DNA from: Rhizobium sp. FKL33
GTDB lineage: Bacteria > Pseudomonadota > Alphaproteobacteria > Rhizobiales > Rhizobiaceae
Reading direction: 5' to 3'
Length of the DNA stretch: 64,000 bases
NCBI RefSeq assembly: GCF_005222915.1
Contig: NZ_STFX01000022.1
Location: 1 to 64,000 of the forward strand
Position numbers and translations under genes: made by a program. This document shows, in pieces, positions 1 to 64,000 of this stretch. Numbering within the stretch: the stretch's first letter is position 1; each line of letters begins with the position of its first letter. A model generated the notes under the pieces. It saw nothing but the letters and a program-made list of their open reading frames with translations. It searched no databases and was not told the DNA's origin.

Positions 1-62
1 TGCAACCTCTTCAATCGAGCCGAATGCTGGAACTTCTTCAAAGCGGCAGGATGTGCCCCGGA

Positions 63-848
63 TTAATCGTACGATGCTCTAGTAAATGTTCCAGTTGTTA
101 TGAACAGCCCCTTGTCGGCGCGCCCCTGAAGAGCTCCTCGAAAATCTCTGATCTCCCTGGCTCCAACACTCCCTTGCCAACGCTTACATTGGAAGTAGAC
201 TTGAAAGGAAACAAGATTCACGCGGAGGACTCCAACACCGTCAATTCCTCCATCGCCGGATTTTCCTCGAACTTCAACTTTTACGAATCCTGCCTCACGC
301 ATTAAACGTTGCGAGAGACGCTCAAAAGCATCAGAAGAAATATTTAAGAGGCAATCTAATAATACTTCTTTCCAGGTTCGTTCAGCGGTAGGCTCCTCCG
401 ACACGTCCCCAACCACGACCTCGCCATTCGCCGCCTCTATTCCAACTTCATTTTTCTGTTTATGACGCTTTATTTTCGCCCGCTCTCGCTCTTCTTCATA
501 AACTTTGTTGTATATATCTTGCGTCTGAGAACGATGGTTTATGTTCATACCCAATTCAGTTAAATTCCAAACGCCGCGTGCTGAGTTTTGGAGCGCGCCA
601 CCTCGCTTGAGAAAAGTGCGCGCCCAGGCGAGATAGTAGTTTAGTCTTTGGTCTCGTCCGTTCGGCATGAGATAGCTTTGCTCAAGCTCTGTTACCCCCT
701 CCATCTCCGTCACAGCATCGTTTAGTTCATCAATCGCAGCGGATCCGCCAAGCGACTTAAGGGCGCTTACTGTTCTGAACATCATCTGAGGTAGATCGGG
801 GAATCCATTTTCCTCAATTACAAAAGTCCTTGGCGCTAATTTTTCCAT
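63..848 (-). CDS. Mrr-type restriction endonuclease, C-terminally short
   Basis: Predicted type IV/Mrr-like restriction enzyme cutting modified DNA. Residues 1-100 form the Mrr N-terminal winged helix (FPDLPQMMFRTVSAL, LNYYLAWARTFL, ARGVWNLTELG). A charged linker runs from about 105 to 155. Residues 160-261 form the PD-(D/E)xK nuclease, with G-D-G-G-I-D-G (D203) and Q-C-K (220-222) as metal and catalytic residues. I start at the ATG giving MEKLAPRTF because the upstream 18 codons look non-native; no clear Shine-Dalgarno is visible for either start. The frame stops at 261 residues just after TFTRASYD, whereas the family usually runs some 35-40 residues further. Past the TAA the same frame reads S-G-A-H-P, resembling the family's G-A-x-P segment, so a nonsense mutation or small frameshift is possible. 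The region is visibly more AT-rich than the rest, suggesting transfer. Confidence 0.75.
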   Translation of the reverse strand: MEKLAPRTFVIEENGFPDLPQMMFRTVSALKSLGGSAAIDELNDAVTEMEGVTELEQSYLMPNGRDQRLNYYLAWARTFLKRGGALQNSARGVWNLTELGMNINHRSQTQDIYNKVYEEERERAKIKRHKQKNEVGIEAANGEVVVGDVSEEPTAERTWKEVLLDCLLNISSDAFERLSQRLMREAGFVKVEVRGKSGDGGIDGVGVLRVNLVSFQVYFQCKRWQGSVGAREIRDFRGALQGRADKGLFITTGTFTRASYD

Positions 849-876
849 GACAACAAACACAGCCCAGCATGATTGA

Positions 877-914
877 AAAACAAAAATCCCGCGGTAATTC
901 AATTACCGCGGGAT
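877..914 (-). terminator. Rho-independent terminator of nrdJ
   Basis: A perfect inverted repeat with 13-bp arms (TCCCGCGGTAATT at 887-899, its complement at 901-913) is followed on the minus strand by a T-rich run (TTTTTGTTTTT). It sits about 35 bp after the nrdJ stop and separates nrdJ from the Mrr gene. Confidence 0.85.
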
Positions 915-949
915 AAAGATTGAACTATATTTCAACCTGACGTCAAGCC

Positions 950-3900
950 TCAGCTGCAACCGCTCGTCGCGCCGCAGGTGTCGCACTTCTCGCAGGTGCC
1001 ATTCCGCACCATGGTGAAGTTCTGGCATTCCGAGCACATATTGCCGGTATAGCCTTGCGCGATCGATTGCATGCGGCGGGCGTTCTCCATCTTCTTGGCT
1101 TCCGATTTCGCCGCTGCGGCGTCGGCGGCGGCCTTGTCGGAGAAGAGCGCGGTCGCGTCGGAGGCGGTTTCGGTGATCTCTTCGGTGATGTCCTCGACGA
1201 ATTCCTTGGCGCGCTCTTCATAATCGCGCTTGAAGGAGACGACTTCCGAGGTCGAGATCGCCGTCACCGGCTCGAGCTTGCGCGCGGCGTTGCCCGAGAA
1301 GGCGGCGACGGTGGCCGAGGCCTTGGCCGGAGCGGCGGTCGCCGCGCCCTTGGCTTCCGAACGATCGACGCCCGAGCCGCCGACCAGCGTCGGCTTGTAG
1401 CCGCGGGTCCAGCCGGTGGAGATCAGGTTGGTCTTGCCTTCCTGGATGCCCTTGCCCAGCGCGGTGTTGGAGAAATCAGACGTGTCGACATGCGCCAGAT
1501 CATGGCGGTTCAGGTAGCTGACGGCGAGTTCGCGGAACACATAGTCGAGGATCGACGTGGCGTTCTTGATCGCGTCATTGCCCTGCACGATGCCGGCCGG
1601 TTCGAACTTGGTGAAGGTGAAGGCCTCCACATATTCTTCCAGCGGCACGCCATATTGCAGGCCGAGCGAGATGGCGATGGCGAAGTTGTTCATCATCGCG
1701 CGGAAGGCGGCGCCTTCCTTGTGCATGTCGATGAAGATTTCGCCCAGGCGGCCGTCGCCGAATTCGCCGGTGCGGAGATAGACCTTGTGGCCGCCGATCA
1801 CGGCCTTCTGGGTGTAGCCCTGGCGGCGGTTCGGCAGCTTTTCGCGTTCGCGCACGAGACGCTCGACCACGCGTTCGACGATCTTCTCGGTGACGGTGAC
1901 GGCGGCTGCGGCGGCCGGAGCCTGCAGCAGCTCTTCGAGCGCGTCCTCGTCGTCCTCGTCCTCGATCAGCGAGGCGTTGAGCGGCTGGGAGAGCTTGGAG
2001 CCGTCGCGATAGAGCGCATTGGCCTTCAGGCCGAGCTTCCAGGAGAGCATATAGGCGCTCTTGCAATCCTCGACGGTGGCGTCGTTCGGCATGTTGATCG
2101 TCTTGGAGATCGCCCCCGAGATGAACGGCTGGGCCGCCGCCATCATGCGGATATGGCTTTCCACCGAGAGATAGCGCTTGCCGATCTTGCCGCAGGGATT
2201 GGCGCAATCGAAGACGGGCAGATGTTCCTTCTTGAGGAAGGGCGCGCCTTCCAGCGTCATCGCGCCGCAGACATGGATGTTGGCGGCTTCGATGTCCTTC
2301 TTGGAGAAACCGAGACGATCGAGCAGGTTGAAGTCGATCGCGTTCATCTCCTCGTCGGAGACGCCGAGCGAGCGCAGGAAATCGGCGCCGAGCGTCCACT
2401 GGTTGAAGACGAATTTGATGTCGAAGGCGGCCTTGGTGGCGGCGTTGATCGCTTCGATCTTCTCGTCGGTGAAGCCCTTGGCCTTCAGCGAACCGGGATT
2501 CACGCCCGGCGCCTGGTTGATGTTGCCATGGCCGACCGCATAGGCCTCGATCTCGGCGATCTGGCTTTCCGTGTAGCCGAGCGAGCGCAGCGCTTCCGGC
2601 ACGGCGCGGTTGATGATCTTGAAGTAGCCGCCGCCGGCCAGCTTCTTGAACTTGACGAGCGCGAAGTCGGGCTCGATGCCGGTCGTGTCGCAATCCATGA
2701 CCAGACCGATCGTGCCGGTCGGCGCAATGACCGAAACCTGAGCGTTGCGATAGCCATGCTGTTCGCCGAGCTCCAGCGCCTTGTCCCAGGCGGCGGTGGC
2801 GTGCGTCACGAGATCCTGATCCGGGCAATCGCCATGGATCAGCGCCACCGGATCGACCGCCAGCTTCTCGTAGCCGCTGGTCTGGCCGAGAGCGGCGCGG
2901 CGATGGTTGCGGATGACCCGCAGCATGTTGTCGCGGTTCGGGGCGAACATCGGGAACGGACCGAGTTCGGACGCCATTTCGGCAGACGTCGCATAGCAGA
3001 CGCCGGTCATGATCGCGGTCAGCGCGCCGGCGATGGCGCGGCCTTCCTTGGAGTCGTAGGGAATGCCCGAGGACATCAGCAGGCCGCCGATATTGGCGTA
3101 GCCGAGGCCGAGCGTGCGATACTCATAGGAGAGTTCGGCGATGCGCTTGGACGGGAACTGCGCCATCATCACCGAGATTTCGAGCACCACGGTCCAGAGG
3201 CGGACAGCGTGTTCGTAAGCGGCGATGTCGATCCTGCCGGTCGCCTGATCCTTGAACATCATCAGGTTGAGCGAGGCGAGATTGCAGGCGGTGTCGTCGA
3301 GGAACATATATTCCGAGCACGGATTGGAGGCGCGGATCGGGCCTGCCGCCGGGCTGGTGTGCCAGTCATTCATCGTCGTGTTGAAATGCAGGCCCGGATC
3401 GGCCGAGGCCCAGGCGGCGTAAGAGATCGACTCCCAGAGATCGCGCGCCTTCAGCGTCTTCACCACCTTGCCGTCCTTGCGGGCGGTCAGGTTCCAGACG
3501 TCGTCGCGCTCGACGGCGCGCAGGAAGTCGTCCTTGATCGAGACGGAATTGTTGGAGTTCTGGCCGGCCACGGTCAGATAGGCTTCGGAATCCCAATCCG
3601 TGTCATAGGTCTTGAATTCCATGTCCTTGTAGCCCTGTCGGGCGAACTGGATGACGCGCTGGACATAGTTTTCCGGCACGAGCGCGGCCTTGGCGGCCTT
3701 GATCTCGCGCTTCAGCGCCGGGTTCTGCTTGGGGTCGTAGCAGGCGTCGTTGTCGGCCTCGCAATTCACGCAGGCCTTCATGATCGCCTTCAAATGCTTG
3801 GCGACGATCTTGGAGCCGGTGACGAGGGCCGCGACCTTCTGCTCTTCCTTGACCTTCCAGTCGATGTAGGCCTCGATATCGGGATGGTCGATGTCGACCA

Positions 3901-4744
3901 CCACCATCTTGGCGGCGCGGCGGGTGGTGCCGCCCGACTTGATCGCGCCGGCGGCGCGGTCGCCGATCTTGAGGAAGCTCATCAAGCCCGAGGACTTGCC
4001 GCCGCCCGACAGCTTTTCGCCCTCGCCGCGCAGCGAGGAGAAGTTGGAGCCGGTGCCGGAGCCGTATTTGAACAGGCGCGCCTCGCGCACCCACAGATCC
4101 ATGATGCCGCCTTCGTTGACGAGATCGTCCTCGACCGACTGGATGAAGCAGGCATGCGGCTGCGGATGCTCATAAGCCGACTTCGACTTCACCAGCTTGC
4201 CGGTGAAGGGGTCGACATAGAAATGGCCCTGGCCGGGGCCGTCGATGCCATAGGCCCAGTGCAGGCCGGTGTTGAACCACTGCGGCGAATTCGGCGCGAC
4301 GCGCTGGGTGGCGAGCATATAGGCGAGTTCGTCGCGGAAGGTGAGCGCGTCTTCTTCGGACGAGAAGTAGCCGCCCTTCCAGCCCCAATAGGTCCAGGTG
4401 CCGGCGAGACGATCGAAGACCTGGCGGGCGTCGGTTTCAGAACCGTACTGCTCGTCCTTGGGGAGCTTGGCGAGCGCGGCGGTGTCGGCTTCCGAGCGCC
4501 ACAGCCAGGACGGAACGTTGTTTTCCTCGACCTTCTTCAGCGCCTTGGGAACGCCGGCCTTGCGGAAATACTTTTGCGCCAGAATGTCGGCCGCGACCTG
4601 GCTGAATTGCTCGGGGACATGGATGTCGGCGAGCCGGAAGACGACGGAGCCGTCGGGATTGCGGATCTCGCTGGTGGCGGTTCGGAAGGCAATCGCGTCA
4701 TAGGCCGATTTGCCCGCCTCGGTGAAATTCCGTTCAATGCGCAT
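950..4744 (-). CDS. nrdJ: Vitamin B12-dependent (class II) ribonucleotide reductase
   Basis: Adenosylcobalamin-dependent ribonucleotide reductase, 1264 residues, converting ribonucleotides to deoxyribonucleotides in the cytoplasm without needing oxygen. The long alphaproteobacterial NrdJ form is recognisable. It has the HACFIQS cysteine region, the glycine-rich [13 protein letters not shown], and the catalytic N-P-C-S-E loop with one active-site Cys and the Asn/Glu pair. The phosphate-binding [16 protein letters not shown] follows, then a TSCPD-type region near residues 1020-1120. A C-terminal cysteine-rich tail (CSEC...CEKCDTCG...GCS) serves as redox tail or zinc ribbon. I see no intein or frameshift. 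The ATG is preceded by GGGGATTGAAGAG. Upstream NrdR-type boxes suggest repression by NrdR. The long antisense open frames over this gene are GC-bias shadows. Confidence 0.97.
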
Positions 4745-4864
4745 CTCTTCAATCCCCTAGCATCAGTGCCGCGCCATGGGCGCGAATGTCCTCGTCCGGC
4801 CCGAGGGAGCGCCTCGCAGCCAGTTCGCATCTCGTTACCTTTTGGGAAACAGGATTTCCGGTCG

Positions 4865-4911
4865 CCCCTTTATCTGGTGCCGAATTTAGCTGCAAACACT
4901 AAATATAGTAT
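4865..4911 (-). promoter_or_regulatory. Tandem NrdR boxes upstream of nrdJ
   Basis: The plus-strand 16-mer ACACTAAATATAGTAT (4896-4911) is the reverse complement of ATACTATATTTAGTGT, one base from the NrdR consensus form ACACTATATTTAGTGT. A weaker match, CCCCTTTATCTGGTGC (4865-4880), lies exactly 31 bp away. NrdR boxes are known to occur as pairs about three helical turns apart in front of ribonucleotide reductase genes. The pair lies 120-170 bp upstream of the nrdJ start. Confidence 0.75.
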
Positions 4912-5360
4912 CAACAACTTTATCGGTCCAGCATTCGTTCCATGGCGGACGGAATTTTTCGACGCGGGTTCTCGGGTCCCGGAGACGCAGCAAAGCGACC
5001 GCCGGAGAGCGCTGAAACCATCGATTTTTCCATAGGATGAACCGGTCCTCGTAACTTTCCGGTCCAGTCGCCGCCGCAACGTTCCCATTAAGAAACAGGG
5101 GCCCGATTCCGTCAAGGGGTGGTCTGTGAAGGAATTATTAACACCATATCTTGTGGCGCAGGCATGTGGAAAAACGGGATAACGGCTAACCGCTTCTAAT
5201 CTCGGCGTTTCGGGCCGAGACGAGGTCAAGCCGGGGCGGCTTGTTCACAGTTTGGTAAATCCAATATTTATTTTTTTCGCGAAATCGACCGATCGCTTTT
5301 GCGAGAGAGCGATCTGTGGCAGCGCAAAAACGAATCAGAAAAGCCCGAGCGGAAAAGCCG
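4912..5360. other. Long nrdJ upstream region, no gene seen
   Basis: About 450 bp between the NrdR pair and the terminator of the next gene. It holds an isolated NrdR-like box at 5141 and AT-rich patches near 5255-5290 that could house a promoter. Two longer open frames cross it (plus strand to 5035; minus 4870-5229), but neither has family-like sequence or a credible ribosome binding site. A cobalamin riboswitch was looked for and not convincingly found. Confidence 0.5.
5141..5156. promoter_or_regulatory. Third, isolated NrdR-like box
   Basis: ACACCATATCTTGTGG matches the NrdR box pattern (ACAC-x-ATAT-x-TTGTGT) at most positions. It lies about 245 bp further upstream of nrdJ than the tandem pair and I see no partner one phased turn set away. 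It could be chance or a second control point. Confidence 0.35.
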
Positions 5361-5396
5361 AAAAAAGCGCGGCCGGTCCCTGAGAGATCCGGCCGC
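5361..5396 (-). terminator. Rho-independent terminator of the chemoreceptor operon
   Basis: GCGGCCGG (5369-5376) pairs with CCGGCCGC (5389-5396). On the minus strand the hairpin is followed by GC and six T residues. It lies about 30 bp after the stop of the 5426-6004 gene. Confidence 0.85.
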
Positions 5397-5425
5397 AACG
5401 GTGTTCCGTAAGGGTAGTCGAACGC

Positions 5426-6004
5426 TCAGAGCGCGTCGAGATTGATGCCAATGGTGACGGCGCCGATCGGCGCGCCGCTCTCGTCGACGATGGTCATCGA
5501 GGCCTGAGACTGCAGCGCTTGGGTGGACTCGTCCTTCTCGGCTTCGTCGACGAAGAAGCCGTCCTTGCCGGCGCCGAAGCTCTTCTGGAACTTGTCTTCG
5601 TCGCCCTGCCAGTAGTCGGAGGTCACATCGCTCTGGCCGACATTGAGCCCCTTGGCGTCCATGACGAAGATTTCGGCGATGACGCCCTCGGACGCCTCCT
5701 GCTTCTCATGCAGGAATTTCGAGGCGGCGTTGTTGAGGACTTCGTCGATCATCTTGCGGTCGCCGCCGTCGACCTCGGCGCGCCAGGTCTTGTCGAGCCC
5801 GTCGATGTCGGCGTCGCTCAGGCCGGCGGTCTTGGCGTTCTGCGCCTTGATCGCCTCGATGATCACCGGATCGTTGATCCAGGTCGCCACATTGGCTTTC
5901 ACATAATCGGTGACCGGCGCGACATGCGCTTCTTCGGCCTGCGCCGCCCATGGCGCCATCATTACCGCGGCCATGAGCATTGCTGTCAGTTTGTTCTTCA
6001 TCAT
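5426..6004 (-). CDS. Secreted Cache-like protein paired with chemoreceptor
   Basis: A 192-residue exported protein. MMKNKLTAMLMAAVMMAPWAAQA is a clear signal peptide and the rest has no membrane segment. The mature part resembles periplasmic single-Cache/PDC sensory domains (I-A-E-I-F-V-M-D-A-K-G-L-N-V-G-Q-S; D-Y-W-Q-G-D-E; final A-P-I-G-A-V-T-I-G-I-N). I start at the first of two adjacent ATGs because AGGAAAGGG lies six bases before it. It follows the chemoreceptor gene by 45 bp in the same direction and ends at a strong terminator, so the two are probably co-transcribed. A free Cache protein could bind a ligand and present it to the receptor; this is inference. The exact family is not certain. 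Confidence 0.75.
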   Translation of the reverse strand: MMKNKLTAMLMAAVMMAPWAAQAEEAHVAPVTDYVKANVATWINDPVIIEAIKAQNAKTAGLSDADIDGLDKTWRAEVDGGDRKMIDEVLNNAASKFLHEKQEASEGVIAEIFVMDAKGLNVGQSDVTSDYWQGDEDKFQKSFGAGKDGFFVDEAEKDESTQALQSQASMTIVDESGAPIGAVTIGINLDAL

Positions 6005-6049
6005 ACGCCCTTTCCTTTTGCCCCGCACGCCTTCGTGCGTATCTCGACC

Positions 6050-7933
6050 TCAGAACTCCTCCCAGGAGTCCGTAACCGGCGCCGCGGCTGCCGCGGCGCG
6101 CATCGTCCGGGCAGGCGCCGGCCGGCGAACCGGAGCGGCGTCTGCGTATTGCTGCCTGTCCTGCCGCGTCGCGGCGGGAGCCTTGGCGCTTTCGCGGATG
6201 CGGAAGCGCTGGGCGCCGGCCTGCAGCGTCCGGCTCTGGCCGAGCAGGTCGTGGCAGGCGGCGCTGGTTTCCTCGACCATGGCGGCGTTCTGCTGCGTGG
6301 TCTGGTCCATCTGGTTCATGGCGCCGTTGATCTCGCGCAGGCCATGCGCCTGGCTCTGATAGGACTGCACCATGGTCTGGATCGTCTGGGTGATGCCGTT
6401 GACGCGCTGCTCGATCGTCACCAGCGCATCGCCGGTGCGATTGACCAGGTTGACGCCGTTGGAGACTTCCGCGTTCGACATGGTGACCAGTTGCTTGATC
6501 TCCTTGGCGGCGTTGGCGGAACGTTGCGCGAGTTCGCGCACTTCCTGCGCCACCACCGCAAAGCCCTTGCCGGCTTCGCCCGCCCTCGCCGCCTCGACGC
6601 CGGCATTGAGCGCCAGAAGATTGGTCTGGAAGGCGATTTCGTCGATGACGCCGATGATCTTGCCGATCTGGCTCGAGGACGTCTGGATCTGGTCCATGGC
6701 CCCGATCGCCTCGCGAACGATCAGCGCCGAATTATGGGCGTCGTTCTTGGCTTCCTCGACCATCTTGACCGCCGTCTCGGCATTACGCGCCGTAAGGTCG
6801 ACGGTGGAGCTGACTTCCGACAGGGCCGCCGCCGTCTCTTCCAGCGCCGCGGCCTGCTGCTCGGTGCGCTTGGCGAGTTGCTCGGCGGAATTGGCGAGCT
6901 CCTGCGAGCCGTTCTCGACGGCGACAGAGACGCGCTTGATATTGTCGATCGCTTCGGCCACCGCCTCGATCATGCGGTTGAAGTCGCGCTGCACCTCGGA
7001 AAATTCCTGGCCGAGATCGTCGAGACGGATGCTGAAATCGCCATCGGCGAGTTTGCCGAGCGCTGCGGCGAGCGTGTCGACCACCGCGCGCTGCTGGTCG
7101 GCCGCACGCTTCTCAGCCTCGGCGTTGCGCCGACGCTCAGCCTCGTTGTTGGAGCGCTCGCGCTCCGCTGCGTCCTGCTGACGGACTTTGTCGATCGCCT
7201 GCTGACGGAACACGTCGAGCGCGCGCGCCAGGAAGCCGATTTCGTCGCCGCGCTCCTGATAGACCACCGGCGTATCGAGATCGCCCGCCTGCAGCTGATT
7301 GATGCGCTGGCTGATGCGGCCGAGCGGCGCGCCCACCAGTCGCCGCATCGCGAACAGGAAGGCCCCGACCGCGAGCATGATGACGCCGGACTGGATGGCG
7401 AGCGCAGTGAGCGCCTTGTTGCGCGCTTCGGCGAAAATCGCATCCGCAGACCATACGGTGACCACGACGCCCTGCGGCTTGCCCTTCTTGTCGAGCGGCA
7501 GCGGCGACGCAACCGCCACCAATCCATCCGCGACCCGGGCATGGCTGACTTCCGACTTCGCCGCGCCCTTTTGCGCAAGCGCCGCCACGTCCTCGGCGCT
7601 CAGTGAAAACTGGCTGTCCGGACGGGTCCAGGCGTCCACCGGCGCCCCGCTGGCGTTCAACGCGGAAAATTGCGTGAGATTGAGACCGGCATTGTCGCGA
7701 TAGAGAGCGTAAGCCTCCTGCACCACGGCCGCCTTGCCCCATTTGACGCCGCCGGCGGCGAGCGTCGCGAACTGTTCGGAATCCTTGATCCAACCCCGCT
7801 CCGAGAGCGAAAGCATCTGTGCGCTCTCCTGCCGCCATGTGTTCACGGCGAGCCCAGCCAAACCGACAGCGTTGATAGCCACGATCAGAGCCGACAGTTT
7901 TACGGTGAGAGAGAGATTGCGGAATAACTTCAT
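6050..7933 (-). CDS. Membrane methyl-accepting chemotaxis protein
   Basis: Chemoreceptor of 627 residues. TM1 is at about 8-30, and a periplasmic Cache-like sensor runs to about 185 (ending G-V-V-V-T-V-W-S). TM2 is at about 190-212, followed by HAMP ([11 protein letters not shown]) and a second helical linker rich in Glu/Arg. A coiled-coil signalling domain carries the hairpin tip [19 protein letters not shown]. The last residues, D-S-W-E-E-F, form a W-x-x-F pentapeptide, the known tether for CheR/CheB, so it is probably an adapted, methylated receptor that can serve others. The tail before it is Ala/Pro/Arg-rich. No che genes are in the window. Probably an operon with the downstream secreted Cache protein. 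Confidence 0.93.
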
Positions 7934-8289
7934 GGAGGAGACCTCTTTGGGCGCCGCTCCCGAAAAAACGCCGGGATGTTCCGCCTCTTTCGCCTGCCCT
8001 CATGGCAAGATTGCATAGCTGCCCTGCATATTCTGCTGAACAAATTATCTTTGCTACATTAAGAAAACATGAAACACGCCCCGATTGTTTTAACGAAAGA
8101 GGACACTTTTCGCTGAAACGGCGTTCTTGTGGCGCATGAATAGAAATTTTTCGGCAAATTCGGAGAGAAACCGAAAAATCATACAATCTTAGGGACCAGA
8201 ATTTTCGAACGCCCACCCGCTTCGATTCGGAGGCGAAAGACGCATGATTGCCGACGTGCAACGAAGACATGACAGAACCGCCCCAAATG
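7934..8289. other. Upstream region of the chemoreceptor, no gene seen
   Basis: About 355 AT-richer bases between the gpt terminator and the chemoreceptor. It contains a 9-bp-arm inverted repeat (ATTTTTCGG at 8146-8154, CCGAAAAAT at 8171-8179). AT-rich stretches near 8035-8105 probably hold the promoter. No credible coding sequence. Confidence 0.5.
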
Positions 8290-8327
8290 AAAAAAGGCCC
8301 GCTTGGGCCATGGGGCGCAAGCGGGCC
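8290..8327 (-). terminator. Rho-independent terminator of gpt
   Basis: GGCCCGCTTG (8296-8305) pairs perfectly with CAAGCGGGCC (8318-8327). On the minus strand it is followed by a run of T residues (plus-strand A run 8290-8295). It lies about 35 bp after the gpt stop. Confidence 0.88.
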
Positions 8328-8360
8328 ATCGAAAACAGGACTGAGCCTTGCGAAAGGCGA

Positions 8361-8858
8361 TCAGCCGCGATGATCCTTGGCGATCGGCTCCTGATAGGTG
8401 AAACCCATGTCCCAGGGGAAATAGATCCATGTGTCCTGCGAGACTTCGGTGACGAAAGTGTCGATCATCGGCACGCCCTTCGGCTTGGCGTAGACGGCGG
8501 CGAAATGCGCCTTGGGCAGCATGGCGCGGACTTCGGCCGCAGTCTTGCCGGTATCGGTGAGGTCGTCGACCACCAGCATCCCCTCGCCGTCATTTTCGAG
8601 CAGCGGCGCGGCAATGCCCTTCAGCACGTTCATCTCGCCCTGATTGACGTAGTCGTGATAGGACGCGATGCAGACCGTCTCGATCAGGCGGATATTGAGT
8701 TCGCGGGAAATGATCGCCGCCGGCACCAGACCGCCGCGGGTGATGCAGACGATGCCCTTGAACGGCTTGTTCAAACCCGCCAGTCTCCAGGCGAGCGCGC
8801 GGGCGTCGCGATGGAACTGGTCCCAGGAGACGGGGAAGGCTTTTTCAGGCAGCGACAT
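8361..8858 (-). CDS. gpt: Xanthine-guanine phosphoribosyltransferase
   Basis: Purine salvage enzyme transferring xanthine or guanine to PRPP to give XMP or GMP in the cytoplasm. It is 165 residues, about the size of E. coli Gpt (152). The PRPP loop is [11 protein letters not shown] at about residues 95-106, and the N-terminal [10 protein letters not shown] loop and C-terminal base-binding W-I-Y-F-P-W-D are present. It is flanked downstream by its own terminator, so it is a single-gene unit, or the end of a unit starting with the stress protein gene upstream. Family assignment is firm. Confidence 0.95.
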
Positions 8859-8909
8859 GGAACGTCCTCGGATATCAGGTGGAAAATCTCCCGCGCCATT
8901 ATCCGAGTT

Positions 8910-8937
8910 GCCGCCGCGCCGTAAAGTGCGCGGCGGC
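8910..8937. terminator. Strong GC hairpin between usp and gpt
   Basis: GCCGCCGCGC (8910-8919) pairs perfectly with GCGCGGCGGC (8928-8937). There is no T run in the minus direction, so it may terminate the universal stress gene inefficiently, or act as a processing/stability hairpin between usp and gpt. Confidence 0.5.
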
Positions 8938-8969
8938 TTTGATCCCCGACAAAACCGAATTTCCTCCGG

Positions 8970-9800
8970 TCAGCGGGACATGAACACCGGCACCGTCATC
9001 GATTCCAGAATAATCTGCGTGACGCCGCCGAACAGCCTCTCGCGGATGCGCGCATGGCTATAGGCGCCCATCACCAAGAGATCGGCGGCGAAATCCGTGC
9101 AGCGGTTTTCCAGCACCGCCGAGATCGCCACCCGCTCGGACTCCTGGGTGTTGGTCGACACCTTCAGGCCATGCCGCGCCAGAGACTCGGCGAGATCGGC
9201 GCCGGTGAGCACCGCGCTCTTGGAGTTGGTTTCCTGCGGATCGACCGAAAAGAGTTCGATCTCGGCGGCGTCCTTGATCAGCGGAATGGCGTCGAACACG
9301 GCGCGGGTCGATTCACGCGAACCGTCCCAGGCCACGAGCACCCTGTTGAAGCCCCGGACCGGTTGATCGATCCAGGGAATGAACAGCGCCGGCCGCCCGG
9401 TTTCGAACAGCAATTCATCGACATCGCCGACCCGATCGGAGGCGGGCTGGCTGGCGATCACCAGATCGCTGACGCGGCAGGAATCGATCAGAGACTGCGA
9501 CGCCATCACCCCGGTTCCCCGGCTGGCGCGCCAGGCGGAGGACACGCCTTCGCGCGCCGTCGCCTCGTTGAACGCGGCCTCGATGGTTTTCCGCCGTTCG
9601 GCCGCCGCCTCGTAAAGGCTGGCGATGATCGAGGAATCCGGCAGGTCGAAGGGCGTCATGATCGGCGGCGGATCGACGATTTCCGCATGCAGGCCGATGA
9701 GATGTGCGTTTTCCTTCCTGGCCACGCCGATGGCGGCGTCGGTCACCGCCTTGGCCGTTTTGGGGTCGGACAATACGACTGCTATCGTCTTGATGGGCAT
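8970..9800 (-). CDS. Tandem-domain universal stress protein
   Basis: 276 residues with two UspA-like domains. The first (1-145) starts MPIKTIAVVLSD and lacks a clear ATP loop. The second (about 150-276) starts R-V-L-V-A-W-D-G-S and carries G-A-Y-S-H-A-R-I-R-E-R-L-F-G-G-V-T, which fits the family's nucleotide-binding G-x2-G-x9-G-[ST] pattern loosely because the second Gly is replaced. Such proteins help survival under low oxygen and stationary phase in rhizobia. A FixK/FNR-type box sits 65 bp upstream, fitting induction under microaerobic conditions. Exact function is unknown. Confidence 0.88.
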   Translation of the reverse strand: MPIKTIAVVLSDPKTAKAVTDAAIGVARKENAHLIGLHAEIVDPPPIMTPFDLPDSSIIASLYEAAAERRKTIEAAFNEATAREGVSSAWRASRGTGVMASQSLIDSCRVSDLVIASQPASDRVGDVDELLFETGRPALFIPWIDQPVRGFNRVLVAWDGSRESTRAVFDAIPLIKDAAEIELFSVDPQETNSKSAVLTGADLAESLARHGLKVSTNTQESERVAISAVLENRCTDFAADLLVMGAYSHARIRERLFGGVTQIILESMTVPVFMSR

Positions 9801-9864
9801 TGGAGCCTCCCGTCGTTGTTATCACGGTTTCAAGTCGACAATAGGCGCAAAGTTCCGCCCAACC

Positions 9865-9878
9865 TTGATCAAGGTCAA
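9865..9878. promoter_or_regulatory. FNR/FixK-type anaerobox before the stress protein gene
   Basis: TTGATCAAGGTCAA matches TTGAY-N4-RTCAA at every fixed position. Its centre is about 72 bp before the usp start codon, which would allow a class II (-41.5) arrangement with a transcription start near 9830. FixK/FnrN-class regulators are known to bind this motif in rhizobia. Confidence 0.65.
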
Positions 9879-9888
9879 TCCGGGCCGC

Positions 9889-10665
9889 TCAATCCGTGTC
9901 CGTGTCCGCTTTGGCCTCCCGCCGGGCGGCCACCTCGGCCAGCATGACCTCCAACGCCGCAACCGCAGCGTCAAGAGCCTCTTCGGTGCGGGCGCGCACC
10001 ACGATGTCGGTGGAATAGCGCTGTCCGTCGAATTTGGGATAGGAGCCGATCACCGTCTCCGGATGGGCTTTCTGCACCGCCGTCAGCGGGCCGCCGATAT
10101 CGCCTTCGCCGAAGTTGCAGGGCGTCGAGCGCGACAGCATCTTGGAGCCCGTGCGCAGCGTCGGCAGCACATTGTCGAGCATTGCCTGGAAGATGTTCGG
10201 CACGCCGGCCATCACATGAACATTGCCGATCGAAAAGCCCGGCGCGATCGACACGGGATTGTCGATATGGGCGCTGCCTTCGGGCAGCCGCGCCATGCGC
10301 TGGCGGGCTTCGTTGAACTCCAGACCGCGCGCCTGATACATCGCGCCCAGCAGCGCCATGGCCTTTTCCTCATGCGTGACAGGCACGCCGAAGGCCGCGC
10401 CAACCGCATCGGCGGTGATGTCGTCATGGGTCGGGCCGATGCCGCCCGAGGTGAAGACATAGTCGTATTTCGCCCTGAGCGCGTTGAGCGCCGCGACGAT
10501 CTCGTCCTGCTCGTCGGGCACGATGCGGACTTCCTTGAGGTCGATGCCGTTGAGCGTCAGCATGTCGGCGAGATAGCCGATATTCTTGTCCTTGGTCCGT
10601 CCGGACAGGAGTTCGTCGCCGATCGCCAGCATGGCGGCCGTCACGATGTCGGTATGTGTCATCAT
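9889..10665 (-). CDS. CinA-type molybdopterin-binding domain protein (stand-alone)
   Basis: 258 residues of the MoaB/CinA N-terminal family (competence/damage-inducible protein A, COG1058 type). The family core is visible: A-M-L-A-I-G-D-E-L-L-S-G-R, then VFTSGGIGPTHDDITADAVG, then H-V-M-A-G-V-P. The C-terminal PncC nicotinamide-nucleotide amidase domain of full CinA is absent. The Mo-cofactor-like fold in this family can have ADP-ribose pyrophosphatase activity, but the substrate here is not known. The start is the first of two ATGs after CCCGGAGACACTG. Monocistronic by appearance. Confidence 0.88.
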   Translation of the reverse strand: MMTHTDIVTAAMLAIGDELLSGRTKDKNIGYLADMLTLNGIDLKEVRIVPDEQDEIVAALNALRAKYDYVFTSGGIGPTHDDITADAVGAAFGVPVTHEEKAMALLGAMYQARGLEFNEARQRMARLPEGSAHIDNPVSIAPGFSIGNVHVMAGVPNIFQAMLDNVLPTLRTGSKMLSRSTPCNFGEGDIGGPLTAVQKAHPETVIGSYPKFDGQRYSTDIVVRARTEEALDAAVAALEVMLAEVAARREAKADTDTD

Positions 10666-10880
10666 CAGTGTCTCCGGGAAGATGGTGGGCAAACTGGGCC
10701 CGAGGTCAGCGCGTGTCAAGCCGCGCGCGCCGCCTCGGCGTAAAGCAAAGCTGTTTCACAAAACCTCCATTGTTCAACAATAGAGAACACTCAAGCCGCA
10801 AATTGCCATCCTGCCAGGGCGAAACGATCCGACTATATAGCGGTTGTCGAATTTTTCTCTGACAACGAAGGGACGCCACA

Positions 10881-11480
10881 ATGGCAAAGGTTCTCGTGCT
10901 CTACTACTCCTCTTACGGCCATATCGAGACGATGGCCTACGCCGTCGCCGAAGGCGCGAAGTCCGCCGGCGCCGACGTGACCGTCAAGCGCGTGCCGGAA
11001 CTGGTTCCGGAAGACGTCGCCAAGGGCGCGCATTTCAAGCTCGACCAGGCCGCTCCGATCGCCACCGCTGAAGAACTCGCTGAATACGACGCCATCATCG
11101 TCGGCGCCGGCACCCGTTTCGGTTCGGTCGCCTCGCAGATGCGCAATTTCTGGGATCAGACCGGCGGTCTGTGGTTCCAGGGCAAGCTGGTCGGCAAGGT
11201 CGGCGGCGTGTTCACCTCTTCCGCCACCCAGCATGGCGGCCAGGAATCCACCATCCTCAGCTTCATCCCGACGCTGCTGCATCACGGCATGGTCGTCGCC
11301 GGCCTGCCCTACGCCTTCGCCGGCCAGATGGGCGTCGACGCGGTCAAGGGCGGCTCGCCCTACGGCGCCACCACCATCACCGATGGCGACGGCTCCCGCC
11401 AGCCGTCTGAAGTCGAACTGGAAGGCGCAAAGTTCCAGGGCGCGCACATCGCCAAGCTCGCCGCCAAGCTCGTCGCCTGA
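10881..11480 (+). CDS. wrbA: NAD(P)H:quinone oxidoreductase WrbA
   Basis: Flavodoxin-like FMN enzyme that reduces quinones by two electrons, protecting from oxidative stress. 199 residues, the normal WrbA length. The FMN phosphate loop is [11 protein letters not shown] at residues 8-18. [15 protein letters not shown] and [12 protein letters not shown] are diagnostic. The final [18 protein letters not shown] is the WrbA signature. The ATG is preceded by AAGGGACGCCACA. A terminator follows directly, so it is monocistronic. Confidence 0.97.
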
Positions 11481-11500
11481 GTTTGAACCGAGACATGTTG

Positions 11501-11529
11501 AAGGGCGGCGCTCGCGTCGCCCTTTTTTC
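11501..11529 (+). terminator. Rho-independent terminator of wrbA
   Basis: AAGGGCG (11501-11507) pairs with CGCCCTT (11518-11524), followed by further T residues. It starts 20 bp after the wrbA stop. Confidence 0.85.
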
Positions 11530-11605
11530 GCGCCTGCAAGCGAGAAGCGCGCCGCCGCCCCCTTGATCGAATCCGCATGCCGGGTTAGGCGAAGGCATCT
11601 ACTCT

Positions 11606-11690
11606 GCGGACATGGCGGAACTGGTAGACGCAAGGGACTTAAAATCCCTCGAGCTTGCTCGTACGGGTTCGATTCCCGTTGTCCGCACCA
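11606..11690 (+). tRNA. tRNA-Leu, anticodon UAA
   Basis: An 85-nt cloverleaf. The acceptor stem is GCGGACA/TGTCCGC. The D arm reads GCGG...CGC with AACTGGTAGA. The anticodon stem AGGGA/TCCCT has loop CTTAAAA, so the anticodon is TAA at 11640-11642. The long class II variable arm is CGAGCTTGCTCG. The T arm reads ACGGG-TTCGATT-CCCGT and CCA is encoded. The long variable arm with UAA fits leucine. Confidence 0.97.
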
Positions 11691-11878
11691 AAATCCAAAT
11701 TCGAAAATTCACGCTGATATCGATTTCTCTTCCGGAAATTGTCTGCACCGACAGAATAACCAACGATTGAAAACTATTATTTCTGTAGAATGTCATTTTT
11801 TATCGATGACTTCTGTCAGTCTTGTCGATATCGGTTTTCGCAGGCGGTGCCTGCACCCCTAACTGCAAGCGCTGCGCC
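11691..11878 (+). ncRNA. Possible small RNA ahead of the orphan terminator
   Basis: The 188 bp between tRNA-Leu and the strong terminator carry no supported protein gene. The segment 11830-11878 can form a further hairpin around GCAGGCGGTGCCTGC. This arrangement is typical of intergenic trans-acting small RNAs in rhizobia, but I recognise no known family and see no clear promoter. Boundaries are not defined. Treat it as a hypothesis. Confidence 0.3.
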
Positions 11879-11914
11879 CGGCAGAGGCATCTTAATGAGG
11901 CCTCTGCCGTTTTT
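11879..11914 (+). terminator. Orphan intrinsic terminator downstream of tRNA-Leu
   Basis: CGGCAGAGGC (11879-11888) pairs perfectly with GCCTCTGCCG (11900-11909) and is followed by five T residues. No protein gene precedes it for 190 bp after the tRNA. It is therefore either the tRNA transcript's end or the end of an unannotated small RNA. Confidence 0.8.
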
Positions 11915-12211
11915 GCACAAGGCCAGCGCTGCGATGAGCCGGATCTGGGCTGAGAGCGCGTCTCAGCAACGCGGTTAACGGCGACTAAATCCAGCCCAAA
12001 AAGCATCAGTTATCGCTAAATTTACGCAACCGCTTCAAATCCTTTTAATTGCCGTCATCTATTTTAGCATCATCCAATAAGGGGCCGGAAATGCGGATGT
12101 CCTCCTTTTGGAAAAGGAGCCTGTCTCGGGTTCCGGGTCGTCTCGTCCTCTAGCCGCGCTGGACGCAAGCGACAGTTTTGACCGCGGCGACAAAAAATTT
12201 GGGCAGACGCC
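11915..12211. other. Upstream region of the SUOX-like/kinase operon
   Basis: About 300 bp without a gene. It has AT-rich stretches near 12010-12070 that may hold the operon promoter, and a small hairpin (CTCCTTTTGGAAAAGGAG, about 12101-12118) in the putative leader. No recognised regulator site. Confidence 0.4.
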
Positions 12212-12724
12212 ATGCTTGCACGCCAGATCTCGCTCTTGACCGCCGCCCTTGCGGCGCTCGCAGTTCAGTTTGGACCCGCGCTCGCGCTCGATAAGCCGAC
12301 GGGCGACGTCGTCCTCACTGTCACCGGCGCAATCGACGACATCAATAGCGGCTCCGCCGCCGAATTCGACATGGCGATGCTGGAAAAACTGCCCGGCCGT
12401 GCGGCCACGCTCGAAACGCCCTGGACCCAGGGCAAAGTCACCTTCTCCGGTCCCTTCATGGCCGAACTGATGAAAGCCGTGGGCGCGCATGGCAAGACGC
12501 TGCGCGTCTCCGCGCTCAACGACTACACCGTGGAAGTGCCGCTTTCGGACGCCACCGACATCAAGACGATCCTCGCCACGCGCATGAACGACGAGCCGAT
12601 GTCGGTGCGCGACAAGGGACCGCTGTTCATTATCTACCCCTTCGACCTCGACCCTTCTCTCTATAATGAGAAATATTTCTCGCGGTCGGTCTGGCAGATC
12701 AAATCGATCGAGGTCATCGAGTGA
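12212..12724 (+). CDS. Periplasmic SUOX-fold (molybdopterin oxidoreductase-like) protein without cysteine
   Basis: 170 residues. MLARQISLLTAALAALAVQF... is a signal peptide cleaved near A-L-A. The mature part resembles the small oxidoreductase molybdopterin-binding (sulfite oxidase fold, PF00174-like) domain. Visible elements are V-L-T-V-T-G-A-I, F-D-M-A-M-L-E-K-L-P, W-T-Q-G-K-V-T-F-S-G-P-F-M-A-E-L-M, L-N-D-Y-T-V-E-V-P and G-P-L-F-I-I-Y-P-F-D. The protein has no cysteine at all, whereas true sulfite-oxidase/MsrP enzymes bind molybdenum through one. It is therefore probably not a Mo enzyme and may be a ligand-binding sensor. Its stop overlaps the GTG start of the sensor kinase by four bases, so the two are translationally coupled. 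Confidence 0.8.
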   Translation: MLARQISLLTAALAALAVQFGPALALDKPTGDVVLTVTGAIDDINSGSAAEFDMAMLEKLPGRAATLETPWTQGKVTFSGPFMAELMKAVGAHGKTLRVSALNDYTVEVPLSDATDIKTILATRMNDEPMSVRDKGPLFIIYPFDLDPSLYNEKYFSRSVWQIKSIEVIE

Positions 12725-14970
12725 CCAGCCCCATGCAGGAAAGCGACGTCATCCGCAAAGCCGGCAAGACGACCGCCGTGCTGCAGGTCTTCGCTGTCCT
12801 GCTGCTGGGGCTACTCGGTTCTCTCTATTACGATATCTCATCCCGCTATTCGGCGCTGCAGAGCGGCATCCGCGAAAACGCCATGTGGTCGGTCTACCAG
12901 CTGGACCGAGAAGCGCGTCGACTACGGGAGGTGGTGTCGATCGCCATCGCCAGATCTGACACGTCAGCCGCCTCGCAGAAGGAAATATCGCTTCGCTATG
13001 ACATCCTCTATTCACGCATGGCGATGCTCGAAAAGGCCAATTTCGAGGAAAACTTCAAGGTCGACGCCACCGTTCGCAAACAGCTGACGGAAATCCGCCG
13101 CACGGTCTTTCAAAACGCCCCGCTGTTCGACGACATCGCCGCAAAGAAGACGGTATCGATCGCAAGCCTCCGCATTCTCCAAATTCAACTCCAAGCGCTG
13201 ACCGTCAACAGCGAACATCTGCTGACCTACACCAACACGACGCTCAGCGCCGACCGCGCCGACGCCCGCCAGACATTGCAGGCGCTGGAAATGAAGTCGC
13301 TGTCGCTGATCGTTCTGCTGGTCGCTTCGGTGGGCTTCCTGATCTTCACCCTGCGCCGGCAGTTGCGCAGCGTCCGCGCCGCCGGCCTCAGCCTCGAGAC
13401 CATGGCCGGCAATCTCAACAACGCCTATCAGGCGGCAGAAGCAGGCAATCGCGCCAAATCGCAATTCATGGCGACGATGGGCCACGAGATCCGGACACCA
13501 CTCAACGCGATTCTCGGCATGGTCGAACTGATGGAGCTGAAGAAGCTGCCGGTGGAGTGCCTGGACAATCTGCGTACCATCCGCGGCGCAGGCGAAGCGC
13601 TGCTCGACATCATCAACGAGATCCTTGATTTCGCCAAGATCGAGCACGGCAATCTCGAGCTGGAATACCGTATCGTCGACATCAGAGCGCTGGCCGAATC
13701 CGCCACGGAAATGATGCGCGGCCGCGCCGCCGAGGCGGGCAATACAATCGAGCTGGATATGCCGGCAGTGCTTTCCGCCCCCTATATCCATTCCGATCCC
13801 ACCCGTCTGCGGCAGATCGTGCTCAATCTGATGAGCAATGCGGTCAAATTCACCGCCAATGGCGCGGTAACCCTTCGGATCCGCGAAACCGGAACCGAGC
13901 GTGCGCCCCGCCTGCGCATCGAGGTCAAGGACACCGGCATCGGCATCGACGAGAGCGGCCGCGCCAAGCTGTTCAAGCCCTTCTCGCAGGTCGACGCCTC
14001 GATCAGTCGCAAATATGGCGGCACCGGACTGGGCCTGACCATCTGCAAGCAGATCGTCGATCGCTTCGGCGGCGAAATGGGCGTCGACAGCGTGCCGGGC
14101 CTCGGCAGCAAATTCTGGTTCGAGATCCCGGCGCCCCGCTCGGAACTCGCGCCGCCCAACCATAAGTCTGAAAACGCCCCAGCCAACGCTCTGCCCAAAC
14201 TCACGGTGCTGGCGGTAGAAGACAACAAAGTCAATCAGCAGGTCATCCGTCGCTTTCTGGAGCATCTCGGCCAGGAGGTCCATCTCGCCGACGATGGCGC
14301 GCAGGCCGTGGAGTTCGCCTCCGGCAAGCGCTTCGACCTCATCCTGATGGACATGCAGATGCCGGTGATGGACGGCATCGAGGCGACGCGCCGCATCAAG
14401 GCGCTGCCGGCGCCGTTCAGCCAGACGCCGATCTGGGCCATGACCGCCAACGCCTCCGAGGACGATCGCATCGCCTGCGAGGAAGCCGGCATGGAAGGCT
14501 TCCATTCCAAGCCGGTGTCGATGATCCAGCTCCGGCAGCTCATCACCGATCTCGGCCGGTCGGCGCCGCGCATGCCGCTGGAAACGCCGTCGACGCCAGT
14601 CGTGAAGGAGGAGGACGTTATCATGGTGGAGACGCCGCCCAAGCAGCAGGACGACGCCTGGAAACGCCCGTTCGACCTGCGTCGCCAGGAAATCGCAGAC
14701 GCCCTGGGCGACGAGGTTTTCCAGGAACTGCTCGTCGATTTCTTCGAAGACTCCGATCGTCTGCTGCGCGAGCTTCTCGCAGCCTACGACGCCCGCCAGT
14801 CCGAAAAACTCGATCCGATGCTGCACAATCTCAAGGGCGCGGCAGCCAATGTCGGCCTGGCGGACATCGCTGCCACTGCGCAGCATATGCGGAACAACCA
14901 TCCGAGCCGCACCGAGCTCGAAACACTGTCAACGAACATCGCCAGCCGCAAAATGATGCTGGCGGCCTAA
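12721..14970 (+). CDS. Hybrid sensor histidine kinase with receiver and HPt domains
   Basis: 749 residues. TM1 is at about 18-36, with a helical periplasmic region to about 190 and TM2 at about 193-211. HisKA has H255 in F-M-A-T-M-G-H-E-I-R-T-P-L-N. HATPase_c lies at about 300-480, with N box L-N-L-M-S-N-A-V-K-F and G boxes D-T-G-I-G-I-D and G-G-T-G-L-G-L-T. A receiver spans about 494-610 (E-D-N-K, D544 in L-M-D-M-Q-M-P). The C-terminal HPt contains H702 in L-H-N-L-K-G-A-A. It thus carries a full His-Asp-His relay. I start at the GTG overlapping the previous stop; an ATG four codons in is the alternative. The next gene, an HD-GYP regulator 11 bp on, is the likely target. Confidence 0.95.
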   Translation: MTSPMQESDVIRKAGKTTAVLQVFAVLLLGLLGSLYYDISSRYSALQSGIRENAMWSVYQLDREARRLREVVSIAIARSDTSAASQKEISLRYDILYSRMAMLEKANFEENFKVDATVRKQLTEIRRTVFQNAPLFDDIAAKKTVSIASLRILQIQLQALTVNSEHLLTYTNTTLSADRADARQTLQALEMKSLSLIVLLVASVGFLIFTLRRQLRSVRAAGLSLETMAGNLNNAYQAAEAGNRAKSQFMATMGHEIRTPLNAILGMVELMELKKLPVECLDNLRTIRGAGEALLDIINEILDFAKIEHGNLELEYRIVDIRALAESATEMMRGRAAEAGNTIELDMPAVLSAPYIHSDPTRLRQIVLNLMSNAVKFTANGAVTLRIRETGTERAPRLRIEVKDTGIGIDESGRAKLFKPFSQVDASISRKYGGTGLGLTICKQIVDRFGGEMGVDSVPGLGSKFWFEIPAPRSELAPPNHKSENAPANALPKLTVLAVEDNKVNQQVIRRFLEHLGQEVHLADDGAQAVEFASGKRFDLILMDMQMPVMDGIEATRRIKALPAPFSQTPIWAMTANASEDDRIACEEAGMEGFHSKPVSMIQLRQLITDLGRSAPRMPLETPSTPVVKEEDVIMVETPPKQQDDAWKRPFDLRRQEIADALGDEVFQELLVDFFEDSDRLLRELLAAYDARQSEKLDPMLHNLKGAAANVGLADIAATAQHMRNNHPSRTELETLSTNIASRKMMLAA

Positions 14971-14981
14971 GGGGGTAGACA

Positions 14982-16055
14982 ATGCGCATACTTCTCGTAG
15001 ACGACAACAAGACCAACCTGACCATCCTCACCAAGCTGGTCGAGAAGCTGGACGGCTGCATTCCGCTGCCCTTCATCAGCCCCGAAGACGCGCTGTCGGA
15101 AATGCCGGAACTCGATTTCGACATCGGCATCGTCGATTTCCAGATGCCCGTCTACACAGGCGTCGATTTCCTGATCGAGACGATGCGCTTCGACAAATAC
15201 AAGGACAAGCCCTTCGTCTTCGTCACCGTCGACACCGACCTCGCCACCCGCATGGCGGCGCTGAACGCCGGGGCGATCGACTTTCTGACCAAGCCGATCA
15301 ATCCACTCGAATTCACCGCGCGCATCCGCAATCTGGTCGCGCTCGCCGACGCCCGCAACAAGCTGGCCGACAAGGCGGAATGGCTGCGCATGGAGGTCGA
15401 CAAGGCGGTGGGCGAGCTGCGCGCCCGCGAAGAGGAAATCATCTATCGCCTGACGCTCGCCGCAGGCTACAAGGATCCGGAAACCGGTCGCCACACCATG
15501 CGCGTCGGGCTCTATTCCGAAGCCATCGCCAAGGCCTACGGCCTGTCGCCCGAAGTAGCGGCCGACATTCGTCTTGCCGCGCCGATGCATGACATCGGCA
15601 AGGTCGGCATCGCCGACGAGATCCTGTTGAAGCAGGGCAAGTTGACCGAGCAGGAATTTGCCGAAATGCAGCGGCATACGTTGGTCGGCGGCCAGATCCT
15701 CGGCCAGTCGCGTTCGAGCCTGCTGCAACTCGCCGCCGAGATCGCCTCGTCGCATCACGAGCGCTGGGACGGCCAGGGCTATCCGCTTCGCCTGCAGGGC
15801 GCGTCAATCCCGCTGGCGGGCCGCATCGTCGCCATCGCCGACAATTTCGACGCGCTGACCACCGCCCGCCCCTACAAGGAGCCCTGGACGGCGGATCAAG
15901 CGTCGGAACATATCGTGCGCCGGGCGGGAAGCCAGTTCGATCCGAGCTGCGTTGCGGCGTTCAAGGCGGCCCTGCCTGAAATCCTCCGCATCATGCGCGA
16001 CAATTCGGTCGCCGATGACGCGCCCTTCTGTCTGCCCGCTCAGGCCGTCGCCTGA
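14982..16055 (+). CDS. Response regulator with HD-GYP c-di-GMP phosphodiesterase domain
   Basis: 357 residues. Receiver 1-125 has D-D-N-K, phospho-acceptor D52 in I-V-D-F-Q-M-P and K in F-L-T-K-P-I-N. A coiled linker runs 125-150. HD-GYP covers 150-350, with the H-D pair at 203-204 (M-H-D-I-G-K) and H-H-E-R-W-D-G-Q-G-Y-P starting at 258. All metal ligands of active enzymes appear present, so c-di-GMP hydrolysis is expected, lowering the messenger and favouring motility. It is the last gene of the three-gene signalling operon, followed by a bidirectional terminator. Confidence 0.95.
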   Translation: MRILLVDDNKTNLTILTKLVEKLDGCIPLPFISPEDALSEMPELDFDIGIVDFQMPVYTGVDFLIETMRFDKYKDKPFVFVTVDTDLATRMAALNAGAIDFLTKPINPLEFTARIRNLVALADARNKLADKAEWLRMEVDKAVGELRAREEEIIYRLTLAAGYKDPETGRHTMRVGLYSEAIAKAYGLSPEVAADIRLAAPMHDIGKVGIADEILLKQGKLTEQEFAEMQRHTLVGGQILGQSRSSLLQLAAEIASSHHERWDGQGYPLRLQGASIPLAGRIVAIADNFDALTTARPYKEPWTADQASEHIVRRAGSQFDPSCVAAFKAALPEILRIMRDNSVADDAPFCLPAQAVA

Positions 16056-16076
16056 TCTTTCTGAGCCCGCATATGG

Positions 16077-16100
16077 AAAAGGGCGCCGCGGCGCCCTTTT
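16077..16100. terminator. Bidirectional terminator between convergent genes
   Basis: Perfect inverted repeat AAAAGGGCGCCG/CGGCGCCCTTTT, with A and T runs built into the arms. It serves both the plus-strand HD-GYP gene and the minus-strand outer-membrane protein gene. Confidence 0.88.
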
Positions 16101-16122
16101 CTCGTTTGATCTGTCGCTCGGA

Positions 16123-16767
16123 TCAGAACTTGTAGCCGATGCCGATCAGCGCCTCGTGCTGCTGGGCGTCGACATCGGTGCCGCCGATATTGGCGCTGCC
16201 GTAATCGTTGAAGCGATATTCGACGCGACCGAACATGTTCTGGGTGAACTTGTAGTCCACGCCGGCGCCGACGGTGTAGCCGTGCAGGGCCTTGGTGTCC
16301 TTGTCGCCGCTGGCGTCGTCGAGGTAACCGCGGGTCACAGTGTAACCGGCCGCGCCGTAGAGCAGCGCGTTGTCCATGACGGCATAACCGACGCGACCAC
16401 GGACGGAGCCCGACCAATCGGTTCCGGCGTCGCGGCCGAGGACCTGCTCTTCGTTCCACTTATAGGAAAAGTCGCCTTCCAGACCCAGCACGATGCTGTT
16501 GTCGAGCTGGTGGTTCCAGCCTGCGAAAGCCCCGAGCGAGCCGCCGTTGAGCCAACGGTTACGATCGGTTCCGCCGAAGTCGTAATCTCCCTTGGTCCAG
16601 TTGCCGCCGCCCATGATGCCGATATAGCCGCCGGCCCAGGTTGCGGGCGCGGCGATTTCTTCGGTCACGGCCGGAGGAGCCGGTTCCGGCGAAACCAGGT
16701 CGGCCGCGTGAACTGAGGTCGCAGCGCACAGCGCCATGGCCGAGAGGATCAAAGTCTTCTTCATCAT
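16123..16767 (-). CDS. Outer-membrane beta-barrel protein, Omp25/31-like
   Basis: 214 residues. The signal peptide MMKKTLILSAMALCAATSVHA is followed by a short Pro-rich spacer and an eight-strand-type barrel. The strands include W-A-G-G-Y-I-G-I-M-G-G-G-N-W, G-L-E-G-D-F-S-Y, G-S-V-R-G-R-V-G-Y and V-D-Y-K-F. The protein ends in Phe (I-G-I-G-Y-K-F), the usual BAM signal. The family is an abundant structural outer-membrane protein in Brucella and rhizobia with no enzymatic role known. Monocistronic. Confidence 0.92.
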   Translation of the reverse strand: MMKKTLILSAMALCAATSVHAADLVSPEPAPPAVTEEIAAPATWAGGYIGIMGGGNWTKGDYDFGGTDRNRWLNGGSLGAFAGWNHQLDNSIVLGLEGDFSYKWNEEQVLGRDAGTDWSGSVRGRVGYAVMDNALLYGAAGYTVTRGYLDDASGDKDTKALHGYTVGAGVDYKFTQNMFGRVEYRFNDYGSANIGGTDVDAQQHEALIGIGYKF

Positions 16768-17216
16768 GTTTACTCCTTCGATATCTCCGGAAGGGCCCGC
16801 CTTCCGTCAATCGCCCCGCCCAAGACGGGCATCGCTGTTGACTATCAGCGGCCCTCTATGAACCCTGACGCACCGAGAACATCATGCGGCGCTCAAGGTT
16901 CCCGTCGGCGGTCGATTTTTCCGGGCCGTGCTTTAAAGCCCACAGCCGTTTGCTACGAAAATACTCATCACCGGCAAGCTGGGCGGCTTGATGGCTGAAT
17001 TGCGGTGATGAGGTGGCGGGGGTCGTCTAAGCAGAGGATGCGACCGAATTGCATCACCTTTGGTCGAACCTGATAAAACCACCGCACCAGCCGATTGCAA
17101 TCGTCACGATCGTAGCCAGAAAAGCCTAACTCCGCTAAATTTCTAATTTTTTGCGCAAGGGGAGATCCAGAACCTTGCTCTAGCGTTTCCAGTATAGAGT
17201 AACTGGATCAACAGCC
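16768..17216. other. Divergent intergenic region, no gene seen
   Basis: About 450 bp between the outer-membrane protein gene and a small plus-strand gene. It should carry both promoters. A GGAGTAAAC-type ribosome site precedes the Omp gene. A CCAGT/ACTGG repeat at about 17189-17206 precedes the plus gene. Otherwise nothing recognisable. Confidence 0.4.
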
Positions 17217-17561
17217 ATGACACAGATCGTGACAGTGTCGGCGCATACAGCGGCTTACGCCGCAGAAGGCTTGCGTCCAAATGCGCGCGTCAGCGGCGTC
17301 TCTCCCGTTGAGACCGCGACGCGCGCCTTGACGCCTGAGCGCAAGATTGCGCCGGACATCAAGTCGGGAGCGCCGCCCGTCATGTCGCCGGGAATGACGA
17401 CCTTTTTTCTCGAGGCTGGCGAAAAGCGCCGGCAGCCGATGATGACGTTCGCCCAGGCTGAAGAGGAATACCGGCTGAATGGCGGGCGGTCTGACGGACC
17501 AAGCGCGAGCCGGGTCGTCACAAGGCGACCCGAAAGGGAAGAAGAGACCGACGAGGGTTGA
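17217..17561 (+). CDS. Hypothetical protein
   Basis: 114 residues, hydrophilic, no signal peptide or membrane segment. Sequence is low in secondary-structure signatures (many Pro, Ala, Arg; C-terminus R-R-P-E-R-E-E-E-T-D-E-G) and probably disordered. I recognise no family. The ATG follows AACTGGATCAACAGCC without a strong Shine-Dalgarno. It is supported by the frame filling the gap and by the terminator-like hairpin shortly after the stop, so it may be real but is not certain. Confidence 0.5.
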   Translation: MTQIVTVSAHTAAYAAEGLRPNARVSGVSPVETATRALTPERKIAPDIKSGAPPVMSPGMTTFFLEAGEKRRQPMMTFAQAEEEYRLNGGRSDGPSASRVVTRRPEREEETDEG

Positions 17562-17566
17562 AACGG

Positions 17567-17593
17567 AAAAAGAGCGGCGCGGGGCCGCTCTTT
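17567..17593 (-). terminator. Terminator hairpin between convergent genes
   Basis: AAAGAGCGGC (17569-17578) pairs with GCCGCTCTTT (17584-17593). On the minus strand the stem is followed by TTTTTCC. It serves the copper-protein gene and possibly the plus-strand gene too. Confidence 0.75.
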
Positions 17594-17610
17594 CCATATT
17601 GGCGGACCGC

Positions 17611-18564
17611 CTATTTGTGTTTGTGCTTCATCGCCCCGCCCTTGATGTCCATCACCGGAAGCTTGACCACGACCTTGCCCGCCTTGGCAAAAACCAGCGT
17701 CATCTCCACGACGTCCCCGGCCTTCAAAGGATGTTTCGGCCCCATCAGCATCATATGAAGGCCGCCCGGCTTCAGCTCTACGGTCTGGCCTGCGGGCAAG
17801 GGGATGCCGTCGGGCAGCTTGCGCATCTTCATCACATCGCCTTCCATCGACATCGTATGCAATTCGACATGGTCGACGCCGTCAACACCTTCCACAGCGA
17901 CCAACTGATCGTCTTCCGAGCCCTGATTGGCGATGGTCAGGAAGCCGCCCGCCACCGGCTGGCCGGGCGCCGTCGCCTTGATGAAGCCGGGCGTGATGTC
18001 GAGCGCTCCCAGCTTCACGGCCTCCGGCGCGGCGTCATGATGATGATGCATCTCCTTGGCGGCAATCAGCGTCACGGTCGGCGCCGGATTGGGGAGATCA
18101 TGTGCATCCTGACCGGGGGCAGCGATCTGGTTCCACACCGCCTCGGCGCCGTCGCACAGTTGCGTCACAGCGAAAGGAACGACAGCCCCCTCGGCGAGAC
18201 CGGCAAACTTGCCGCGCACCGCGAAGATGTCGAAATAGTCGTCCGGGAGATCACCGCCCTTCCAGCGGATTTCGAGCGGGCCTTCAGACACTGGTTTGCC
18301 GTGGTCCTTGTACTCGCTCTTGTACTTGCCCTTGACGATCTCGAGAGTCCAACCGGCCTTGGGCATCGGCTTGGCTGAAATAAAGCCTTCCGGAAGCGTC
18401 ACCCGCACCTCCCTGGTGGCCTTGCCGTCGCAGCCATGCGGGATCTGCAACTGCGCGAGGTAATAGCTGTCGGCCGGGGCTTCGCCCTGAACCAGGGTAA
18501 CGTGAGCGGAGGCGATGGCGGGGATGGCCGCGAATGCGGCGACGGAAACAATGGTCTTGAACAT
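17611..18564 (-). CDS. Periplasmic copper chaperone fusion, YcnI (DUF1775) plus PCuAC
   Basis: 317 residues. The signal peptide M-F-K-T-I-V-S-V-A-A-F-A-A-I-P-A-I-A-S-A is cut before H-V-T-L, giving an N-terminal His. In YcnI proteins this His binds Cu(II) with a nearby Trp (mono-histidine brace). DUF1775 covers about 20-165. A linker with M-H-H-H-H-D may add metal ligands. The C-terminal PCuAC domain (about 195-310) has the Cu(I) ligands in D-H-V-E-L-H-T-M, M-K-M-R and G-G-L-H-M-M-L-M. It ends in K-H-K-H-K. The start is chosen at the signal peptide, 52 codons inside the longest frame. PCuAC proteins deliver copper to cytochrome oxidase CuA. It probably forms an operon with the DUF2946 gene 73 bp upstream. 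Confidence 0.93.
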   Translation of the reverse strand: MFKTIVSVAAFAAIPAIASAHVTLVQGEAPADSYYLAQLQIPHGCDGKATREVRVTLPEGFISAKPMPKAGWTLEIVKGKYKSEYKDHGKPVSEGPLEIRWKGGDLPDDYFDIFAVRGKFAGLAEGAVVPFAVTQLCDGAEAVWNQIAAPGQDAHDLPNPAPTVTLIAAKEMHHHHDAAPEAVKLGALDITPGFIKATAPGQPVAGGFLTIANQGSEDDQLVAVEGVDGVDHVELHTMSMEGDVMKMRKLPDGIPLPAGQTVELKPGGLHMMLMGPKHPLKAGDVVEMTLVFAKAGKVVVKLPVMDIKGGAMKHKHK

Positions 18565-18637
18565 AAGGGGTCTCTTCTCTGCGCTTGGCGCAAACGGGTT
18601 GCCGCGACAGGCGGCGGAATGATGAAAAAACGAGATA

Positions 18638-19012
18638 TCAGACCGCGAGCGGCGGGCCCCGGCTCGCCATGCGCCGATATCCAGACTTGGGCGTGATATC
18701 GCCGCGGGGCGCGGGCTCATTCAGCCCAAGCAAGGTGAAGACGGGCGCGTCCAGCACTGCGAGATCCGGCGCAGGCGCGCCATGCGGCTGGGCGATGAGG
18801 CAGGTCTTGCAATGATCCGCCGGCGCCTGGGACTGGTCTTTGCCGCCGGGTTCGCAAAGCGAAGCGTAGGACCCGTCCGGAAGCTGGTAGTAAGCGCCGG
18901 CCGCGCCTTCGGCGCCTGCGGCGTGATGGCCGGAAAAGCCGAGCAGAACAAAGGCGATGGCGCACAGAATGCGCAGCATCGCCCCTCTCGCTCGCAAGAA
19001 TCCCGGCATCAT
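18638..19012 (-). CDS. DUF2946-type small exported protein
   Basis: 124 residues. Basic N-terminus then a hydrophobic segment (A-M-L-R-I-L-C-A-I-A-F-V-L-L-G-F) acting as signal or anchor. A middle part has L-C-E-P-G-G and H-C-K-T-C, a likely metal-binding C-x-x-C. The tail ends A-S-R-G-P-P-L-A-V, typical of DUF2946 proteins. I start at M-M-P-G because GGGGAG lies seven bases before it. DUF2946 genes often neighbour DUF1775/PCuAC and TonB genes, so a copper role is likely but not shown. Confidence 0.8.
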   Translation of the reverse strand: MMPGFLRARGAMLRILCAIAFVLLGFSGHHAAGAEGAAGAYYQLPDGSYASLCEPGGKDQSQAPADHCKTCLIAQPHGAPAPDLAVLDAPVFTLLGLNEPAPRGDITPKSGYRRMASRGPPLAV

Positions 19013-19195
19013 TGTCTCCCCGTCGATCATGCCTAGCCCAATAGCGGCTTCCTGAACAGAGGACTTTGCGCCGGATCAAACCGGATCGCATCCTTCTGTC
19101 AATTCCCGGATAACCTCCCTGCGACAATTTCTGTGGCGATCGCGCCGTTTCCTCTTGTCATTGGGCCTGTCTTGCGGCTATGCCTAGCTCACCCG

Positions 19196-19352
19196 ATGGG
19201 AGAGCCCACTGCATTGCGGTGGCGCCGAAGGAGCAACAGCCCCGGAAACTCTCAGGCACAAGGACCACCGGGCGGGAACAGAACTCTGGAGAATGGCGCG
19301 TGCGCCTGCCGAAGGGATAACAATCTCAGGCAAAGGGACAGAGGGGGCTTGA
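19196..19352 (+). promoter_or_regulatory. Tandem glycine riboswitch (gcvT element)
   Basis: Two consecutive aptamers. The first (about 19196-19292) has G-C-C-G-A-A-G-G-A-G-C-A-A, AACTCTCAGGCACAAGGACC and CTCTGGAGA. The second (about 19293-19352) has TGCCGAAGGGATAACAA and CTCAGGCAAAGGGACAGAG. These are the conserved cores of the known glycine riboswitch. It lies 67 bp ahead of gcvT and should turn on gcvTHP when glycine is plentiful. Confidence 0.96.
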
Positions 19353-19418
19353 GAACCGGAACCGCGTGACCGCGTCCGGACTTGAGCAGGCGAGAACGCC
19401 GAACCCGGGAGACTGTTC

Positions 19419-20555
19419 GTGACTGAAAGCCCTATCCTCAAAACGCCGCTCCACGCGCTGCATATAGAACTCGGCGCGCGCATGGCCCCTTTCGCCGGCT
19501 ATGACATGCCGATCCAATATCCGCTGGGGGTGATGAAGGAGCATCTCTTCACCCGCGGCCAGTGCGGCCTGTTCGACGTGTCGCATATGGGTCAGGTGAC
19601 GATCCGGGCGAAGTCCGGCAACCTAGCCGAGGCGGCCCTTGCGCTGGAAACCCTGATCCCCGTCGACATCGCCGGGCTGAAACTCGGCCGCCAGCGCTAC
19701 GGCTTTTTCACCAACCAAGCCGGCGGCATCCTCGACGACCTGATGGTCTCCAATCGCGGCGATCATTTCTTCATGGTGGTCAACGCCTCGCGCAAGGCCG
19801 ACGACATCGCCCATCTCCGCGCCCATCTCTCTGATGTCTGCGACATCGACGTGCTCGAAGACCGGGCGCTGATCGCTCTCCAAGGCCCGCATGCCGAGCA
19901 GGTGCTGGCGGAATTCTGTCCGGAAGTGACCAGCATGGCCTTCATGGATGTCGAGACCGACGATCTGCACGACATCGACTGCATCGTCTCCCGCTCCGGC
20001 TATTCCGGCGAAGACGGTTTCGAGATCTCCATCCCGGCCAAAGACACGGAGACGGTGGTCCGCCGCCTGCTCGACCATCCCGATTGCGAAATGATCGGCC
20101 TGGGCGCCCGCGACAGCCTGCGGCTTGAAGCCGGCCTCTGCCTTTACGGCAACGACATCGACGAGACGACGACACCTGTCGAGGCCGGGCTGACCTGGGC
20201 GATCCAGAAGGTCCGCCGCAATGGCGGCGCCCGCGCCGGCGGCTTTCCCGGCGCGCACCGCATTCTGGAGGAACTGGACAACGGCCCCGCCCGTCTTCGC
20301 GTCGGGTTAAAGCCAGACGGCAAGGCCCCGATCCGCGCGCATGCGAAACTCTATGCCGACGACGCGGGCCAAGATCTGCTCGGCGAGGTCACCTCCGGCG
20401 GCTTCGGCCCGAGCATCGATGCGCCCGTCGCCATGACCTATCTGCCGGTGAGTCATGCCGCCGCGGGAACGCGGGTTTTCGCCGAGGTGCGCGGCAAGTT
20501 TCTGCCCGCGACGGTCAGCGCCCTGCCCTTCGTGACGCCGGGGTATCGGCGGTAA
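19419..20555 (+). CDS. gcvT: Glycine cleavage system aminomethyltransferase (T protein)
   Basis: T protein, 378 residues. It takes the aminomethyl group from lipoyl-H protein, releases ammonia and makes 5,10-methylene-THF. Typical segments are L-H-A-L-H-I-E-L-G-A-R-M-A-P-F-A-G-Y-D-M-P, G-L-F-D-V-S-H-M-G, Y-S-G-E-D-G-F-E-I, and G-A-R-D-S-L-R-L-E-A-G-L-C-L-Y-G-N-D with the folate-binding Asp region. Start is GTG, eight bases after GGGAGA. First gene of gcvTHP, behind the glycine riboswitch and separated from gcvH by a palindromic repeat. Confidence 0.97.
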   Translation: MTESPILKTPLHALHIELGARMAPFAGYDMPIQYPLGVMKEHLFTRGQCGLFDVSHMGQVTIRAKSGNLAEAALALETLIPVDIAGLKLGRQRYGFFTNQAGGILDDLMVSNRGDHFFMVVNASRKADDIAHLRAHLSDVCDIDVLEDRALIALQGPHAEQVLAEFCPEVTSMAFMDVETDDLHDIDCIVSRSGYSGEDGFEISIPAKDTETVVRRLLDHPDCEMIGLGARDSLRLEAGLCLYGNDIDETTTPVEAGLTWAIQKVRRNGGARAGGFPGAHRILEELDNGPARLRVGLKPDGKAPIRAHAKLYADDAGQDLLGEVTSGGFGPSIDAPVAMTYLPVSHAAAGTRVFAEVRGKFLPATVSALPFVTPGYRR

Positions 20556-20565
20556 CGGCGGATGT

Positions 20566-20707
20566 CGTGCTCCGCCCCTCATCCGGCTGCCGCCACCTTC
20601 TCCCCGCGCCTGCGGGGAGAAGGGAGATGGAGCGACCGCTTTGCCACATGCTCCTTCTCCCCGCATGCGCGGGGAGAAGGTCCCGGCAGGGGGATGAGGG
20701 GCAGTTC
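20566..20707. repeat. RIME-like palindromic repeat, copy 1
   Basis: About 140 bp in the gcvT-gcvH gap made of two hairpins (CCTTCTCCCCGC...GCGGGGAGAAGG twice) inside larger arms (GCCCCTCATCC...GGATGAGGGGC). It is the reverse-orientation counterpart of the repeat at 33050-33190. It fits the Rhizobium-specific intergenic mosaic element class. It may stabilise or tune the downstream mRNA. Confidence 0.85.
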
Positions 20708-20766
20708 CCCGACGCCGATCAGCCAAAAACATCCAACCTATCAACCCACTCCAGAGGACCCAGACC

Positions 20767-21128
20767 ATGCTGAAATTCACCGAAGAACATGAATGGCTGA
20801 AGCTCGACGGCGATGTCGCCACCGTCGGCATCACCCGCCACGCCGCCGATCAGCTCGGCGATCTCGTCTATGTCGAACTGCCCGAGGTCGGCGCGACGCT
20901 TGCGAAGAATTCCGCCTCCGCCACGGTGGAAAGCGTCAAGGCCGCTTCCGAAGTCTATTGCCCGCTCGATGGCGAGATCGTCGAGGTGAACGACGCCATC
21001 GCCAAAGATCCGGCGCTGGTCAATTCCGATCCACTGGGCGCCGGCTGGTTCTTCAAACTCAAGCTCGCCAACCCCAGCGAAATCGAAGCCCTCATGGATG
21101 AAGACGCCTACAACAGGATGGTCGGCTA

Positions 21129-21129
<1 letters not shown>
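20767..21129 (+). CDS. gcvH: Glycine cleavage system H protein
   Basis: Lipoyl carrier of the glycine cleavage complex, 120 residues. It carries the aminomethyl group between P and T proteins. The lipoylated lysine is K58 in [11 protein letters not shown]. Other hallmarks are E-H-E-W at the N-terminus, [19 protein letters not shown], and G-W-F-F-K-L near the end. Its TAA overlaps the gcvP ATG (TAATG), so translation is coupled. Confidence 0.98.
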
Positions 21130-23993
<2,864 letters not shown>

Positions 23994-24006
23994 CCGCTGA
24001 TCGGCA

Positions 24007-24028
24007 GCCGCCCTCACACGGGGGCGGC
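24007..24028 (+). terminator. Hairpin after gcvP
   Basis: GCCGCCC (24007-24013) pairs with GGGCGGC (24022-24028), 14 bp after the gcvP stop. There is no real T run, so termination may be weak. Confidence 0.45.
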
Positions 24029-24096
24029 GTCATTGCATTCCACGGCGTCGTCCTGTAGGCCCCGGTCAAGATTTTCCGCAATAAAGGAACCTGGCC

Positions 24097-24393
24097 ATGG
24101 CCGACGACGAATACATCTACGACGAAGCAACCGGCGAATGGCGGCCCGCGTCCGAGATCGCCGCTGAGAAGGCTGCGGCCAATGTGGTGGTGGATTCCGC
24201 CGGCAATGTGCTGGCGGATGGCGACAGCGTGGTGCTGGTCAAGGATCTCAAGGTCAAGGGCGCGGGCCAGACGCTCAAGCAGGGCACGGTGATCAAGACG
24301 ATCCGTCTCACCGACAATCCCGAAGAGATCGATTGCCGGCACGAAGCGATCAAGGGTCTGGTGCTGCGCACGGAATTCGTCCGCAAGCGTTGA
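24097..24393 (+). CDS. PhnA/YjdM-domain protein lacking the zinc ribbon
   Basis: 98 residues. From residue 30 the sequence follows the PhnA (YjdM) domain closely: D-S-A-G-N-V-L-A-D-G-D-S-V, V-K-D-L-K-V-K-G, G-T-V-I-K-T-I-R-L and I-D-C-R-H-E-A-I-K-G, ending E-F-V-R-K-R. In E. coli YjdM a zinc ribbon precedes this domain. Here the region reads Y-I-Y-D-E-A-T-G-E-W with no cysteines, so the ribbon is degenerate or absent. Despite the historical name, the domain's function is unknown and no phosphonate genes are nearby. The ATG follows AAAGGAACCTGGCC. Confidence 0.88.
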   Translation: MADDEYIYDEATGEWRPASEIAAEKAAANVVVDSAGNVLADGDSVVLVKDLKVKGAGQTLKQGTVIKTIRLTDNPEEIDCRHEAIKGLVLRTEFVRKR

Positions 24394-24534
24394 CGCGAGA
24401 TTCGGGCGCCGGTTCAGCGACAGTTCACGGCGTCCGTCAATCCGAATTCTTAGTCCCAAAATGGCGCTATCATCCGTTTAGGAAATTGTAAGCGTCGTCT
24501 TATAGAACACGTTTGCTGCATAGAGGAGATGGGC

Positions 24535-24792
24535 ATGAGCCCAGCAAACGTGATGAACACAACCCTTCCAGGCATGCTGAGCCAGACGTCCCAGTTTGGC
24601 AATGTCGCTGATGCGATGACCGATTTCCAGACAGAAGCCGACAGCCAGTTCGGGGCGCAAGACCGCGCAAGCGATCTGGCCCGTGAACTTTCGGGCATGT
24701 CCGAGACCCGTTTTGTCCGCGAGGCGGCGCTCGCCTCTTTCGAAAGCGGCATGGATCTCTGGGCCGCGCTGATGCTGGTCAAGCGAGAGTAA
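24535..24792 (+). CDS. Hypothetical small protein
   Basis: 85 residues, soluble and acidic, mainly helical (A-S-D-L-A-R-E-L-S-G-M; R-F-V-R-E-A-A-L-A-S-F-E-S-G-M-D-L-W-A-A-L-M-L-V-K). I recognise no family with confidence. An ATG two codons earlier lies too close to GAGGAG; the ATG chosen has a six-base spacing. It sits alone between the PhnA-domain and hydrolase genes. Confidence 0.65.
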   Translation: MSPANVMNTTLPGMLSQTSQFGNVADAMTDFQTEADSQFGAQDRASDLARELSGMSETRFVREAALASFESGMDLWAALMLVKRE

Positions 24793-24854
24793 TCCGTTCA
24801 CATCCCGGTCACACGGCGGCGCTAACCCTTGGATTGCAAATCGAGGGGATCGCG

Positions 24855-25463
24855 ATGCTTCATCATGTCATTCGCCGCGCCGGCTCGCCTAAACGCCCGC
24901 TGATCTTCCTGCATGGCTCGGGTCAGGACGAAGCCAGCCTTGACGCGCTGGCCGCGCAGGTCGCGCCCGATCGCCCTGCGATCCTGCCGCGCGGCGCCGT
25001 GATGTGGGAAGACGGCTACGCCTTCTTTCGCAGACGCCCCGACCGCAGCATCGACATCGACGATCTCCTGCAACAGCGCGCGAACGTTCTGATTTTCCTC
25101 GCCAGCCTCAAACGCGCCCGCAGCGTGACGCGCCGTCCGGTGCTGATAGGCTATTCCAACGGGGCCATCATGGCCGAAAGCCTGTTGCGCGGCAGCCCTG
25201 AACATTTTGCCGGCGCAGCCTTGATACGCCCGCTCAGTCCGGAACTGCCGGAACCGGCCCGGGATCTCCAGGGCAAACCGGTGCTGGTGCTGTCCGCGTC
25301 CGAGGACGAACGTCGGGCGCGAGAGGACGCGGAGACCGCAAGGGACAGACTCCTGATCGCGGGAGCGGACGTGGAGTTCCTTGAAACCTCAGCGGGCCAC
25401 GCGCTCACCGACAAAGAGGCCGCGGTCCTCTCGGCCTGGCTCACTCGACATTTTCCCGATTGA
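24855..25463 (+). CDS. Carboxylesterase/phospholipase-type alpha/beta hydrolase
   Basis: 202 residues with a compact alpha/beta-hydrolase fold. The oxyanion segment is F-L-H-G-S-G. The nucleophile elbow is G-Y-S-N-G-A (Ser). The acid is probably the Asp in S-A-S-E-D-E, and the His is in A-G-H-A-L. It resembles the esterase/YpfH-like group. Substrate unknown. The start follows GAGGGG by six bases, seven codons inside the longest frame. Confidence 0.85.
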   Translation: MLHHVIRRAGSPKRPLIFLHGSGQDEASLDALAAQVAPDRPAILPRGAVMWEDGYAFFRRRPDRSIDIDDLLQQRANVLIFLASLKRARSVTRRPVLIGYSNGAIMAESLLRGSPEHFAGAALIRPLSPELPEPARDLQGKPVLVLSASEDERRAREDAETARDRLLIAGADVEFLETSAGHALTDKEAAVLSAWLTRHFPD

Positions 25464-25488
25464 CGATGTTCACACCCCTCCGGGGCAG

Positions 25489-25878
25489 TCAGGCGCGAAC
25501 GACGGCCTCGCCCTTGGCGGCGAGCGCCGCGAGATCGGCGGGCTTCAGCTCCACGCTCTCGCCGCAGCCGCAAGCGGAAGTCTGGTTCGGGTTGGAGAAG
25601 GTGAAGCCCGAGCGCAGCGTCGTGGTCTCGAACCCCATTTCCGTGCCGAGCAGATAAAGCACCGCCGCCGGCTGCACCCAGACCCTGGCGCCGTCGCGCT
25701 CGATCAGATCGTCCTTGGGATTGGGATCGGTCACCAGATCGATCGTATATTCCATGCCGGCGCAACCGCCCTTCTTGATCCCGACGCGAATGCCCTTGGC
25801 GTCGCTGTCGGAATTTTCGACGATCTCGCGCACGCGCGCGGCGGCGGCGTCCGTCATGGTCATGACTTGAAAGCCCAT
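25489..25878 (-). CDS. sufA: Iron-sulfur cluster assembly scaffold/carrier, A-type
   Basis: HesB/IscA-type carrier of 129 residues handing Fe-S clusters to apoproteins. The three cluster cysteines are present: one in G-G-C-A-G-M-E-Y and two in S-A-C-G-C-G-E-S. The AAGGAG is about ten bases before the ATG. In rhizobia this gene normally directly follows sufT; here the same-strand sufT is 5.5 kb upstream, with the rut operon and two toxin-antitoxin pairs in between. It therefore needs its own promoter or relies on the ParDE unit. Confidence 0.94.
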   Translation of the reverse strand: MGFQVMTMTDAAAARVREIVENSDSDAKGIRVGIKKGGCAGMEYTIDLVTDPNPKDDLIERDGARVWVQPAAVLYLLGTEMGFETTTLRSGFTFSNPNQTSACGCGESVELKPADLAALAAKGEAVVRA

Positions 25879-25955
25879 CGGCTCATTCTCCTTCGCAAGC
25901 CGGGTTCAAGGCCCGGTGTTGTCAAGTCGCAATGTAAGGCAGTGCGGTTAAGGGT

Positions 25956-26255
25956 TCAATAGCGGGGTTCGCGCATCGCGTTGGACCAGTCGCGGGCGGC
26001 ATGGAGAACGCGGATGATCGCCACGCCGTCTTTGACGACCCTGTAAAAGATCAAATAGGACCCCTCCGGAAAACTCCTGAGATCTTCGGCTGTGCCGTCT
26101 CGATGGCGTCCCAACATGGGCATGTCGCCAAGCCGTCGCATTGTTTCGAGAAGATCGATTCTCAACCGCCTTGCGGCTACGGGATTGTGATCGGCAATAT
26201 ATTTGACCGCTTCGATAATATCCCTCTCCGCCTGAGGTCGAAGCGTGTAGCCCAT
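25956..26255 (-). CDS. ParE-type toxin
   Basis: 99-residue RelE/ParE superfamily protein. Y-T-L-R-P-Q-A-E-R-D-I-I-E-A-V-K-Y-I-A-D-H-N-P opens the fold. The conserved M-L-G-R-H-R, L-R-S-F-P-E-G-S-Y-L-I-F-Y-R and V-L-H-A-A-R-D segments follow. ParE proteins poison DNA gyrase. Its ATG overlaps the last base of the ParD gene, giving coupled translation with the antitoxin first. Confidence 0.93.
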   Translation of the reverse strand: MGYTLRPQAERDIIEAVKYIADHNPVAARRLRIDLLETMRRLGDMPMLGRHRDGTAEDLRSFPEGSYLIFYRVVKDGVAIIRVLHAARDWSNAMREPRY

Positions 26256-26533
26256 CAGGAGGCTTGCTTCGCGATATAACCTTCCAGTTCATGCTTGATG
26301 CGTTCGAAGGCCATCTCGCCATCGACAGGGTCGCCGCTTGCATCCCCCTCAGCGATCAATACCGCGATCTCCTCCGGCGTATAACCGTGCACCAGCCGCT
26401 TCGCCTGCCACGCATCGAGCGCTTCACGCACAATGTCATCCACCGAGGCAAAAGCGCCTGCCTCGACAATGGCGCTCAGGGCCACGCTCTGTTCGGGCGT
26501 CAGTACCACGCTGATCCTGTCTGGGCCGCTCAT
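26255..26533 (-). CDS. ParD-type antitoxin
   Basis: 92 residues. The N-terminal ribbon-helix-helix reads R-I-S-V-V-L-T-P-E-Q-S-V-A-L-S-A-I-V-E-A-G-A-F-A-S-V-D-D-I-V-R-E-A-L. An acidic C-terminus wraps the toxin. It should bind its own promoter. AAGGAGAG lies just before the ATG. Two CGTGAT direct repeats about 16 bp apart lie immediately upstream and may be the operator. Confidence 0.92.
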   Translation of the reverse strand: MSGPDRISVVLTPEQSVALSAIVEAGAFASVDDIVREALDAWQAKRLVHGYTPEEIAVLIAEGDASGDPVDGEMAFERIKHELEGYIAKQAS

Positions 26534-26795
26534 CGTGTCTCTCCTTGATCACGAGCCATCCTATCACGCGACGGCGCTTCCGCCAATGCAACCGTAAAAC
26601 CGTCGATGACGACGCCTTCCTTTTTGCCGCTGCACGAAAATTAAGCGTGAAATCCGAGATGCTAAAATTTGATGGATATCAAGTCCTTCTCGCAGTGCAT
26701 TCTTTGCGTTGCAATCGACAAAGATCAATTTCTCGGCGCCCCACGCCCATCCGTGCGGCAAAACAGGCGGAATTTCTTGTCCAAACGATAAATTT
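26534..26795. other. Divergent parD/rutA upstream region
   Basis: About 260 bp, AT-rich in its rutA-proximal half. It holds the parD promoter and probably activator sites for the rut sigma-54 promoter. An imperfect repeat TGCATT-6-GTTGCA at 26696-26713 loosely resembles an NtrC site but has the wrong spacing. No gene seen. Confidence 0.4.
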
Positions 26796-26811
26796 TTGAC
26801 CATTCGGTAAA
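26796..26811. promoter_or_regulatory. RutR-like operator upstream of rutA
   Basis: TTGACCATTCGGTAAA matches the known RutR palindrome TTGACCA-N2-TGGTCAA at all positions of the left half and at 4-5 of 7 in the right half. RutR is a TetR-family regulator released by uracil/thymine. It lies about 51 bp upstream of the sigma-54 promoter. No rutR gene is in the window. Confidence 0.65.
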
Positions 26812-26861
26812 TATTACGAAACACCAGGCAATAGGTTATTGTTTTTAAAGGCCTTTATAAA

Positions 26862-26878
26862 CTGGCACGCCGATTGCT
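26862..26878 (+). promoter_or_regulatory. Sigma-54 promoter of the rut operon
   Basis: CTGGCACGCCGATTGCT matches the -24/-12 consensus TGGCAC-N5-TTGCW exactly, with the invariant GG and GC in correct phase. Transcription would begin near 26889, about 47 bp before rutA. It implies nitrogen control through NtrC, as known for the E. coli rut operon. Confidence 0.9.
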
Positions 26879-26935
26879 TCCTTAGTCGCAACCCGCCCGC
26901 TCTATCCGCGGCAGTTCAAAACAGGAGGTTCGACT

Positions 26936-28023
<1,088 letters not shown>

Positions 28024-28027
<4 letters not shown>

Positions 28028-28767
28028 GCGCGCCTGTCGTCGCGGGCTATCAGCCCCGCCCGGAACTGACCAAGAGCGTCACGCTGCCGGCGCGTCCCGA
28101 GCCGATCACGCTGAAGCCGTCGGAAACCGCCGTCGTGGTGGTCGACATGCAGAACGCCTATTCCACCGAAGGCGGCTATGTGGATCTCGCCGGCTTCGAC
28201 ATAACGGGCGCCAAGGGCACGATCGCCAACATCAAGAAGACGCTGGACGCAGCGCGCGAAGCGGGCGTGCTGGTCGTCTATTTCCAGAATGGCTGGGATC
28301 CGGACTATATCGAGGCGGGCGGTCCCGGCTCGCCCAACTGGCACAAGTCCAATGCGCTCAAAACCATGCGCGCCCGCCCCGAACTGCAAGGCCAATTGCT
28401 GGCCAAGGGCACCTGGGACTACGCCATCGTCGACGAGCTGAAGCCGCAGCCCGGTGACATCCTGGTGCCGAAGACGCGCTATTCCGGCTTCTTCAACACC
28501 AATATGGACAGCGTGCTGCGCGCCCGCGGCATCCGCAACCTCGTCTTCGTCGGCATCGCCACCAATGTCTGCGTGGAGAGCTCGCTGCGCGACGCCTTCC
28601 ACCTCGAATATTTCGGCGTGATGCTGGAAGACGCCACCCACCATCTGGGGCCCGACTTCATCCAGCAGGCGACCGTCTACAATGTCGCGAAATTCTTCGG
28701 CTGGGTCGCCACAGTCAATGATTTCTGCGGCGCGATCAGCCAGGCCGCGCCCGCCGACGCCACCTGA
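28024..28767 (+). CDS. rutB: Ureidoacrylate amidohydrolase RutB
   Basis: Isochorismatase-fold hydrolase, 247 residues, cleaving ureidoacrylate to carbamate and aminoacrylate. The catalytic triad is visible: D in [10 protein letters not shown] in V-P-K-T-R-Y-S-G-F and C in A-T-N-V-C-V-E-S-S. The start is the ATG in the ATGA overlap with rutA. A longer upstream frame overlaps rutA and is not translated sense. Confidence 0.97.
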
Positions 28768-28793
28768 ACCATAACCATACGGAGAGAGAAAAA

Positions 28794-29180
28794 ATGCCGA
28801 AGACCATCATCGTTCCCGAAGGCACCCAGAAGCCGATCGCGCCCTATTCGCCCGGCGCGCTCGCCGATGGCGTACTGTACGTTTCGGGCACCCTGCCCTT
28901 CGACAAAAACAACGACGTCGTCCATGTCGGCGACGCCGGAGCCCAGACGCGGCATGTGCTGGAAACGATCAAATCGGTGATCGAGACCGCCGGCGGCACG
29001 ATGGAGGACGTGGTGATGAACCACATCTTCGTCACCGACTGGGCCAATTACCAGGCGGTCAACAAGGTCTATGCCGAATATTTCCCCGGCGACAAGCCGG
29101 CCCGCTATTGCGTGCAATGCGGCCTCGTGAAACCGGATGCGCTGGTGGAGATCGCTACGGTGGCGCATATCGGGAAGTAA
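28794..29180 (+). CDS. rutC: RidA-family aminoacrylate deaminase/peracid reductase RutC
   Basis: YjgF/RidA-family protein of 128 residues. RidA-type features are [23 protein letters not shown] and A-R-Y-C-V-Q-C, with the catalytic Arg. In the Rut pathway it acts on aminoacrylate, first proposed as a peracid reductase and later as a deaminase. GGAGAGAG precedes the ATG. It is separated from rutD by a palindromic repeat. Confidence 0.96.
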
Positions 29181-29347
29181 AAAAACTTAGCCCCTCCCCA
29201 ACCCCTCCCCACAAGGGGGAGGGGCTAACCCAGACGCCATCGCCTCGTTCGTCGGCCCCTCCTGCACCAGGTTCGCCATGAACGGGCTGCATTGCCCCAG
29301 GTTAAGCCCCTCCCCCTTGTGGGGAGGGGTTTGGGGCGGGGTTTTTT
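29181..29347. repeat. Large palindromic intergenic repeat between rutC and rutD
   Basis: Two about 47-bp arms in inverted orientation (29181-29228 and 29301-29347) flank an about 72-bp centre. Each arm is itself a hairpin: CCCCTCCCC...ACAAG...GGGGAGGGG type. Such elements recur in rhizobial genomes. The second arm ends in six T residues, so it could attenuate transcription into rutDF. Confidence 0.85.
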
Positions 29348-29372
29348 ACACCACAGAGTTTGAGCGCATCCC

Positions 29373-30143
29373 ATGCATTACGACATCCACGGCTCCACCG
29401 ACCCTTGCGCCCCCACCATCCTCCTCTCCTCCGGCCTCGGCGGCTCCGGCGCCTATTGGACGCCACAGATCGAGGCGCTCGCGAAAACCCACCGCGTGGT
29501 GACCTATGATCACACAGGCTGCGGACGCACCGGCGGCGAAGTTCCGAAGGATGGCGGCATCCGCGCTATGGCCGATGACGTGCTGGAGATCGCCGACGCC
29601 TTGAAGCTCGAGACGTTTCATTTCATCGGCCATGCGCTTGGCGGGCTGATGGGCCTCGATATTGCGCTCCGCCAACCCCGCCGCATCGGTAAGATGGTTC
29701 TGATCAACGCCTGGAGCAAGGCCGACCCGCATTCCGGCCGCTGCTTCGACGTGCGCATCGAACTTTTGCAAAAATCAGGCGTGCCGGCCTTCGTGAAAGC
29801 GCAGCCGCTGTTTCTCTATCCGGCGATCTTCATGGCCGACAATCCCGAGCGGATGGCGGTGGAGGAAGCGCATGCGCTCGCGCATTTCCAGGGCGAGACC
29901 AATATTCTCCGCCGCATCGCCGCACTGCGGGCCTTTGATGTTGACGCCGCGCTTGAAAAGATCGAGACGCCGACCCTGATCTACGCCACCCGCGACGACC
30001 TGCTCGTCCCTTATTCCCGTTCGGAGCGACTGGCGGCCGGCCTGCCCAACGCCCGGCTCCACCTCGACGATTTCGGCGGCCACGCCGTCAATGTCGTCCA
30101 TCCCGACCGGTTCAACCAGACCATTCTCGACTTCCTCGCCTGA
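29373..30143 (+). CDS. rutD: Aminoacrylate hydrolase RutD
   Basis: Alpha/beta-hydrolase of 256 residues. It speeds hydrolysis of aminoacrylate to malonic semialdehyde and ammonia. The usual nucleophile elbow reads G-H-A-L-G-G: the serine is replaced by Ala. As I recall, E. coli RutD has the same G-H-A-L-G, so this is family-typical, not damage. Other RutD signatures are [35 protein letters not shown] and G-G-H-A-V-N-V. It lies after the palindromic repeat. Confidence 0.95.
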
Positions 30144-30165
30144 GGCGCACGCAAAGGAAAAAGCC

Positions 30166-30678
30166 ATGCTGGCCACCAAGATGATCGAAACGCCCGATAT
30201 CGCCGCCGAACGCAGCGCAGCCTATCGCAACGCCATGGCGCGTCTCGCCGCCGCAGTCACCATCGTCACCACGGATGGCGTGGGCGGCAAGGCGGGCTTC
30301 GCCGCCACTGCCGTCACCAGCGTCTCGGACAATCCGCCGACGCTGCTGGTCTGCCTCAACCGCGGCTCCTCGGCCTTCCCGGCCGTGAAAGCCAATGGCG
30401 TCGTCACGGTCAACGTGCTCTCGAACGATCATCAAAACCTCAGCCGCCTGTTCGGCGGCAAGACGCCCGTCGACGAGCGTTTCGCCGGCGCGGATTGGGA
30501 AAAGACCGAAACCGGAGCCTGGCGCCTGCCCGACGCGCTCGCCAGCTTCGACTGCCGCATCACATCGATCGCTGACGGCGCAACCCATGACGTGCTGTTT
30601 TGTGAGGTGATCGAAACAGTGGTGCGGCCCGATGGCGAGGCGCTGGTGTATTTCGATCGGGACTACAGGGTGGTGTGA
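30166..30678 (+). CDS. rutF: FMN reductase RutF
   Basis: Flavin reductase-like domain protein, 170 residues, giving FMNH2 to RutA from NADH. Motifs: [37 protein letters not shown] and V-N-V-L-S. The start is the ATG after AAAGGAAAAAGCC; the longest frame begins inside rutD. Last gene of the operon: no rutE (malonic semialdehyde reductase) or rutG (permease) follows. Confidence 0.95.
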
Positions 30679-30681
30679 GGG

Positions 30682-31002
30682 CTATTGGGCGGCGGTGAGC
30701 GCGTTGGCTTTTCGAAATGAAAGGTCGATTTCCACTGACCGACCCAAAGCCGCAACGATCTCAACGAGGCGATCAATGCTGATATCAGAAAGTGACGCAT
30801 TGCGTATCCGCATCAACTCCTCGACATTCAAACCCGGATGCGCATTGAAGAACTCGGCGGACAAGTCATCATCACCAATAACGGCAATGATCTCGGCCGC
30901 CAGCTTCGATTTGGCGCTCAACACCTCAGCATTAGGATATCCAAAATCGCGAAAGACATTGCCGCTGCCGCGAACCAGTTCCAAATCATCATCGGTGCTC
31001 AT
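30682..31002 (-). CDS. HigA-like antitoxin
   Basis: 106 residues. The C-terminal half carries a helix-turn-helix of the XRE-like antitoxin type (L-N-V-E-E-L-M-R-I-R-N-A-S-L-S-D-I-S-I-D-R-L-V-E-I-V-A-A-L-G). The N-terminal half, with N-V-F-R-D-F-G-Y-P-N-A-E, is typical of antitoxins paired with phage Gp49-like toxins. Its ATG overlaps the toxin stop (TGATG). It ends only a few bases from the rutF stop, on the opposite strand. Confidence 0.88.
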   Translation of the reverse strand: MSTDDDLELVRGSGNVFRDFGYPNAEVLSAKSKLAAEIIAVIGDDDLSAEFFNAHPGLNVEELMRIRNASLSDISIDRLVEIVAALGRSVEIDLSFRKANALTAAQ

Positions 31003-31268
31003 CACAGTGCTTCCCGCAATTGCCGCAGTCTCCGCTTGATCAGATCAATTTCATGCTGAGGCGTCTTGATGCCGGTCTTCGACTTCTTCTGAAAAGCATG
31101 AACGACCCATAGATCGTCGCCAATCTGGACAGCATAGATAACACGAAACGCATCGCCGCGAAACGGCAGCGCAATTTCGAATACGCCGCCGTCTATGCCC
31201 TTTAAAGGTTTCGCTGTAGCCGCCTTATGACCATGAGCGGCGATGTCGAGAGCCGTCAGGATCTCCAA
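31002..31268 (-). CDS. HigB-like toxin (Gp49-like), start codon unclear
   Basis: The visible TTG-started frame gives 88 residues: A-A-H-G-H-K-A-A-T-A-K-P-L-K-G, F-E-I-A-L-P-F-R-G-D-A-F-R-V-I-Y-A-V, V-V-H-A-F-Q-K-K-S-K-T-G-I-K-T-P. This is the phage-derived Gp49-like/HigB toxin core. The same frame stays open upstream to about 31340 and encodes family-like R-A-I-S-W-I-K-P-A-R-R-E-F-E-T-F-P-A-A-A-Q, but without ATG, GTG or TTG there. Either a rare start is used or the true start was lost and the toxin is truncated. Toxin precedes antitoxin, the HigBA order. Confidence 0.8.
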   Translation of the reverse strand: MEILTALDIAAHGHKAATAKPLKGIDGGVFEIALPFRGDAFRVIYAVQIGDDLWVVHAFQKKSKTGIKTPQHEIDLIKRRLRQLREAL

Positions 31269-31393
31269 CTGCGCTGCAGCCGGAAATGTCTCAAATTCTC
31301 GCCTTGCCGGCTTTATCCAGGAGATTGCCCTTGTCGTGACCTGACCCTCTCTAATAGGAGAGGGATCTAACGTGGCAAATCAACCAGAGCGCG

Positions 31394-31768
31394 TCAATAC
31401 CACCCCAGCGCCACCTGCGCCTCTTCGCTCATGCGCTCGGCCGACCACGGCGGATCGAAGGTCATGGTCACTTCCACGCCCTGGACGCCTTCCACGGCGC
31501 TGACGGCGTTTTCCACCCAGCCGGGCATTTCGCCAGCCACCGGGCAGCCCGGCGCGGTCAGCGTCATGACGATCTTCACCATGCGGTCGTCTTCGATGTC
31601 GACGCGGTAGATCAGGCCGAGTTCGTAGATGTCGGCCGGAATTTCCGGGTCGTAGACGGTCTTCAGCGCGGCGATGATGTCGTCGGTCAGCCGGTCGATT
31701 TCCTCGGGCGGGATCGTGGACTGGATCAGTCCCATGCGCGCGTCGATCTTTTCAGCTTCCTCGGTCAT
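31394..31768 (-). CDS. sufT: SUF system assembly protein SufT (MIP18/DUF59)
   Basis: 124 residues. The DUF59 core reads D-D-I-I-A-A-L-K-T-V-Y-D-P-E-I-P-A-D-I-Y-E-L-G-L-I-Y, then M-T-L-T-A-P-G-C-P with the conserved Cys, and V-T-M-T-F-D-P-P-W. SufT helps maturation of Fe-S proteins, especially under high demand. The start follows GAAGGAAGCGCC; the longer frame overlaps sufS out of sense. Last gene of the contiguous suf operon, ten bases after the sufS stop. Confidence 0.95.
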   Translation of the reverse strand: MTEEAEKIDARMGLIQSTIPPEEIDRLTDDIIAALKTVYDPEIPADIYELGLIYRVDIEDDRMVKIVMTLTAPGCPVAGEMPGWVENAVSAVEGVQGVEVTMTFDPPWSAERMSEEAQVALGWY

Positions 31769-31778
31769 GGCGCTTCCT

Positions 31779-33002
31779 TCAGGCAAAGAATGTGCGGGCG
31801 TGTTCGAGCGCATCCACCAGCGCGTCGACCTCGGCCCTCGTGTTGTACAAGGCGAATGACGCCCGGCATGTAGAGGTGACGCCGAAGCGTTGCAAGAGCG
31901 GCTGGGCGCAATGGGTGCCGGCGCGCACCGCAACGCCGCGTCGATCGATCACCATCGACACGTCATGGGCGTGAATGCCTTCGAGTTCGAAGGAGAAAAT
32001 GCCGCCCTTGCCGGGCGCATTGCCGATGATCCGGAGCGAGTTCACCGAGCGCAGCCGTTCAGCGGCATAGGCGGCGAGATCAGCCTCATGGGAGGCGATC
32101 GCGGCGCGGCCGATCTTCTCCATGTAATCGAGCGCATAGCCGAGCCCGATCGCCTGCACGATCGGCGGCGTGCCGGCTTCGAAACGGTGCGGCGGATCGT
32201 TGTAGGTCACCGTCTCCATGGTCACTTCCGAAATCATCTCGCCGCCGCCCATGAAGGGCCGCATGGCCTTGAGACGCTCCGGTTTGCCATAGAGCACGCC
32301 GATGCCCGAGGGGCCGTAAAGCTTGTGGCCGGTCATCACATACCAGTCGCAGTCGATGTCGCGGACATCGACGGGCATATGCACCGCGCCCTGGCTGCCG
32401 TCGATCAGCACCGGAATGCCGCGCTCATGGGCAATGCGGCAGATCTCCTTGACATTGACGATGGTGCCGAGCGCATTCGACATATGGGTAATGGCGACGA
32501 GCCTGGTCTTGTCGCTGAGGCATTTGACGAAATCGTCGATATGGAAGGCGCCCTCGTCATCCACCGGCGCCCAGACGAGCTTGGCGCCCTGCCGCTCGCG
32601 AATGAAATGCCAGGGCACGATGTTGGAGTGATGCTCCATGATCGACAGCACGATCTCGTCGCCTTCGCCGATATTGGGCATGCCCCAGCCGTAGGCGACC
32701 GTGTTGATCGCTTCGGTCGAGGATTTCGTGAAGATGATGTCGTCGACCGAACCGGCGTTCAGGAAGGCCCTCACCTTTTCGCGCGCGCCCTCATAGGCGT
32801 CGGTCGCAGCGTTCGAGAGGAAATGCAGGCCGCGATGCACATTGGCGTATTCATGCGAATAGGCATGGCTGATCGCGTCGATCACGCTTTGCGGCTTCTG
32901 CGCCGAGGCGCCGTTGTCGAGATAGACCAGCGGCTTGCCATGCACGGTTCTGGACAGAATGGGAAAATCCTTGCGGATCGCCTCGACGTCATAGCCAGTC
33001 AT
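31779..33002 (-). CDS. sufS: Cysteine desulfurase SufS
   Basis: Group II cysteine desulfurase, 407 residues, giving sulfur to SUF. PLP lysine in T-G-H-K-L-Y-G-P-S-G. Persulfide Cys in A-G-T-H-C-A-Q-P. N-terminus Y-D-V-E-A-I-R-K-D-F-P-I-L and H-H-S-N-I-V-P-W are diagnostic. The ATG follows AAGGACATCG; the longer frame upstream reads through the palindromic repeat and is not coding. No SufE gene is in the window. Confidence 0.97.
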   Translation of the reverse strand: MTGYDVEAIRKDFPILSRTVHGKPLVYLDNGASAQKPQSVIDAISHAYSHEYANVHRGLHFLSNAATDAYEGAREKVRAFLNAGSVDDIIFTKSSTEAINTVAYGWGMPNIGEGDEIVLSIMEHHSNIVPWHFIRERQGAKLVWAPVDDEGAFHIDDFVKCLSDKTRLVAITHMSNALGTIVNVKEICRIAHERGIPVLIDGSQGAVHMPVDVRDIDCDWYVMTGHKLYGPSGIGVLYGKPERLKAMRPFMGGGEMISEVTMETVTYNDPPHRFEAGTPPIVQAIGLGYALDYMEKIGRAAIASHEADLAAYAAERLRSVNSLRIIGNAPGKGGIFSFELEGIHAHDVSMVIDRRGVAVRAGTHCAQPLLQRFGVTSTCRASFALYNTRAEVDALVDALEHARTFFA

Positions 33003-33049
33003 GTCGATGTCCTTCGGATCGGGTCCGGTTCGGTTATTTTTCGTGAAGA

Positions 33050-33190
33050 GCGTGCTCCGCCCCTCATCCCCCTGCCGGGACCTTCTCCCCGTAGAACGGG
33101 GAGAAGGAGGGTATGGCAACGCTGGCGCTCCATGTCCCTTCGCCCCGCAATGCGGGGAGAAGGTGGCGGCAGCCGGATGAGGGGCAGCGC
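33050..33190. repeat. RIME-like palindromic repeat, copy 2
   Basis: About 140 bp in the sufD-sufS gap. Same family as 20566-20707 but inverted relative to it: GCTCCGCCCCTCATCC opens and GGATGAGGGGCAGCGC closes. Two inner hairpins (CCTTCTCCCCG...CGGGGAGAAGG) are present. It interrupts the suf operon without breaking a gene. Confidence 0.85.
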
Positions 33191-33205
33191 ACCGTCATAA
33201 CAGGT

Positions 33206-34483
33206 TTAAGCCACCTGCTTTTCCAGCCAGGCCTGGATCACGGCTTCGAGACCCTCAACCAGCGCCTCGTCGTCCAGTTCCTCGACCGTTTCCTGCACGA
33301 AGGCCTGCACGAGCAGCGCACGCGCCTTCGGCTCGGAAATGCCGCGGGATTTCAGGTAGAAGAGATGGGTGTCGGAGATATCGGCAACCGTCGCGCCATG
33401 GCCGCACTGCACGTCGTCGGCGAAGATTTCCAGCTCCGGCTTGGCGGAGAATTCGGCGTCGTCGGACAGAAGCAGCGTGTTGCACGACATCTTGGCGTCG
33501 GTCTTCTGCGCGCCGGGCGCGACGCGGATCTGGCCCTGGAACACGCCCTTGGCCTTGCCGAAGACCACATTGCGCATGACTTCCGTCGAGGTGGTGTTTT
33601 CGACGTTATGGCCGAGCACCAGCGTCACGTCGGTATGGCTTTCGCCGCCGAGCAAGTTGATGCCCCGCAGCATCAGGTCGGATCCCTCGCCGTCGACATC
33701 CACGAGGATGTCCTGACGGACGAGCTTGCCGCCGGCGTTCAGGAGATAGAGACGCAGCTTGGCGTCGCGGCCGAACTTGACGCGAATCTGGCCGAGATGC
33801 TGGTCGGAAAGACCCTGCTGCTGGGCGATGATCCAGGTCACTTCGGCGCCGGCGCCGAGCGAGATGTCGGTGACATGCGAGGTCAGCGCGGAGGCTTCGC
33901 CGCCGGCCAGATGCCGCTCGATCAAGGTCGCCTTGGCGCCCGCGCCGATATGGGCGGTCAGCCGCGTGTTGAAGAAGCCGCCGCCCTGGGCGAACTGCAC
34001 TTCGACGGGCCGTTCGCTGGCGTAGCCATCCGGCAGGTTGATCCCATAGCCGTCGGTCACGAAGGCGCCGTTGAGACGCGCCACCGCGTCGTCGGCGTCG
34101 CGCAGGGTCAGCCCCTTGAGCGCGGAGCCGTCCCGCAGGCTTTCGGCATAGGTCTTGACCGACGCGCCTGAAATCGTGGCGCCCGATGCGGCTTCGCCAT
34201 TGGCGACGCTGAGCACGAGCGAGCCCGCCACCAGCGGAGCCGCCGTATCCGGCGTCACCGAAGACAGCGCGGCCGGAGCCGGGCGCAGCATGGTGCGCAG
34301 GTCGGTATAGTGCCAGCTTTCGCGGCGGCGGGTGGGCAGGCCCGCGGTCTTGATGCCCTGGATCAGCGTCGAGCGCTGGGTGGTCACTGCGGCATCACCC
34401 GGCAGCTGGCCGAGCGCGCCGCCGAAGGCGTCGAGAAGCGCGCTTTCGGCCGCCGTCGGCTGGATCTGTGTCTGGATCGTCAT
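33206..34483 (-). CDS. sufD: Fe-S cluster assembly protein SufD
   Basis: SufD, 425 residues, beta-helix partner of SufB in the SufBC2D scaffold. The C-terminal conserved block D-D-V-Q-C-G-H-G-A-T with the functional His is present, followed by L-F-Y-L-K-S-R-G-I. The N-terminal helical part includes R-R-E-S-W-H-Y-T-D-L. It starts 15 bases after the sufC stop. Confidence 0.96.
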   Translation of the reverse strand: MTIQTQIQPTAAESALLDAFGGALGQLPGDAAVTTQRSTLIQGIKTAGLPTRRRESWHYTDLRTMLRPAPAALSSVTPDTAAPLVAGSLVLSVANGEAASGATISGASVKTYAESLRDGSALKGLTLRDADDAVARLNGAFVTDGYGINLPDGYASERPVEVQFAQGGGFFNTRLTAHIGAGAKATLIERHLAGGEASALTSHVTDISLGAGAEVTWIIAQQQGLSDQHLGQIRVKFGRDAKLRLYLLNAGGKLVRQDILVDVDGEGSDLMLRGINLLGGESHTDVTLVLGHNVENTTSTEVMRNVVFGKAKGVFQGQIRVAPGAQKTDAKMSCNTLLLSDDAEFSAKPELEIFADDVQCGHGATVADISDTHLFYLKSRGISEPKARALLVQAFVQETVEELDDEALVEGLEAVIQAWLEKQVA

Positions 34484-34498
34484 GGCGTCAATCCCCGC

Positions 34499-35254
34499 TC
34501 AGGCGGCCTGGCCGATGATGTCGGCGTAACCGTTCGCTTCCAGCTCATGCGCCAGCGTCTTGTCGCCGGACTTGATGATCTGGCCCTTGTAGAGCACATG
34601 CACCGTGTCGGGCACGATATGGTCGAGCAGGCGCTGATAGTGGGTGATCACCACCACGGCGCGATCAGGCGACCGCAACGCGTTGACCCCATCGGACACG
34701 ATCTTCAGCGCGTCGATATCGAGGCCGGAATCGGTTTCGTCGAGCACGCAGAGCTTCGGCTGCAGCAGCGACATCTGCAGGATCTCGGCGCGCTTCTTTT
34801 CGCCGCCGGAGAAGCCGACATTGAGCGGACGCTTGAGCATGTCCGGATTGATCTGCAGCTCGGCGGAGGCGGCCTTCACCAGCTTCATGAATTCGGGCGT
34901 GGTCAGCTCGGCCTCGCCGCGCGCCTTGCGCTGCTCGTTCATGGCGACCTTCAGGAACTGCATGGTGGCGACGCCCGGAATTTCGACCGGATACTGGAAG
35001 GCCAGGAAGATGCCCTTGGCGGCGCGCTCGGCCGGATCAAGTTCCAGAATGCTCTCGCCGTTGAACAGGATGTCGCCTTCGGTCACTTCATAGTCTTCGC
35101 GGCCCGACAGGATGTAGGAGAGCGTCGATTTGCCCGAGCCGTTCGGCCCCATAATGGCCGCCACTTCGCCGGCCTTCACGGTCAGGTTCAGGCCGCGAAT
35201 GATCTCCGTGCCGTCTTCGGCGATGCGGGCGTGCAGGTTTCTGATTTCAAGCAT
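34499..35254 (-). CDS. sufC: SUF ATPase SufC
   Basis: ABC-type ATPase of the SufBCD complex, 251 residues. Walker A G-P-N-G-S-G-K-S-T. Signature G-F-S-G-G-E-K-K-R. Walker B L-C-V-L-D-E-T-D-S-G-L-D-I-D, with the SufC-typical L-D-E-T-D-S-G-L-D. Switch His in V-V-I-T-H-Y. The start after AGGAAGAAACACC gives M-L-E-I-R-N-L-H. It lies 79 bp after the HEPN gene that separates it from sufB. Confidence 0.97.
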   Translation of the reverse strand: MLEIRNLHARIAEDGTEIIRGLNLTVKAGEVAAIMGPNGSGKSTLSYILSGREDYEVTEGDILFNGESILELDPAERAAKGIFLAFQYPVEIPGVATMQFLKVAMNEQRKARGEAELTTPEFMKLVKAASAELQINPDMLKRPLNVGFSGGEKKRAEILQMSLLQPKLCVLDETDSGLDIDALKIVSDGVNALRSPDRAVVVITHYQRLLDHIVPDTVHVLYKGQIIKSGDKTLAHELEANGYADIIGQAA

Positions 35255-35333
35255 GGTGTTTCTTCCTGTCATATCGCGGGTTTCAAGGACCCGCATATTT
35301 CCAATTCATTCTCCCCGGCGGAACCGGGATTGT

Positions 35334-35747
35334 TCAGTTTCCGGCGGCGAAGCGCTCCATCACCGCGCCAGCGTCGCGCAACAGGACCTCCACCTTCGGG
35401 GTCAGCACATCGAAGCGCCGATCATCGAAATCCGCCAGCGTGCCCTTTGGGCTAGGATAGCGGTATCGGGTCGCGGCCGGCGAAAGTTCGTCCAGTTCAA
35501 GAAACCGCTCGAACAGCGGGTGTCCCTTCGGAAGCAGATCCGCGAGGCCACGGATGTTGTGCATGGTTCCCGCAGGCACGGATTCAGTCTCCAGTATTCC
35601 TCGCAGAAGCTTCTCCACCGCCTGCTGCAGAAAGTACGCGGCCTGCCGTCGATGATCCGTCCGCAACTGCATGGCCACTTCGAATTCTTCCTTCGCAAGC
35701 TGAAGGAAAGCTCGAACCCTGAGCCGCTGAAGATCCTCCGGCGTCAT
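35334..35747 (-). CDS. HEPN-domain protein of an MNT/HEPN pair
   Basis: 137 residues, all helical. The HEPN (PF05168-type) pattern is clear: L-A-K-E-E-F-E-V-A-M-Q-L, A-A-Y-F-L-Q-Q-A-V-E-K-L-L-R-G-I-L, M-H-N-I-R-G-L-A-D-L-L and T-R-Y-R-Y-P-S-P. HEPN proteins of MNT/HEPN pairs are often RNases neutralised by the partner. The catalytic R-x4-6-H of HepT toxins is not evident, so activity is open. Its ATG overlaps the stop of the nucleotidyltransferase (TGATG). It lies within the suf operon. Confidence 0.88.
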   Translation of the reverse strand: MTPEDLQRLRVRAFLQLAKEEFEVAMQLRTDHRRQAAYFLQQAVEKLLRGILETESVPAGTMHNIRGLADLLPKGHPLFERFLELDELSPAATRYRYPSPKGTLADFDDRRFDVLTPKVEVLLRDAGAVMERFAAGN

Positions 35748-36106
35748 CAGGGCGCCTCGCCATAGACCAGTCGCCCATGATCCACGATCTGCCGAACGAA
35801 TGACGTCTTCAACCCAAGACTGGCGCGGTAGACCTCCATGTCACAGGGCACGACATCAGCTCCAATTCCCGTGTCGCGCAGCGGCGCATCGACCAATTCA
35901 TAGTCGTCACAACCGAAGCTTCCGTTTTCGCGCGCGAGGACCAAAAGATCGAAGTCGCTGTCATCCCGGGCAGAACCTGTCGCACGGCTGCCGAACAGCC
36001 AGATTGCCTGGGGATCGAGCGCTTTCGACAGCCGATCCACAAGAACGGCCAATGCGGCTCCCTCGCTGTCTCGTCCGCCGAAATTGGCTCGAACCGCTCC
36101 CATCAT
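35747..36106 (-). CDS. Minimal nucleotidyltransferase (MNT) of an MNT/HEPN pair
   Basis: 119 residues. Pol-beta-like fold with I-W-L-F-G-S-R-A-T-G-S-A-R-D-D-S-D-F-D-L-L-V, the G-S-x10-D-x-D active-site pattern. A third Asp is expected near G-A-D-V-V. MntA antitoxins of this class AMPylate the HEPN partner in some systems. The ATG overlaps the sufB stop and its stop overlaps the HEPN start, so the two genes are locked into the suf transcript by translational coupling. Confidence 0.88.
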   Translation of the reverse strand: MMGAVRANFGGRDSEGAALAVLVDRLSKALDPQAIWLFGSRATGSARDDSDFDLLVLARENGSFGCDDYELVDAPLRDTGIGADVVPCDMEVYRASLGLKTSFVRQIVDHGRLVYGEAP

Positions 36107-37575
36107 CACCCCACCGAACCCTCGAGCGAGATGTTGATCAGCTTCTGCGCTTCCACCGCAAATTCCATCGGCAGTTCCTGAATGACTTCGCGCACGAAGC
36201 CATTGACGATCAGCGCCAGCGCCGCCTCTTCGGGAATGCCGCGCTGCATGCAGTAGAACAGATGGTCCTCCGACACTTTCGATGTCGTCGCCTCGTGTTC
36301 GAGCTGCGCCTTGGAATTCTTGGCCTCGATATAGGGCACGGTATGGGCGCCGCATTTGTCGCCGATCAGCAGGCTGTCGCACTGGGTGAAGTTGCGCGCA
36401 TTCTCCGCCTTGCGGTGGATCGACACCTGGCCGCGATAGGTGTTCTGCGAACGGCCGGCGGAAATGCCCTTGGAGATGATGCGGCTCGACGTGTTCTTGC
36501 CGAGATGGATCATCTTGGTGCCGCTGTCGACCTGCTGATAGCCGTTGGAGACGGCGATCGAATAGAATTCGCCGCGCGAGCCGTCGCCGCGCAGAATGCA
36601 GGACGGATATTTCCAGGTGATCGCCGAACCGGTTTCCACCTGCGTCCAGGAGATCTTGGAATTCTTGCCCCGGCAATCGCCGCGCTTGGTGACGAAATTG
36701 TAGATGCCGCCCTTGCCGTTCACATCGCCCGGATACCAGTTCTGCACCGTCGAATATTTGATCTCGGCGTCATCGAGCGCCACGAGTTCGACCACGGCGG
36801 CGTGAAGCTGGTTCTCGTCGCGCTGCGGCGCGGTGCAGCCTTCGAGATAAGAGACGTAAGCGCCCTCTTCCGCGATGATGAGCGTCCGCTCGAACTGGCC
36901 GGTGTTCTTCTCATTGATGCGGAAATAGGTCGACAGCTCCATCGGGCAACGCACGCCCTTGGGCACATAGACGAAGGAGCCGTCGGTGAAGACGGCGCAA
37001 TTCAGCGTCGCGTAGAAATTGTCGGAGACCGGCACGACCGAACCCAGATATTTGCGCACCAGATCGGGATGCTCGCGCAGCGCTTCCGAGATCGACATGA
37101 AGATCACGCCGGCCTTCTTCAGCTCTTCCTTGAAGGTGGTGACGACCGAGACGGAATCGAACACGGCGTCGACGGCGATCTTGCGGTTCTGCACGCCGGC
37201 AAGAATCTCCTGCTCGCGCAGGGGAATGCCGAGCTTCTCATAGGTCTTCAGGATCTCGGGATCGACATCGTCGATCGACATCGGGCCGGACTGGCTCTTC
37301 GGCGCGGAATAATAGCTGATCGAGTTGAAATCGATCTTGGGATATTCGACACGCGCCCATTCCGGCTCGACCATGGTCAGCCAGCGGCGATAGGCGTCGA
37401 GCCGCCATTCCAGCATCCATTCCGGCTCGTCCTTTTTGGCCGAGATCAGACGAATGACATCTTCGTTCAGGCCGGGCGGCAGCGTGTTGGATTCGATATT
37501 GCTTTCGAAGCCGTATTTGTACTGGTCCACATCGATCGCGCGGACCTGGTCTATGGTCTCTTGAACCGCAGCCAT
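36106..37575 (-). CDS. sufB: Fe-S cluster assembly scaffold SufB
   Basis: SufB, 489 residues, core scaffold on which SUF builds clusters. The functional Cys lies in [11 protein letters not shown] and the Glu in Q-L-E-H-E-A-T. Other landmarks are [15 protein letters not shown] and K-R-G-D-C-R-G. I start at M-A-A-V-Q-E because TTGGAG is seven bases upstream. It is separated from the upstream cysteine desulfurase by 133 bp. Confidence 0.97.
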
Positions 37576-37708
37576 GTCGATCTCCAATCTTGCCGGGTCA
37601 AGGCCGGCAGCTTGTTGTCGTTTGACGGTTTACACCGCCGCTATATAGGTTTGCCAGAAGGCGTTTTTCACCGTTCAGGCAAGCGGAAAATTGATTTTCC
37701 GCACAAAA

Positions 37709-38872
37709 TTACGCTGCATCCGCCTTGCCCAGCCGCGAGGCGACCTTGCGGAACGCCTCAAGAAATCGGACGGCGTCCTCCTCGCTCGTATCGGGGCCAA
37801 TCGAAATACGCAGCGCGCCCAGCCTGGGATCTAACCCCATCGCCTTGAGCACATGGCTTTCGCTGACTTTGCCCGAAGAACAGGCAGAACCAGCCGACAG
37901 CGCCACGCCTTCGAGATCGAAAGCGATCTGTCCCGTCTCCGGCTTCAGACCATCCAGCGAGAAGAAGGACGTATTGGGCAGACGCGGCGCGCTGCGGGCG
38001 TGGACGACCATATCGGGCGCAATCGCCGCCATTTGCGCTTCGATCCGGTCGCGCAGCGCGCCGAGCGAGGCGGCGCGCATGTCGATGTCCCGGGCTGCAA
38101 GCGCGGCAGCCGCGCCGAACCCGGCGATGGCGCCGGCGTTTTCCGTACCGGAACGATGGCCCTTTTCCTGCCCGCCGCCGCGTAGAAGCGGCGCCGGCAT
38201 TAAGGTTTCGCCACGTGCGACCAACGCGCCTGCGCCTTTCGGGCCGCCGATCTTGTGCGACGACAGGATCAGGAAATCAGCTTCAAGCGCTTCGATATCG
38301 AGCGGCAACCGGCCGAGCGCCTGCACAGCGTCGACCACCAGCAAGCCGCCGGCCTGATGCGTTAGCCGGGCGATCTCGGCGATCGGCTGCAGCACGCCGG
38401 TTTCGTTGTTCGCCGCCATGACAGCCACCATTGGCAGGCCGGACGCCTTGTCATGGGCATCGAGCAGCGCCGACAGCGCATCGTGATCGACGACGCCGTC
38501 GCGATCGACAGGAATGAGCGTCACGGATTCGGCGGGGAAGCGTCCGCCGTCGAACACCGCCTTATGCTCGATCCCGGAGACATAGAGTCGGCTCACGGCA
38601 AGCGGCGCCCTGCCCATACGGAAATCGGGCGTCAGAATGAGATTGGCCGCTTCGGTGGCCCCGCTGGTGAAGGTGACATTGGCGGCTTTGCCGCCGACCG
38701 CTTCCGCCACCAGCCGGCGCGCGGTCTCGATCTCGCGCCTGATCGCGCGGCCTTCATTGTGAACCGAAGACGGATTGCCGGGCATGAAGCTCACGCGCAG
38801 GAAGGCCTCGCGCGCTTCATCGAGAAGCGGCGCGGTGGCGTTCCAGTCCAAATAGGCGCGCGGGCGGTTCAT
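37709..38872 (-). CDS. Cysteine desulfurase, NifS/IscS-like group I
   Basis: 387 residues. PLP enzyme with Y-L-D-W-N-A-T-A-P at the N-terminus and F-T-S-G-A-T-E-A-A-N. The PLP Lys is in S-S-H-K-I-G-G-P-K-G and the persulfide Cys in S-A-G-S-A-C-S-S-G. It belongs to the IscS/NifS type, distinct from SufS, and is the first gene of the rhizobial suf cluster. Two desulfurases in one operon is the usual rhizobial arrangement. The iscR/rirA-type regulator often found upstream is absent here. Confidence 0.95.
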   Translation of the reverse strand: MNRPRAYLDWNATAPLLDEAREAFLRVSFMPGNPSSVHNEGRAIRREIETARRLVAEAVGGKAANVTFTSGATEAANLILTPDFRMGRAPLAVSRLYVSGIEHKAVFDGGRFPAESVTLIPVDRDGVVDHDALSALLDAHDKASGLPMVAVMAANNETGVLQPIAEIARLTHQAGGLLVVDAVQALGRLPLDIEALEADFLILSSHKIGGPKGAGALVARGETLMPAPLLRGGGQEKGHRSGTENAGAIAGFGAAAALAARDIDMRAASLGALRDRIEAQMAAIAPDMVVHARSAPRLPNTSFFSLDGLKPETGQIAFDLEGVALSAGSACSSGKVSESHVLKAMGLDPRLGALRISIGPDTSEEDAVRFLEAFRKVASRLGKADAA

Positions 38873-38976
38873 TCTGGCCTTTCACGGTGTCGGACGATGC
38901 GCCGAGCGCATTTTCCTTGAAATTCTTGTCCTGCCTGTCCTATGAAGCGTCACACGAAACGGGCCAAGGCCCCAAC

Positions 38977-38993
38977 TTTCGAATGGTTCTAAA
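38977..38993. promoter_or_regulatory. Irr-type iron control element (ICE box) before the suf operon
   Basis: TTTCGAATGGTTCTAAA fits the rhizobial ICE palindrome TTTAGAA-N3-TTCTAAA with one mismatch. It lies 105-121 bp upstream of the cysteine desulfurase start in an AT-rich divergent region. Irr, which senses haem/iron status, is known to control suf in related organisms. A further TTAGAA half follows at 39001. Confidence 0.7.
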
Positions 38994-39010
38994 CTAGCTC
39001 TTAGAAAAGC

Positions 39011-39025
39011 TGACTTGTTTCGTCA
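39011..39025. promoter_or_regulatory. RirA-type IRO box candidate
   Basis: TGACTTGTTTCGTCA fits the TGA-N9-TCA iron-responsive operator bound by RirA. The pattern is short and can occur by chance, but it lies 18 bp from the ICE box between suf and the hydrolase gene, where iron control is expected. Confidence 0.5.
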
Positions 39026-39080
39026 AGACTGGATTCTGCTTTCCGGGCTTTTTTAGCGAACCGTCAACAGCGGAGTGAGA

Positions 39081-39758
39081 ATGCCTGAAGTCATCTTCAA
39101 TGGTCCTGCCGGACGCCTGGAAGGCCGCTACCAGCCCTCGAAGCAGAAAAGCGCGCCGATCGCGATCATCCTTCATCCGCATCCGCAGTTCGGCGGCACG
39201 ATGAACAACCAGATCGTCTACCAGCTGTTCTACATGTTCCAGAAGCGCGGCTTCACGACGCTCCGCTTCAATTTCCGCTCCATCGGCCGCAGCCAAGGCG
39301 AATTCGACCATGGCGCCGGCGAATTGTCCGACGCCGCGTCCGCGCTCGACTGGGTGCAGGGCCTGCATCCCGATTCGAAGAGCTGCTGGGTCGCCGGCTA
39401 TTCGTTCGGCGCCTGGATCGGCATGCAGCTGCTGATGCGCCGCCCGGAAATCGAGGGTTTCATCTCGGTCGCGCCGCAGCCGAACATCTACGACTTCTCC
39501 TTCCTCGCCCCCTGCCCGTCCTCGGGCCTCATCATCAACGGCGACTCCGACAAGGTCGCGCCGGAGAAGGATGTGATCGGCCTGGTGGACAAGCTCAAGC
39601 AGCAGAAAGGCATCCTGATCACCCACAAGACGGTGCCGGGCGCCAACCACTTCTTCTCGGGCCAGATGGAGCCGCTGATCGACGAATGCGGCGATTACCT
39701 CGACCGTCGCCTGGCCGGCGAACTCGTGCCGGAACCGGCGGCCAAGCGCATCAGATAA
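39081..39758 (+). CDS. Alpha/beta-hydrolase
   Basis: 225 residues. I-I-L-H-P-H-P-Q-F-G-G-T-M-N-N opens the fold. The nucleophile elbow is G-Y-S-F-G-A (Ser), the acid Asp probably in I-N-G-D-S-D, and the His in P-G-A-N-H-F-F. The family is conserved next to suf and tyrS in rhizobia but its substrate is unknown. ATG chosen with GGAG six bases before; a GTG two codons earlier is possible. Ends at a terminator. Confidence 0.9.
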   Translation: MPEVIFNGPAGRLEGRYQPSKQKSAPIAIILHPHPQFGGTMNNQIVYQLFYMFQKRGFTTLRFNFRSIGRSQGEFDHGAGELSDAASALDWVQGLHPDSKSCWVAGYSFGAWIGMQLLMRRPEIEGFISVAPQPNIYDFSFLAPCPSSGLIINGDSDKVAPEKDVIGLVDKLKQQKGILITHKTVPGANHFFSGQMEPLIDECGDYLDRRLAGELVPEPAAKRIR

Positions 39759-39787
39759 TCCATTCTATTTCCAGATCAAATGCATTC

Positions 39788-39815
39788 GGCCCGCGAGCAT
39801 GCTCACGGGCCTTTT
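39788..39815 (+). terminator. Rho-independent terminator of the hydrolase gene
   Basis: GGCCCG-C-GAGC pairs with GCTC-A-CGGGCC (39788-39811), followed by TTTT. It lies 30 bp after the stop, between convergent genes. Confidence 0.8.
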
Positions 39816-39844
39816 GTTTACACGGTGTGCTTCTGCAATAACGC

Positions 39845-42169
39845 TCAGTAAGCGCGAGCCTTGAACTCCGGATCCTCGCCGTCAGGACCACCCATCGCCA
39901 TGTCCAGGACCAGGCCTTTGACACGGGCCTGCTGGCCAGCAACGGATTGGGCGGAATTGTGCATGGAAGCTCTCGGCGTCAATTTGCTCGGGCTCTTGTT
40001 CCTCGGCTGAGCATAGATCGACTGATTGCGGTTTGGACCTTTGGCCTCCCGGGCATCGTCGACCTTGAAGAAGGCGATGGAGGTCTGAAGTTCCTCTGCC
40101 TGGGCTGCGAGTTCCTCGGAGGTCGCGGACATCTCCTCGGAGGCTCCGGCGTTCTGCTGCGTCACCTTGTCGAGTTGCTGGATCGCTTCGTTGATCTGTG
40201 CCGCGCCGATGTCCTGTTCGCGGCAGGCGGCTGAAATTTCGGCAACCAGTTCGGCAGTCTTGCGAATGTCGGGAACGAGACGCGAGATCATGAGCCCTGC
40301 TTCGGTCGCCACCTGCACCGTATCTCCGGACAGGGCGCTGATTTCGGAAGCGGCGGATTGGCTGCGTTCGGCAAGCTTTCGAACTTCGGAGGCGACAACG
40401 GCGAAGCCTTTGCCATGTTCTCCGGCGCGGGCCGCTTCCACCGCAGCATTCAGAGCGAGAAGATCGGTCTGACGGGCGATTTCCTGCACAATGGAGATTT
40501 TCTCGGCGATGGCCCGCATGGCGGACACCGCCCGGTTGACCGCTTCGCCTGAGGCTTCAGCATCCTTCGAGGATTGACGGGCGATTTTTTCGGTCTGGGC
40601 GGCATTGTCGGCATTCTGCTTGATGTTGGCGGCCATCTCCTCCATGGAAGCGGACGCTTCTTCAGCCGCAGCGGCTTGTTCCGTGGCGCCCTGAGACAGT
40701 TGCTCCGAACCGGAGGACAATTGCTGCGAACCGGCGGAGACATTCTGGCTTGCGGCCATCGCATCGGAAACGACCCCACGAAGGCGGTCGACCATGGATA
40801 CAAGCGCCATTCCCAGCCTGTCCTTGTCCGACAGCGGCTGAGGTTCGACGGTCAGGTCGCCGCCGGCGATCAGGTCGGCTATCGACGCCGTGTTGCGGAG
40901 ATTGTCGACCAGATTGTTGATCGCGACCTTCATCCGCTCGTGATCGCCTTCACATTCGATCTCCACGCGCTGCGTGAGATCGCCGATACTGACCTGGCGA
41001 AGAACGCGGTTGCCCTCGGAGATCGGAAGGATTATGGCGTCCAGCATACCGTTGATGCCGGAAACCAGCTTGGCGAAATCGCCGACAAAGTGGTTCGCAG
41101 CGCCGCGCTCGGAAAGTTTGCCGGCGGTCGAGGCGACGATCAGGCGCTGCAGTTCGGTGGTTATGGCCCGTAAATTCTTACGTAGCGTTTCGATGGTCTC
41201 GTTGATGAACGCTTTCTTGCCGGGAAATTGCTCGAGCGGCGCTTCGAAATCGCCTTCGCCCAACTGCTTCACGCAGGCCATGGCTTTCTTTTTGACGGCG
41301 ATATGACCGATGACCATGTCGTTGACGCCCTTCGCCATCACGGCGAAATCGCCCTTGAACTTCTCGACGGGCACAAAGACGTCAATGTCGCCCTTGTCGT
41401 GCTCCACCGACATCCTGTTCATTTCGGAGATCAACCCTTTGAGGTTGGCGCGCAGAGTCTCGATCGTCTCGTTGATGAAGGCCTTCTTACCGGGAAACTG
41501 TTCGAGCGAGGCTTCGAAATTACCCTCCCCCATTTCCTTCACGCAAGCCATGGCCTTTTTCTTGACGGAAATATGGGCGCCGACCATGTCGTTGACGCCC
41601 TTCGCCATCACGGCGAAATCGCCCTTGAATTTCTCGACGGGCACGAAGACGTCGATGTCGCCCCTGTCATGCGCCGCCGACATTGCGTTCATATCGGAAA
41701 TCAACCCCCGCAGATTGGCCCGCAAAGTATCGATCGTCTGGTTGATAAACGCCTTTTTGCCGGGAAGTTGCTCGAGCGAAGCATCGAAATTGCCCTCGCC
41801 AAATTCCTTGATGCAGGCCATGGCCTTCTTCTTCACGGCGATATGGGCGTTGACCAGATCATTGACGCCTTTGGCCATGACGGCAAATTCGCCTCTGAAC
41901 TCGTCCGACGGCAGCATGACGTCGATATCGCCTTTTTCGTGCTCGACGGTCACGTATGTGAGGGCGGCCCGAAGCTTCTGCATCGGTTGCATGCCGGCCT
42001 CAAGCAAGGCGTTCACAGCCGCCAGCATCTCCCGGGCTTCGCCCGTTGCTGCATTGAGATCTGCACGCTCTGAAAGGCTCCCGCCCGAAACGGCAGCCGT
42101 TACACGCTGAATCTCCGCAAGCGCAGCCTGCGGCTTCGACGATTTCTTCATTTGAGTGTAGAAAGACAT
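39845..42169 (-). CDS. Soluble chemoreceptor with poly-HAMP array
   Basis: 774 residues without any transmembrane segment. Residues about 80-350 are tandem 90-residue units (three close copies plus a degenerate fourth), each containing [16 protein letters not shown], then V-K-K-K-A-M-A-C, then [11 protein letters not shown]. They resemble divergent HAMP-type repeats. A standard HAMP-like piece (G-D-L-T-Q-R-V) precedes the MCP signalling domain with the tip [14 protein letters not shown]. There is no C-terminal W-x-x-F tether. It probably senses a cytoplasmic cue and couples to CheA/CheW arrays. The repeats are also similar as DNA (period 270 bp), suggesting recent duplication. Confidence 0.92.
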
Positions 42170-42748
42170 TCCAGATCCCCTATCCTAAGCTGCATTCGCA
42201 CAAGTTGAGCCCGCCAGACTTCTTTCCATCGCGTTCAGCCCGTTGTCGATCGACCAATCGATGAGTCGATACAGCCAAAGCGAGTAGCTGGAGTGGATTT
42301 GAAAACATGCAGGATTCACACCGCCGTAGAACTCTTCTCTCCTCAGCTGCCCTCATCTCGAATGACCACACGCAACCTGGGGCAACAGATCATGAAAACA
42401 GGCGCACACTCCATTCGCCAAAAAACGCAAGATATCTACCTTATTGAACCAAGAGACCTACACGCTCAACGCGCAGAGAAGATCTGCCTTACGCTGCATT
42501 TGTTCAATTTGAGATGATTTATTTAATTTGTTGCTAATTCACCATTCTGCGTTTTAGCAGTGCGAACGATGAAATTTCATGGTTGCATGCACTCGCAAGC
42601 GCCGATAAATTCTCGTCAACAGTGACTTTTTGTTGCATATTCAGCGTTGGGCATTGACCCAGGCGACATTTTAAGTCGATGGATCGCCCTTCTTCATAGA
42701 AAAGCGGAAGAGCCGTCGCGGACGAGAGTCGTGCAGTAAGCGCGGAAA
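42170..42748. other. Intergenic region upstream of poly-HAMP receptor, no gene seen
   Basis: About 580 bp. The 42200-42400 part should hold the chemoreceptor promoter. A frame at 42293-42517 on the plus strand lacks a ribosome site and family likeness. The 42520-42700 stretch is AT-rich and includes two short perfect palindromes (ATGAAATTTCAT near 42568 and TGCATGCA near 42585). No known element recognised. Confidence 0.45.
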
Positions 42749-43327
42749 CTATTCCGCCACGTTGACCGCATCGCCGATCGTATAAAACTGACCGCCAGCA
42801 ACATAGTGAATGCTTCTAAGCGAGGGGCTCGCCTCCTCAAACCGCCAATGCCCGTCCCGGAACACGCGGGCGTCGGCCCAGGCTCCGACGATCTCGCCGA
42901 TAAACAGGTCGTATCGGTCCTGAACCGCGATTTCCGGCAGCAGGCGGCAGGAAAGCCAGGCGGTACAACCGGCCACGAAGGGCTGATCGTGACCTTCGAA
43001 TTGGAAAAGTTCGACGCCGGCCTTTTTGAGTTTTTCGGGATCGTCATGCAGGCTGGAATGTCCGAGGTCATAGGTAAGCCTGGCCTGGTTCACCGTCGGA
43101 ACCTGGACGACGAACGTCCCGGACTTTTCCAGCAATTTGCGGGTCATCGTCGCGCTGTCGAGCACCACGGTCAGCTTTGCCGGGCGGTAGTCGAGGCCGC
43201 ACACCCATGCCGCAGCCATCACGTCGTCAATTCCCGCATGTCGGGCCGACACCAGCACGGTCGGTCCGTGGTTCACGAGCCGATAGGACTTCTCGAGCTC
43301 TACGGGCGCAATATGGTCGATGGACAA
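42749..43327 (-). CDS. Flavin reductase-like (flavoredoxin-type) protein
   Basis: 192 residues of the split-barrel FMN-binding flavin reductase family. Visible elements are S-Y-R-L-V-N-H-G-P-T-V-L-V-S-A, D-D-V-M-A-A-A-W-V-C-G-L-D-Y-R-P-A-K-L-T-V-V-L-D, T-F-V-V-Q-V-P and F-I-G-E-I-V-G-A-W. It probably reduces or carries FMN for an unknown partner. Monocistronic and in the same direction as anmK upstream, 30 bp after it, so it may be co-transcribed. Confidence 0.87.
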   Translation of the reverse strand: MSIDHIAPVELEKSYRLVNHGPTVLVSARHAGIDDVMAAAWVCGLDYRPAKLTVVLDSATMTRKLLEKSGTFVVQVPTVNQARLTYDLGHSSLHDDPEKLKKAGVELFQFEGHDQPFVAGCTAWLSCRLLPEIAVQDRYDLFIGEIVGAWADARVFRDGHWRFEEASPSLRSIHYVAGGQFYTIGDAVNVAE

Positions 43328-43357
43328 TAGACTATCCTCAATGCTTACGATCTTGTC

Positions 43358-44491
43358 TCAAGCGCAATCCGCCAATTGGGGCATCGCCAACACCCCGCCG
43401 CTTACCGGCTCCGCCACGCCCGTCGTGCCGGGAAAACTGAGCGGCAGCCCCCTGGCTGAGCGGACTGCCAGATAAGCCCAGGCCTCCGCCTCCATGCCGT
43501 CGCCGGAAAAGCCGAAGCGCTCCGCGGGCGCGACGACCATGGGCGCAAGAACCTCGGCGAGATCCTGCATGATGACGCTGTTGAGCCGTCCGCCGCCGCA
43601 GATGACGGCGAGCGCGGGCCGCTCGGGCAGATGGCGCAGCGAGCGCTCGATCGCCTCCGCCGTCAGCCGCGCCAGGCTGCGCGCGCCGTCATACAGCCCG
43701 ATCTCGCCGGGGACAGGAGGACGGAAATCGTTGCGATCCAACGAGATGCGTTCGGTGGAGATGAAAAAGGGTTGATCGAGATAACGATCGATCAGCGCCC
43801 TGACGACAACGCCTTCAGAGGCGATCGCGCCGCCCTGGTCGAAAGGCAGTCCCGCCTCCTCTTCCACCCACTGGTCGATCAGCGTGTTTCCGGGACCGGA
43901 ATCATAGGCGATGATCTCGCCCTTCGCGCCGATGAAGGTGAGGTTGGAAATGCCGCCGATATTGACGAACATCGTCGCCCGGCCTGCATAAAGCTCGAGG
44001 CCTGCCGCCAGTGCGGCGTGATAGGCAGGCGCCAGCGGCGCGCCTTGCCCGCCATGCGCCATGTCGTTGGCGCGCATGTCATAGACGACCGGAATGCCGG
44101 TTTCCCGGGCGAGCAGGGCTCCGTCGCCGATCTGCACCGTCAACGCTTGACGCGGCCGGTGCAGCACGGTCTGTCCGTGAAAGCCGATCCGGTCGACCGT
44201 CACTGGATCGATCGCGAACCGGTCCAGGAAGGCCTTCACCGCTACGGCATGCCGCTCAGTCAGTTCGCGCTCAACCTCTTTGAGATCGCCGGGACGCTCC
44301 TCTCGCGACATGATCGTTTTGGCCGTTTCAAGCGCCGCCTGCAGCCGCCTGCGAAAGGCGGACTCATAGGGGATGCTCATCGAGGGACCGCGCTCGACGC
44401 GGCGCTCGCCATCGGTGCGGATCAACGCCACATCGATGCCATCCATCGACGTGCCGCTCATGAGACCGATCGCCGTCTCAAGCTGCAGCAT
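43358..44491 (-). CDS. anmK: Anhydro-N-acetylmuramic acid kinase
   Basis: AnmK, 377 residues. It phosphorylates and opens 1,6-anhydroMurNAc in peptidoglycan recycling. Family motifs: [30 protein letters not shown] and G-P-G-N-T-L-I-D. The ATG chosen follows GGAAGCCGAAGATC, and its first bases overlap the end of the antitoxin gene by 14 nt. The three genes toxin-antitoxin-anmK are therefore probably one transcript, which would put anmK under antitoxin autoregulation. Confidence 0.95.
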
Positions 44492-44798
44492 GATCTTCGG
44501 CTTCCGGCGCTTTGGCAACGAGTTTGGCGGACAGCTTCACCCCGAGCGCATCCAGGATTTTCATGATCGAGGCGAATTCGGGATTCCCCTCGCCGCTCAG
44601 CGCCTTGTAGAGCGCCGACCGGCTCATGCCGACATCGCGGGCAAGCTGGCTCATGTTGCGCGCTCGCGCGACGACGCCCACGCAGCGTGCGATGAAGGCG
44701 GGGTCGCCCTCTTCGAACGCGGCAGCCAGAAACTCCTCGATCGCCTCGTCGCTATCGAGATATTTCGCAGCGTCGAACGGTTTCGTGATCAGTCCCAT
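44478..44798 (-). CDS. Addiction-module antidote protein (HigA/XRE-like)
   Basis: 106 residues. [28 protein letters not shown] is the N-terminal toxin-binding part typical of the TIGR02684-type antidotes. The XRE helix-turn-helix follows ([20 protein letters not shown]), then [16 protein letters not shown]. The start follows AAGGAACGC. It overlaps the toxin gene by 10 bp and the anmK start by 14 bp. Confidence 0.92.
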
Positions 44799-45097
44799 GC
44801 GCGTTCCTTCCATTCTTTGGCGAGCCGTTTTGCTTCCTTGATGTCACGCTCCTGGCGCGACTTGTCTCCGCCGCACAGCAACAAAATGATGACGGGCCCT
44901 CTCTGCGTGAAGTACAGTCGATAACCCGGACCATAGTCTATCAGCGCCTCGGAAACGCCATCGCCCACCGGCTTTCCATCACCGAGCGCCCCGTTCTCCA
45001 TCCGCACGAGACGCATCGTGATCCGGGCTCTGGCCCTGTCATCTTTCAGGCCCTCAAGCCACGCATCGAAAACATCGGTCGTGAAAACGTTGATCAT
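44789..45097 (-). CDS. Addiction-module killer protein (RelE/HigB-like)
   Basis: 102 residues. [25 protein letters not shown], then [10 protein letters not shown], then [20 protein letters not shown] match the TIGR02683-type killer family, a RelE-fold mRNA interferase group. M-I-N-V is the likely start; the upstream extension is unsupported. It precedes its antitoxin. Confidence 0.92.
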
Positions 45098-45103
45098 GCG
45101 AAA

Positions 45104-45116
45104 CTGTACTGCACAG
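45104..45116. promoter_or_regulatory. Candidate autoregulatory operator of the toxin-antitoxin pair
   Basis: CTGTACTGCACAG is an imperfect palindrome 7-19 bp upstream of the toxin start, where XRE-type antitoxins often bind. It is short and unverified. Confidence 0.3.
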
Positions 45117-45232
45117 AGGACACATTCGCAATCGCCACCCGCCCCATCACGCCTTTTCATGGCTCCAAGGGGTGCAAGTCTGGAAAAACTTTGCTAAAGG
45201 CGCGCTCGTATTCCATCCGAAAGCAGAAGACC

Positions 45233-46486
45233 ATGTCCAAGTTCAAGTCCGAATTCCTGCACACTCTTTCCGAACGCGGCTTCATCCATCAGATCTCCGA
45301 TGAAACCGGCCTCGACGACCTGCTTTCGAAGGAAATCGTCACCGCCTATATCGGCTATGATCCCACCGCCTCCTCGCTCCATGCCGGATCGCTGATCCAG
45401 ATCATGATGCTGCACTGGTTCCAGGCGACGGGACACCGTCCGATCTCGCTGATGGGCGGCGGCACCGGCATGGTCGGCGACCCCTCCTTCAAGGACGAAG
45501 CCCGCCAGCTGATGACGCTCGACACGATCGAGAACAACATCGCCTCGATCAAGAAGTGCTTCGCCAACTACATGACCTATGGCGATGGCCCCAAGGACGC
45601 GTTGATGATCAACAACGCCGACTGGCTGCGCGGGCTCAACTATCTCGAATTCCTGCGTGATGTCGGCCGTCATTTCTCGGTGAACCGCATGCTGTCCTTC
45701 GACAGCGTCAAGACGCGCTTGGACCGCGAACAGTCGCTGTCCTTCCTGGAATTCAACTACATGATCCTCCAGGCCTACGACTTCGTCGAGCTCAACAAGC
45801 GTTACGACGTGCGGCTGCAGATGGGCGGCTCCGACCAATGGGGCAACATCGTCAACGGCATCGATCTCGGCCATCGCATGGGCACGCCGCAGCTCTACGC
45901 GCTGACCTCGCCGCTGCTGACCACGTCTTCCGGCGCCAAGATGGGCAAGTCCGCCACGGGCGCCGTCTGGCTTAACGCCGACATGCTCTCGGCCTATGAT
46001 TTCTGGCAGTACTGGCGCAACACCGAAGACGCCGATGTCGGTCGCTTCTTGAAGCTCTACACCACGCTGCCGATGGACGAAATCGCCAGGCTGTCCGCCC
46101 TCGGCGGATCGGAGATCAACGAGGTCAAGAAGATCCTGGCGACCGAAGTCACCGCCATGCTGCATGGCCGCGCGGCGGCGGAACAGGCGGCGGAGACGGC
46201 GCGCAAGACTTTCGAGGAAGGCGCGCTCGACGCCAATCTGCCGACCGTCGAACTGGCCAAGTCCGAAATCGACGCCGGCGTCGGCCTTCTGGCGCTCTTC
46301 GTCAAGGCCGGCCTCGCTGCGTCCAACGGCGAAGCCCGCCGCCACGTCCAGGGCGGCGCGGTCAAGATCAACGACAAAACCGTCAGCGACGAGAAGTCGG
46401 TGATCGGCGCGGGCGACGTCACCGCAGACGGCGTAATCAAGCTGTCGCTCGGCAAGAAGAAGCACGTGCTGGTCAAGCCCGTCTGA
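45233..46486 (+). CDS. tyrS: Tyrosyl-tRNA synthetase
   Basis: Class I synthetase, 417 residues. The HIGH-like motif lies in [14 protein letters not shown]. The KMSKS-like motif is K-M-G-K-S. Tyrosine-binding [11 protein letters not shown] is present. A C-terminal S4 RNA-binding domain spans about 350-410 ([17 protein letters not shown]). I start at M-S-K-F-K-S after AGCAGAAGACC. Essential gene, divergent from the toxin-antitoxin unit. Confidence 0.98.
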
Positions 46487-46513
46487 ACCTTGCGCACAAG
46501 CTCCGAATTTCCG

Positions 46514-46543
46514 CGCCGCGTCCTCATTGGGCGCGGCGTTTCT
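46514..46543 (+). terminator. Terminator between tyrS and the AsmA-like gene
   Basis: CGCCGCG (46514-46520) pairs with CGCGGCG (46532-46538), followed by TTTCT. It sits 27 bp after the tyrS stop between convergent genes. Confidence 0.65.
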
Positions 46544-49500
46544 CATTCGAATTCAAAGATGTTGCGGAAGACGCCCGGCGCAATCAGCGACAGCGGATTG
46601 ACGGTCAGTTGCGCCGCATCGAACGGACCCTCCAGCTTGAAGGTGATCCCGAGCAGGCCCCTATCACGGCCGTTGCCGAGAATATCGCCGATGATCGGCA
46701 ACTGCCCGAACAGGCTGTTGATGCCGTAGACCGGCATGAAAGTCCCGGTGACATTGATCCGGCCTCGCGGATCCCGCACCACGCCCTGGAATGTCGCGCC
46801 GACCTGGTCGCCACGCACGATGCCGTTCTGCACGCTGATCAAACCGCCATCGATCGACAGCCGCGCAAAACCACGGCGGAACTTCTGGGAGCTGGTGTCG
46901 ATCTCGGTCTTCAGCGCATCGGTCAGGCTTTCGCCATTCGCGCCGGTGCGGGCGGAGACAAGAGATTTCAGCCGCTGTTCATTGACGAGAGAAAAATTGC
47001 GGATATCGACCGATCCGCGCCAGGACTTGTTGCCGCGCGCTGTCAGCTTCACGTTCAGCAAGCCGCCATTCATGTTCTTGTAAACATCCGCAAAACGGGC
47101 GAGCGCGCCGGCGTCGCCGCTGGCGATCTCGAACGCGCCGGTTGATGCATTCTTGCGCACCACCACGGCCTGGCCCGAGCGGGTGACGCCGCTGAATTCA
47201 AGCGTCGAGATTTCTCCTTTGCGGGTGGCCATGCTCAGCCGCACACCGGAGAGGCTTTCCTTGTTGTAGCCGCCGACGGCGCCCAGATTGGCGCTGATCA
47301 GATTGCTGCTCGCATCCTTGCCGCCATCGCTTTCACCCGCGCCATTGTCGTCCTTCAGCTTCGCCAAGAGCGGGCGCAGGTCGATGCTGTCGCCGGTCAC
47401 ATCGACCGCGAAGCCATTGCGCTTACGGTCGACAGACACCGCGAAATCGTCTCCGCCCGAGAGTTTGATCTTCTTGAAATTGGCGGAAGCCAGTCCCTTT
47501 TTATCGAGCTTCAGCACGCCGGACGCCCCGAAACCGTCACCACCGAGCTTAAAACTGTCGAGCGTCGTCACGCCGTCGACGGACGAGATGGAAAATTCCG
47601 CCGCAGCCGACACGCCGGGCCCTTTTCGCCAGCCGATCCCTGGGACAGACAGCGAAGCTGCCGTGAGGTCGAGCTTGACCTTGTCGGGGCTCTTCGCGTC
47701 TCCACGCATGTCAAGCCCCACGGACCCTGACACCACCTCGGTCAAGCCGGGCCCGATGGACGATAGCTTGTCCTCGCCGATGTCGCCGAAGACCCGCCAC
47801 TTCCTCAGCTCCGTTTTGTCGGCGCGAGCCGGCTCCGTGGCCTCGATGTTGAGCTTCATGCCGTCGATCGACGCCGTTGCGGCGAGTTCCGCGCTGTTCT
47901 GATCGATCCACAGTTTTCCGGAGAGGTTTTCGATCTTCTTGTCGCGGAAAGGCTTCTTGAGCGCCATATCGGAGAGCGACAGATCGGCCGTAAAGGCTGG
48001 CGGCGGCGGATGTTGATCTTGTTCCAATCCGAAGACGCCCTGGATCTGCCCGGACACATTTCCCGACAGGTCGCTAGGAGCGAAAGGCGCGCGCGATGTC
48101 GCATTGATCGGCGGAAAACTCGCGAGTTCCGCGGCCGCGGCGGCAGGCCCCTTTGCCGCCAGGTCGAGCGCGGCCATGAGCGGTTTGGTCGAGATATCCT
48201 TGATGACGAGATTGCCGCCATCGCTTGTCAGGGTTCTCCCCGAAGGCAAGGGTATCTGTCCCTTGGAGATGCTCACCTTGACCATGCGATCGATCATCTC
48301 AACCCGGCCGCTGGTTTTCGTCGCCTGGGGCATGGTCTTGTTGAACCGGATCGACGCGTCTTCCACATCCAGCGAAATCTTGATTTCGCCGGGTTCGAAA
48401 CGGATGGGGATGGGATGTTCTGGAATGCGGCCGGCGGCAAGATTCACATCGATCTGGCCATTGCGGACCTTGCCGCCCTCCACATTGTGAATGACCCAGT
48501 TTCGCACCTTCGCAGCATACCAATAGGGCCATAGTCGCCGCACCGAATCGACCGTCAGTTCGTCCGAGCGCGCCGCGAAACTCACCGCCGGAGACGGTTC
48601 GACAAAGCGCGCCGCCAGCGATCCGGCAAAATTGCCTTCTGCGGTCGAGACGCCGATCGTGTCGAGCTGAAGCAAGCGCGGCTCAGGCGCAAAAAAGCCA
48701 GAGACCTGCAAGCTGAAAGGCTGCGGCGGAAGGTTGACGCCCTCGGCATCCGCCCTCGCCTCGTTGGAGACGACTTCGAAAGCATATCCAGGCGGCTGAT
48801 TTTTCTGCACGCGGTCGAGATCGATCAGCGTGCCGACCAGCGGCAATCGCGTTTTGCCGGCCAGGATCTGGCCGCTTTCGAGGATGAATTTCCGGTTGGC
48901 GAAATCGTAACGAAGCAGGCCTTCGCCCTTCTCGACCTGCTGGGTGATGCTGTCGGCGTAGAAAAGGCCGGGGCGGGCGCCGATACGGACCAGGAGTGAC
49001 TTGTCGCGTTCCGCCGTGAGGCCGATGTCGAGCGGCATTTCGACGCCAAAGCGTTTTTCGCCGGTGATCTTGCTGCGCTTCATGATGAAGGAGCCGGACG
49101 GCAGGTTCTCGACATTCACGTTCAGCGCCGTAGCCTTGTCCCCGTTCGCGTCGAGCGCAACAGTGATGCCGGGACGAATGTCACCGAACTGAGCGTCCGT
49201 CCTCAGCACATACCGCCCCTGATCTGGGTGGGTGAGATCGAAACCGACCAGGGAAACGCTGTCCCCATGTTTCGTTGGACGCGGCAGCTTCAAGGACAAC
49301 CGCTCGGCTGCGATATCCCTCACATCGGCGCGCCGTAAGGCGGCGACCAGACCGTCGAGCGCCGGAAAGGCCCTGTCCAGCGCTGCGGGGATAGCATCTA
49401 TCCTGAGCGCCTTGAAATCGATCGGAGAGCCCGCCGGCAGAAAACGAAGATCACCTTCCGCCGAACCTATTTCCGCGCGCGATACCACGATCCGCCCCAT

Positions 49501-49929
49501 CATCAGCGCCAGCGGGCTGATCGCCACCTTGAGGCTGTCGGTCTTGAGCGCCACAATGCCCGTGGGCTTATGGGTGATGGTCACGTCGCCAGCCGCAAGA
49601 CCGAGCAGCCAGGTCTGCGTGAACCGCAGCCGCACGGAGCCGACGGCAGGCTGGAAATCCGCGCCGAGCGCGGCGGAAAGTTCATGCTCCGCCCGCGCCG
49701 TGAGCGTGTCGTCGAGATAGCCTTCTTCCAGAGCGATAAGGGCGCCGCTGAACAAAACCGACAGGATCAGCACCACAGCCGCCAGCAGTTTGGCCAGCGC
49801 GTGCATCGGACCCCGCGCCTTGGGCGTCGCGAGGACAGGGGCTTCGGGGCGCTGGCACGACGGCAAATCGTCGAGGGGACGATAGTCGCCCTTTCCAAAC
49901 ACCACCTTTTCGCCGCGAATGTGATCCAA
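46543..49929 (-). CDS. AsmA-like/DUF3971 envelope protein
   Basis: 1128 residues. One N-terminal transmembrane helix (about 44-66, L-L-A-A-V-V-L-I-L-S-V-L-F-S-G-A-L) is followed by a very long periplasmic part of repetitive beta-strands. This is typical of AsmA/YhdP-type bridge proteins, which move phospholipid between the membranes. The DUF3971-like middle and AsmA C-terminal region (F-M-P-V-Y-G-I-N-S-L-F-G-Q-L-P-I-I-G-D-I-L-G) are recognisable. Start is TTG after AGAGG with nine-base spacing. A perfect 18-bp palindrome lies 23 bp upstream, shared with the divergent bcp gene. Confidence 0.9.
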   Translation of the reverse strand: MDHIRGEKVVFGKGDYRPLDDLPSCQRPEAPVLATPKARGPMHALAKLLAAVVLILSVLFSGALIALEEGYLDDTLTARAEHELSAALGADFQPAVGSVRLRFTQTWLLGLAAGDVTITHKPTGIVALKTDSLKVAISPLALMMGRIVVSRAEIGSAEGDLRFLPAGSPIDFKALRIDAIPAALDRAFPALDGLVAALRRADVRDIAAERLSLKLPRPTKHGDSVSLVGFDLTHPDQGRYVLRTDAQFGDIRPGITVALDANGDKATALNVNVENLPSGSFIMKRSKITGEKRFGVEMPLDIGLTAERDKSLLVRIGARPGLFYADSITQQVEKGEGLLRYDFANRKFILESGQILAGKTRLPLVGTLIDLDRVQKNQPPGYAFEVVSNEARADAEGVNLPPQPFSLQVSGFFAPEPRLLQLDTIGVSTAEGNFAGSLAARFVEPSPAVSFAARSDELTVDSVRRLWPYWYAAKVRNWVIHNVEGGKVRNGQIDVNLAAGRIPEHPIPIRFEPGEIKISLDVEDASIRFNKTMPQATKTSGRVEMIDRMVKVSISKGQIPLPSGRTLTSDGGNLVIKDISTKPLMAALDLAAKGPAAAAAELASFPPINATSRAPFAPSDLSGNVSGQIQGVFGLEQDQHPPPPAFTADLSLSDMALKKPFRDKKIENLSGKLWIDQNSAELAATASIDGMKLNIEATEPARADKTELRKWRVFGDIGEDKLSSIGPGLTEVVSGSVGLDMRGDAKSPDKVKLDLTAASLSVPGIGWRKGPGVSAAAEFSISSVDGVTTLDSFKLGGDGFGASGVLKLDKKGLASANFKKIKLSGGDDFAVSVDRKRNGFAVDVTGDSIDLRPLLAKLKDDNGAGESDGGKDASSNLISANLGAVGGYNKESLSGVRLSMATRKGEISTLEFSGVTRSGQAVVVRKNASTGAFEIASGDAGALARFADVYKNMNGGLLNVKLTARGNKSWRGSVDIRNFSLVNEQRLKSLVSARTGANGESLTDALKTEIDTSSQKFRRGFARLSIDGGLISVQNGIVRGDQVGATFQGVVRDPRGRINVTGTFMPVYGINSLFGQLPIIGDILGNGRDRGLLGITFKLEGPFDAAQLTVNPLSLIAPGVFRNIFEFE

Positions 49930-49951
49930 GCCGCAAACCTCTTTCGGTCGA

Positions 49952-49969
49952 ACATCGTATATACGATGT
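49952..49969. promoter_or_regulatory. Perfect 18-bp palindrome in the asmA-like/bcp divergent promoter
   Basis: ACATCGTATATACGATGT is identical to its reverse complement. It lies 23 bp before the AsmA-like start and about 80 bp before bcp. The form (ATCGTATATACGAT) resembles GntR-class operators; the regulator is unknown. Confidence 0.55.
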
Positions 49970-50047
49970 CGCGATTCCGACGAACCGCTCTTATCTCAAT
50001 TGAATGATTTGCACAGCGTAGATGCTGAGAAAGGCTCGATAAACGCC

Positions 50048-50515
50048 ATGGCCGAACTCAAAGCCGGTGACAAAGCCCCGCAATTCACGCTGCCGCGAGA
50101 CGGCGGCGGCAGCGTGTCCCTCGCCGAACATTCCGGCAAGAAAGTGGTGCTGTATTTCTACCCCAAGGACAATACCGAGGGCTGCACGATCGAGGCCATC
50201 GATTTCACCCGTCTTTTGCCGGAATTCGAAGCGGCCGGCGCCGTGGTGATCGGCATGTCGCCGGACAGCGTGAAAAAGCACGACAATTTTTGCAAGAAAC
50301 ACTCTCTCGGCGTCATTCTCGCCTCGGACGAAAGCACCGAGACGCTCGCCGCCTATGGCGTCTGGGCCGAAAAGAGCATGTATGGCAAGAAGTATATGGG
50401 CGTGGAGCGCACCACGGTGCTGATCGGCGCCGACGGCGTCATTCTCAAGGTCTGGCCCAAGGTCAAAGTGGCCGGTCACGCCGAGGAAGTTCTTGAAGCG
50501 GTGAAGTCGCTTTAA
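50048..50515 (+). CDS. bcp: Thioredoxin-dependent peroxiredoxin, Bcp/PrxQ type
   Basis: 155 residues; reduces hydroperoxides using thioredoxin. Peroxidatic Cys in K-D-N-T-E-G-C-T-I-E-A. The resolving Cys five residues on, as in E. coli Bcp, is replaced by Ile. A Cys in H-D-N-F-C-K-K-H-S-L on the next helix could instead resolve the disulfide, as known for another Bcp subtype. The start at M-A-E-L-K is chosen by homology; upstream codons look non-native. Confidence 0.95.
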   Translation: MAELKAGDKAPQFTLPRDGGGSVSLAEHSGKKVVLYFYPKDNTEGCTIEAIDFTRLLPEFEAAGAVVIGMSPDSVKKHDNFCKKHSLGVILASDESTETLAAYGVWAEKSMYGKKYMGVERTTVLIGADGVILKVWPKVKVAGHAEEVLEAVKSL

Positions 50516-50558
50516 TAAGTGGAATCGGACTGTGAGCTTTTGCGGACATCCGATTCCC

Positions 50559-51386
50559 ATGACAGAAGAATTTCCCATCGAGAGCCTGCGCGGCGGCGCC
50601 ATAGCCGGCGTCGTCGAGGCCGATCTCGACCGCAAGATGGCGCTGGCGCGCGAGACGCATCGGCTGTGGACAGCGCGGTCGCTCTCCTTGCGCTCGCCGC
50701 TCGATCCGCCGCTGCCCGTGAGGCCCGGCCGGCCGGAAAAGCCCGCGCTCGTGCCGCCGAACAAGATGAAGAAGCGCTCGCTGCATACGGCGCATGGGCG
50801 CATCGCGCTGCTGCACGCGATCTGTCATATCGAACTCAACGCCGTGGATCTGGCGCTGGATATCGTCGCCCGTTTCGCCGACCAATCCGTGCCGCGCTCC
50901 TTCTTCGACGGCTGGATGATGGTGGCCTTCGAGGAGGCCAAGCATTTCCTGATGGTCCGCGACAGGCTGCGGCAGCTGGGCGCGGACTATGGCGACCTGC
51001 CCGCTCATGACGGCCTTTGGGAAGCGGCGCATTCCACCCGCAACTCGTTGAGGGCGCGGCTCGCCGTCGTGCCGCTCATTCTCGAAGCGCGCGGCCTCGA
51101 CGTGACGCCGTCCATGCGCGACTCGCTGCGCGAACTCGGCGACGAAGACAGCGCGAAAGTCTTCGACGTGATCTACGAGGACGAGAAGGGCCATGTCGCC
51201 GTCGGGGCCAAATGGTTCCGCTTCCTCTGCGCCCGCGAAAGGAAGGATCCCGCCGCCGCTTTCCAGGCGCTGGTGCGGGAGAATTTCCGTGGCGGATTGA
51301 AGCCGCCGTTCAACGATCTCGCCCGCGCCGCCGCCGGCCTGACGCCGAGCTTCTACCGGGCGCTCTCCCCGCTCGGAAACGCCTGA
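50559..51386 (+). CDS. DUF455 ferritin-like protein
   Basis: 275 residues. Ferritin-like carboxylate-bridged di-iron pattern: H-I-E-L-N-A-V-D-L-A-L-D, E-E-A-K-H-F and E-D-E-K-G-H-V-A-V-G. These give E, E-x2-H and E-x2-H ligands. The family is conserved but its reaction is unknown; a hydroxylase role on tRNA or metabolites is a guess by fold. A GTG nine codons upstream (50532) is the alternative start. It lies just after bcp, perhaps in one transcript. Confidence 0.87.
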   Translation: MTEEFPIESLRGGAIAGVVEADLDRKMALARETHRLWTARSLSLRSPLDPPLPVRPGRPEKPALVPPNKMKKRSLHTAHGRIALLHAICHIELNAVDLALDIVARFADQSVPRSFFDGWMMVAFEEAKHFLMVRDRLRQLGADYGDLPAHDGLWEAAHSTRNSLRARLAVVPLILEARGLDVTPSMRDSLRELGDEDSAKVFDVIYEDEKGHVAVGAKWFRFLCARERKDPAAAFQALVRENFRGGLKPPFNDLARAAAGLTPSFYRALSPLGNA

Positions 51387-51420
51387 CAGCCTCGGGATTT
51401 TAAGGAGTGACGGGGTGAAA

Positions 51421-51436
51421 TTAACCCTTCGTTAAC
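51421..51436. promoter_or_regulatory. CtrA box upstream of the M23 peptidase gene
   Basis: TTAACCCTTCGTTAAC fits TTAA-N7-TTAAC, the binding site of the cell-cycle regulator CtrA, at every fixed position. It lies 85-100 bp upstream of the peptidase start, in the only AT-rich patch of this gap. Confidence 0.7.
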
Positions 51437-51520
51437 CCTAATAAATTCTAATCGCCGCACGGGATTCAGGGGAACGTCGAAGCGGGCATCGACCAGCTTC
51501 AAGCGACGAGGTCTAGAAGC

Positions 51521-52819
51521 GTGGCGGACGGGGCAAGCAGAACATTCGGACGGAGACGGCAGCAGCATCTGCTGATTCTCGCCAGCGGCGAGAAGGTGCG
51601 TCATATGACGATCCGTCCGTGGATGACGGCGCTTGCCGCTGCCGGCGTCGCCTGCCTGTCGCTCGGCTATCTCGGCGCGACCGCCTATCTCGTGCTGCGC
51701 GACGACCTGATGGGGGCCGCCATGGCGCGCCAGGCCCGCATGCAACATGATTACGAAGACCGGATCGCCGCCCTCCGCGCCCAGGTCGACCGCATCACCT
51801 CCCGTCAGTTGCTCGACCAGCAGGTGGTTGAAAACAAGGTCGAAAAGCTTCTCGAACAGCAGATGGCGCTGAGCTCCCGCCAGGGCAAGATCGGCGACGT
51901 GCTGCAGCGCGCCGAAGGCGCGGGCCTCGACGCCACGCCGCCCGACGCCGCGCCCGTCAACGCCTTTGTGCCGGAAGAAGAACATTCGTCCTTCTCGCCG
52001 CTCTCTTCGTTCAAGACCCTGCTGTCGCGCGAGCGGCTGGCGCACACGCCTGAAAAAGCCGCCTCCTTCGTTCCCCAGAACGGCGACAATGACATCGCCG
52101 ATCGCGCCGACCGACTGTTCACCAAGGTGACGCTGTCGCTGAAGTCGATCGAACGCCAGCAATTGGCGCATATCCAGTCGCTGGCGGCCGACGCCCGCGA
52201 TCGCGCCGACAAGATCCAGTCGATCCTGGTCAATACCGGCTTCCGCCTGCCGCACGACGTCGCCTCGACCAATGCGTCCTCGGACACCGCCATAGGCGGT
52301 CCCTATGTCCCGCCCGAAACCGGCGACATGTTCGAGGATTCGCTGAGCGACCTCGACCTGGCGCTGCAGAAGTTCGAGCGCGTAAAATCCTATGCCGAGA
52401 CCCTGCCCTTCGCCAATCCAGCCCCGGGCCGCGAAATCACCTCGCTGTTCGGCAATCGCATCGATCCCTTCTTCGGCAAGCTCGCCATGCATGCCGGCAT
52501 CGATTTCCGCCAGAAGACCGGCGGCAAGGTGTTTGCGACCGGCGCAGGCACGGTGATCGCCGCTGGCCCCGCAGGCGGCTACGGCATCATGGTCGAGATC
52601 GATCATGGCAATGGCGTCACCACCCGCTATGGCCATCTTTCCCGCGTGCTCGTCGAGAAGGGTCAAAAGATCGCCGATGGCGACGTCATCGCGCTTTCGG
52701 GCTCCACCGGCCGCTCCACCGGCCCGCATCTGCATTACGAGGTGCGCCGCAACGGCCGCGCCGTCGACCCCTTGCGTTTCCTCAACGCCGGCATGAAGCT
52801 CGACACCTATATACGCTGA
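51521..52819 (+). CDS. M23 (LytM-type) peptidase, membrane-anchored
   Basis: 432 residues. Cytoplasmic basic N-terminus, one TM at about 37-59, then coiled-coil (70-130) and helical linkers. The C-terminal LytM/M23 domain (about 305-425) has zinc ligands H-A-G-I-D-F and H-L-H-Y-E-V. With an intact zinc site it may cleave peptidoglycan cross-bridges; the coiled coil recalls EnvC/ShyA-like division factors. Start is GTG. The CtrA box upstream fits cell-cycle timing. Confidence 0.92.
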   Translation: MADGASRTFGRRRQQHLLILASGEKVRHMTIRPWMTALAAAGVACLSLGYLGATAYLVLRDDLMGAAMARQARMQHDYEDRIAALRAQVDRITSRQLLDQQVVENKVEKLLEQQMALSSRQGKIGDVLQRAEGAGLDATPPDAAPVNAFVPEEEHSSFSPLSSFKTLLSRERLAHTPEKAASFVPQNGDNDIADRADRLFTKVTLSLKSIERQQLAHIQSLAADARDRADKIQSILVNTGFRLPHDVASTNASSDTAIGGPYVPPETGDMFEDSLSDLDLALQKFERVKSYAETLPFANPAPGREITSLFGNRIDPFFGKLAMHAGIDFRQKTGGKVFATGAGTVIAAGPAGGYGIMVEIDHGNGVTTRYGHLSRVLVEKGQKIADGDVIALSGSTGRSTGPHLHYEVRRNGRAVDPLRFLNAGMKLDTYIR

Positions 52820-52872
52820 GCGAGCGCCTGGCGCGGCTCTTGCATTGCGATCGCAGCACAGGAGCCCAGCCC

Positions 52873-53487
52873 ATGGATGTCGCCACCCTCATCGCCTTCG
52901 CTCTCGCCTTTTTCGTCTTCGCCGCCAGCCCCGGCCCCGACAATCTCACCATCATGGCCCGCACCGTGTCGCATGGCTGGGCGTCCGGCCTCGCCTATGG
53001 TTTGGGCACAGTGACGGGCATTCTGATCTTTCTCGCGGCGGCGGTGTTCGGCCTCTCGGTGATCGCGAGCGAGATGGGCGTCGTCATGACCATCCTCCGC
53101 TATGCCGGCGCCGTCTGGCTGATCTGGACGGGAATCCGTCTCTGGACCGCCAAGCCCGACGCCACGGATCTTGCCGAACGCAGCCGCGATCGCGGTCTCC
53201 TTCCAGCCTATGCGACCGGCGTCTTGCTCAATCTCGGTAATCCCAAGATGCCGCTGTTCTATATCGCGCTTCTGCCCAATGTCGTCGGCGCGGAGATTGG
53301 TCCCATGCTGGCCGTAGAGCTCGCGCTCGTCATCCTTGCGGTCGAGGCGGTGGTCATTGCCGGCCATCTTCTCATCGCCCAGAAAGGACGGCGGCTGATG
53401 ACGTCGCCGGTCTTCGCCCGGCGCGTCAATCGCGCCGCGGGCTCCGTGATGATCGGAACCGGGGCCATCGCCATCGCAGCGCGATGA
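52873..53487 (+). CDS. LysE/RhtB-family amino-acid exporter
   Basis: 204 residues, about six membrane helices. The family signature is F-A-A-S-P-G-P-D-N-L-T-I-M-A-R-T near the N-terminus, followed by G-W-A-S-G-L-A-Y-G-L-G-T and N-L-G-N-P-K-M-P-L-F-Y. Probably exports an amino acid or homoserine lactone-like compound; the substrate cannot be told. AGGAG lies eight bases before the ATG, 54 bp after the M23 gene. Confidence 0.92.
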   Translation: MDVATLIAFALAFFVFAASPGPDNLTIMARTVSHGWASGLAYGLGTVTGILIFLAAAVFGLSVIASEMGVVMTILRYAGAVWLIWTGIRLWTAKPDATDLAERSRDRGLLPAYATGVLLNLGNPKMPLFYIALLPNVVGAEIGPMLAVELALVILAVEAVVIAGHLLIAQKGRRLMTSPVFARRVNRAAGSVMIGTGAIAIAAR

Positions 53488-53533
53488 AATTGCCCCGCCA
53501 TTAAGCCTAATCGGCTCCAAGACCGTGATTTTC

Positions 53534-53562
53534 TTGACTTGCTGGTCGTTAACGATTATGTC
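53534..53562 (+). promoter_or_regulatory. Candidate sigma-70 promoter of the helicase gene
   Basis: TTGACT, 17 bp, TATGTC. It is followed by a 70-nt leader carrying a 7-bp-arm hairpin TCCAGCAGTGCTGGA (53575-53589). Confidence 0.5.
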
Positions 53563-53635
53563 CCGCGCAGCTTATCCAGCAGTGCTGGACAGATTCCCTG
53601 GTAAATGAACACCAACAACGGAAAAGTCATTTCCA

Positions 53636-55135
53636 TTGACAACCTTTGAAGATCTCGGCCTCAGCCAAAAAGTCCTCTCCGCAGTCACGGATTCGGGCTA
53701 CACGATCCCTACACCTATTCAGGCTGGAGCCATCCCGTTCGCCCTTCAACGGCGTGATATTCTCGGCATCGCCCAGACAGGAACCGGCAAGACGGCATCC
53801 TTCGTGCTGCCGATGCTGACGCTGCTGGAAAAGGGTCGCGCCCGCGCCCGCATGCCGCGCACGCTGATTCTCGAGCCGACCCGCGAATTGGCGGCCCAGG
53901 TGGCCGAAAACTTCGAAAAATACGGCAAGAACCACAAATTGAACGTCGCGCTGCTGATCGGCGGCGTGTCCTTCGAGGATCAGGACCGCAAGCTGGAGCG
54001 CGGCGCCGATGTGCTGATCTGCACGCCCGGCCGCCTGCTCGACCATTGCGAACGCGGTAAGCTCTTGATGACCGGCGTCGAGATCCTGGTGATCGACGAA
54101 GCCGACCGCATGCTCGACATGGGCTTCATCCCCGATATCGAGCGCATCGCCAAGATGATCCCCTTCACCCGCCAGACGCTGTTCTTCTCGGCCACCATGC
54201 CGCCGGAAATCCAGAAGCTGGCTGACGCCTTCCTGCAGAATCCCGAGCGGATCGAGGTCGCCAAGCCCTCCTCCACCGCCAAAACGGTGACGCAGCGCCT
54301 CGTCGCCAGCCACAGCCAGGATTGGGAAAAGCGCGCCACGCTGCGCAACATCATTCGCGAAGTCGAAGCCGACATCAAGAACGGCATCATCTTCTGCAAC
54401 CGCAAGAAGGACGTCGCCGACCTTTTCCGCTCCATGGAGCGGCACGGCTTCTCCGTCGGCGCGCTGCATGGCGACATGGACCAGCGCTCGCGCACGACCA
54501 CGCTGCATAATTTCAAGGAAAACAACCTGAAATTCCTGGTGGCCTCGGATGTCGCCGCGCGCGGCCTCGACATTCCCGATGTCAGCCACGTCTTCAATTT
54601 CGACGTGCCGATCCATGCGGAAGACTATGTCCACCGCATCGGCCGCACGGGCCGCGCCGGCCGCTCCGGCGCCGCCTTCATGCTGATCACCAAGCGCGAC
54701 GCCAAGCATCTCGACGCGATCAAGAAATTGATCAACGAAGAGATCGAATGGCACGGCGGCGACCTCTCGGCGCTGCCCGAACGCGAAGAAAGCGAAGAGC
54801 GCAAGTCGTCCGACCGCCGCGGCGGCCGCGACAAGGGCCGTGGTCGCGACCGTGACGGTTCGCGGGCACCGCGCGAGCGCGAAGCCGCAAGTCATAAAAC
54901 GGACACCGAAAAAGCCGATAAGGGCGCTGTGATCGACATGGCCTCGAAGAAAGCGGAAACACCCATGGCAAAGACCACCCAGGCCCCCAAGCGCGATTAT
55001 CGTGACGAGCGTCCCTATCCGGCCAATGACGACAATCGTCGCCGCCGTTACCAGGACCGCGACGATGGTCCGACGCCGGTGGGCTTCGGCGACGACATCC
55101 CCGCTTTCATGATGATCTCCGCCGCCATCAAGTAA
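53636..55135 (+). CDS. DEAD-box RNA helicase, RhlE-like
   Basis: 499 residues; unwinds RNA with ATP. Q motif P-T-P-I-Q, Walker A A-Q-T-G-T-G-K-T, P-T-R-E-L, T-P-G-R, D-E-A-D, S-A-T, and helicase C motifs (A-R-G-L-D, H-R-I-G-R-T-G-R) are complete. After residue 385 the tail is disordered, rich in Arg, Asp, Gly and Lys, and probably binds RNA. Start is TTG (M-T-T-F-E-D-L-G-L). A 14-codon frame from ATG 53605 overlaps the start in another phase. Translation of that leader could influence the helicase start. Confidence 0.95.
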   Translation: MTTFEDLGLSQKVLSAVTDSGYTIPTPIQAGAIPFALQRRDILGIAQTGTGKTASFVLPMLTLLEKGRARARMPRTLILEPTRELAAQVAENFEKYGKNHKLNVALLIGGVSFEDQDRKLERGADVLICTPGRLLDHCERGKLLMTGVEILVIDEADRMLDMGFIPDIERIAKMIPFTRQTLFFSATMPPEIQKLADAFLQNPERIEVAKPSSTAKTVTQRLVASHSQDWEKRATLRNIIREVEADIKNGIIFCNRKKDVADLFRSMERHGFSVGALHGDMDQRSRTTTLHNFKENNLKFLVASDVAARGLDIPDVSHVFNFDVPIHAEDYVHRIGRTGRAGRSGAAFMLITKRDAKHLDAIKKLINEEIEWHGGDLSALPEREESEERKSSDRRGGRDKGRGRDRDGSRAPREREAASHKTDTEKADKGAVIDMASKKAETPMAKTTQAPKRDYRDERPYPANDDNRRRRYQDRDDGPTPVGFGDDIPAFMMISAAIK

Positions 55136-55136
55136 G

Positions 55137-55559
55137 ATGCGGCCCGGCGAGGATTTCCCCGGCGTCGGCGTCGGCCTCGCCATTGTCCGCGACGACAAGA
55201 TCCTTCTGTATCGCCGCGTTCGGCCGCCCGAGGCCGGACACTGGAATATCGTCGGCGGCAAGATCGATCATATGGAAGCCGCCATCGAGGCGGCGCGTCG
55301 CGAAGCCGAGGAGGAGAGCGGACTGTCGATCCGCACGATCGAATTCCTCGGTCTTTCAGAACAGATTTTCGAGAATGAAAGACAGCACTGGCTGTCGTTG
55401 ATCTACCGCGCCGTCGATTTTTCGGGCGAGGCGCGGGTGACGGAACCCGAGAAACTCCCGGAATTCGGCTGGTTCGCTTTCGACGACCTGCCGTCGCCGC
55501 TGTCGCGCTTCGCGGCGGACGCGGTAGGGATGTTGAGCGCCGTCATCCCCAAAACCTGA
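55137..55559 (+). CDS. Nudix hydrolase
   Basis: 140 residues. The Nudix box is intact: G-G-K-I-D-H-M-E at its start and R-E-A-E-E-E-S-G-L at its end (GX5EX7REUXEEXGU). It hydrolyses a nucleoside diphosphate derivative; the sequence resembles 8-oxo-dGTP/NADH-type MutT-like enzymes, but the substrate is not readable. The ATG starts two bases after the helicase stop, so it is co-transcribed and coupled. Confidence 0.92.
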   Translation: MRPGEDFPGVGVGLAIVRDDKILLYRRVRPPEAGHWNIVGGKIDHMEAAIEAARREAEEESGLSIRTIEFLGLSEQIFENERQHWLSLIYRAVDFSGEARVTEPEKLPEFGWFAFDDLPSPLSRFAADAVGMLSAVIPKT

Positions 55560-55583
55560 AGGGCTCGCTTTTAGGCGAGCCCT
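55560..55583. terminator. Hairpin between convergent Nudix and RTX-protein genes
   Basis: AGGGCTCGC pairs with GCGAGCCCT around TTTTAG. No long T run on either side; probably a weak bidirectional terminator. Confidence 0.5.
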
Positions 55584-55598
55584 ATCGCGACCTAGGGG

Positions 55599-56276
55599 TC
55601 AGAACAGGAAGTCGCTCTTTCCAATCTGCGAAAGTTTCACATCGTCGAGCGTAAGTTCGGCTTTGCCGAAATCGATCACGACGTCGTCGCCATCCTGTGA
55701 CATCATCGTCTTGATGTCTGCAAAAGTGTAGTTTTTCCCAGAATCCCGCAGATCGATGCGATCGTGGCCGGAATGGGCGTCGCGCGCTTCGAAGTCGGTA
55801 ATCTCATCCTTGTCGTGATACTTCGAAAACACGAATAGATCTTTGCCTGCGCCGCCGCTGAGCACGTCGTCGCCTTCATGTCCATCGATCTTGTCATTGC
55901 CGCCGAAGGCCTTCAAGACATCATCGTCTTCCGAGCCGTAGAGCCAGTCCTTGCCCCTGAAGATCGTCGCCATCAGCGTCATGTCGTCTTTCGTGGAGAC
56001 CGTGTCGATGGCAGTCTGGATCTTGGTCGCCGCGACACTGAACTCCATATAAAATGCCGTGCCGCCGAACTTGGCTTCGTAGGTCGTCACTGTTCCGCCG
56101 GTCAGACGGCCGTCCGCATCATAGGTAAGGTTCTTTCCGCCGAAATGTTCTTCGTAGCCATTGGCGTAATAGGCGGCGAATTCAGTTTTCGTCGTCGTGA
56201 ATTCCGATGCTGTCGTGATGCTGTGATAGTCGATCTTCGTAATATCAAAGCCGACAAAGGCGTAAGCGATGGCCAT
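55599..56276 (-). CDS. Small RTX-repeat calcium-binding protein
   Basis: 225 residues. Residues about 105-155 carry RTX nonapeptides (L-Y-G-S-E-D-D-D-V-L, F-G-G-N-D-K-I-D-G-H-E-G-D-D-V-L-S-G-G-A), then L-F-V-F-S and D-E-I-T-D-F as in serralysin C-termini. There is no signal peptide, so type I export through a C-terminal signal is expected. The first 100 residues have no known enzyme motif. No type I secretion genes are nearby. Possibly a surface or biofilm protein. Confidence 0.87.
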   Translation of the reverse strand: MAIAYAFVGFDITKIDYHSITTASEFTTTKTEFAAYYANGYEEHFGGKNLTYDADGRLTGGTVTTYEAKFGGTAFYMEFSVAATKIQTAIDTVSTKDDMTLMATIFRGKDWLYGSEDDDVLKAFGGNDKIDGHEGDDVLSGGAGKDLFVFSKYHDKDEITDFEARDAHSGHDRIDLRDSGKNYTFADIKTMMSQDGDDVVIDFGKAELTLDDVKLSQIGKSDFLF

Positions 56277-56389
56277 GGCGCGTCTCCCTGTTTTTCAGGA
56301 GGATACTCGTCGACCCCGTCGAGGTTCAAATTGACAGGACTATGGGAAACGTCGCATCGCCTTAAAAAAACTCTGCGAAACCGGGCGCC

Positions 56390-56710
56390 TCACGCCAGTC
56401 GCCGCGCGGCGTCATAGGCGATCCTGACCCAATGCGCCGCCTCGTCCGGATCGTCATAGGCGCCGCCCGGAATAGGCCAATAGGGCATGGCGACCGGCTT
56501 GCCGGACTTGTTGTGCGTATAGGTCCATTGCGACGATCCCGCCTCCTCGTAGAGACGTCCGGCGTCCTTGTCGCCCTTCAGCATGATGCCGTCGAACAGG
56601 TCGATGGCGATGATCATGCCGTCCGCATAGATGCCCTTGCCGCCGAACATGCGGCGGATCGACACCGGGCCGACAGCCCTAAACAGATCCTGGATATCAT
56701 CGACGTCCAT
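56390..56710 (-). CDS. TfoX N-terminal domain protein
   Basis: 106 residues. R-R-M-F-G-G-K-G-I-Y-A-D-G-M-I-I-A, L-K-G-D, and P-Y-W-P-I-P form the TfoX/Sxy N-terminal domain. The C-terminal domain of the competence regulator is lacking, as usual in rhizobia. Function unknown. Monocistronic, between the RTX gene and the TonB receptor gene. Confidence 0.9.
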   Translation of the reverse strand: MDVDDIQDLFRAVGPVSIRRMFGGKGIYADGMIIAIDLFDGIMLKGDKDAGRLYEEAGSSQWTYTHNKSGKPVAMPYWPIPGGAYDDPDEAAHWVRIAYDAARRLA

Positions 56711-56775
56711 AATGCTTTCGATCCTCCGCCGAGAGGACTATCGGCGGAGGATGGAGGAGCGTCAAGATCGTCCCC

Positions 56776-58911
56776 TCAGAACCGCGTCGTCGCCCCCACC
56801 ATGATCGTCCGTCCGCGACCATTGGTGATGCCGCTCAGGATGTCGCCGGTGCCGGTGTTGGCGGTCCAATAGGCCTTGTCGAACAGGTTTTCGACCGTGA
56901 AGAAGGTCTCGAAATGCTTGCTGACTTTATAAGAGCCGTAAACGTCGAACAGCGTGTAGGACGGCCGTTCGATGCTCTGCTCTTCGTTCATATACGCCTG
57001 GAAACTCTCGCCCACATAGCGGACGCGCCCGCCGATCGTCGCTTTCTCCTCGAGGAAGCGGGCGCCGATATCGAGTGAACCGAAATCATCCGGCAGCGTG
57101 CCGACGTCATTGCCGAAACCGGCGGCCACGCCGATCGGCTGATCGGTGTCGGCGATGGTCAGCGAGAAATTGGCGTAGACGCGGCCGGTGTCATAGCCGC
57201 CTTCGAGTTCGACGCCCTGCATGATCGTTTCGCCGTCGAGATTGACCCATTTGGCGTCGTTGTTGCTGTCATAGCCATAGGTGATGTAGTTCTCGATGCG
57301 GTTGTAGAAATAGCCGATCTTGAGATGGCCCTTGTCGGTCGAGCTCAACAGGCCCTCGCCCATCAGGTTGACGCCGATATCGATGCCCTTCTGCTCTTCC
57401 GGCACGAGATTGGGATTGTTGTTGATCGGGTCGCCGATCCCGTCGAAATTGTGCCCGCCGGGGTAGAACAGTTCCGACGTCGTCGGCGGCCGCATCGTGT
57501 GCGCGTAGGTGGCGTAGAACTGCGACCAATCGGTCGGGGCGAAAGTTCCGCCGATCTTGGGGTTCCACTTGCCGCCGGAGCGGTCGATCTCGTCGCCGCC
57601 GCAATAGCCGTTGGCGCAGTCGTCCGCTTCGCCCGAAGCGACGCCGCTCAGGCTGTAGTAATCGTAGCGCAGCCCTGTCGTCAGGCCGAACATGCCATGC
57701 GTCAGGGTCGCTTCGCTGAAGGCCCCGCTCTTGATCAGTTTGCCGTCCGGATTGGCCCCACTATTCTCATTGCCCTTGTATTCGTCGGAATTGAGCGCCG
57801 CGCCATAGTTGAACTTCACCTCGGTCTCGTCCGACACGTCCCACAGGCTGGTGTTGCTGATATCGAATCCAAGACCCGTATCGCGACCGTCGCGTCCGTC
57901 GAACTCGCCGCTTCCGGTCAGCGAATCCATCTTGACGTCGGCGAAATTGGCGTAGGCGTTGACGCGCAAGTCGATCAGGTTGTCCCCTGGCGTATAGGCG
58001 TATTTCGCCGAATAGGTCTGGTTTTCGATATGCCAGCGATAGCCGGCGCTGCCGACGTCGAAGGCGTTCTTGTAATAGACGCCGCCAAGATCGAGCGACT
58101 GGGTGTCGTCGGGGGCGATCTTGACCTTCATCAGCGCCGAGCGCGGCTGTTGGGAAGCGTCATAGGGATAGTCCTGGCCGTCGCCATTCTTGTAATTGCC
58201 GAAATTGCTGCCCGACACAGCGCCCATGACCGAAAAGTCGCCGCCGTCGCCGACGTCTCGGCGAATGCCCGCCGCTGTCAGGCGCGAGAAATAATAGCCG
58301 TTGGTTCCTGTCCGCAATGTGGTCATCAGGCCTTCGTCCTTGCCCTCCAGCAAGACGTCGTCGATGCCGACGGTGCGGAGATTGGCCGAACCCGACAAGG
58401 TGCCGAGGCCTTCGGCGCCAGAGACCGCGCCGCGCGAAATCTCGGCGCCGGCCAGCATGTTGGGATCGACATAGGCCATATTGTCGAAGCTGCCGCCATG
58501 GCCGGAGAGATTGCGGAAGGTCTGCGGCACGCCGTCGATCATGGTGTTGACGCGGCCCATGCCCTGCATGCCGCGAATATTGACGACGACGCCGGGCTGT
58601 TCGGCGCCTTCACGGGTGAAAGTGCCCGCCTTGGTCCTGAGCGCCGTATTGATGTTGCCGTTATAGCGCTCCTGGAAATCCTCGGCGGTGATCTGCGAGA
58701 CCGGCGCCGCTGAATCGGTGATCTCGCCTTCGCCCGGCTGGGAGGAAATGACGATGCGTTTGAGCTTGGTCACGCCGTCGCTCGTGGTCTCCTGAGGCTG
58801 CGCGTCGATCGCATCCTGCGCCCAAACTTCAGCAGTCGACGACAACACAAACACAGCGGTTCCGGCCATGAACATGGCGGCCAAGCGCTTCAAACCCACG
58901 ATACACCCCAT
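56776..58911 (-). CDS. TonB-dependent haem/haemoglobin-type receptor
   Basis: 711 residues. Signal peptide ending near A-E-V-W-A. TonB-box-like region and plug (about 50-170: V-V-V-N-I-R-G-M-Q-G-M-G-R-V-N-T-M-I-D-G-V) precede a 22-strand barrel ending in Phe (V-G-A-T-T-R-F). The block M-R-P-P-T-T-S-E-L-F and N-P-N-L-V-P-E-E resembles the FRAP/NPNL motifs of haem receptors (HmuR/BhuA type). It imports haem with TonB energy. An IRO-like box and inverted repeat lie upstream. No haem ABC transporter or tonB is next to it. Confidence 0.9.
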   Translation of the reverse strand: MGCIVGLKRLAAMFMAGTAVFVLSSTAEVWAQDAIDAQPQETTSDGVTKLKRIVISSQPGEGEITDSAAPVSQITAEDFQERYNGNINTALRTKAGTFTREGAEQPGVVVNIRGMQGMGRVNTMIDGVPQTFRNLSGHGGSFDNMAYVDPNMLAGAEISRGAVSGAEGLGTLSGSANLRTVGIDDVLLEGKDEGLMTTLRTGTNGYYFSRLTAAGIRRDVGDGGDFSVMGAVSGSNFGNYKNGDGQDYPYDASQQPRSALMKVKIAPDDTQSLDLGGVYYKNAFDVGSAGYRWHIENQTYSAKYAYTPGDNLIDLRVNAYANFADVKMDSLTGSGEFDGRDGRDTGLGFDISNTSLWDVSDETEVKFNYGAALNSDEYKGNENSGANPDGKLIKSGAFSEATLTHGMFGLTTGLRYDYYSLSGVASGEADDCANGYCGGDEIDRSGGKWNPKIGGTFAPTDWSQFYATYAHTMRPPTTSELFYPGGHNFDGIGDPINNNPNLVPEEQKGIDIGVNLMGEGLLSSTDKGHLKIGYFYNRIENYITYGYDSNNDAKWVNLDGETIMQGVELEGGYDTGRVYANFSLTIADTDQPIGVAAGFGNDVGTLPDDFGSLDIGARFLEEKATIGGRVRYVGESFQAYMNEEQSIERPSYTLFDVYGSYKVSKHFETFFTVENLFDKAYWTANTGTGDILSGITNGRGRTIMVGATTRF

Positions 58912-59001
58912 GCGATCGAAAGTCCTGGCTGGCCGCATGAGCGACTGGCTGGCGACTGCTTCATCGGCCCCCGCGGCCGACTATCAGCAGATGGCATATC
59001 A

Positions 59002-59032
59002 TGAATTAAACTGTCAAGTTTATTACAGTTTA
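59002..59032. promoter_or_regulatory. Iron-type operator region of the TonB receptor gene
   Basis: TGAATTAAACTGTCA (59002-59016) fits the RirA IRO pattern TGA-N9-TCA. An 8-bp-arm inverted repeat (TAAACTGT 59007-59014, ACAGTTTA 59025-59032) overlaps it. On the minus strand a TTGACA -35 hexamer (59019-59014) lies inside, so a bound repressor would block the promoter. Confidence 0.6.
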
Positions 59033-60643
59033 TGCACCGAGAACACCACCTGCAGCGATGATCGCCTCGGGCGTATCCGTGTCGAGATGGGCCGCCGGGC
59101 CGATCTCGACGTCGATGACAGGCAACCCGCTCTTTTCGATGATCGGCCGCGCGCCAATATCGCCCTCCAGCCTCATCACCGCCGGAAAAACCGCTTTCGG
59201 CAGGATCACCGGATTGCCGCGCTTGCCGTTCGACACCGCCCGGACGATGGAGGTTCCGCCTGCTTCGACAAAGGCCCGGGTAAGCTGGGCGATATCCGCC
59301 GAAGTAAGGGCGGGCATATCCGCGAGCAGAACGAGCAGGCCATCCGCTCCTTCGGCGGCAGAGAGGCCGGCGCGGAGAGAAGAGGCCATGCCCTCTTCGT
59401 AAGCGGGATTGAACACGGTGCGGCAATCGAGACCGTCGATCGCCGCCTCGATCTCGCCGGCGCGGTGGCCGGTCACCACCAACGGCCTTTCGAAGCCCGC
59501 TTCCTTGGCCGTTCTCGCGCTTCGCCGCGCCAGCGTTTCGCCGCCGAACAGAGCGAGAAGCTTGTGCTTGCCCTCCGGCCCCATGCGCCGCCCCTGCCCG
59601 GCCGCGAGGATCACCGCCTCCACCCGCAGACCCTCGGATCGGATTTCGCCAAGTCGCGGCCTGGGCCGGGTCGGTATTTCCATCAGCAGGCCTCCCACGC
59701 CCCAGCCCGTCATCTCATGGACGGTCGGCCATTCGCCGGCCATCACCCGCGACAGCACCCAGTCGAAGGCGTTTTCCTTGGGGCTGCGCGCGCAGCCCGG
59801 CGCGCCGACCACCGGCTTGCCGTCGATTTCACCGAACACCAGCAGATTGCCGGGATCGACCGGCAAGCCCGCCTGGATCACCGTGCCGCCCGCAAGCCGG
59901 ATCGCGGCGGGAATGACGTCGTCGAAATCGGTCATGGCGGAGGCGCCGAACACCACGACGAGATCGTGATCTGGCAACAGCGACACGATTGCGTCTTCCA
60001 CGGCCTCGGCGCGATGCGCCACGCGGAGCTCACGCACCAGCGTGCTGTTGGACGTCGAAAGCCGGACCTTGAGAAGTTGCGCCGTCTTGTCCATCACCGA
60101 TGGCTTCAGCGACGGCAGCTGGGTCGCAACCAGCCCGACCTTAAGGGCGCTGTAGGGCTTCACCGCGAACGGCCGCGCCTGCGCCAGAATGTCGACGGCG
60201 GCGGACACCGCCGCCCCCGGCGCAGCCAGCGGAATGATCTTGATGGTCGCGACCATGTCGCCCGCCTTCACATCGGAGTGATCGCGAAGACAGGCGAGAG
60301 TCACCGCAGGATCAATGCGGTTGATCCGATCCACGACGCTGCGGTCGGCGCAGAAAAGACCATTGCTGGCGGCAAACACATTGACGCGGCCGGTGGAGGC
60401 CGGAGAAAAGGTGAGATTGTCGCATGGGATGGCCTCGGCGATCATTCGGGCGGCCTCATCCTCCTCGATGTCGCCCGGCTCCAGACGAACCACGATCGCA
60501 TCCGCGATTCCGCATGAGGCAAGCAGGCCGACATCTTCGGATGTAAGCCGTCGCCCCTTGGGCAGAGACACCCCTTCTGCTCTCAGCGAATGCGCAAGCA
60601 GTGCTCCTTCCGCCTGATCGACCGGGACTGGTCCGAATTTCAT
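59030..60643 (-). CDS. Molybdopterin-binding domain fused to MocA/MobA-type nucleotidyltransferase
   Basis: 537 residues. The N-terminal half (1-340) is MoeA/MogA-like (V-V-V-F-G-A-S-A-M-T-D-F-D-D-V-I-P, V-V-G-A-P-G-C-A-R-S-P). The C-terminal half (350-537) is a nucleotidyltransferase with V-I-L-A-A-G-Q-G-R-R-M-G, L-L-A-D-M-P and G-N-P-V. Together this suggests CTP:molybdopterin cytidylylation for xanthine-dehydrogenase/CO-dehydrogenase-like enzymes. GGAGAGGCGGC lies before the ATG. No Mo enzyme gene is in the window. Confidence 0.9.
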   Translation of the reverse strand: MKFGPVPVDQAEGALLAHSLRAEGVSLPKGRRLTSEDVGLLASCGIADAIVVRLEPGDIEEDEAARMIAEAIPCDNLTFSPASTGRVNVFAASNGLFCADRSVVDRINRIDPAVTLACLRDHSDVKAGDMVATIKIIPLAAPGAAVSAAVDILAQARPFAVKPYSALKVGLVATQLPSLKPSVMDKTAQLLKVRLSTSNSTLVRELRVAHRAEAVEDAIVSLLPDHDLVVVFGASAMTDFDDVIPAAIRLAGGTVIQAGLPVDPGNLLVFGEIDGKPVVGAPGCARSPKENAFDWVLSRVMAGEWPTVHEMTGWGVGGLLMEIPTRPRPRLGEIRSEGLRVEAVILAAGQGRRMGPEGKHKLLALFGGETLARRSARTAKEAGFERPLVVTGHRAGEIEAAIDGLDCRTVFNPAYEEGMASSLRAGLSAAEGADGLLVLLADMPALTSADIAQLTRAFVEAGGTSIVRAVSNGKRGNPVILPKAVFPAVMRLEGDIGARPIIEKSGLPVIDVEIGPAAHLDTDTPEAIIAAGGVLGA

Positions 60644-60743
60644 GCCGCCTCTCCACCCAATGCTTAGGATCATGAAAACACGACCGACGGCAGGGGTAAA
60701 GACCGATCCGGCGCTTCGGCGGCCTGACCGGCTCAGGTCTGCA

Positions 60744-62408
60744 TCACCCCCGGTCGCGGAACCGGTTGGTGATGGGATAGCGGCGGTCGCGGCCGAAGTT
60801 CTTCTTGGTGATCTTCACACCCGGCGCCGACTGGCGGCGCTTGTATTCGGCGAGATAGAGCAGATGCTCGACCCGATGCACGGTGGCTGCGTCATGGCCG
60901 CGGGCGATGATCTCCTCGGTGCCCATTTCCTGCTCGACCAGGCATTCGAGGATATCGTCGAGCACGGGATAGGGCGGCAGCGAATCCTGGTCGGTCTGGT
61001 TGGGACGCAATTCGGCCGACGGCGCCTTGTCGATGATGTTGTGCGGAATGACCTCCCCGGATGGGCCGAGCGCGCCGGGCGGCACATGCGCGTTGCGCCA
61101 CCGCGACAGGGCGTAGACCTGCATCTTGTAGAGATCCTTGATCGGATTGAAGCCGCCGTTCATGTCGCCATAAAGCGTGCAATAACCAACCGACATTTCC
61201 GACTTGTTGCCGGTGGTCACCACCATCGAGCCGAATTTGTTGGAGATCGCCATCAGGATCATCCCGCGCGCGCGGCTCTGCAAATTCTCTTCGGTGATGC
61301 CTTCTTCCGTCCCTTCGAACAGGTCGGACAGCGCCGAGAGAAAACCCTGCACCGGCTCCTCGATCGGCACGATGTCGTAATGGCAGCCGAGCGCCTTGGC
61401 GCAGTCTGCGGCGTCCGTCAGCGAATCGGCGGAGGTGTAGCGGTAGGGCAGCATCACCGTGCGAACGCGGTCTTCGCCGAGGGCGTCGACCGCAATCGCC
61501 GCGCAGATGGCCGAGTCGATGCCGCCGGACAGACCGAGCACGACATTCTTGAACCCGTTCTTGTTCACATAGTCGCGGAAGCCGATCATGCAGGCGCGAT
61601 AATCGGCCTCTTCCTTTTCCGGAAGCGGCGACATCGGTCCTTCGGAACAGGTCCAACCGCCATCCCGACGTTTCCAGGTGGTGGTCACCACCGCGTCTTC
61701 GAATTCCGCCATCTGGAAAGCGACGGAGAGATCGGGATTGACGGCGAAACTCGCGCCGTCGAACACCAGTTCATCCTGTCCGCCCAGCTGATTGGCGTAG
61801 ATCAGCGGCAACCTGGTCTTCGCGACCTGGGCTTTGACGAGCTTGTGACGCACCGCCATCTTGCCGCGATAATAGGGCGAACCGTTGGGATGTAGCAGGA
61901 TCTCGGCGCCTTTGGCGGCCAGCGTGTCGGTCACCCCGAGCGAGCCCCAGATATCCTCGCAGATCGGAATGCCGACCTTGACGCCCTTGATGATCACCGG
62001 CTCAGGCTCGCCGCCGGCGACGAAGACGCGCTTCTCGTCGAATTCGCCGTAATTCGGCAGGTCGACCTTGTCGCGAATGGCCGTGATTCGACCGGATTCG
62101 AGCACCGCCACGGAATTGTGCCGCCCTGCCTCGCTTTGGCGGGGAAAACCGATGATGACGGCCGGGCCGTCCGCTTGCGTGTCCTCCGCCAGTTGCTCGA
62201 CGGCGCGCAGGCAGTTCTTCAGGAAAGCAGGCTTCAGCACGAGATCCTCGGGCGGATAGCCCGAAATAAACAACTCCGTCAGAAGCAGGATATCGGCGCC
62301 CTGCCGCGCCGCGTCGGCCAAGGCGTCGCGCGCCTTGGCGAGATTGCCGCCAATGTCGCCAACGGTGGGATTGAGTTGCGCGATCGCGATCCGAAGCGTG
62401 TCCGTCAT
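60744..62408 (-). CDS. nadE: Glutamine-dependent NAD+ synthetase
   Basis: 554 residues. An N-terminal nitrilase domain takes ammonia from glutamine, with Glu in L-T-E-L-F-I-S-G-Y, Lys in R-D-K-V-D-L-P, and Cys in I-P-I-C-E-D-I-W. The C-terminal ATP-pyrophosphatase amidates nicotinic acid adenine dinucleotide (V-L-G-L-S-G-G-I-D-S-A, P-loop-like). Full length. The ATG three codons in from the longest frame matches homologues (M-T-D-T-L-R-I-A). Essential NAD-making step. Confidence 0.97.
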   Translation of the reverse strand: MTDTLRIAIAQLNPTVGDIGGNLAKARDALADAARQGADILLLTELFISGYPPEDLVLKPAFLKNCLRAVEQLAEDTQADGPAVIIGFPRQSEAGRHNSVAVLESGRITAIRDKVDLPNYGEFDEKRVFVAGGEPEPVIIKGVKVGIPICEDIWGSLGVTDTLAAKGAEILLHPNGSPYYRGKMAVRHKLVKAQVAKTRLPLIYANQLGGQDELVFDGASFAVNPDLSVAFQMAEFEDAVVTTTWKRRDGGWTCSEGPMSPLPEKEEADYRACMIGFRDYVNKNGFKNVVLGLSGGIDSAICAAIAVDALGEDRVRTVMLPYRYTSADSLTDAADCAKALGCHYDIVPIEEPVQGFLSALSDLFEGTEEGITEENLQSRARGMILMAISNKFGSMVVTTGNKSEMSVGYCTLYGDMNGGFNPIKDLYKMQVYALSRWRNAHVPPGALGPSGEVIPHNIIDKAPSAELRPNQTDQDSLPPYPVLDDILECLVEQEMGTEEIIARGHDAATVHRVEHLLYLAEYKRRQSAPGVKITKKNFGRDRRYPITNRFRDRG

Positions 62409-62546
62409 AATGCCCATTCTCTCTTTCCGTCATCAGGTCTTAGCATAAACGCCGGTCATGTCCATGACGCGAGGCGGCAGGCGCAAGTTCCCGTTGTTTT
62501 CACGAGGAATTTGTAGAATGTGAGCCGATAACCCGGAGATCGTGAC

Positions 62547-63065
62547 ATGTTGACGGACCTCGAAAAAAGCGCGCTCGGCAAGAGCGCGGACGAGCTGAAC
62601 GCCTCGGAAAAGAAAGTGATCAAGCGGGCCCGCGAACGCCGTGCGGTGTCGAGCAACGCCAATGAGGAGTTCCTGTCAGGCTCGGATTTCGGCGACAGGC
62701 TGGCTGACCAGATTGCCCGGATTGGCGGATCCTGGAGCTTTATCCTGTGCTTCTTTGCTTTCCTCATGTTCTGGGCATTGCTCAACACCGTGCTGTTGAC
62801 CACGGATGCGATCGACCCCTACCCGTTCATCTTCCTCAATCTCATGCTGTCGATGCTCGCCGCCATCCAGGCCCCGATCATCATGATGAGCCAGAACCGC
62901 CAGGCCGAACGCGACCGCTTCATGGCGGCGAAAGATTACGAGATTAATCTCAAGGCCGAGATCGAGGTGCTGGCCCTCCATCAGAAGATCGATCTCGAAG
63001 TGCTCAAGGAACTACGCGAACTGCGCGGCGAAATCGCCGAGATGCGCGCGGGTCTGGAGAAGTGA
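62547..63065 (+). CDS. DUF1003 membrane protein
   Basis: 172 residues. Two adjacent transmembrane helices at about 65-85 and 92-112 (S-F-I-L-C-F-F-A-F-L-M-F-W; Y-P-F-I-F-L-N-L-M-L-S-M-L-A-A-I-Q-A-P-I-I-M-M-S-Q-N-R) match DUF1003. Charged cytoplasmic ends follow, the C-terminus a coiled coil. Function unknown. Confidence 0.92.
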   Translation: MLTDLEKSALGKSADELNASEKKVIKRARERRAVSSNANEEFLSGSDFGDRLADQIARIGGSWSFILCFFAFLMFWALLNTVLLTTDAIDPYPFIFLNLMLSMLAAIQAPIIMMSQNRQAERDRFMAAKDYEINLKAEIEVLALHQKIDLEVLKELRELRGEIAEMRAGLEK

Positions 63066-63202
63066 CAGTTTCCTAAGTGTGCTAATTAAACACCACTCCC
63101 ACTATTTTGCTCAATGTGACGGGGTTTGTTATTTGCGCGCAAAAATGCGGGCGTAGTGCAGCAGATGAAATCGGGTTTGGAGGGGCCCTTTTTCGAACAA
63201 CC

Positions 63203-63221
63203 AGCCGGCGCAGGGCCGGCT
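63203..63221 (+). other. Hairpin in the porin leader
   Basis: AGCCGGC pairs with GCCGGCT, 35-53 bp before the porin start. It may stabilise the mRNA of this highly expressed gene. Confidence 0.4.
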
Positions 63222-63255
63222 CCTATCATCTGACTGACTGGAGGTCATTTTGACC

Positions 63256-64000
63256 ATGAAGACCCTTCTTCTCGCATCCGCCGCGGCGCTCGCCATCGGC
63301 TCCGCAGCCCAGGCCGCCGACGCTGTTGTGGCTGCCGAACCTGAGCCCATGGAATATGTCAAAGTCTGCGACGCCTATGGCACCGGCTATTTTTACATCC
63401 CCGGCACGGAAACCTGCCTGAAGGTCGGCGGTCGCATCCGCTTCGATCTGAAGGCCGCCGATTCCTACAAGGCCGACAGCGACAACGGCTGGAACTCCCT
63501 GACCCGCGCCGAAATTTACATGGACACGGCGTCGGACACGGAATACGGCGCTCTGAAGACCAAGTTCATCTCGCGCTTCGAATTCGCCGGCACCTATAAC
63601 GACGGCACGCACACCACCACCAAGCTGATCGCGGCGAACATCTCGCTCGCCGGCTTCCAGGTCGGTCTCGCTGACTCGCTCTATACGACCTTCACCAACT
63701 ATGCCGGCGATGTCGCCAATGACGACGTCATCAAGTATGGCCTGAAGGAAATCAACCAGATCAGCTACACCTATCAGGCCGGCGGCCTGAAGGCGTCGAT
63801 CGGCGCGGAAGCCGACGACAACACCGCCTACGCCGATCCGAACGGCAATGACTACGTTCCGAACTTCATCGGCGGCGTGAGCTATTCCGCTGACACGTTC
63901 GGCGTTGCCGTGGTCGGCGGCTATGACGACACCGCCGACGCCGGCGCGATCAAGGGCCGCGTCGACGGCAAGTTCGGCGGCCTCTCGGTCTTCGTGATGG
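63256..64000 (+). CDS. Porin (Omp2b/RopA type), truncated by the window end
   Basis: At least 248 residues of a rhizobial trimeric porin. Signal peptide M-K-T-L-L-L-A-S-A-A-A-L-A-I-G-S-A-A-Q-A. The mature start V-C-D-A-Y-G-T-G-Y-F-Y-I-P-G-T-E-T-C-L-K-V-G-G-R-I-R is diagnostic, with the two conserved Cys. Alternating barrel strands follow. GGAGG lies about 13 bases before the ATG. The gene runs past the window, so its end is not seen. Confidence 0.95.
   Translation, partial: MKTLLLASAAALAIGSAAQAADAVVAAEPEPMEYVKVCDAYGTGYFYIPGTETCLKVGGRIRFDLKAADSYKADSDNGWNSLTRAEIYMDTASDTEYGALKTKFISRFEFAGTYNDGTHTTTKLIAANISLAGFQVGLADSLYTTFTNYAGDVANDDVIKYGLKEINQISYTYQAGGLKASIGAEADDNTAYADPNGNDYVPNFIGGVSYSADTFGVAVVGGYDDTADAGAIKGRVDGKFGGLSVFVM

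Follow-up and report, generated by a model that had tools for sequence, protein, structure and literature searches.

Gene content of the locus

The window analysed here is a stretch of 64,000 nucleotides of Rhizobium sp. FKL33 (contig NZ_STFX01000022.1). We identified in it three intact open reading frames lying one behind the other on one strand (Table 1). The stop codon of the first gene and the start codon of the second share a GTGA overlap, from which translational coupling of the two may be expected, and the second gene is followed by the third after a gap of 11 bp, TAAGGGGGTAGACAATG. A tRNA-Leu gene marks the upstream boundary of the unit, and it is likewise found upstream of the cassette in L004 and L005, the two nearest named relatives. 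Behind the third gene there is a terminator-like hairpin. The region contains 7 such hairpin sites compared with 4.5 in shuffles, so that only the strength and the place of the hairpin argue for a terminator at this position. The preliminary description of the locus had listed the three-gene unit with its overlap and gap, a cysteine-free protein of the SUOX fold, a complete His-Asp-His relay and an active-looking HD-GYP phosphodiesterase; all of these were upheld, the fold and the apparent activity by homology at the sequence level.

Table 1. Features of the three-gene unit and its surroundings (positions in the window)
Feature	Position	Strand	Characteristics
tRNA-Leu (taa)	11606..11690	+	upstream boundary of the unit
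pruR homologue	12212..12724	+	170 aa; hydrophobic leader aa 8-26; no Cys; N103, Y105, W161
GTGA overlap	12721..12724	+	pruR stop/kinase start codon, seen in the sequence
DTB-type hybrid kinase	12721..14970	+	749 aa; GTG start; HisKA, HATPase, REC, HPt
REC-HD-GYP response regulator	14982..16055	+	357 aa; D52 and HD-GYP motif residues present
Terminator-like hairpin	16075..16102	+	12 pairs; hairpin scan

The first gene codes for a PruR homologue

The 170-aa protein matched the profile PF00174 (Oxidored_molyb) with 31 bits, above the cut-off of 24, and its sole match in NCBIfam was SorT with an E-value of 0.15, far under the cut-off. Such matches would be compatible with a subunit of an MsrP- or sulfite-oxidase-like molybdoenzyme with an unusual ligand, next to which the kinase is a coincidental neighbour. 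However, the closest solved chains are pterin-binding proteins, namely the 'Pterin Binding Protein' 7rkb (E 2.1e-39), 7kos/7kou (E 2.5e-36) and 7kp2 (E 3.9e-22), and the linkage to the kinase is conserved (see below). The Cys ligand to molybdenum typical of SUOX/MsrP enzymes is missing, as the protein contains no Cys at all and none is present in the mature domain of any of the 31 aligned cassettes, which agrees with the description of PruR as a protein without the Mo-ligand Cys and with a truncated pocket (PMC13259868). With no Cys and with pterin-binding homologues, the molybdoenzyme identity was rejected, and we regard it as extremely improbable. An hhalign comparison of the window PruR with E. 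coli MsrP gave a probability of 0.2 and aligned the wrong region.

Judged by these alignments, the protein is a PruR homologue and its ligand class is predicted to be pterin. A SUOX-type fold would be expected from the homology to 7rkb and 7kos over aa 26-166, and the leader, recognised by hydropathy only, qualifies as a putative secretion signal. The length also agrees with the approximately 170 aa typical of PruR. The pocket residues N103, Y105 and W161 correspond to N102, Y104 and W160 of A. tumefaciens both in the alignment to 7kos and in the family alignment, and the latter positions have been tied to pterin binding (PMC13259868). All three are invariant in the 31 aligned cassettes. It could be argued that the ligand of this cassette is not a pterin but some different small molecule, with the PruR pocket re-purposed in the clade, which would be compatible with the other readings discussed here; the same review calls for more work on the cognate pterin even of the A. 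tumefaciens PruR. Against this speaks that the three residues are unchanged across the 49 kinase-linked PruRs compared, and we consider a non-pterin ligand quite unlikely.

The hybrid kinase and the phosphorelay

In the second protein, the HisKA, HATPase_c, REC and Hpt domains each scored above their own cut-off, and the phospho-sites are H255 (HisKA), D544 (REC) and H702 (HPt). The best NCBIfam match was TorS with 405 bits, below the cut-off of 676.5 bits. Two hydrophobic regions (about aa 17-41 and 186-211) leave some 145 residues between them, and this part contains a WX7E motif (W56-E64). The motif was recovered in 30 of the 31 aligned kinases, the exception being L004, whose input region is distributed across two reading frames. 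The three relay residues and D52 of the regulator are conserved in every one of the 31 aligned cassettes (L006, located on the same contig as L087, was left out of these alignments). A mirror comparison of the 31 cassettes, uncontrolled for the species tree, gave a rho of 0.79 between the kinase core and the HD-GYP protein; PruR and the kinase input, compared in the same uncontrolled way, gave a rho of 0.39, i.e. no close co-variation.

The REC-HD-GYP regulator

The profile search identified REC and HD-GYP domains in the third protein. In an alignment with the solved HD-GYP protein 4mcw, the corresponding motif residues (E167, H171, H203, D204, H232, H258, H259 and D287) are all present in the window protein, a phosphodiesterase that looks active. 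The residue set is kept in 27 of the 31 rows, although in seven of these 27 the first residue is Asp instead of Glu. In the other four cassettes (L052, L089, L096 and L009) HD-GYP ligand residues have been lost while the operon and D52 are retained, so hydrolysis is not the output everywhere.

These four cassettes are relevant for another interpretation, in which the PruR-DTB system has a main output other than hydrolysis by the HD-GYP protein next to it: the kinase would pass the phosphate to a different regulator, or the HD-GYP protein would act mainly as a phosphate-regulated binding partner. The retention of D52 beside a degenerate HD-GYP domain would fit this, as would an additional receiver-domain gene that precedes pruR by approximately 450-490 bp in eight cassettes, including the same four; it is a possible alternative phosphate acceptor and is absent in the window. 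On the other hand, the window protein has every aligned HD-GYP residue, and the degeneration falls within a single sister group (97/87) in the PruR tree, which was built without the duplicates L048, L049 and L087 and the weak L078. We consider this interpretation unlikely. The lineage with lost HD-GYP residues and kept operon offers a natural contrast for non-catalytic roles.

Linkage of the three genes across genomes

We searched 199 genomes of the family for the neighbours of pruR. All 24 PruR matches with at least 55% identity had a REC-HD-GYP gene on the same strand within 2.6 kb, in 23 cases downstream and in one upstream, and no REC-HD-GYP gene was found within 15 kb of the 80 matches below 55%. 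Reciprocally, among the best 10 HD-GYP candidates per genome, the matches with at least 48% identity were all paired (24/24), and none of the 50 other HD-GYP genes was paired on the same strand; both identity thresholds were chosen after the gap had been seen. The 24/24 linkage comes from one clade and so is shared ancestry. The linkage is kept also where the gene order has changed, the HD-GYP gene being upstream of pruR in L051, L054 and L055. The three-gene arrangement is more than chance because the cassette recurs in other genera, and with this conservation across genomes we rejected the possibility of chance neighbours.

At the level of the class, we inspected 62 stretches, covering the 65 PruR places other than the window's own minus G146:C5 and G193:C40, with both G282 places sharing one stretch. 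The counts include same-strand matches between -3.5 and +6.5 kb and were made with profiles partly trained on L103/L104. A kinase turned out to be the common partner of PruR (46/62), and no partner was recognised near pruR in 14 of the 62. HD-GYP neighbours were present beside two of the nine kinases with HPt and beside none of the 37 without it. They were missing beside the HPt kinase in the other seven, as well as in L010 and L014; several class-level stretches break off at a contig end shortly behind pruR, which makes the HD-GYP absences there lower-bound. A second pairing of PruR, HPt kinase and HD-GYP protein, L103/L104, is located on a separate branch of PruR. An HD-GYP protein as a general partner of PruR was rejected, as among the examined genomes it is found only in one PruR clade and in L103/L104.

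Comparison with known systems and proposed mechanism

Systems of PruR and a kinase, termed PruR-DTB, have already been described (PMC13259868, sections 7 and 8). In the Ruegeria pomeroyi system (WP_011045932.1; PMC13259868), as in the window, pruR is directly upstream of the kinase gene and the DcpA-type periplasmic region of the kinase carries WX7E. The window system differs in that its kinase ends in HPt and that a REC-HD-GYP gene follows as the third gene, whereas the PruR-DTB systems of the review are two-gene operons. The terms 'response regulator' and 'HPt' do not appear in the main text of the review, and we found no description of REC-HD-GYP as a third gene of PruR-DTB systems in the literature examined. 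The PruR-DcpA system of Agrobacterium tumefaciens shares with the window the family of periplasmic pterin sensors (7kos) and the second messenger c-di-GMP. DcpA, however, unites input, GGDEF and EAL in one protein, while the input in the window would use a phosphorelay to HD-GYP.

A precedent for signalling from a hybrid kinase to an HD-GYP protein is RpfC-RpfG of Xanthomonas, which according to PMC5391125 likewise combines a hybrid kinase with REC and HPt and an HD-GYP response regulator. The window encodes the same type of relay, an HK-REC-HPt kinase and a REC-HD-GYP protein with all phospho-sites. RpfC, according to the same paper, senses the fatty acid DSF via its TM helices and a periplasmic stretch of 22 residues; the window kinase lacks such a short DSF-type input, having two TM regions separated by the long WX7E-bearing part and PruR as a partner.

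The homologies, motifs, gene order and conserved linkage seen here agree with a described type of system in PruR and the kinase, to which a dedicated third gene seems to have been added in this lineage. In our opinion, the unit quite probably represents a pterin-responsive system of the PruR-DTB type that has a c-di-GMP output of its own. It would best be read as a subtype in which the output of the phosphorelay is c-di-GMP hydrolysis, as in RpfC-RpfG. From family knowledge we infer the following course of export, pterin binding, PruR-kinase contact, relay and hydrolysis. PruR would be exported and would bind a small, probably reduced, pterin in its shortened SUOX pocket without molybdenum. 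In a state depending on the ligand, it would touch the WX7E-bearing periplasmic region of the kinase, and this contact would shift the balance of kinase and phosphatase activities. The phosphate would then pass from H255 to D544, H702 and finally D52 of the REC-HD-GYP protein, whose c-di-GMP phosphodiesterase would be switched by the phosphorylation.

The preliminary description had proposed an enzyme fold turned into a periplasmic sensor of the kinase with c-di-GMP as the output, a proposal that would fit the homology and the conserved linkage. The sensor idea is correct and already published; the identity as PruR and the pterin ligand class had been missed. The neighbourhood search that it suggested for the pruR-kinase pair showed a recurring linkage, and the opposite outcome, homologues with a Mo ligand and no linkage to kinases, was not seen. 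What is less familiar about the unit is its conserved third gene. The cell functions reached by pterin signals were left open in the Perspectives of PMC13259868, and the third gene suggests a concrete output of such a signal, c-di-GMP hydrolysis, testable in one operon.

Other pterin-related genes of the same genome

The genome of the window also carries a PruR-DcpA pair (G000:C54). The kinase-linked and the DcpA-linked PruR of this genome carry Asn and Asp, respectively, at the position of the pocket that has been associated with pterin specificity. Two PruRs with differing pocket residues in one genome represent a natural contrast for pterin specificity. We tentatively suggest that the route from phosphorelay to HD-GYP evolved apparently twice, here beside PruR-DcpA in the same cell, and that the two PruRs may possibly read two pterins or redox states, with c-di-GMP set by the balance between them. 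With the pteridine reductase model, none of the 43 SDR places of the genome scored over the cut-off. In favour of the pterin-responsive reading, the PruA-like TGX3RXG motif was present in one of the 43, of which 33 were evaluable and 10 had no scorable motif frame; against it, the best model for this PruA-like protein, which missed the pteridine reductase cut-off, was an unnamed SDR (PRK09134).

Composition of the three-gene unit

On its sequence, the first protein of the unit is assigned to PruR, the family of periplasmic pterin-binding proteins. It matched PF00174 with 31 bits (cut-off 24), and its nearest solved chains are entered as "Pterin Binding Protein" (7rkb, E 2.1e-39; 7kos/7kou, 2.5e-36), followed by 7kp2 (3.9e-22) and 7kom (3.4e-19). 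According to PMC13259868, 7KOS is the PruR of A. tumefaciens and 7KP2 that of V. cholerae, and the pocket residues named for PruR are N102, Y104 and W160. Mapped on the 7kos alignment, these A. tumefaciens residues correspond to N103, Y105 and W161 of the window protein, which are unchanged in all 31 aligned cassettes. The preliminary description had presented the protein as free of cysteine, and this holds for the mature domain across the 31 cassettes; cysteines were seen in some rows, in the leader part only.

The second protein is a kinase of the PruR-DTB type, a system that is already described. According to section 8 of PMC13259868, pruR is followed either by DcpA or by a sensor kinase whose periplasmic region is of the DcpA type and carries WX7E, and PruR-DTB is the name of the sensor-kinase version. 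In the window kinase the motif reads W56-S-V-Y-Q-L-D-R-E64 and lies between two hydrophobic regions; the signal-peptide and transmembrane assignments rest on hydropathy. WX7E was found at the kinase input region in 30/31 aligned cassettes, the exception being L004 (G002:C1), where the input region in the 5′ part of the gene is broken across two frames, which may be an assembly error or a true break. The best match of the kinase core was TorS (405 bits, below the cut-off of 676.5 bits). The His-Asp-His relay, earlier described as complete, is present as H255, D544 and H702 and conserved in 31 of the 31 cassettes. Covariation of PruR with the kinase input region was loose (rho 0.39).

The third protein consists of REC and HD-GYP domains. 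Its receiver carries D52 and K104, and the HD-GYP part matched the solved phosphohydrolase 4mcw (E 6e-55). The enzyme had been called active-looking, and its sequence agrees: E167, H171, H203, D204, H232, H258, H259 and D287, which we take to be the metal-ligand positions of HD-GYP phosphohydrolases, are all there.

The genes form a tight unit, and both the GTGA overlap of genes 1 and 2 and the 11-bp gap before gene 3, which contains an AAGGGGG stretch, are present in the sequence as first reported. The hairpin scan gave 7 terminator-like sites in the region, with 4.5 expected from shuffles, and a simple scan for sigma-70 promoters gave 0 matches, with 0.9 expected. The tRNA-Leu gene is likewise located upstream of the cassette in the closest named relatives by PruR, Rhizobium sp. 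SG_E_25_P2 (86 %) and G21 (85 %).

Features of the unit and its flanks
Feature	Position	Strand	Remarks
tRNA-Leu	11606-11690		5′ of unit
Gene 1, pruR homologue	12212-12724	+	170 aa
Gene 2, kinase	12721-14970	+	749 aa, GTG start
Gene 3, REC-HD-GYP	14982-16055	+	357 aa
Terminator-like hairpin	16075-16102		12 pairs, 3′ of gene 3

Proposed mechanism

We infer all functional steps of the scheme, in which PruR probably acts through the kinase and the relay on the HD-GYP phosphodiesterase. PruR would be exported and bind a pterin, the pterin-binding protein would contact the WX7E region of the kinase, this contact would shift the relay H255-D544-H702-D52, and the relay would set the phosphodiesterase. 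For the output half of the cassette, RpfC-RpfG (PMC5391125) offers the nearest precedent known to work. The three-gene form was not found in titles and the beginnings of abstracts on PruR/pterin/DcpA, HD-GYP, hybrid kinases and RpfG, and Greenwich et al. 2024 (PNAS), the primary publication, may mention it. The terms "response regulator", "phosphorelay", "HPt" and "RpfC" are absent from the main text of PMC13259868.

Linkage across the family

The linkage of PruR and HD-GYP is real and clade-specific. Among 199 family genomes, PruR (E <= 1e-8) was found in 81, at 104 places, and HD-GYP relatives (E <= 1e-30, best ten candidates per genome) in 49, at 74 places. A same-strand REC-HD-GYP gene stands beside all 24 PruR places of at least 55 % identity, a threshold set, like the others for identity, after a gap in the lists was seen (no value between 51 % and 55 %). 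It is downstream in 23 (2.2-2.6 kb) and upstream in one (0.1 kb plus its own length). Within 15 kb of the 80 PruR places of lower identity there was none, such absences being less firm than presences because only the best ten candidates per genome were scored and some contigs end near pruR. Conversely, 24/24 HD-GYP places of at least 48 % were paired with PruR, and 0/50 of the others were so on the same strand; G492 has one unpaired paralogue 6.5 kb away on the opposite strand. The HD-GYP gene lies 5′ of pruR in L051, L054 and L055, so the linkage has outlasted rearrangement.

In the PruR tree (62 rows), the 31 cassette rows cluster, 30 of them at 99/95, with L055 added at 81/0. Two stretches from another family of the class, L103 (G331) and L104 (G250), carry PruR, an HK-REC-HPt kinase and then a REC-DUF3369-HD-GYP protein, whose receiver is slightly below the Pfam cut-off in L103 and slightly above it in L104. 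In these stretches PruR is thus paired with an HD-GYP regulator of a second, different kind. Their PruRs group with three DcpA-linked ones (98/91), apart from the cassette clade. As the starred branches require at least two label changes, the HD-GYP pairing either had two origins or was acquired and lost again. A kinase partner was found in 46 of the 62 class-level stretches, nine of these kinases having HPt, often without an HD-GYP neighbour. HD-GYP stands beside 2/9 HPt kinases versus 0/37 others, so the pairing tracks HPt, as a relay would need.

In L018 (Chloroflexi MAG) and L014 (Verrucomicrobia MAG), bins named outside Proteobacteria, a sensor-kinase gene also stands behind a PruR-like gene, which may reflect transfer or binning error.

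Probable loss of HD-GYP catalysis in some cassettes

Some results tell against a simple account of the cassette, the loose covariation of PruR with the kinase input region among them. L052, L089 and L096, which belong to a single genus (g15), have Q Q F D R Y R S/A at the eight HD-GYP positions; L009 is only partly degenerate, with E H R D Q Y H S. D52, the kinase and the operon are retained in all four despite the residue loss. Since the four PruRs form a sister group in the tree (97/87), a single and progressive loss of catalysis is probable, with the operon maintained throughout. Eight cassettes, including these four, have a receiver-domain match about 450-490 bp 5′ of pruR on the same strand (the others are L007, L011, L099 and L100); the gene encodes 127-190 aa in L007, L009, L011 and L052, the four with listed ORFs. 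It makes a four-gene unit and is a possible phosphate sink or second output.

Second PruR system and a candidate pteridine reductase

The source genome (5.3 Mb, 60 contigs) encodes on contig G000:C54 a PruR of 157 aa and, next behind it, a GGDEF-EAL protein of 660 aa, by gene content a PruR-DcpA pair. This PruR has Asp at the position matching N103. Asn occupies it in 49/49 kinase-linked PruRs and in 5/13 DcpA-linked ones (the other 8 have Asp), where DcpA-linked means a GG[DE]EF motif downstream of pruR. PMC13259868 reports Asn-to-Asp at this pocket position in some groups, possibly bearing on pterin specificity, and gives TGX3RXG as a motif of pteridine reductases. That motif was found in one of the 43 SDR places of the genome (33 evaluable), G000:C43:9882-10604, whose best model, PRK09134, describes an SDR but names no substrate. 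The PruR-DcpA pair (L047, G000:C54:30243-41605) adjoins an ORF of 522 aa that presumably resembles a trimethylamine methyltransferase and one of 239 aa that presumably resembles a corrinoid protein.
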